Below, piece after piece: positions 1 to 24,836 of a DNA stretch of 24,836 bases. The position numbers and the translations under genes are program-made. The DNA is from Candidatus Eiseniibacteriota bacterium (GTDB lineage Bacteria > Arandabacterota > Arandabacteria > JAGLYR01). Within the stretch, counting starts at the first letter, position 1. Every line of letters starts with the position of its first letter. The stretch covers positions 1 through 24,836 of the forward strand of contig JAGLYR010000016.1 of the NCBI GenBank assembly GCA_023132135.1, read 5' to 3'. The notes beneath the pieces were generated by a model. It was not told where the DNA came from, made no database searches, and saw only the letters and a list, made by a program, of their open reading frames with translations.

Positions 1-9
1 AGGCAGAGC

Positions 10-37
10 AGTGGAGAGTAGAAAGTAGATAGTAGAG
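10..37. repeat. Degenerate heptamer array after prfA
   Basis: Four head-to-tail 7-bp units, AGTGGAG, AGTAGAA, AGTAGAT and AGTAGAG, lie 13 bp beyond the prfA stop codon. Read in the prfA direction they are CTCTACT-type units. The same class of array follows three other genes in this window (8824, 15414, 24521). No coding potential is visible. The array may continue left of the window edge. Confidence 0.7.
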
Positions 38-49
38 CAGCGCGCCTGC

Positions 50-1129
50 TCAGTCTTGTCCCTGGCCGGCGTGCTGCAGCCGCTCCGCTTCTCTCGCCGC
101 GGCCAACTGTTCGATCAGGCCGTCCAGATCGCCCTCGAGAAAAGCATCGAGGTTGTGCTTCGTGTACCCGATGCGGTGGTCCGTCACCCGGTTCTGCGGA
201 AAGTTGTACGTCCGGATTTTCTCACTCCGGTCGCCACGCCCAACTTGGGCGCCTCTCTCCTTGGCTTCGGCCTGCCGCTGTTCGGTCTTTCGGAGATCCA
301 GAAGACGCGAGCGGAGGATCTTGAGGGCCTTGGCGCGGTTCTTGTGCTGCGATTTCTCGTCCTGGCAGGAAACAGTGATCCCGGTCGGGAGATGCGTGAT
401 CCGGACGGCCGAGTCCGTCGTATTCACACTCTGCCCCCCCGGCCCCGAGGAACGGAACACATCGACCCGTATTTCCTCGGGCTTGATTTCCACCTCGACA
501 TCCTCCGCTTCGGGAAGAACCGCCACCGTCGCCGCTGAGGTATGGATACGTCCGCCGGAATCCGTGACGGGGACCCGCTGCACCCGGTGAACACCGGCCT
601 CGTACTTGAGACGTGAGTATGCGCCGCGACCGGCCACCAGAAGAATGATTTCCTTGAAACCCCCGATCCCCGTGGAATGCGACGACAGAACCTCCATTTT
701 CCACCTGTGGTCCTCGGCAAAGCGGCGATACATGCGCACCAGGTCCGACACAAACAGACCGGCTTCCTCCCCACCGGTCCCGGCGCGGATTTCCAGAATG
801 GTGTTTCTCTCGTCGTGCTCATCCTTGGGGAGCAGCAGGCGGGTGATCTCGAACTCGAGATTCTCCAGCTTCTCTTTCAATACCGGGATTTCCACCTGCG
901 CGAGTTCGGCAAGCTCCTCGTCGTCGGGACTCCGGACAATTTCCTCAGACTCCAGCAGGTTCCGCCGCGCGCGCTCGTACTCATTGATCTTCCGCACCAC
1001 GGTCTTGAGTGCGCTCTGCTCGGCCCCGTACTTCTTCAGCAGATCGGGGCTCCCATACACCTCTGGATCTGCGAGAAGACGGTTCAGCTCCTCGTAGCGG
1101 TCGCTGATCTTCGAAAGGTCTGGCATCAT
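50..1129 (-). CDS. prfA: Peptide chain release factor 1 (RF1)
   Basis: RF1 recognises UAA and UAG stop codons in the ribosomal A site and triggers peptidyl-tRNA hydrolysis. The 359-residue product matches the usual length of about 360. Seen directly: the GGQ catalytic loop (GPGGQS, GGQ at residues 231-233) and the stop-codon reading tripeptide PVT at 187-189, followed by RIHTSA. An RF1-type PxT rather than the SPF of RF2 separates it from prfB. The start is the first of two tandem ATG codons. It overlaps the TGA of the upstream DUF1385 gene in an ATGA arrangement, with GAGGTGG about 7 nt upstream, so translational coupling is likely. The usual downstream partner prmC, which methylates the GGQ glutamine, would lie beyond the window edge; a heptamer array follows the stop instead. 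Confidence 0.97.
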
Positions 1130-2064
1130 GTCCGTTCCACCTCGTCCCCGTTTGCCTCGGGGAAGGACCGGAGAGCCACCTCGTCGCCGTTTGCCTCGCG
1201 GAAGGCCCGGAGAGCTACCTCCAGCTGATCGTCGGCGGGCTCGCGGGTCGTCCACCGCTGCAACCAGAGTCCGGGCGATTTGATCACCCGGTCCATGAGT
1301 CCGTGGCTCCTCTCCGACGCCCGGATGATCTCGTAGGAGATGCCGGCGATCACCGGCACAAAGGCGAGCCTCAGCAGTCTCGCCCCCACCGACTCCGGAC
1401 GCCCCAGCATCACGAAGACGATCACACTGACCAGCATCACCACAAGGAGGAAGCTGGTCCCGCAACGGGGATGACAGGTTCCGAATCGCCGGGTATTCTC
1501 GACGGTGACGTCTTCGCCGGATTCGTAGGTGAAGATGATCTTGTGCTCGGCCCCATGATACTCGAACACCCTGCGCATTTCCTGCCAGCGGGAGATTCCC
1601 CACAGGTAGAGGAGGAATACAACGATGCGGAAAAACCCATCCACAACATTGAAGAGGATCGACCCCCGAATCCCAAGCCACTCGGTGGCCATCAGTGGAA
1701 GGTAGAAGAACAGGCCCAACCCCAACACAAGGGCCAGGACCACGGCGCCAAGGATGTCCCACGAGAACGTCCGTGGAGCCTTCTTCTCCGGCTCTTGCTC
1801 GTTGGATGCCACTTCAGCCGAGAAGACAAGCGCTTTCATTCCAAGCACCAGCGACTCAATCAACACCACTGCACCCCTGAGGATGGGCAGCTTCAGAAAC
1901 CTCGCTCGCTCGGACAGCGACCGGTACGGACTCCTGCGAACCACGATCTCCCCGCTGGCGCGCCGAACAGCCGTGGCCACCGCTCCCGGGGCCCGCATCA
2001 TCACGCCCTCGATCACGGCTTGCCCGCCGATACGATGGTGCCTGTCATTTCCTTCGTTGCTCAC
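1126..2064 (-). CDS. DUF1385 family membrane protein
   Basis: This is a DUF1385 protein of unknown function, widely found next to rpmE and prfA. The N-terminal signature [12 protein letters not shown] is at residues 13-24. About four hydrophobic segments follow, with conserved HGAEHK and CHPRCGTSF motifs between them. I place the start at the GTG at 2064, giving 312 residues, because AAAGGA lies 8 nt upstream. An in-frame ATG at 2130 would add 22 poorly conserved-looking residues and sits directly on the T-tract of the rpmE terminator. The C-terminus contains a 13-residue tandem duplication ([13 protein letters not shown], then [13 protein letters not shown]) encoded by a 39-bp repeat. Its TGA overlaps the prfA start. 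A role linked to translation is only suggested by its neighbours. Confidence 0.9.
1139..1216. repeat. Two-copy 39-bp tandem duplication in DUF1385 3' end
   Basis: Copies at 1139-1177 and 1178-1216 differ at only a few bases and each encodes 13 residues near the C-terminus of the DUF1385 protein. The frame is preserved. Each copy carries a minus-strand GACGAGGTGG, the sequence that also serves as the prfA Shine-Dalgarno site at the end of the first copy. The duplication therefore also doubled a ribosome-binding-like sequence upstream of prfA. Confidence 0.85.
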
Positions 2065-2132
2065 GCCCAAGATCCTTTCACTGGCCGCAGACCACGCAAA
2101 ACGGGGAGAGTCTGGTCGAGTCGTGACCATAG

Positions 2133-2180
2133 AAAAACCCGGAGTCGGACGTACAAACTACACGTCCGCGACTCCGGGTT
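2133..2180 (-). terminator. Strong intrinsic terminator after rpmE
   Basis: Arms 2136-2152 and 2162-2180 form a 17-bp stem with a 2-nt bulge and a 9-nt loop. On the minus strand the stem runs into TTTTTCT. It lies 9 bp past the rpmE stop and upstream of DUF1385-prfA, so it should end most rho-rpmE transcripts. I see no convincing sigma-70 promoter in the 70 bp before DUF1385, which implies partial read-through or an unrecognised promoter. Confidence 0.9.
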
Positions 2181-2188
2181 GACCATAT

Positions 2189-2449
2189 CTACAACTCTTC
2201 GGCGTTCTTCTTCTCCGAGCCTTTCTCCACCCTCTTGGTAAGGGTGTCCTCTTTCAGGTTGTACCGCTGCAGGAACTGCTCCACCCGGCCGGCGGAGTCG
2301 ACCAGCTTCTGCTTCCCGGTGAAAAACGGATGGCACCGGGAACAGATCTCGACTTTGATTTCCTTCACGGTGGAACGGGTCTCGATCACGTTGCCGCAGG
2401 CGCACGCAATGGTCGCCGGTCCGTACTCAGGATGAATTTCCTTCTTCAA
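2189..2449 (-). CDS. rpmE: 50S ribosomal protein L31, zinc-binding type
   Basis: This is a large-subunit ribosomal protein of the C+ (zinc-containing) type: Cys16 and Cys18, then Cys36 and Cys39 in [12 protein letters not shown], provide four ligands. The product has 86 residues, longer than the usual 66-75, because of a charged C-terminal tail rich in Lys and Glu. The start is a TTG codon at 2449 with GGAGGAGAGGTGAGG just upstream; no ATG or GTG fits the conserved N-terminus MKKEIHP. It lies 36 bp behind rho and is probably co-transcribed with it. A strong terminator follows. Confidence 0.96.
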
Positions 2450-2485
2450 TGATCCTCACCTCTCCTCCAGCTATCAGTCACCGGT

Positions 2486-3739
2486 TCACGTGTTCATGGA
2501 TTCAAGGAACTTGCGGTTCGACTTGGTCTTGGCCAGCCGGTCGAGCAGAAACTCCATGGCATCGACCACAGTTTTCTCGTTCAGGAACTTGCGGAGAATC
2601 CAGATTTTGTTCAGGTCCGATTCCGACAGGAGCAACTCCTCTTTCCGTGTCCCGGAGCGATTGAGGTCCACAGCCGGGAATACCCGCTTGTCGGCCAGCT
2701 TGCGGTCCAGCACCAGTTCCATGTTCCCCGTGCCCTTGAACTCCTCGAAAATTACATCGTCCATCCGGGATCCGGTTTCGATGAGCGCGGTAGCAACAAT
2801 GGTCAGCGAACCGCCGTCCTCGATGTTCCGGGCCGCACCGAAGAATCGCTTGGGCCACTGCAGGGCGCTGGAATCGACACCACCGGAGAGAATCTTGCCG
2901 CTGTGGGGAACCACCGTGTTGTAGGCCCGCGCCAGCCGCGTGATGCTGTCCAGCAGAATAACCACCTCATGCTTGTGTTCCACCAAACGCTTGGCCTTCT
3001 CGATCACCATATCCGCCACCTGAACGTGTCGCTGGGCGGGCTCGTCAAAGGTGGAGCTGATGACCTCGCCCCTGACGTTGCGTTGCATGTCCGTGACCTC
3101 TTCCGGCCGCTCGTCGATCAGCAGAACAATCAAAATGATGTCCGGGTGGTTGGCCGCAAGGGCACTGGCAATGCGTTGGAGGAGAATCGTCTTCCCCGTG
3201 CGAGGCGGCGCGACGATCAGTCCCCTCTGCCCCATGCCGAGGGGGCACAGAAGATCCATCGCGCGCGTGCACATGTCGTTGCTCTGGTACTCAAGCTTGA
3301 ATTTCTCTTCAGGATGTAGCGGCGTGAGATTGTCAAAGAGAATTCTAGCCTTGGATGCCTCCGGGTTCTCGAAGTTTACGGCTTCGACCTTCAGCAGAGC
3401 GAAGTAGCGTTCGTTGTCTTTCGGAGGCCGGACCTGGCCGGAAACCGTGTCTCCGGTTCTCAGGCTGAAACGCTTGATCTGCGATGGGGAGATGTAGATG
3501 TCATCCGGACCCGGAAGATAGTTGTACGATGTGGAGCGCAGGAAGCCGTAGCCCTCGGGCAGGACTTCCAACACGCCCTCGTTGAAGATCAGACCGTTCT
3601 TCTCCGTCTGCGCTCCCAGGATCTTGAAGATCAGTTCCTGCTTCCGCAGACCGGAGGCACCCTGGACATTGAGTTCCTTGGCAACCTCCAAAAGCTCGGG
3701 AACGGTCTTGTCCTTCAGTATGCCGATTTCTGGCTCCAC
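2486..3739 (-). CDS. rho: Transcription termination factor Rho
   Basis: Rho is a hexameric RNA-dependent ATPase that dissociates transcription complexes. The product has 417 residues, against 419 in E. coli, with no large insertion. Seen: an N-terminal helical domain (residues 1-45), the OB-fold RNP1-like GYGFLR (63-68), Walker A in APPRTGKT (177-184), Walker B VVILLD (259-264), the Q-loop KILSGGVD (282-289) and the R-loop region around [11 protein letters not shown]. The start is GTG at 3739 behind GGCGAGGTGAGAT. An overlapping ATG two bases upstream is out of frame. A promoter at 4012-4040 leaves a long leader, in keeping with the autogenous attenuation known for rho in other bacteria. rpmE follows 36 bp downstream. 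Confidence 0.98.
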
Positions 3740-4011
3740 ATCTCACCTCGCCTCACAGGGACAGATTGCACAGGGATACCCGGGACAGCGCGCGGACCAA
3801 TGCCGCGTACGCCATTCAAACTGAATTGTCATCCCCCCCGCGTTTCGAAAGTCTTTCGGATGAAAAGGTCAACCAGATGGCTTCGCAGGAAATGCGGCAA
3901 TCCGATACGTTTTGGAGAGTGGGGTTCACCCGTCCTCGGCCCCAGGGAGAACCTGCCGGCCGGAGCCGGCGTTCAATCCGGACACCCCAGAACAGTCGAT
4001 CGACACCGAAC
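3740..4011 (-). promoter_or_regulatory. rho 5' leader (about 265 nt)
   Basis: The 349-bp gap between the reductoisomerase and rho holds the rho promoter and this leader. Autogenous control by Rho-dependent attenuation in the leader is known in E. coli and is inferred here from length and position only. Apart from the short frame at 3743-3832, a GC-rich inverted repeat (GCCGGCTCCGGCCGGC on the minus strand, near 3957-3972) is the main structure I see. Confidence 0.55.
3743..3832 (-). CDS. Possible rho leader peptide (29 codons)
   Basis: A short frame in the rho leader starts at ATG 3832 and ends in TGA three bases before the rho GTG, in the same frame as rho. The predicted peptide contains four cysteines and two tryptophans (start MTIQFEWRTR, end CAICPCEAR). 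E. coli rho also has a short leader peptide gene upstream. The only upstream purine run is a G tract directly against the ATG, which is a poor ribosome-binding site. Codon use gives no independent support, so this is speculative. Confidence 0.25.
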   Translation of the reverse strand: MTIQFEWRTRHWSARCPGYPCAICPCEAR

Positions 4012-4040
4012 AGGGTACGTCACACGACGCTAGCTGTCAA
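4012..4040 (-). promoter_or_regulatory. Sigma-70 type promoter for rho
   Basis: On the minus strand a perfect -35 box TTGACA (4035-4040) is separated by 17 bp from the -10 box TACCCT (4012-4017). The transcript would start near 4005. It lies 50 bp past the reductoisomerase stop codon, in the right orientation for rho and rpmE. Confidence 0.75.
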
Positions 4041-4057
4041 GGGGTTTTTCCGGTCTC

Positions 4058-4077
4058 CCCGTTTCCGAAGAAACAGG
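4058..4077 (-). terminator. Hairpin with UUCG loop after the reductoisomerase
   Basis: Arms 4058-4065 and 4070-4077 pair over 8 bp, including one G-U pair, around a TTCG tetraloop on the minus strand, 12 bp past the stop codon. No T-tract follows, so it is either a 3' end stabiliser or part of a Rho-dependent end rather than a canonical intrinsic terminator. Confidence 0.4.
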
Positions 4078-4088
4078 ATGGCTCGCAG

Positions 4089-5105
4089 CTACAGATCGAC
4101 CTCTGGAGAACGCCACTTGAGCTGGTTTCTCACGCTCCGGCCGGCGCGATCGATGGGCCTGCCCCGCGGCCGCAACTCCTCCCAACGAAAGTCCTTTCGA
4201 CCCGCTCTCTCCAGCCATTCATCCGCAAACCTTCCGGACCGGATGTCTTCCAGGATGGAACGAAGGCGGGCCCGGAACTCGCTCGCGATGAGAACCGGCC
4301 CTCGAGTCAGCCCCCCGTATCGTGCCGTGCCACTCGCACCTTCCCACATCTCCTCGGGCCCCAGCTCAAACATGCGGTCGACCATGGCCTTGATCTCCTG
4401 GACGCACTCGATGTAGGCAAGTTCCGGTGGGTAGCCGGCGTCGACCAGGGTTTCGAAGGCCGCTTCGGCCAACGCGCTGATTCCCCCGCAGAGCACGCTC
4501 TGCTCACCGAAAAGATCCGCTTCCGCCTCCATTGCAGCTGACGTTTCCATCACGCCGCACCGGAGACAACCGATTCCCCCGGCGTACGCGAGAGCGACGG
4601 CCAGGGCATCTCCCGTGGCATCGTTTTCCACGGCAACCAGGGCGGGCAGTCCTCCTCCCCTGAGGTAGTTGGATCGGAGAGCCGACCCCGGTCCCTTGGG
4701 CGCAACCAGCACAACATCCACATCCGTAGGAGGCGAAACCCGGCCGAACCGCAGGGCGAATCCATGGGAGAAACCGATGGCGGTTTCAGGTTGGAGTTCC
4801 GCTCGGATCACATCCCGGAACAGTACCCCCTGAACCTCGTCCGGGACCAGGATCATGACCAGATCAGAAAACCGGACGGCCTCAGCAAGGCCATCCGGTT
4901 TCAATCCGTCCTTCCTGACCTGTTGGATGGAAGGGCTGTTCTTCCGCAGACCAATGGTAACCGCAATTCCGCTGTCCCGGAGATTCAGCGCTTGCGCCCT
5001 TCCCTGATTGCCATAGCCGAGGATGGCAATTTTCCGGGAGCGAAGCAGATCCACGTTCCCGTCCGCTTCGTCAAAGAATCGGGGACCCGACATATCCTCG
5101 TTCAC
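4089..5105 (-). CDS. ilvC: Ketol-acid reductoisomerase, divergent class I
   Basis: KARI performs the Mg2+-dependent alkyl shift and NAD(P)H reduction that is the second common step of valine and isoleucine synthesis. With the GTG at 5105 as start (AGGG 8 nt upstream) the product has 338 residues, the class I length. Seen: Rossmann motif GYGNQG (30-35), His114 in FSHGF, Lys137 in APKGPG, metal ligands Asp197 and Glu201 in DLFGEQ, Glu233 and Glu237, and Ser258. These keep the class I spacing, so activity is likely. Several positions usually invariant in class I are changed: GSQGHAHA is GNQGRAQA, GFNIHFG is GFALRFG, GPGH is GPGS. No ilvB, ilvH, leuA or ilvD is nearby. It lies 16 bp behind the TPR lipoprotein gene and shares its promoter. 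An ATG four codons inside is an alternative start. Confidence 0.92.
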   Translation of the reverse strand: MNEDMSGPRFFDEADGNVDLLRSRKIAILGYGNQGRAQALNLRDSGIAVTIGLRKNSPSIQQVRKDGLKPDGLAEAVRFSDLVMILVPDEVQGVLFRDVIRAELQPETAIGFSHGFALRFGRVSPPTDVDVVLVAPKGPGSALRSNYLRGGGLPALVAVENDATGDALAVALAYAGGIGCLRCGVMETSAAMEAEADLFGEQSVLCGGISALAEAAFETLVDAGYPPELAYIECVQEIKAMVDRMFELGPEEMWEGASGTARYGGLTRGPVLIASEFRARLRSILEDIRSGRFADEWLERAGRKDFRWEELRPRGRPIDRAGRSVRNQLKWRSPEVDL

Positions 5106-5121
5106 AGCAGATACCCTGCGC

Positions 5122-6150
5122 TTACCCTTCCAACGCCTTCGCCCTTTCGAAGGCTTCCATTCCCTTTTCCTGATCCCCCAGCTGGAAGTAGATCCGTCCG
5201 AGCAGATCCCAGTACTCAGCAACGTTGTCCTTGATCTCGATCATATTGAGTATCGTTTCCTTGGCTGCCTCATAATCCTCCAACCGCACCTGCATCTGGG
5301 CGCGATTGAACATAGCGTCCATGTAGAGACCGCCCCCGGGCTTGTCGGTGCCGGCAGCCTTCCCGAAGAACGTGGAGGCCTCGCCGAAGTCCTTGTTCTT
5401 GTAGTAGATCACCGCTATCCCGAAGAGGATTGAACCGTCGTCGGGCATCACCTCGGCGGCCCTGAGATACGCCGACAGCGCTCCCTCCATGTCGTCCATT
5501 TCCTTGCAGTTCTCAGCCATTGCCAGCAGGCAATCGGTCTGCGAAGGGTCGATCTTCAGGGTCTTCTCCAGGATCCGGTTAGCCTCTTCGTAACGCTTGA
5601 GCTCATTGAGCAGGTCAGCGATGGAGAGCAGCGCGTTCACATGCTCCGGTTCGATCTCGATCACCTTCTGGTAGGTCTCCAGGCTCTTCTCAAACTTCCC
5701 CAACTTGTGATACGCGAAAGCGAGGTTCGAGTAGGCACCCGTCCGTTCGGGGTCGATTTCGATGGCCTCCAGAAACAGGCGTCGTGCATCCTCGAAGTTC
5801 TTACCCTTGAGTTTCGTTACCCCCGGCATGAAATGGTCGTACCAGTAAGCGTACTGTTTCTGTTCCACGACCTCAATCTTGCCGGCAGCCAGATCCTTCG
5901 CCATACTGAACTCGGGATGGGCGTCCCGGTACCGGTCCAGTTCCATGTAGGCGATGGCGAGTTGGTAGTGCGCTTCCCAATTTTCGGGCTCCATGTCAAC
6001 GGCCTTCTGCAGTATCTCCGCGGCCTTCTCGTAGTTCTCTTGCCGGATGTAGATAATGCCGCTGGAAAGCTCGGGGCTCTTGCCGGCGCAGCCGGCCCCC
6101 ACGACCAGCAGAAGGAATACCGCCACCAAGGTCCACCCGGAGTCCCTCAT
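5122..6150 (-). CDS. TPR-repeat lipoprotein
   Basis: The 342-residue product begins MRDSGW, followed by a hydrophobic segment (8-20) and Cys21 in VVGAGCAGK. This looks like a type II signal peptide, although the lipobox has Gly rather than Leu at -3. About seven tetratricopeptide repeats follow, spanning roughly residues 26-340, with typical helix-turn-helix ends such as AIEIDPERTGAYSNLAFAYH. A partner-binding scaffold at the envelope is the likely role, but no specific function can be assigned. The ATG at 6150 has GGGAGG 7 nt upstream. A longer in-frame start at 6267 would lie upstream of or inside the promoter and bury the signal peptide. It is first in an operon with the reductoisomerase. 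Confidence 0.88.
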   Translation of the reverse strand: MRDSGWTLVAVFLLLVVGAGCAGKSPELSSGIIYIRQENYEKAAEILQKAVDMEPENWEAHYQLAIAYMELDRYRDAHPEFSMAKDLAAGKIEVVEQKQYAYWYDHFMPGVTKLKGKNFEDARRLFLEAIEIDPERTGAYSNLAFAYHKLGKFEKSLETYQKVIEIEPEHVNALLSIADLLNELKRYEEANRILEKTLKIDPSQTDCLLAMAENCKEMDDMEGALSAYLRAAEVMPDDGSILFGIAVIYYKNKDFGEASTFFGKAAGTDKPGGGLYMDAMFNRAQMQVRLEDYEAAKETILNMIEIKDNVAEYWDLLGRIYFQLGDQEKGMEAFERAKALEG

Positions 6151-6256
6151 CGTCCAACCTCCCTTGTCCACAACACAAGAGCGCAATCCCACACCGCCAG
6201 GCAGACTGCACTCCTCAATACGTCCAGAGGTGTCCACCATCCGGCTCCGCGGCGTC

Positions 6257-6286
6257 ACTATACCCACGAAACCTGATTTGCGTCAA
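6257..6286 (-). promoter_or_regulatory. Promoter for TPR lipoprotein-ilvC
   Basis: The minus strand carries TTGACG (6281-6286), an 18-bp spacer and TATAGT (6257-6262). The start point would be near 6250, giving a 5' leader of about 100 nt with no obvious riboswitch or leader peptide. It lies between the priA stop and the TPR gene. Confidence 0.75.
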
Positions 6287-6312
6287 GAACTTCTGACCCG
6301 CGCGCGATTCTC

Positions 6313-8760
6313 CTACATCATGTCTCCGGGATCGACATCCACAATGATACGGCAGGGCCCGCTCTTCCTTCCTTCCAGCGCCGAGCGGATGGCTTCGCGG
6401 GCCGTGGTCGGCTCGGTCGTCTTCACCAGAAGATGCCACCGGTGTTTACCCTTCAGACGTGCGAACCCAGCCGGCGCCGGACCCAGCACGTCCGTTCCCC
6501 CGCTGCGCCTTCGATCCAGATCGTCTCGCAGTGCGCGGCCGACAGTCTGAATTTCCTTCGAGACACTCTCTGCATCCGGGCCTTCACAGACCAGGCGAAT
6601 CAGGCGGCTCCAGGGAGGATACCGAACGGCCCGCCGGTGCTCAACGGCTTCCTTATAAAAGGAGATGAAATCGTGGTTCCGGGCATGCTGAAGGCTGCTG
6701 TGGTCAGGCATGTAGGTCTGGATCACCACCTCTCCACCTGCCTCTCCGCGACCCGCGCGGCCGGCAACCTGTGTGAGCAAGTCAAAGGTCCGCTCCGAAG
6801 CCCGGAAGTCGGGCAGGTTCAGCGCAGTGTCCGCGTTGATGACCCCTACCAGGCTCACCTGCGGGAAGTCCAGGCCCTTGGCGATCATCTGGGTCCCCAG
6901 CAGTATGTCCACCTCCTGTTTGCGAAACCGGTTGATGATCTCGTCGTGGGCGCCTTTGCGCTGAGTGGTGTCCAGGTCCATTCGCTCCACCCTCGCACCC
7001 GGAAAGGAGTCCCGGATCTCCCGCTCCACCTTCTGGGTGCCGACACCCGAGTAGCGAAGGCGCCGCTCTCCGCACTGTGGGCAGCGCTCCATCGCCGGCC
7101 GGCTCAATCCGCAGAGGTGGCACTTCATCTCCCGCTCCTTGGCGTGATATGCCAGCGCAACCTCGCAGTCCGGGCAGCGAAACACCATTCCGCATCCCAG
7201 ACACTGAACATGGGGAGCGAAACTCCTGCGGTTCAGAAAAAGCATGATCTGCTCCTTCCGCCCGAGAGATTCCTCTATCTTCCTCCTCAAGGGTATGGAC
7301 AGAACCCGGGGCTGGCCGCGAGGTTCGCTCCGCAGATCCACCAGAGACACGGGCGGGAGAGGACGGCCCTCCACCCGGTTGTCCAGAGCAATCCTCTCGT
7401 ACTTCCCCGAGAGCGCGTTATGGAAGGTCTCAAAACTGGGCGTCGCGGTGCTCAGAATGACCAGCGCTCCGTTCATCCTGGCCCGAACCAGAGCCACGTC
7501 CCTGGCGTGGTAGCGGGGTGCCTCGGACTCCTTGTAGGCCGATTCCTGTTCCTCGTCCACCACGATGAGGCCGAGGGGGGCCAACGGAGCGAACACAGCC
7601 GAGCGCGCCCCCACCACGACGCTCGCCTCCCCGCGCCGGATCCGGTGCCAACTGTCCCGCCGCTCCCCGGGGGAAAGACCCGAGTGATAGACCTCGACGC
7701 AACTCCCGAACTTCTCGCGGGCCCTGCCCACGGTCTGGCCGGCGAGGGAGATCTCCGGAACCAGCACAAGGGCTTTTCCGCCAGTTCCCAGAACCTGCTC
7801 GACTGCCCGGAGGAACACCTCCGTCTTGCCCGATCCAGTGACGCCATGGAGCAGAACGGTGTGAAACCCCCCCAGGGAGAGCCGGGCCTGGATTCTCTCA
7901 TCCGCCTCGCTCTGGGCCTTGGTCAGCTCATATCCGGGACGGTGTTCGGGTTCCCAGAGAACCCGCGCCCGGCGCTCAGCTGTCTCCTCTGTCACCGTGA
8001 CCCATCCCTTTTCCACGAGCCGGCGGACCGCGTCGCTCTTCACTCCGGCCCGCCGCTGGAGATCCACGGAGGGCAATCCGCTCCCATGGTCCGCTATTAC
8101 CTCGAGGCAGCGGGCCAGCTTCGGGGCCCGGCGGCGGATGCGCTCGGCTTCTTCCCGCAACCCATCGCAATCCAGAGTCGGGTGAATCCAGCGAGTCCGC
8201 CGGACGCCAACGGGGCGGCCGGCGAGTTCCTGCCGCAGTTCGAGGTAGCCCTTGGATGCTAGGCGACGCGCGATCTGGGGCCAGTTCCGTCCCTCGCGAG
8301 CCAGCTCCCGGAGATCCGTCCAAGGCTTCCCGGCAATTTTCTCGAGCACTTTCGCCCACGAGGGATGCTTCTTTCGCCACTGCTGAAGTTGCTCTTCCGA
8401 AGGAGGTTTGACGACCCGGACCTGCCACCGGGTGGACCGGGCTATTCCGGGCGGAAGTGCGCGCTTCAGAACGGCGCCCATGGATGCCATGTAGTAGGCG
8501 GACATCCACCGGCCCAGCTCCAGCAGTTCCGCCGAAAGGACCGGCTCGCCGTCCAGGAGACCCAGGATGTCCCGGACCTCTGCAATCTCCGTCCGGCTGG
8601 AAAGAGAAACGACGAACCCCGTGACCTGGCGGGACAGGAGCGGCACCCGCACAGCGCAACCCACGCGCACCTGTCCCATCAGCGCTTCAGGAATCCGGTA
8701 GGTCAGTGCACGGTGGATCCTCGCGGCAATGGAGACTTGAGCGTAGATATTTCCCGACAA
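6313..8760 (-). CDS. priA: Primosomal protein N' (PriA helicase)
   Basis: PriA is a 3'-5' DNA helicase that recognises stalled forks and D-loops and restarts replication by loading DnaB. Seen in the 815-residue product: an N-terminal 3'-DNA-binding domain (to about 105), a winged-helix-like region (about 115-270), Walker A GVTGSGKT (306-313), DEEQ (402-405), STATPS motif III, eight zinc-ligand cysteines at 520, 523, 529, 532, 547, 550, 560 and 563 inserted in the helicase core, and QVAGRAGRG (664-672). It is longer than E. coli PriA (732), mainly in the region before the helicase core. The start is TTG at 8760 with GGAGGG 7 nt upstream. It has its own promoter, and no other primosome gene lies nearby. 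Confidence 0.97.
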   Translation of the reverse strand: MSGNIYAQVSIAARIHRALTYRIPEALMGQVRVGCAVRVPLLSRQVTGFVVSLSSRTEIAEVRDILGLLDGEPVLSAELLELGRWMSAYYMASMGAVLKRALPPGIARSTRWQVRVVKPPSEEQLQQWRKKHPSWAKVLEKIAGKPWTDLRELAREGRNWPQIARRLASKGYLELRQELAGRPVGVRRTRWIHPTLDCDGLREEAERIRRRAPKLARCLEVIADHGSGLPSVDLQRRAGVKSDAVRRLVEKGWVTVTEETAERRARVLWEPEHRPGYELTKAQSEADERIQARLSLGGFHTVLLHGVTGSGKTEVFLRAVEQVLGTGGKALVLVPEISLAGQTVGRAREKFGSCVEVYHSGLSPGERRDSWHRIRRGEASVVVGARSAVFAPLAPLGLIVVDEEQESAYKESEAPRYHARDVALVRARMNGALVILSTATPSFETFHNALSGKYERIALDNRVEGRPLPPVSLVDLRSEPRGQPRVLSIPLRRKIEESLGRKEQIMLFLNRRSFAPHVQCLGCGMVFRCPDCEVALAYHAKEREMKCHLCGLSRPAMERCPQCGERRLRYSGVGTQKVEREIRDSFPGARVERMDLDTTQRKGAHDEIINRFRKQEVDILLGTQMIAKGLDFPQVSLVGVINADTALNLPDFRASERTFDLLTQVAGRAGRGEAGGEVVIQTYMPDHSSLQHARNHDFISFYKEAVEHRRAVRYPPWSRLIRLVCEGPDAESVSKEIQTVGRALRDDLDRRRSGGTDVLGPAPAGFARLKGKHRWHLLVKTTEPTTAREAIRSALEGRKSGPCRIIVDVDPGDMM

Positions 8761-8781
8761 TGGTAGACCCTCCTCACCCGC

Positions 8782-8810
8782 AGTATAGGATGCAGAAGGG
8801 TCTCGCTCAA
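8782..8810 (-). promoter_or_regulatory. Promoter for priA
   Basis: On the minus strand TTGAGC (8805-8810) is 17 bp from TATACT (8782-8787). The transcript would begin near 8775, leaving a leader of about 15 nt that contains the GGAGGG ribosome-binding site before the TTG start. Confidence 0.7.
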
Positions 8811-8823
8811 GTACATGTTGGGA

Positions 8824-8879
8824 TTGTCACTCGTCACTCGCCCTATTTCCTATTTCCCATTTGCTATTTCCTATTCCCT
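8824..8879. repeat. Degenerate heptamer array at the response-regulator stop
   Basis: Eight 7-bp units run without interruption: TTGTCAC, TCGTCAC, TCGCCCT, ATTTCCT, ATTTCCC, ATTTGCT, ATTTCCT, ATTCCCT. The unit drifts along the array while the spacing stays at 7. The array overlaps the last codons and the TAG stop (8871-8873) of the response regulator and fills the gap up to the priA promoter. Confidence 0.8.
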
Positions 8880-9275
8880 GTGGGTACCTGGCGGCGTGGC
8901 GCTCAGCACCCCCTGCACGCGCTCAATGAGCTTGGCGGGGCTGAAGGGCTTGGTCACGTAGTCGTCCGCACCCGCGTCCACTCCGCGCTTGCGATCCGTC
9001 TCGCGCCCCTTCGCCGTCAGCATGATCACCGGGATGTCCTTGGTATCCGGGTTGGACTTGATCTTTTTGCAGGCTTCGAACCCGTCCATCTTGGGCATCA
9101 TGATATCCATGACAATCAAATCCGGACGATCCGCCTTCGACCGTTCCACAGCCTGCTCGCCATCCCCGGCCGTGATCACTTCGTAGCCCTCCGCGCCGAG
9201 ACTGAAGTCGAGGATGTGCAGGATGTAGCGTTCGTCATCGACCACCAGGATCTTGCACTTGTTGTTGTCGCTCAT
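8871..9275 (-). CDS. Single-domain response regulator (CheY-like)
   Basis: This 134-residue protein is a bare receiver domain. Seen: the acidic pair Asp13-Asp14 in VVDDE, the phospho-acceptor Asp57 in VMDIMMPKMDG, switch Thr87 and Lys109 in VTKPF. There is no output domain. It is the last gene of the signalling operon, 27 bp behind the hybrid kinase, so that kinase is its most likely phosphodonor (inferred from position). The ATG at 9275 follows GGAGAGGACGG. The coding end runs into a heptamer repeat array, so the C-terminal residues PGTHRE may be repeat-derived. Confidence 0.95.
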   Translation of the reverse strand: MSDNNKCKILVVDDERYILHILDFSLGAEGYEVITAGDGEQAVERSKADRPDLIVMDIMMPKMDGFEACKKIKSNPDTKDIPVIMLTAKGRETDRKRGVDAGADDYVTKPFSPAKLIERVQGVLSATPPGTHRE

Positions 9276-9302
9276 GATGTCCGTCCTCTCCTCCGTTGCG
9301 GT

Positions 9303-11819
9303 TCAACTCCGGGAAACGCCTGAGCCCACCGGCTCCCTGGCTTTTTCGCTCCGGGCTTCCACTTCCCGCCATTCTTCGACAAGGGCTCCGGCAACCTCGG
9401 GATCAAACTGGGTCCCGGCACAGCGGTCGATTTCCTCGATCGCCTCCTCCGAGGTTCTGGTTCTCCGGTAGGGCCGCTCCGACGTCATGGAACCGAAGGC
9501 ATCCAGCACGGCCAGAACCCTGGCGCCCAGAGGGATCGCTTCCCCCTCGAGCCCATCCGGGTATCCACTGCCGTCGAACCACTCGTGGTGGTGCAGGACC
9601 ACCTGCTTCACCTGCTCCAGGAACTCGACTGGCGACAGGATCTCCACCCCGATCCGCGGATGGTTGCGAACCTGGCTGAGTTCCTCCGGCTCCAGCTTTC
9701 CCGGCTTGCTCACAATGGATTCCTCGACACGGGTCATTCCCACATCGTGGATGTCCCAGATGTAGCGCATGATCTCGACGTCGGCCCTCTGCATTCCCAT
9801 GCGCCGACACACCCCCTCGAGAACACGCTGGAATTCCGGCGAGCCGGTCACACCGCTACGCCGCCGGGCGTCGATGATCGCCTGGAGAGCCTGCTGCGTC
9901 GGGGGCAGAACTCCTGCCACGTCTTCCCCCCGAACGACTTGCTCCAGCACCACGGCCAGACGGTCCGCCAGACACGCCAACAGGTCCCGGTCGTCGGCGG
10001 TAAAGGAGGTGCAGGAGACGCGGTTGCTCACGTTCAGCACACCGATGACACGCCCCCCGGTCGTCAGCGGCACACTCAGAAGGGATTTCGTTTCGTAGGT
10101 CGGCCTGTTTCTGCGCCCGAATCTATCGTCCTCTTCGATGTTGCAGACCAGGACGGGCTGCCCATGCCTGGCCACCCAACCGGAGATCTCCTCGCCGATG
10201 GGAACCCTCGTGTTCTCAATGATCTCCTGATCCAGCCCCAGGGAAGTCTCGATAAACAGATCTTCTCTCTTCTCGTCGACCAGCATGATTGAGGCACTCC
10301 CGGACTGCATCACCTCGGCAATGAGCTGGACGATGAGATCGGGGACCCGGCGCGGGCGCCCCATGGCCGTCGTCTCGGGGCAGACGGACTCACGCCGGGG
10401 CAGCCAGACCATGAAGCTGGAACCCTCGCCTTCCTTGGACTCGGCCCAAATCCGGCCGCCATGTCGTCCCACAATGCTCCGGCAGATCGACAGTCCCAGT
10501 CCCACCCCCCCGTACTCGCGCGTCGAGGAGCTGTCGGTCTGGTAGAACCGATCGAACACTCTGCCGAGGTTCTCCCTGCTGATACCGATCCCCGTATCTC
10601 TCACTTCCAGCAACGCACCCTTCTCATCCCCCTCCACCCGGACCCGGATGGTGCCGCCGGGAGGGGTGAACTTCACCGCGTTGCGAAGCAGATTCAGAAC
10701 CAGTTGCATCGTCAGGTTCCGATCCGCCAGGATCGGTTCCGTGTCCGGCAGCTCCGGAATCAGCGTCAGTCCTTTCTGCTGCACCTCCGGTTCAAGCACA
10801 GAAAGCGCGCCGCGCGCCACCCGCTCCAGCTTCAGGGGTTCCCGGTTGAGCTCAATCCCGCCGGCCTCCATACGGGAGAAGTCCAGGAGATCGTCGACCA
10901 GACCCGTGAGACGCATCGTTTCCTCAAGGATGACCTTGAGGAAATGGTTGTGTTGGCCTTCCAGCCGGGGACCCACCTCGGTCATCACCGTGTCGAGGTA
11001 GGCCCGGATGGACGTCAGCGGAGTCCTGAGCTCGTGGGAGACGTTGGCCATGAAGGCGTTCTTGGTTTGATTCAGCTCCTCCAGCTTGGCCGTCACCCAC
11101 TTCAGTTCGCGGATCTTACCTTCCAGCTCCCGGTACAACCGGGCATTCTCGATGGAGATCACGGCGTGGTTGGAGAAAATCTCCAGGGTCTCGATCGCCT
11201 CCGTGGAGGGCACCTGCCGATCCACCGGATCGTCCACTGAGAGATAGCCGATCAAGCGACGGTCGCGGGTCCGCAGCGGCACAAACAGACTGTCGAGAGG
11301 ATGCCATTCTCCCTCCTGCCGCTCTCCCAGATCGGGGATCACGAGGCGGTCGTCGTCCTCGTCCCAGTACTGGGCCTCGTGGTTGATGAAGTAGGATCCC
11401 CCGATGCGGAACTCGTCCTTCATCAGGCCCCGGAATTCCTCCAGCGGCACCTCGTTATGCCTCAGCTTGATGACATCCTCTTCGTCCAGACCTGCAAAGG
11501 CACAGGCTTTGAAAGTCTCCGTCTCTTCATCCAGAAGGCGCACCAGAACCCGCCGGAATCCCAAGCTCTCCCGAACCGCCTGCGCGATGCACGTCAGCAG
11601 CTGATCCAGTTCCAGCGTGGCATTCATCGTGTTGCTGATGTCCAGGATTCTGGCCAGGTTGTTCGCCCGCTTCTCGGCCAGGTCCTGTGCCCTGCATTCC
11701 GCCGTCCGGCCCCGCAGCGCCCAAGCCCTCCAGCCCAGTACCAGCCCAATCAGAGCCGACAGGCACAGCGTCCAGAGCAGAGAGTGGCTGTTCAGGGTCA
11801 TGAGAGAGAGGCTCAGCAC
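9303..11819 (-). CDS. Sensor histidine kinase fused to GAF and HD-GYP domains
   Basis: The 838-residue product has one N-terminal membrane segment (about 13-30), a GAF domain (about 70-225), a linker coiled coil, HisKA with phospho-accepting His262 in SHELRTP, and HATPase_c with Asn380, DTGIGI (408-413) and GLGLS (440-444), all intact. A second GAF (about 490-630) and a C-terminal HD-GYP domain (about 640-815) follow. HD-GYP domains hydrolyse c-di-GMP. Retained here are His691-Asp692, His720, the HHHE run (743-746), GYP (752-754) and Asp773. Changed are HDxGK (HDVGM), DAL (GSM) and the first-helix His, so activity is uncertain. A kinase and an HD-GYP on one chain is an unusual architecture. 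The GTG start at 11819 (AGGAGA 7 nt upstream) overlaps the stop of the preceding gene. Confidence 0.9.
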   Translation of the reverse strand: MLSLSLMTLNSHSLLWTLCLSALIGLVLGWRAWALRGRTAECRAQDLAEKRANNLARILDISNTMNATLELDQLLTCIAQAVRESLGFRRVLVRLLDEETETFKACAFAGLDEEDVIKLRHNEVPLEEFRGLMKDEFRIGGSYFINHEAQYWDEDDDRLVIPDLGERQEGEWHPLDSLFVPLRTRDRRLIGYLSVDDPVDRQVPSTEAIETLEIFSNHAVISIENARLYRELEGKIRELKWVTAKLEELNQTKNAFMANVSHELRTPLTSIRAYLDTVMTEVGPRLEGQHNHFLKVILEETMRLTGLVDDLLDFSRMEAGGIELNREPLKLERVARGALSVLEPEVQQKGLTLIPELPDTEPILADRNLTMQLVLNLLRNAVKFTPPGGTIRVRVEGDEKGALLEVRDTGIGISRENLGRVFDRFYQTDSSSTREYGGVGLGLSICRSIVGRHGGRIWAESKEGEGSSFMVWLPRRESVCPETTAMGRPRRVPDLIVQLIAEVMQSGSASIMLVDEKREDLFIETSLGLDQEIIENTRVPIGEEISGWVARHGQPVLVCNIEEDDRFGRRNRPTYETKSLLSVPLTTGGRVIGVLNVSNRVSCTSFTADDRDLLACLADRLAVVLEQVVRGEDVAGVLPPTQQALQAIIDARRRSGVTGSPEFQRVLEGVCRRMGMQRADVEIMRYIWDIHDVGMTRVEESIVSKPGKLEPEELSQVRNHPRIGVEILSPVEFLEQVKQVVLHHHEWFDGSGYPDGLEGEAIPLGARVLAVLDAFGSMTSERPYRRTRTSEEAIEEIDRCAGTQFDPEVAGALVEEWREVEARSEKAREPVGSGVSRS

Positions 11820-13999
11820 AGCGATTTCTCCTGCTCCTGCGGCTTCATTCCAGGTTCCGTATCGGGTTTCGCAGTCGGGCCCGTTTCCGGCAGTACGGTC
11901 GCGAGTGGCTCGGACAGTGCCGGAGCCCTCTCCCCGAATGAAGACCCGCTGACCGAAGCTATCATGGTGAGACCCTCCCAGAGATCCTGTCTCACCAGAT
12001 CCGGATCCTCCTCCCGCGCCAGGGACCGGGCAATGACGGAGGCCAGATGCTGAATGAGGTGGAGGTCACGTTCCCGGAACTCGGATCCACCCTCCCTTTC
12101 CCGCACCTCCAGTACCCCGAAACACTCGGAATTCCACAGCAGGGGAGCGAGCAACCGGGTCTTCGTAACGGTGCCTACCTCATCCTTCTGGAGTGCCGGG
12201 GCTCCGGTGTCGGCAACCCGGCCGATGGCGCCCTGCCCCACGGGAATCCGGAGGTGCCGGGCTTCCACATCGTCCATGCCACAGGCGGACTGCACGTAGA
12301 GCTCGTTTGTTGCGCCGTCTATAAGGAGAAGGGTCGCACGGCGAGCGCCTGTGAGATCCGCGACCAGAGACGTCATCACACCCAGGATCCGGGAGTGATC
12401 CGTTCCTCCCGGCAAAAGCCGGGTGACCTCCGGCGGCAGATGCCGGACGTGTCGCCCGAGCGGCAGAGACATGACGATCTGAAAGGCGCCGCTGGCCCGC
12501 GGGTCGACCCTGACCATGCCGCCATGCTCACCGATCACGGATCGGGTCACCGCCAGACTCAGGTGACGTCCCTCCAGCCTCGAAAGATCCAGTGCGGCGG
12601 ATGGGCCGCGATGGGCCAGTCCCCGCTCCAGCATTTCGATGAGTTCTCCGGAACTCTGCCCATTGATCACGACCCGCGCTGTCCCCGGCTGTGCTTCAAG
12701 AGCCAGGGACAGGACGCTGTCCCGATGGACTCCCTGGACCAGGTACTCCAGGAGCAGATCCAGGCCTTCCTGCAGGAGGCCCCGGTGGCACAGAATCGTG
12801 ATGTCCCGAGAGGATGCCGGGGCTTTCAGCAGAACGCCCCGGCGGACCGCCGAAGCCGTGTGCTTCACGGCCACTTCGTGCACCAGATCCCCAAGCGATG
12901 CGCCGCTGCGGGCAGGTGCAAACACCGCCGGCCGCGTCCCTCCAAGGGCATCCATCTCGTCCACCACCCCAAGAGCCTGATCCGCCTTTTTCATCACGGC
13001 ATCAGCCATGGGTCGCCGGAGACGGGCGCCCGCTCCTCCGCCCGCGCCCGCCAGCATTCCGGCCAGGCTCTGTACGGCCATAACCGGTTCTCTCAGTTCC
13101 CTCGCCAGTGCCCCGAGGAGCCGCGCACGCACGCGCCGCTCCATGCGGAGCTTTTCGATCTCGCCTTTCAGTTCTGTCATATGCTCCGAGAGCTCATTGC
13201 CGAATCTCAGCTTCTCCAGAGTCACCGAAGCGAGGTTGCCCAGAATGGTGAGAACCCGGACCTCCTTCCCCGTGAAAGCTCCCGCCTCACCGGAGCCAAG
13301 AAGAACCCCGCCAAAGACCCGGTCTCCCGACAGAAGGGGGATGGCCACGAGCGAGCGCATCTCCGTCCATGGGATGTCTGGAGCGCATTCCATGTTCTCA
13401 TCTTCGCCGAGCGACGACACCACCAGCGGCTCTCCCTGTTCCACCAGACGGGAAGCCACACTTCCCGGAGGAATCGCGTCGCCGGGGTCAAGATGGAACT
13501 GGTCCAGATCGTCGGTTCCGACCTTCCGGACGATTGTCACACGCTCATCTTCCAGCAGGAACGCGCAGGCAACTTCCGCCCCTGCAATCTGGCGAGCATC
13601 CTCCACCAGACCGGCGAGCAGATCCTCCCGGCCCAGCGACCGGGACACCGTGAGCGACGATTCGTAGAGCGTCCGGAGTTCCCGGATCCGGCGTTCTGAT
13701 TCTCCGGCAAGGTCTCCCATCTCCTGCATCATGGAGCCATAGGCGGCCTCCTCCACACTCAGCCGCGAGCGCAGGCGGCGAGCGGTGAACGCAACGAGGA
13801 AGAGAGCCAGCGCAAGGGCAGGGGGCAGCAGAAACCACGCGTTGAGCACGCCCCACCACCGGGCAGCCAGGATCGAGCCTGCGAGAACAGCCAGTACAAC
13901 CCAGCGCTCGAGGCCGGGACGGACTGCGTCGCGGGCCGCGCGCTCACGGCTCCGCCAGCGCGTGTGATAGTGTCCGCTTGTTCTTGATGTTCGGCGCAT
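11813..13999 (-). CDS. GAF/histidine-kinase-like protein lacking the catalytic histidine
   Basis: The 728-residue product resembles its downstream neighbour: two membrane segments (about 33-46 and 54-73), GAF (about 105-265), a HisKA-like helix, an ATPase-like region and a second GAF (about 525-685), but no HD-GYP. In the HisKA motif SHELRTP reads AREL-REP, with Arg300 where the phosphorylated His should be. The ATPase part lacks the N-box Asn and has no DxGxG or GxGxG boxes; only the ending HGGMVRVDPRASGAFQIVMSLPLG still resembles the fold. It is therefore probably a pseudokinase, acting as sensor, scaffold or regulator of the intact kinase (inference). The ATG at 13999 has AGGAG 9 nt upstream. 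The gene begins 12 bp after the GGDEF gene and its TGA overlaps the next start. Confidence 0.85.
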   Translation of the reverse strand: MRRTSRTSGHYHTRWRSRERAARDAVRPGLERWVVLAVLAGSILAARWWGVLNAWFLLPPALALALFLVAFTARRLRSRLSVEEAAYGSMMQEMGDLAGESERRIRELRTLYESSLTVSRSLGREDLLAGLVEDARQIAGAEVACAFLLEDERVTIVRKVGTDDLDQFHLDPGDAIPPGSVASRLVEQGEPLVVSSLGEDENMECAPDIPWTEMRSLVAIPLLSGDRVFGGVLLGSGEAGAFTGKEVRVLTILGNLASVTLEKLRFGNELSEHMTELKGEIEKLRMERRVRARLLGALARELREPVMAVQSLAGMLAGAGGGAGARLRRPMADAVMKKADQALGVVDEMDALGGTRPAVFAPARSGASLGDLVHEVAVKHTASAVRRGVLLKAPASSRDITILCHRGLLQEGLDLLLEYLVQGVHRDSVLSLALEAQPGTARVVINGQSSGELIEMLERGLAHRGPSAALDLSRLEGRHLSLAVTRSVIGEHGGMVRVDPRASGAFQIVMSLPLGRHVRHLPPEVTRLLPGGTDHSRILGVMTSLVADLTGARRATLLLIDGATNELYVQSACGMDDVEARHLRIPVGQGAIGRVADTGAPALQKDEVGTVTKTRLLAPLLWNSECFGVLEVREREGGSEFRERDLHLIQHLASVIARSLAREEDPDLVRQDLWEGLTMIASVSGSSFGERAPALSEPLATVLPETGPTAKPDTEPGMKPQEQEKSLC

Positions 14000-14011
14000 C
14001 TCTGGGGACTC

Positions 14012-15037
14012 CTACGTCTGGTGAACTGCTTCCTCTACGGGCGTCGCAATCTCGGGACTCCAGCCTCCCCGCCGTTCCCGAACGACGACCGAGCCTTCCT
14101 GCCGCTTGCCGAAGCACTTCAGTTCCGAGGCGATGTCGCTGACCTGGGCGACGTGCTCGACAGGACCGTTCTCGTCGGTCACCACAGCCAGGGTGATGGC
14201 CAGAAGCGGAACCCGGGCTACCCCGCCTTGCCGGTTCCCGACTTCCAGGTAGCCGCGGTCCAGATCGGCGGGCGCGAAAAGCGACCGGACCTCCGCGTCG
14301 AAACGACGGACGATCTCGGTCGTCAGTTTATCCACCAGGTCCACTGTGGTGAGCACCACGAAGTCGTCGCCTCCGATGTGGCCCACGAAATCCTCGGAAT
14401 TGCCGAATTCCTTGACCACAGAGGTCAGAACCCTGGCTGTGAGGGTGATAGCTGAATCGCCGCGGCTGTATCCGTAGTGATCATTGAAAGCTTTGAAACT
14501 GTCCAGATCGGCGTACACGAAGGCAAAAACCCCTCCACACCTCAGACGGGACTCAATTCCCCGCGCGATAGCGAGGTTCCCCGGGAGCCCGGTCAAGGGA
14601 TTGGCCTGCCGCTGGGAGCATGACCACTCCAGGGCATTCCGTACGCGGGCAAGGATCTCGGCAGTGGCAAAGGGCTTGGTGATGTAGTCGTTCGCGCCGT
14701 CTCCCAGACCCTCCAGCCTGTCCTCCAGCTCACACTTTGCTGTGATCATGATAACCGGGATATGAGAGGTCCAGAAATCCGCCCGGAGTTGCCGGCACAC
14801 TTCGTTGCCATCCACCAAGGGCATCATGAGGTCCAGCAGGACAAGGTCCGGCGGGTCCCGGCGAACCTTGTCCAGGGCTTCCTGTCCTCCCTCGGCCAGG
14901 GTGACGCGGTATCCAGCGTTCTCCAGGTGGTACTTGAGGATCTCGCGGAGGTGAACTTCGTCATCGACCACCAGGATCCTCTTGGGCCCCTCGAGGACAC
15001 CGGCGGCACAGCCTCCTGGCAGGACATCCGAAAACAT
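14012..15037 (-). CDS. Response regulator with GGDEF-type output (GGDDF variant)
   Basis: The 341-residue protein has a receiver domain (about 18-135) with Asp25-Asp26, phospho-acceptor Asp69 in LLDLMMP, Thr99 and Lys121, then a GGDEF domain (about 145-315) opening with NPLTGLPGN and containing DLDSFKAFNDHYG. The signature is GGDDF (222-226) instead of GG(D/E)EF. GGDEF proteins make c-di-GMP from two GTP; with Asp in place of the fourth-position Glu, synthesis, GTP binding only, or another nucleotide product all remain possible. No RxxD inhibitory site is evident directly before the signature. It leads the signalling operon. The ATG at 15037 is the only reasonable start, though its upstream GGGTTGATGA is a weak ribosome-binding site. 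Confidence 0.9.
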   Translation of the reverse strand: MFSDVLPGGCAAGVLEGPKRILVVDDEVHLREILKYHLENAGYRVTLAEGGQEALDKVRRDPPDLVLLDLMMPLVDGNEVCRQLRADFWTSHIPVIMITAKCELEDRLEGLGDGANDYITKPFATAEILARVRNALEWSCSQRQANPLTGLPGNLAIARGIESRLRCGGVFAFVYADLDSFKAFNDHYGYSRGDSAITLTARVLTSVVKEFGNSEDFVGHIGGDDFVVLTTVDLVDKLTTEIVRRFDAEVRSLFAPADLDRGYLEVGNRQGGVARVPLLAITLAVVTDENGPVEHVAQVSDIASELKCFGKRQEGSVVVRERRGGWSPEIATPVEEAVHQT

Positions 15038-15145
15038 TCATCAACCCCATGTCGTGGAAAGGATCGAAATCGGCACTTCGGCACAGTCCGGACGCGCCGG
15101 GGCGCCCCGCGTGGCTAGAGCTGCGGGAGTTACTCGCACCCCATC

Positions 15146-15163
15146 ACACGCAAGACACGCAAG
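15146..15163. repeat. Two identical nonamers ACACGCAAG
   Basis: ACACGCAAG occurs twice in tandem. CACACGC at 15145-15151 and GCGTGTG at 15164-15170 flank the pair as a 7-bp inverted repeat. Confidence 0.6.
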
Positions 15164-15327
15164 GCGTGTGCCACTACACAGAGCTGTCCCGCCAGAGGCG
15201 TATCATTATTCTGCGCTTGGACTTACAGGTGGGTACCCAACCCGGCGTTACGGGGCCGTTCAGCGCAATATGCAAGGCTCTCCCAACCTGTGGCAGCATG
15301 TTGCACACTCCGCTCAGAAGCTTGAAC

Positions 15328-15354
15328 CACGAAGTCTACGAAGAACACGAAGGG
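15328..15354. repeat. Nonamer array of CACGAAG type
   Basis: Three 9-bp units: CACGAAGTC, TACGAAGAA, CACGAAGGG. A similar but less regular array lies at 23627-23651. It sits just beyond the tsaD terminator. Confidence 0.6.
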
Positions 15355-15374
15355 GGGGATCGTTGCCTGCAGGG

Positions 15375-15400
15375 AAAAAGGGCGACCCACCGGGTCGCCC
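15375..15400 (-). terminator. Intrinsic terminator after tsaD
   Basis: Arms 15380-15388 (GGGCGACCC) and 15392-15400 (GGGTCGCCC) form a perfect 9-bp stem with a 3-nt loop, followed on the minus strand by TTTTT (15375-15379). It closes the cluster that ends with tsaD. Nearly the same hairpin stands at 24573-24593 on the plus strand. Confidence 0.93.
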
Positions 15401-15413
15401 CTTGCTATGTTCC

Positions 15414-15448
15414 GAGGACTGGGGACTAGGGACTACGGACTAGGGACT
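15414..15448. repeat. Heptamer array between tsaD stop and its terminator
   Basis: Five 7-bp units: GAGGACT, GGGGACT, AGGGACT, ACGGACT, AGGGACT. Together with the adjoining 15449-15456 it makes a 34-nt block (15423-15456) identical, in reverse complement, to 24513-24546. It starts within a few bases of the tsaD stop codon. Confidence 0.85.
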
Positions 15449-15457
15449 TGTTCTAAC

Positions 15458-16477
15458 TTACGAACGGCCGCGAGTTTGCCCTTTCGCTCTCTCGCTCCTT
15501 GCCCTCGCGTCCATCTCCAACCCATCCCTCTCTCCTCTTGCCAGACGCTCCGTCCCTGCGGCCGCAACAATGGCTGCGTTGTCTGTGCATAGGATGGTGG
15601 GCGGGATTGAAACGCGGAGCCCGTAGCGTTCCGCTCGCTTTCGGACGGTTTCTCTCAGCGCCGTGTTTGCCGCGACTCCCCCGGCCAGGGCAATGGCCGT
15701 GGACCGGGTCTCGTCGGCTGCTCTAAGGAGCTTGTCCGCCAACGATTCGACCACAACCCTCTGGAAGCTGGCCGCTATATCCCGACGCTCCTCAAGCGTG
15801 GGCTTCCGCCCCAGACGTTCGATGTAGTAGCGGACGGAAGTCTTGATCCCGCTGAAACTGAAATCGAGCCCCCGGGGCAGCGGTGGCGGGAAGTCAACCC
15901 CCGCCGGGTTTCCTTCCCGCGCCAGCTTCTCCAGTTCCGGTCCTCCCGGATAGCCCAGTCCCAGCATCTTGGCTACCTTGTCGAAAGCCTCGCCGGCGGC
16001 ATCGTCCAGCGTTCCCCCCAGAGATCGCATGTCCACCCTGGAGGACACTAGAAACAGTTCCGTGTGTCCTCCGGAAACCAGGAGACAGACAAAGGGGACC
16101 TCCGCAGGAGGATCGATGAGGAAATTGGCAACAACGTGGGCCAGCAGGTGATCAACGCCCACGAAGGGGATACCACGGGCGTAGCCGAGCGCTTTGGCGA
16201 CAGAGACTCCCACGAGCAATGCGCCCACAAGGCCGGGGCGCTCGGTAACGGCCACCCCGTCAATCCTGTCCAGCGTTGTGCCCGCTTCCCGAAGCGCTTC
16301 ATCAATAGCGGGGAGGACCAGGCGAATGTGACAGCGCGAGGCCAACTCCGGAACAACGCCTCCGTACCGCGCATGGATCGGCTGCGCCATCACGACGTTT
16401 GAGAGGATCTCCGATCCATCCCGAACGACACCGGCGGCGGTTTCGTCGCATGAGGTTTCGATGCCCAGGACCAGCAT
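15458..16477 (-). CDS. tsaD: tRNA N6-threonylcarbamoyladenosine transferase TsaD
   Basis: TsaD transfers the threonylcarbamoyl group to A37 of ANN-decoding tRNAs, working with TsaB and TsaE. The 339-residue length is typical. Seen: the N-terminal LGIETSCDETA ASKHA-fold phosphate-binding loop, metal ligands His110 and His114 in VDHLLAH, SGGHT (135-139), GGVAANTALR and CTDNAA near the C-terminus. The ATG at 16477 has AGGG 8 nt upstream. It is the last gene of the cluster, 37 bp behind the YbbR gene. The last ~20 residues are a basic low-complexity tail (ARARSERAKGQTRGRS). Confidence 0.97.
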   Translation of the reverse strand: MLVLGIETSCDETAAGVVRDGSEILSNVVMAQPIHARYGGVVPELASRCHIRLVLPAIDEALREAGTTLDRIDGVAVTERPGLVGALLVGVSVAKALGYARGIPFVGVDHLLAHVVANFLIDPPAEVPFVCLLVSGGHTELFLVSSRVDMRSLGGTLDDAAGEAFDKVAKMLGLGYPGGPELEKLAREGNPAGVDFPPPLPRGLDFSFSGIKTSVRYYIERLGRKPTLEERRDIAASFQRVVVESLADKLLRAADETRSTAIALAGGVAANTALRETVRKRAERYGLRVSIPPTILCTDNAAIVAAAGTERLARGERDGLEMDARARSERAKGQTRGRS

Positions 16478-16514
16478 TCAGAAGCCCTATTCTGATTTAT
16501 GCATTCGCGGCTCA

Positions 16515-17612
16515 TCACGACGCCGGGATGACCAGTTGGTCCTCACCCGCCTCCCCCTCTACCCATGCTTCCACCACAATGTGGAACCGCGCGGGATTGA
16601 TCCCGGAGGGTCGCACGCCATCCGGCAGGTCGAAGGAAACCTGCAGCGTGATGGGTTCGCTGGGCGGCGGCGCCTCAACCACACTGACGCTGTCGACCGT
16701 GTCGGGCAGCGCGGGCTCAGGTTCACGAGAGACCAGGGTGATTTTCCCTCGGCGGTCCAGCGAGAGATCAAAGAAGTATCGACCCACCGTCATGGCACGC
16801 CCATCCACGCTCAACGCCGGGGGGGAATCCCTCAATCCAACCATGAGGCTCACAGGTCCCTGGAGAATGACTTCGACTTCCTCCGGTTGCCAGCGCAGGT
16901 GCCACTGGACTGTGTCCGCGTCCACCTCGACACGAACAGCCGCCAGCGTCATTGTTTCGATCTTCTCTACAGGAAGGGCAACGGCCACCTGTTCCGGCTC
17001 GCAGCGAACGCGCTCCAGTCCACCCAGATCCACTCGGGCTCTCGCCACCACCATCCGTGTCGCGCCGGCCAAACTGATGGGTTCGGTCCGCAGGGAATTC
17101 ACTCCCGAGACAATGCTCTCGGCCCCGCGGATCATGACCTGCTCGGGATTCACCACAGGGGAACCCACGCGAGCGTATCCACTGGCTGGTTCGCTCTCTG
17201 TCGTCGGAATCACGGGTACCGACCGGATCGCCACCCGATCCAGCTCCGCCTTCAGCAAACCCGGCGAGAGGATATCCAGGATTTCCACATCCTCTTCCAG
17301 CGGGACCGTCACGTCCGCCGGAGTCAGTCGTCGGATGTAGCGCCCCTCCGAGGCCCCGGCAAGATCCACGGCCAGGTAGAGCCCCCTGACCCTGTGCCGG
17401 AGGAATCGCCCCTGTCCCCGGACCAGCACTTCTACTTCCTGCGGAACTTCACCCAGAAGAGTGAGCTCCTCGGGGATATTCTCAAGACTGAGCGGCACCA
17501 TGAATCTCTCCTCGAACTGCTGCTGCTCACTCACGTAGAACCACAGCACGAGGGAGACCACCAGGGCCAGGGTCTTGGCAAAGAGATTCTCGAAGAGGAT
17601 CCTCTTGAGCAC
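16515..17612 (-). CDS. YbbR-domain protein (CdaR-like)
   Basis: The 365-residue product has an N-terminal membrane anchor (about 12-27, FAKTLALVVSLVLWFYVSEQ), followed by extracytoplasmic beta-rich repeats of YbbR type: a run of segments with VPLSLENIPEELTLLG, VEVLVRGQGR and AVDLAG is typical, and two or three repeats can be traced. In Firmicutes YbbR (CdaR) regulates the membrane diadenylate cyclase CdaA and is encoded between cdaA and glmM. Neither partner is adjacent here, so a link to c-di-AMP is not shown. Start GTG at 17612, 13 bp behind holB, with GAGGAG upstream. Confidence 0.8.
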   Translation of the reverse strand: MLKRILFENLFAKTLALVVSLVLWFYVSEQQQFEERFMVPLSLENIPEELTLLGEVPQEVEVLVRGQGRFLRHRVRGLYLAVDLAGASEGRYIRRLTPADVTVPLEEDVEILDILSPGLLKAELDRVAIRSVPVIPTTESEPASGYARVGSPVVNPEQVMIRGAESIVSGVNSLRTEPISLAGATRMVVARARVDLGGLERVRCEPEQVAVALPVEKIETMTLAAVRVEVDADTVQWHLRWQPEEVEVILQGPVSLMVGLRDSPPALSVDGRAMTVGRYFFDLSLDRRGKITLVSREPEPALPDTVDSVSVVEAPPPSEPITLQVSFDLPDGVRPSGINPARFHIVVEAWVEGEAGEDQLVIPAS

Positions 17613-17625
17613 CGCTCCCCGCTCC

Positions 17626-18984
17626 TCAGACCGGCACGACTTCCCGGTCCTTCACAATTGATACCAGCGTGAGGGCCATACCCTCCAGCGCCAGCCGGAC
17701 ATCCACATTGCGGTCCAGCCGCCGCGACGTTTCAGCAACTGCCCAGAACACCTGTTCCAGGACTTGCGGCGGAAGCCGCCGACTCTCCCTGGACAGGGAA
17801 TCCGCAAGATCCGCATTCACCAGCAGATCCCGGGACGCTCCGTGGACTACGAACAACAGATCACGCAGCCAGAGTATGAGACCATCGAGCTGCTCCCGCA
17901 CCCTGCGAACGCGCGCACCCCTCTCGGGAATCTCCTCGTGTGCAAGGAAACCCGCCTCTCCCATCAACCCCGCCAGATCCCCACCATAGATCTCTCTCCA
18001 AGTATGGAGTATTTCCTCCCGAGCCACAACAGAATCTTCCCGCCGGCTGCCGAGCGCTCTGGCGAATCGCCCGCTGGATGTTCCCGCGGCCCACTGCGCT
18101 TCCTCTCGCTCGAACCCCCGGTTCTCCAGAGCCCCGGCCAGAACATCCGCCGGGATTATCCCAAAGCCCACTCTCTGACACCGGGACCGGATGGTGGGAA
18201 GGAGTTCCGACGCGCAGTCGAGAACCAGAATCAGAAGAGAGTCCTGCGGGGGTTCCTCCAGTGTCTTGAGAAGAGAGTTCTGAGCTTCCTCCGTCATCTT
18301 GTGGGCATCATCTACGATGACGATTTTCCGCCTTCCACCCAAGCGCTTGCGCGAGAGAAACCCGCGGATGGTGCGGGCCTCTTCGGTGCGGGAGCGCGCC
18401 GTCACCAGATCGATGCCCATGGATTTCCGGTAGTAGACAAGGGATTGCGGACCCCGGAACAACTGCGTCCCAACTCGCCCCGCGGCTTCCGGGACCTTGT
18501 CCCCTTCGAGCCCCGACAGATCTTCCAAAGCCTGGCTGAGAGAGGGTGCCCGCCCGCGCCGGAAGATCTTTTCCGCCGACAGGACCACCCGATCCCAACG
18601 GTCGCTTCCCCGGCCCCCAGGAACGGGAGGATTGAGGAATCCTGCGTCCACGAGATACGCGTACGCGTCCAGAAGCAGGTCTTCGGATCCCGCCCATTCA
18701 ATGGCCTTTTTCCGGGGAATCCAGGAACCCTCGTCGATGTCCCGGTAGATCATGAGCCCGGGATCGTCCTGGGCGCCCACCCGTCCGCAGGATGGGCATT
18801 CGCCACACGGGTCAGCGTCTCCCCGGGAACAGTTCACTGCCTGGGCGAAGATCAGGGCCATCTGCTTCTTGCCCACGCCCGCAGGGCCTTCGAACAGGTA
18901 GGCATGGGCCAGACGGTCCGAGAGAATCTGTCGGCGGAACCAGCCCGCCAGGTGATCATGTCCTATGACGTCATTCCAGCCCAT
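17626..18984 (-). CDS. holB: DNA polymerase III subunit delta'
   Basis: Delta' is the stator subunit of the clamp loader that places the beta clamp on DNA. Seen in 452 residues: a P-loop-like GPAGVGKK (33-40), where Lys replaces the usual Ser/Thr after GK; a four-cysteine zinc module (Cys52, 60, 63, 66 in CGECPSCG); Walker-B-like IVIVDDAHKM (221-230) followed by SLLKTLEEPP; and the SRC motif (267-269). About 110 residues between the zinc module and Walker B (roughly 82-195) exceed the usual spacing, so the protein is longer than E. coli HolB (334). The ATG at 18984 follows GGAAGAG and lies 19 bp from the holA stop. Adjacent holA supports the assignment over dnaX. Confidence 0.92.
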   Translation of the reverse strand: MGWNDVIGHDHLAGWFRRQILSDRLAHAYLFEGPAGVGKKQMALIFAQAVNCSRGDADPCGECPSCGRVGAQDDPGLMIYRDIDEGSWIPRKKAIEWAGSEDLLLDAYAYLVDAGFLNPPVPGGRGSDRWDRVVLSAEKIFRRGRAPSLSQALEDLSGLEGDKVPEAAGRVGTQLFRGPQSLVYYRKSMGIDLVTARSRTEEARTIRGFLSRKRLGGRRKIVIVDDAHKMTEEAQNSLLKTLEEPPQDSLLILVLDCASELLPTIRSRCQRVGFGIIPADVLAGALENRGFEREEAQWAAGTSSGRFARALGSRREDSVVAREEILHTWREIYGGDLAGLMGEAGFLAHEEIPERGARVRRVREQLDGLILWLRDLLFVVHGASRDLLVNADLADSLSRESRRLPPQVLEQVFWAVAETSRRLDRNVDVRLALEGMALTLVSIVKDREVVPV

Positions 18985-19003
18985 GATCTCTCTTCCGCGC
19001 AGA

Positions 19004-20119
19004 TCATTCACAGTCCACTCCTGGAAGGGCAAGTTCAATGACCAGCTTCTCCAGCAGTGCATCCGGCGATTGAGTCGTCGACTTCAGAACGAGATCCGTT
19101 CTTGCTATCAGAATGAGCCCGCGCTGGAGCTCCGGAAGCGAGAACGCCGGGGCGCGACGGAACACCAGAAACGCAACGTAGGGGTTGACCCCGAGAAGGT
19201 AATACCTGGGATTTCCAGGGGGAAGCTCCACCGCGGCTTTGAGCTTCGGCCAAAGACCCCGCGCGAAATCGTCAAACCCAGCCCGCTCACTCCACCCGAG
19301 TCTCTCGACCAAACCCGCCAGCAGTTTGGCCTGGAGGAGAAAACGGACCTCGCGACCCAGCATGCTCAATATCATTAACGGCGTCGCGCCGCGAAACCTG
19401 AGCTCCCGCAGGAATCGCAATCCCGCATCTACCCTTCGTTCACCCAGCGCACCCGTGAGATCAAAGATCACATCTTCCTTTGATCTCGGGACCACGGCCT
19501 CGATGTCCTTCAGTACAATCTCCGTCCGCGGCGACACCCACAGGGCAAGCTTCTCCAGCTCCAGATCGATTTGCCTGAGAGAGTTTCCCGCCCGGGCCAA
19601 CAATCCGTCCACGGCCCGGGATCCCATGGAGAGCCCACGCCGCGAGGCTTCCTCCACAACCCATCGCTGGGGCGCGCTGCCCTTGAGGCGATCGAACCCG
19701 AGGACCACTCCGGAGGAAACCACCGTCTTGTAGAGCCGGGTGCGCTTGTCGAAAGGCTGTCCAGCACAGAGGACCAGGATGTTGGCCTCCGGACCGTGCG
19801 CTTCGGCGAAGCGCCCCAAAACCTGGACCTCAGCCTTCCCGCCGGGCGCCAGGTGCTGGGCCTGCCGGACAACCGCAATCCGCTGGGTCGAGAACAGGGA
19901 AACCTCCAGAAGGCTCTCCAGCACGCCTCCAAGCGGCATCTCCCTGGCATCGAGCCACTCGATCTCCCCACCGCAGAGCGACTGGAGGACCTCGATGATG
20001 GCGTTCCTTGCCCGATCCACCAGGAAATCCTCGTCGCCATGGAGAAGGTAGATCGGCGAAGGCTTGCCCTGCGCAATCTTTTCGAGAACGGCCTTCAATT
20101 GTCGGTCTGGGATTCCCAT
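19004..20119 (-). CDS. holA: DNA polymerase III subunit delta
   Basis: Delta is the wrench that opens the beta clamp in the clamp-loader complex. The 371-residue product has the family N-terminus (IYLLHGDEDFLVDRA), a middle region with NILVLCAGQPFDKRTRLYK, and a C-terminal collar domain including NSLRQIDLELEKLALW and the FDLTGALGER stretch. Length is slightly above the usual 340. The ATG at 20119 is 5 bp from the cvpA stop. The gene is directly followed by holB, so two clamp-loader subunits are made from one transcript. Confidence 0.94.
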   Translation of the reverse strand: MGIPDRQLKAVLEKIAQGKPSPIYLLHGDEDFLVDRARNAIIEVLQSLCGGEIEWLDAREMPLGGVLESLLEVSLFSTQRIAVVRQAQHLAPGGKAEVQVLGRFAEAHGPEANILVLCAGQPFDKRTRLYKTVVSSGVVLGFDRLKGSAPQRWVVEEASRRGLSMGSRAVDGLLARAGNSLRQIDLELEKLALWVSPRTEIVLKDIEAVVPRSKEDVIFDLTGALGERRVDAGLRFLRELRFRGATPLMILSMLGREVRFLLQAKLLAGLVERLGWSERAGFDDFARGLWPKLKAAVELPPGNPRYYLLGVNPYVAFLVFRRAPAFSLPELQRGLILIARTDLVLKSTTQSPDALLEKLVIELALPGVDCE

Positions 20120-20124
20120 AATCT

Positions 20125-20715
20125 CTAGACTTCATCTGAGATACGTTCTTTCACATCAGACGGGAGCTCTTTGACCTTCTCGCGGCCCTTGTCTATCAGA
20201 TCCTCCAGGTCCTCCAGCGACTCCCCGCGATCCCCAATGAGGCCGCGGACTTCCTCCGGCAACACGCCGCCCAGTGTGTTCGCGACCTTGAACCCCAGAG
20301 GGGCCAATCTGGATTCGCGCACGACGGTCTGCCGTTCCTGCCCCGCCAGATCCACCAGCAGGAAAGCCGCCCCGATGACAAGGAGCGCGCCCGCCAGACC
20401 CAGGACAGCGCCTCCGAGGCGGTCTGCCCACCCTAACCCCAGAACATGGACTGCCTTTGAGAGCGCGCGGGCGACGAGTCCCATGATTACCAGGACAGCT
20501 ACGAACACGACGATGAAGGCAACCACTGCGGCGATAGCCGGGTTTCCGATGATCGGTGTCAGCAACTGCGTTCCTACCCCCGTGGAGAGGCAGGCGAGCA
20601 CGATAGACACCAACACGGAGAGCACCGCGAAAACGAGCCGGATGAGACCTTTCCAAAGACCCGCTATCACCAGAATGCCCATCACCGCGAGAATGATCCA
20701 ATCCAACACATTCAT
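20125..20715 (-). CDS. cvpA: CvpA family membrane protein
   Basis: The 196-residue product has four hydrophobic segments (about 5-25, 28-47, 59-83 and 100-122) typical of CvpA, the family named for colicin V production and more recently linked to envelope integrity. The conserved N-terminus MNVLDWIILAVMGI and the loop GWADRLGGAVLGLAGALLV are present. The C-terminal tail of about 60 residues is charged and probably cytosolic. The ATG at 20715 is preceded by GAGGTGA. It sits between a cell-wall amidase and holA. The molecular function is not settled. Confidence 0.88.
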   Translation of the reverse strand: MNVLDWIILAVMGILVIAGLWKGLIRLVFAVLSVLVSIVLACLSTGVGTQLLTPIIGNPAIAAVVAFIVVFVAVLVIMGLVARALSKAVHVLGLGWADRLGGAVLGLAGALLVIGAAFLLVDLAGQERQTVVRESRLAPLGFKVANTLGGVLPEEVRGLIGDRGESLEDLEDLIDKGREKVKELPSDVKERISDEV

Positions 20716-20735
20716 GATCTCACCTCTGCGCAGTG

Positions 20736-22031
20736 CTAGTTTATCCTCAGCCTCTGGCCGACGAGAATCCTGTTGGAACTGCCCATCCCGTTCAGATCCT
20801 TCAGATGCTGAACCGTAGTCCCGTGGGCTTGGGCGATACGCCAGAGACTCTCACCCCGGGCAACCACATGAACAGCGGGCTTGCCCACGGGGAACTGCTC
20901 GAAGTACTGGAGGACAGCACCCACCAGCGCCTGGGCCAGTTTTTTCCGGTGCGAGGAACGGGTCAGCTCCTCCCTGTCCGCCGAGTTCGAGAGGAATCCG
21001 AGTTCCACCAGCACCGCCGGCATCTCAATCGTCCGCAGCACCTGGAAGCGGGCCTGCTTCACCTTGCGCATCCGGGTGAGCTTCGACCGGGCCAGTTTTG
21101 CGTGAACCAGCTCCGCCAACTGGGAGCTCTTTCTCAGCGTGCCCTCCCGGTTGAGATCGTAGAGAATGGCGCCAATATCACTCCGCGCCCCGGCGGATGC
21201 ACCGCCCACAAGATCGGCGGCGTTCTCGGCCTCGGCCAACGCCTTCGCCGCCGCATCCGACGCGCCCTTCATGGACAGGAAGAACACCTCCGCTCCCCTC
21301 ACCTTCCGGGCCTCTGCAGCATTGACATGAACGCTCATGAACAGATCCGCCCCCATCTGCCGGGCGATTTCCTGCCTCCGATCGAGGGACACGTAGTAGT
21401 CTCCCTTCCGGGTCAGGAACACCTCGACCTGCGGCTCCTTTTCCAGAAGTTGGGCCATCTCCCGACAGACGTCGAAGACAATGTCCTTTTCGTAGATCTT
21501 GCCGCGCGCGACGGCGCCCGGATCTTCACCGCCATGACCGGGGTCGATCACGACGATGGCCTTGTTCTTTTCCTTGAGTTCCTTCACACGTTTGCGAACC
21601 GCTTCCCGTTCGGATTCGGAGACCGCCCGCAGAACATCAATCACAATTCGATCCGGCTTTCCCCTCTTCGGGTACTTGTCGAGAGAGAAGATCTTGTAGG
21701 TCGGCGACTCGGGAAGGTCGATGACGATCTGCGCGGTCCCCGAACCAAGCGCGTTGGTGCGAATCCGGTCCACCAACCCATCTTTCACATTGATCCGCCG
21801 CGCCTTGTTGGCAAAGACGGTCCGCTGTACTTCGATCACGATACGGTGAGGCTGGGTGAGAGTTCGATGCTTGTAGACTGAGGCCCGAGACAGGTCAATG
21901 ACAATGCGCGTGTGGTCCGGTGCCGTCCAGTAGCGGATCCCGACCACCCGGGTCCCGGCCACCGAATCCCCGGTCGACAGGGCAATGAGAACCGCGAGGA
22001 CCCACAGGGTAACCAGCAACTTCCCCTTCAC
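20736..22031 (-). CDS. N-acetylmuramoyl-L-alanine amidase (AMIN, Amidase_3, LysM)
   Basis: This enzyme cleaves the amide bond between MurNAc and the stem peptide, usually in cell separation. In 431 residues from the GTG at 22031: signal peptide (about 1-26), AMIN domain (about 28-135), a charged linker helix, a zinc amidase of the AmiA/B/C type with His166 in DPGHGG, Glu181, His235 in SVHVNAA and Glu343 in LVELGFLSN, then one LysM domain (388-431) for glycan binding. The start is chosen for the signal peptide and GGGGAG upstream; it overlaps the TGA of the DUF523 gene. A start at 22154 would put 41 non-membrane residues before the signal. It resembles AmiC/AmiB in domain order, with a C-terminal LysM. 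Confidence 0.93.
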   Translation of the reverse strand: MKGKLLVTLWVLAVLIALSTGDSVAGTRVVGIRYWTAPDHTRIVIDLSRASVYKHRTLTQPHRIVIEVQRTVFANKARRINVKDGLVDRIRTNALGSGTAQIVIDLPESPTYKIFSLDKYPKRGKPDRIVIDVLRAVSESEREAVRKRVKELKEKNKAIVVIDPGHGGEDPGAVARGKIYEKDIVFDVCREMAQLLEKEPQVEVFLTRKGDYYVSLDRRQEIARQMGADLFMSVHVNAAEARKVRGAEVFFLSMKGASDAAAKALAEAENAADLVGGASAGARSDIGAILYDLNREGTLRKSSQLAELVHAKLARSKLTRMRKVKQARFQVLRTIEMPAVLVELGFLSNSADREELTRSSHRKKLAQALVGAVLQYFEQFPVGKPAVHVVARGESLWRIAQAHGTTVQHLKDLNGMGSSNRILVGQRLRIN

Positions 22032-22477
22032 GTCGTCTCCCCTTTGCCCGGATGCCTGGCTTCGACCTCGATCCCCGCCCGCAGGAGGCACGCGGCCGTT
22101 ACTCCGTTGCCCGGCGCGCTCTTTCCCCGTATCCTGAGCCAGCCATACCCGCACGAGGGACTGTGCTGCCTGAGGATGGCCCTCGTCCCGCCAACCCGGA
22201 GGGCCAATGCCAACGCCTCATCCGCTCCCCGCAGGAATTCGGTTGTCCGGTCCCGTCCTTCCTCATCCACGACTCGCGCGTTCCCATCCAGGACGTCTTC
22301 CCCTGCTCCCCCCACAATCTCAGCCGGTGTTCGGGGCGTAGGAAGACCGCCGGCCTGTTCGGGACAGATCGGAACTGCCCGACCCTCCCGAACCAGCTTC
22401 AGAATGTCTTCGTCGGGGTCCGCCGCCCCATCGTAGCGGCACGCCATCCCCGCGAGGCAGGCGCTCACCAGGATCAT
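22028..22477 (-). CDS. DUF523 family protein
   Basis: The 149-residue product shows the DUF523 landmarks: VSACLAGMACRYDG at the N-terminus, ICPEQAGGLPTPRTPAEI, and the SPSCGYG motif with a C-terminal NGVTAACLLRAGIEV. The several conserved cysteines (Cys7, Cys13, Cys38 and the SPSCG Cys) suggest metal or Fe-S binding, but the function is unknown. The ATG at 22477 has CGAGGA close upstream. A terminator lies directly before it, so its expression needs read-through or an unseen promoter. Its stop overlaps the amidase start (GTGA), implying coupled translation. Confidence 0.88.
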   Translation of the reverse strand: MILVSACLAGMACRYDGAADPDEDILKLVREGRAVPICPEQAGGLPTPRTPAEIVGGAGEDVLDGNARVVDEEGRDRTTEFLRGADEALALALRVGGTRAILRQHSPSCGYGWLRIRGKSAPGNGVTAACLLRAGIEVEARHPGKGETT

Positions 22478-22490
22478 AAGTCCTCGAAAC

Positions 22491-22523
22491 AAAAGGGGGT
22501 AGCCCTGACCCACAGGCTACCCC
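22491..22523 (-). terminator. Intrinsic terminator after the M23 peptidase
   Basis: Arms 22496-22504 and 22515-22523 make a 9-bp GC-rich stem with a 10-nt loop, followed on the minus strand by CTTTTGTTT. It is 26 bp past the M23 stop and only 14 bp before the DUF523 start. Confidence 0.85.
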
Positions 22524-22549
22524 GATCCCCGCTCGTGTCAAGCTGGGAT

Positions 22550-23479
22550 TCAGTCGACGATGTACTCCCCAGACAGCACGTAATTGAACGGATTGACGGC
22601 CTTGCCGTCCAGGCGAATCTCGTAGTGGATGTGCGGTCCGGTCGAGCGGCCGCTGTTCCCCACAGTTGCAATTACATCTCCGCGCTTCACCCGCTGGCCC
22701 TTATCGACCAGGTTCTCCTGGTTGTGCGCGTACTTGGTCGTGTAGCCGTTCCCGTGATCGATCACGACAATCTTGCCAAAGGTGGCCTGCTTCATGGACT
22801 TGACGACGATTCCATCGGCCGTGGCGTGGATCGGCTCTCCCACCCACGTGCAGTAGTCCACCCCATGGTGCATCCCCAACCTGCCGGTGAAGGGGTCTAT
22901 CCGCCGCCCAAATCCGGAGGAGACAAACCCGGAATCGAGGGGACGAATGGACGGAACGTGCGCCCATTCCTCATGGCCCGCCACCAGAGCCTGCTCAATT
23001 TGTTTCAAGCTCTCCTGCTGCAATCTCGTCTGGCGGAGCAGCTGGTCCGTGCGTTCGCCGACAGACATCAGATCCCTTTTCTCCGAGCTGCTGAGCACGC
23101 GGGTATAGGATGCGGGGTAGGTTTCCACACCGCCGACACCCATCATCCGCACCTCGTCGGGGATGGGATTCAGGTTGGCCAGCAGCCTGAGTCTCTCCTC
23201 GATAGCCACGTGATCCTGCATGTGGCTGCACTGCCGGGCCAGCGATTCTCCAAGACTCGCCAGTTCATCCCGCAGGATCCGGTTCCGCTCCTCGAGACTC
23301 GTGAGATTGGCCCGCTTGACCTTCTCTCCGGCAAAGCTGACGGCAAGGAAACTCGAAAAACCGACAAATGCCACCAGGAAAATCCCAAGAACAACCAGGG
23401 TCTTCCGGCGGAATCGAAACGTGGACACCCCGGCCGCCGGCTGTGAGATAACCATCAGCGTGATGAACTTGTCGGCCAC
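22550..23479 (-). CDS. Membrane-anchored M23 (LytM) peptidase
   Basis: M23 metallopeptidases cut peptidoglycan cross-bridges. The 309-residue product has a short cytosolic N-terminus, one membrane segment (about 27-50), a coiled coil (about 52-105 and 135-170) and a C-terminal LytM domain (about 180-309). Zinc ligands are visible: His204 and Asp208 in HHGVD, and His285 in HIHYE with His283 as the catalytic partner. All ligands are kept, so it should be an active hydrolase rather than a LytM activator. The GTG start at 23479 has GGAGAGG 4-5 nt upstream. It has its own promoter and terminator, separating it from the DUF523-tsaD cluster in the same direction. Confidence 0.93.
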   Translation of the reverse strand: MADKFITLMVISQPAAGVSTFRFRRKTLVVLGIFLVAFVGFSSFLAVSFAGEKVKRANLTSLEERNRILRDELASLGESLARQCSHMQDHVAIEERLRLLANLNPIPDEVRMMGVGGVETYPASYTRVLSSSEKRDLMSVGERTDQLLRQTRLQQESLKQIEQALVAGHEEWAHVPSIRPLDSGFVSSGFGRRIDPFTGRLGMHHGVDYCTWVGEPIHATADGIVVKSMKQATFGKIVVIDHGNGYTTKYAHNQENLVDKGQRVKRGDVIATVGNSGRSTGPHIHYEIRLDGKAVNPFNYVLSGEYIVD

Positions 23480-23510
23480 AGTACCTCTCCTTGTTCTTGT
23501 TCTCCAGATC

Positions 23511-23540
23511 GACAGATATCGACAGATGCTGACAAATCAT
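23511..23540. repeat. Three 10-bp direct repeats in the M23 5' leader
   Basis: GACAGATATC, GACAGATGCT and GACAAATCAT stand head to tail, about 15-45 bp downstream of the likely M23 transcript start and one helical turn apart. That spacing would suit cooperative protein binding, such as a repressor; this is inference. Confidence 0.5.
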
Positions 23541-23561
23541 CCCGGGTCGAGACCGCCGGTC

Positions 23562-23590
23562 AAACTAGCGTAGTGTGAGAATCGTGTCAA
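23562..23590 (-). promoter_or_regulatory. Promoter for the M23 peptidase
   Basis: The minus strand has a perfect TTGACA (23585-23590), a 17-bp spacer and TAGTTT (23562-23567). The transcript would begin near 23555, about 75 nt before the GTG start. It is divergent from the promoter at 23678-23706. Confidence 0.75.
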
Positions 23591-23626
23591 CGTTTTTTTC
23601 GGGCGGAGCGAACAGCAGGATCTCAC

Positions 23627-23651
23627 TACGAAGGAGCGAAGTACACGAAGG
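23627..23651. repeat. CACGAAG-type array between divergent promoters
   Basis: Units TACGAAGG, AGCGAAGT and ACACGAAGG (8, 8 and 9 bp) stand in tandem and resemble the array at 15328-15354. They occupy the space between the two divergent promoters. Confidence 0.5.
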
Positions 23652-23677
23652 GAAAGCGATTCGTGGAGCGTTTCTGT

Positions 23678-23706
23678 TTGCCAATGTCGTGAACCGTCCC
23701 TATGAT
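23678..23706 (+). promoter_or_regulatory. Promoter giving a probable leaderless mRNA
   Basis: TTGCCA (23678-23683), a 17-bp spacer and TATGAT (23701-23706) are each one mismatch from consensus. The ATG of the next gene begins 7 bp after the -10 box, where transcription is expected to start, so the mRNA would have no 5' leader. Confidence 0.7.
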
Positions 23707-23712
23707 AGGGGG

Positions 23713-24357
23713 ATGAAACGTTACGTGTGCCTGAGCGTGTTCGCCATCGCCATGGCCTATCTGGAATCCGCCGTGGTCGTTTACCTGAGGGAGATCTACT
23801 ATCCCAACGGTTTCGACTTTCCCATCGTTCTGGGTCCGGTGTGGATTGCGGCGATCGAGCTGGGCCGGGAGCTGGCAACCGTCATCATGCTCCTGACGGT
23901 CGCGGTGCTGGCGTCCCGCGACCGGCTGGAATCCTTCCTCCACTTCTGCTACCTGTTCGGCGTCTGGGACATTTTCTACTACGCGTGGCTCAAGGTCTTC
24001 CTCAACTGGCCTGAGTCCCTTCTCACCTGGGACATTCTGTTCCTGATCCCGCTGCCCTGGCTCGGGCCCGTCCTCGGTCCCGTCCTGGTCTCCGTGGGAC
24101 TCATCGCAGGATCTCTCGCCCTCCTGCGATACCGGGCGCGCGGGATTCCCGTGGAAATTCCCCTCTGGGGATGGGCGCTGGAAATCCTCGCCGGCCTCAT
24201 TGTGATTGCGAGCTTCATCTGGGACTTCCGGGTTGTCCTGGAAGAAAGGGTCCCGGAGACCTTCAACTGGCCCCTCTACTCGGCAGGTATGGCTCTGGGC
24301 ATCGTCGTCTTCTTCCTGATCCTGAGACAAGTCAGAGGCGAGAGGGCGAGGGCGTGA
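23713..24357 (+). CDS. Unrecognised multi-pass membrane protein
   Basis: The 214-residue product has about six hydrophobic segments (roughly 5-25, 37-68, 76-96, 105-137, 152-172, 187-206) and no soluble domain. Notable features are an acidic residue inside the first segment (AYLESAVVVYLREIYYP), aromatic stretches such as WDIFYYAWLKVF, and a short basic C-terminus. I do not recognise the family. The ATG at 23713 is chosen because a good promoter places the transcript start on it and because the membrane topology begins there; the 46 codons in frame before it cover both promoter boxes and a repeat array. It is the only plus-strand gene, divergent from the M23 peptidase. Its stop codon lies inside an octamer array. 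Confidence 0.72.
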   Translation: MKRYVCLSVFAIAMAYLESAVVVYLREIYYPNGFDFPIVLGPVWIAAIELGRELATVIMLLTVAVLASRDRLESFLHFCYLFGVWDIFYYAWLKVFLNWPESLLTWDILFLIPLPWLGPVLGPVLVSVGLIAGSLALLRYRARGIPVEIPLWGWALEILAGLIVIASFIWDFRVVLEERVPETFNWPLYSAGMALGIVVFFLILRQVRGERARA

Positions 24358-24385
24358 CACGGTGACGGGGTGACGGCGTGACGGG
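24354..24385. repeat. Octamer array starting at the stop codon
   Basis: Four 8-bp units, GTGACACG, GTGACGGG, GTGACGGC and GTGACGGG, include the TGA stop of the membrane protein gene (24355-24357). Confidence 0.75.
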
Positions 24386-24477
24386 GGTGGGCATTGTCGC
24401 TCTGTCCCCCCGGGTTCCATGGTATTGAGGGCCCCGCGGGACAAACACGGTGTCGGGTGGAAGGTTCAGAACCGGTG

Positions 24478-24498
24478 CTACGTGCCCCGTGCTTCGTG
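24478..24498. repeat. Short heptamer array of CGTG type
   Basis: Three 7-bp units: CTACGTG, CCCCGTG, CTTCGTG. Confidence 0.55.
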
Positions 24499-24512
24499 CA
24501 AGGAAAAGGGCA

Positions 24513-24553
24513 TTAGAACAAGTCCCTAGTCCGTAGTCCCTAGTCCGTAGTCC
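24513..24553. repeat. Heptamer array, second copy of the tsaD 3' block
   Basis: The leader TTAGAACA is followed by AGTCCCT, AGTCCGT, AGTCCCT, AGTCCGT and AGTCC. Positions 24513-24546 are identical in reverse complement to 15423-15456. Confidence 0.9.
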
Positions 24554-24572
24554 AAGGAGAAGGGCATCGAAG

Positions 24573-24598
24573 GGGCGACCCGGTGGGTTGCCCTTCTT
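24573..24598 (+). terminator. Intrinsic terminator, second copy of the tsaD hairpin
   Basis: GGGCGACCC (24573-24581), loop GGT and GGGTTGCCC (24585-24593) form a 9-bp stem with one G-U pair, followed by TTCTT. Orientation fits transcripts from the membrane protein gene ending at 24357, though 215 bp downstream. Confidence 0.8.
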
Positions 24599-24630
24599 CC
24601 CCCTGCTCTCGGCATTTGCTACCGCCATTG

Positions 24631-24812
24631 TAGCCTGGGTTATTCAGGAATCCCGTAGCGAGAGGGACGCAGGCTGTGACTGGCAAGGCGCGGGGTCGAT
24701 TTCGACCGGAGGCGTGACCTCTGGCCCCGCTGAGGATCGAAATCGGCGCCGCAACGCAGTCCAGGCACATCCTGCGACACTCGCAGCAGGGATTCCTGAA
24801 TAACACAGGCTA
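24631..24812. mobile_element. MITE-like palindromic element
   Basis: Terminal inverted repeats 24631-24654 (TAGCCTG then GTTATTCAGGAATCCC, split by one G) and 24789-24812 are 24 bp long with one mismatch. The arms keep pairing inward in broken form as far as TCGATTTCGA against TCGAAATCG, so the whole 182 bp could fold on itself around a short GC-rich centre. It codes for nothing. The outermost TA on each side could be a target-site duplication, in which case the inverted repeats would start at GCCTG. The source transposase is not in the window. Confidence 0.75.
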
Positions 24813-24836
24813 TTCTTTGGCCATGGCCGCGAGCCT

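Follow-up and report, generated by a model that had tools for sequence, protein, structure and literature searches.

T-tailed GTAG-type REP palindromes and polar heptamer arrays in a Candidatus Eiseniibacteriota genome

Genes and repeats in the window

The window, i.e. the whole 24,836-nucleotide stretch that was analysed, belongs, as contig C68, to a genome of 3.4 Mb in 345 contigs. Sequence comparison within the window found two look-alike stretches with the same hairpin, copy A on the minus strand (15456-15375) and copy B on the plus strand (24513-24598), as had been described in a first-pass annotation. The 34-nt block reported there as common to the two copies (TTAGAACAAGTCCCTAGTCCGTAGTCCCTAGTCC) was indeed identical, but it had been placed before the heptamer array, whereas it already holds the first four heptamers; block and array are one object, with a period of 7 and 4.7 units in each copy (tandem-repeat analysis). 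Both copies had also been said to follow genes. Copy A started 1 nt past the tsaD stop codon and had its hairpin 57 nt past the stop. Copy B did not directly adjoin its gene: the block and the hairpin were located approximately 155 nt and 215 nt, respectively, past the stop, and GTGACGG octamers and CGTGCTA heptamers intervened. The 214-aa protein encoded upstream of copy B had no family match in profile searches, and no match was obtained in an Rfam search of the window.

Copy A was read on the minus strand as four consecutive parts. The heptamer block (15416-15456), consisting of TTAGAACA and an array of AGTCCCT, AGTCCGT and AGTCCCC units, was delimited by its sequence, the period-7 tandem and its genome-wide recurrence. 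It was followed by TCGGAACATAGCAAG (15401-15415), which, in comparison with the copies on contigs C282, C249, C310 and C239, is a degraded form of CGGAACAGAACATCGTAG, the left flank that moves together with the REP (repetitive extragenic palindrome). The REP palindrome GGGCGACCC-GGT-GGGTCGCCC (15380-15400) had 41 matches in the genome and was also found in and beside a gene for a REP-associated tyrosine transposase (RAYT) on contig C86. A T-run abutted the stem (15375-15379), and the longer tail TTTTTCCCTGCA of this copy was present exactly in three further copies and with one base changed in a fourth.

On the plus strand, the region of copy B comprised several modules. An array of GTGACGG-type octamers (24361-24386; tandem-repeat analysis) lay between the stop codon of the membrane-protein gene and the composite. 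The second heptamer class (CGTGCTT/CGTGCCC, 24475-24499), recognised by sequence, formed 28 arrays of at least three units in 1.2 Mb, and the joiner J (AAGGAAAAGGGCA, 24500-24512) was present there in 124 copies. The heptamer block of copy B, again TTAGAACA and an array (24513-24553; sequence and tandem-repeat analysis), was separated from the hairpin by AAGGAGAAGGGCATCGAAG, which differs from the corresponding TCGGAACATAGCAAG of copy A and contains the joiner J as AAGGAGAAGGGCAT (24554-24567; sequence comparison). The REP palindrome of this copy, GGGCGACCC-GGT-GGGTTGCCC (24573-24593; sequence, genome matches and folding), was followed by a weaker T-rich tail, TTCTTCCCCC (24594-24603). The next module (24631-24812) was an inverted-repeat element with the arms TAGCCTGGGTTATTCAGGAATCCC and GGGATTCCTGAATAACACAGGCTA. 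The inverted repeat is 24 nt long (TAGCCTGGGTTATTCAGGAATCCC), with the arms 134 nt apart, and its family (R4) had approximately 106 half-copies in 1.2 Mb. Its start, TAGCCTG, was also that of the commonest dispersed word in the fetched genome stretches, TAGCCTGCATTTCTCACCAG...TTTC, the core of which was present in 39 intergenic regions.

The two hairpins differed by one change, which gave a G-U pair, and GGGCGACCC pairs with GGGTTGCCC as had been pointed out. Folded as isolated short hairpins, copy A had −21.9 kcal/mol (z −4.0) and copy B −19.8 kcal/mol (z −2.5). The GTAG tag was diverged in both window copies (AGCAAG, with CAAG as the tag, in copy A; GAAG in copy B).

Two further repeats were observed in the window. 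The last ~27 codons of tsaD (15458-15540, minus strand) lie beyond the TsaD profile, which covered residues 3-312 of 339, and resemble a GCGAGGGC/GAGAGAGCG repeat of a type found beside other repeats (e.g. on C83); a repeat may therefore have grown into the end of the gene. A 39-nt tandem duplication (CCACCTCGTC...GGAGAG, 92% alike) was located near the end of another gene (1137-1214).

Recurrence in the genome

Searched across all 3.4 Mb, the first 20 nt of the block (up to three mismatches) had 37 matches against 1 for the reversed control, the four-unit heptamer array 80 against 0, and the hairpin 41 against 0, numbers well above chance. The genome-wide search proposed in the annotation thus yielded far more than the two window copies. 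None of seven further genomes from this class contained the four-unit array. Genes were called with a home-made script based on codon usage, the calls of which matched the evident genes of the window.

The hairpin as a GTAG-type REP

The hairpin is a GTAG-type REP. Complete copies began with GTAG and GGGCGACCC-GGT-GGGTCGCCC, and most left ends were GTAG in each of the two groups of REP copies. The traits given for GTAG-REPs (PMC3733652) were found here for the hairpin: a multicopy intergenic palindrome of 20-40 nt, an unpaired GTAG (or GGAG) on one end, inverted pairs, and a RAYT gene with the same REP. The palindrome was 21 nt long, and nearly all of its 41 matches were intergenic, the RAYT copies excepted. 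Head-to-head pairs with a conserved spacer were present on C86 (twice), C171 and C310, and a pair with another spacer on C327; in their arrangement these inverted pairs match the REPIN form. In three copies (C121:178-205, C189:476-500 and C63:3667-3691), the loop was longer by GGT triplets (GGTGGTGGT), which suggests loop expansion by this triplet.

The transposase gene was found on contig C86 (L060, 922-1911), as a frame with several in-frame REP copies inside and further copies on both sides. Its product matched the NCBIfam family REP_Tyr_transpos (NF047646; E 1e-18, 67.5 bits, below the curated cut-off of 80), and the translation contained the HUH motif HLH (within MPNHLHG) and a tyrosine within RQYIFDNP. 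Pfam Y1_Tnp alone missed or barely reached this transposase because the REPs interrupt the frame, and a RAYT so decorated may be inactive.

Filled and empty sites were found in a resident repeat. Five copies of it were empty, TTGGTCTCGGCC-CTGAGCTGG or close variants, and three were filled at that point with the flank (C)GGAACAGAACATC and a REP or REP pair. The simplest reading is that the filled sites arose by insertion; the inserts contained no heptamers. The suggestion that the hairpin is dispersed and mobile was therefore supported by a REP with its transposase and by these sites. Several unrelated genomes also contained the identical palindrome, in one case within a RAYT-like frame. A similar transposase frame with a REP inside was observed in an unrelated genome (L062), and one IMG/VR viral contig (L283, 3689-3716) carried an exact T-tailed GTAG-REP.

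T-runs and orientation relative to genes

T-rich DNA was located directly past the stem in ~21 of the 41 REP copies. The tails TTTTTCCCTGCA and TTTTTCCCCTCC were common to several unlinked copies; in part at least, the T-run is thus duplicated along with the element. Orientation and polarity were counted in 1.215 Mb of stretches (36% of the fragmented genome), part of which had been picked because repeats were present there. Relative to the preceding gene, T-tailed REPs were sense in 14 cases and antisense in 4 by a strict count, and 18:5 (p 0.011) by a broad count, corrected at inspected sites where copies and gene ends overlap (C17, C116, C335, C294 and C12), i.e. the sense direction favoured in the annotation. 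The bias was moderate (78%, ~20 sites). Other dispersed repeats were unbiased, with 206 sense and 193 antisense copies (Fisher p 0.017 against the broad T-tailed set).

Among T-tailed intergenic hairpins other than REPs in the same stretches (n = 38), the sense direction was favoured 27:8, which makes it probable that this genome employs intrinsic termination. Copy A has the structure of an intrinsic terminator (−21.9 kcal/mol and TTTTT) and belongs to a set with the 14:4 sense orientation; the tail of copy B is weaker. Given their alignment with the preceding gene, T-tailed REPs are plausibly mobile intrinsic terminators, judging from structure and orientation only. Termination is no property of the REP as such, because copies with no T-run exist. 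The sense bias could owe something both to the loss of antisense copies by selection and to strand-specific insertion during replication.

Heptamer arrays, joiner and polarity

Arrays of AGTCCCT/AGTCCGT with at least three units numbered 70 in 1.2 Mb, and 66 of them were intergenic. With 31 sense and 34 antisense arrays, they had no orientation relative to gene strand, an outcome that the annotation itself had named as speaking against its proposal, and which here concerns the heptamer part of it. The cassette that it had drawn, with block, heptamers and hairpin as a single 3'-end unit, was not supported either: heptamers were directly upstream in the same orientation in only 9 of 26 T-tailed hairpins, 12 of the 26 were REPs with no companions, and most of the 70 arrays had no REP hairpin.

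The arrays were strictly polar relative to palindromes. Within 150 nt to the left of the 70 arrays, REP, R5 (TTGAAGCCCCCGGAGGGGGCGG), B (CCCTCACCCTACCCTCTCCC) and R4 (TAGCCTGGATTATTCATGAA) were all absent, while they were present on the right 9, 12, 5 and 9 times, respectively. The second heptamer class of the genome, CGTGCTT, gave 0 on the left against 6, 3, 2 and 3 on the right. Heptamers beside a T-tailed REP always pointed toward it, and the REP faced either way. The joiner AAGGARAAGGGCAT adjoined arrays on the right and resembled the mobile REP flank, to which it was linked by bridging variants (AAGGAACAGAGCAT). The polarity may go back to insertions nested on one flank of the joiner, to growth of the array at the left end of a mobile unit, or to copying through RNA or single strands in which the left end was lost. 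Insertion of J after GTSC, with heptamers as targets, was considered and dropped: many J copies, as counted with a loose pattern that has many chance matches, had no GTSC at the left, and the filled sites follow TCGGCC.

Outside this genome, AGTCCCT/AGTCCGT arrays were present in at least 115 stretches from many phyla, including, among the matches listed, Acidobacteria, Chloroflexi, Cyanobacteria, Planctomycetes, Gemmatimonadetes, Desulfuromonadales and others. They often adjoined sister heptamers, and mixed arrays with AGTCCCC units were present in cyanobacterial loci. The joiner was absent from the cross-phylum heptamer loci among the matches listed, and from viral contigs.

Comparison with known systems

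The hairpin is like the GTAG-REPs with RAYTs, known as REPINs or BIMEs (PMC3733652, PMC2817692, PMC3116915), in the GTAG tag, the ~20-nt palindrome, the inverted pairs, the intergenic sites mostly downstream of genes, the copies inside genes, and a transposase gene carrying the same palindrome. Unlike in known GTAG-REPs, many copies here are T-tailed, some are tagless, and the neighbours are unusual, chiefly heptamer arrays that are polar and have a fixed joiner. The string gtagggg is absent from the main text of PMC3733652.

The heptamers are few-unit, dispersed, intergenic seven-base tandems, as are the cyanobacterial and xanthomonad G-rich heptamers or STRRs (GGGGA(C/T)T and GGGNATC; PMC4692102). 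They resemble the Nostoc GGGGACT repeats, and their complement AGGGACT differs from GGGGACT by one base, close but not identical to these families; unlike STRRs, they have mixed units (CCCT/CCGT/GCGT), a constant one-sided joiner and an association with palindromes. The TAACTGA heptamers of Beggiatoaceae (PMC4679880) likewise form dispersed intergenic arrays common to distant phyla by no known mechanism, but differ in sequence and are located just upstream of start codons.

That terminators are not usually dispersed as repeats, the premise of the annotation, was too strong, with Neisseria uptake sequences and REPs as precedents. Some Neisseria DNA uptake sequences act as transcription terminators, and as dispersed short repeats with this second role they are comparable with the element described here, the terminating role of which is presumed. 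The Neisseria hairpin consists of two inverted uptake words spread by transformation (PMC2397512), whereas here it is a single transposase-linked palindrome.

Interpretation

The locus is probably a mosaic of dispersed repeats from several families, with a REP moved by a RAYT, a T-tailed sub-lineage of it acting as terminators, and heptamers as a separate family. The RAYT would, at least formerly, have mobilised the GTAG-REP plus a CGGAACAGAACATC-type left flank, and one sub-lineage would have the T-run directly past the palindrome. Where a T-tailed copy landed or survived in the sense direction behind a gene, the RNA would fold into an intrinsic terminator, and copied REPs would thus probably account for part of the terminators in this genome. 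The heptamer arrays would be a different, cross-phylum tandem repeat; since they lie in fixed orientation left of the joiner and palindrome but have no gene-strand preference, they would accompany the mobile element without belonging to the terminator.

The strict heptamer-palindrome polarity, the order and near-identical sequence kept in some composites, such as the two window copies, and the likeness of J to the left flank that accompanied the REP at filled sites would also be expected of one composite mobile element, which would move with all three parts (heptamers, joiner, palindrome) and terminate transcription of the preceding gene. This is improbable, as the parts are found apart, with lone T-tailed REPs and arrays lacking a REP, the right-end palindromes belong to four unrelated types, the REP is inverted behind the array on C73 and C189, the arrays have no gene orientation, and the filled-site insertion carries no heptamers. 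A looser version, polar composite mobile elements that always have heptamers and joiner at the left end and an interchangeable palindrome at the right end, the T-tailed REP version being a mobile terminator, is tentative and rather doubtful; if it were true, this version would give genes ready-made 3' ends.

Two further readings take up the sense bias. IS200/IS605-type transposases act on single-stranded DNA in a strand-specific manner, and the bias, counted at few sites, might stem from insertion into one particular strand behind the replication fork, given genes that run in the direction of replication, with no terminating role for the REP; this is rather unlikely, considering that other dispersed repeats are unbiased and that the bias belongs to the T-tailed copies, which fold into textbook terminators. 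Plain selection, by which ordinary terminators became alike through gene conversion or convergence and are not mobile DNA, would account for the sense preference of T-tailed copies and fit the 38 other T-tailed hairpins with their sense bias, but is highly improbable in view of the identical GTAG-tagged palindromes in and beside a transposase gene, the copies lacking a T-run, the inverted pairs, the filled and empty sites, and the same palindrome sequence in unrelated genomes.

Overall, the repeat mosaic is a REP/BIME-like one with a RAYT and a heptamer family, mostly of known kinds; what is new is a sub-lineage of REPs with T-tails and the rule of polarity among heptamers, joiner and palindrome. 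A described mechanism for the origin of cross-phylum dispersed heptamer repeats was not found in the literature, and the fixed polarity of array and palindrome could help explain how such repeats originated in many phyla. By a rough scaling from REP-enriched stretches, REPs may make up about a fifth of the strong hairpins genome-wide, and an appreciable part of the terminator-like hairpins in a genome can thus come from a transposase-linked palindrome.
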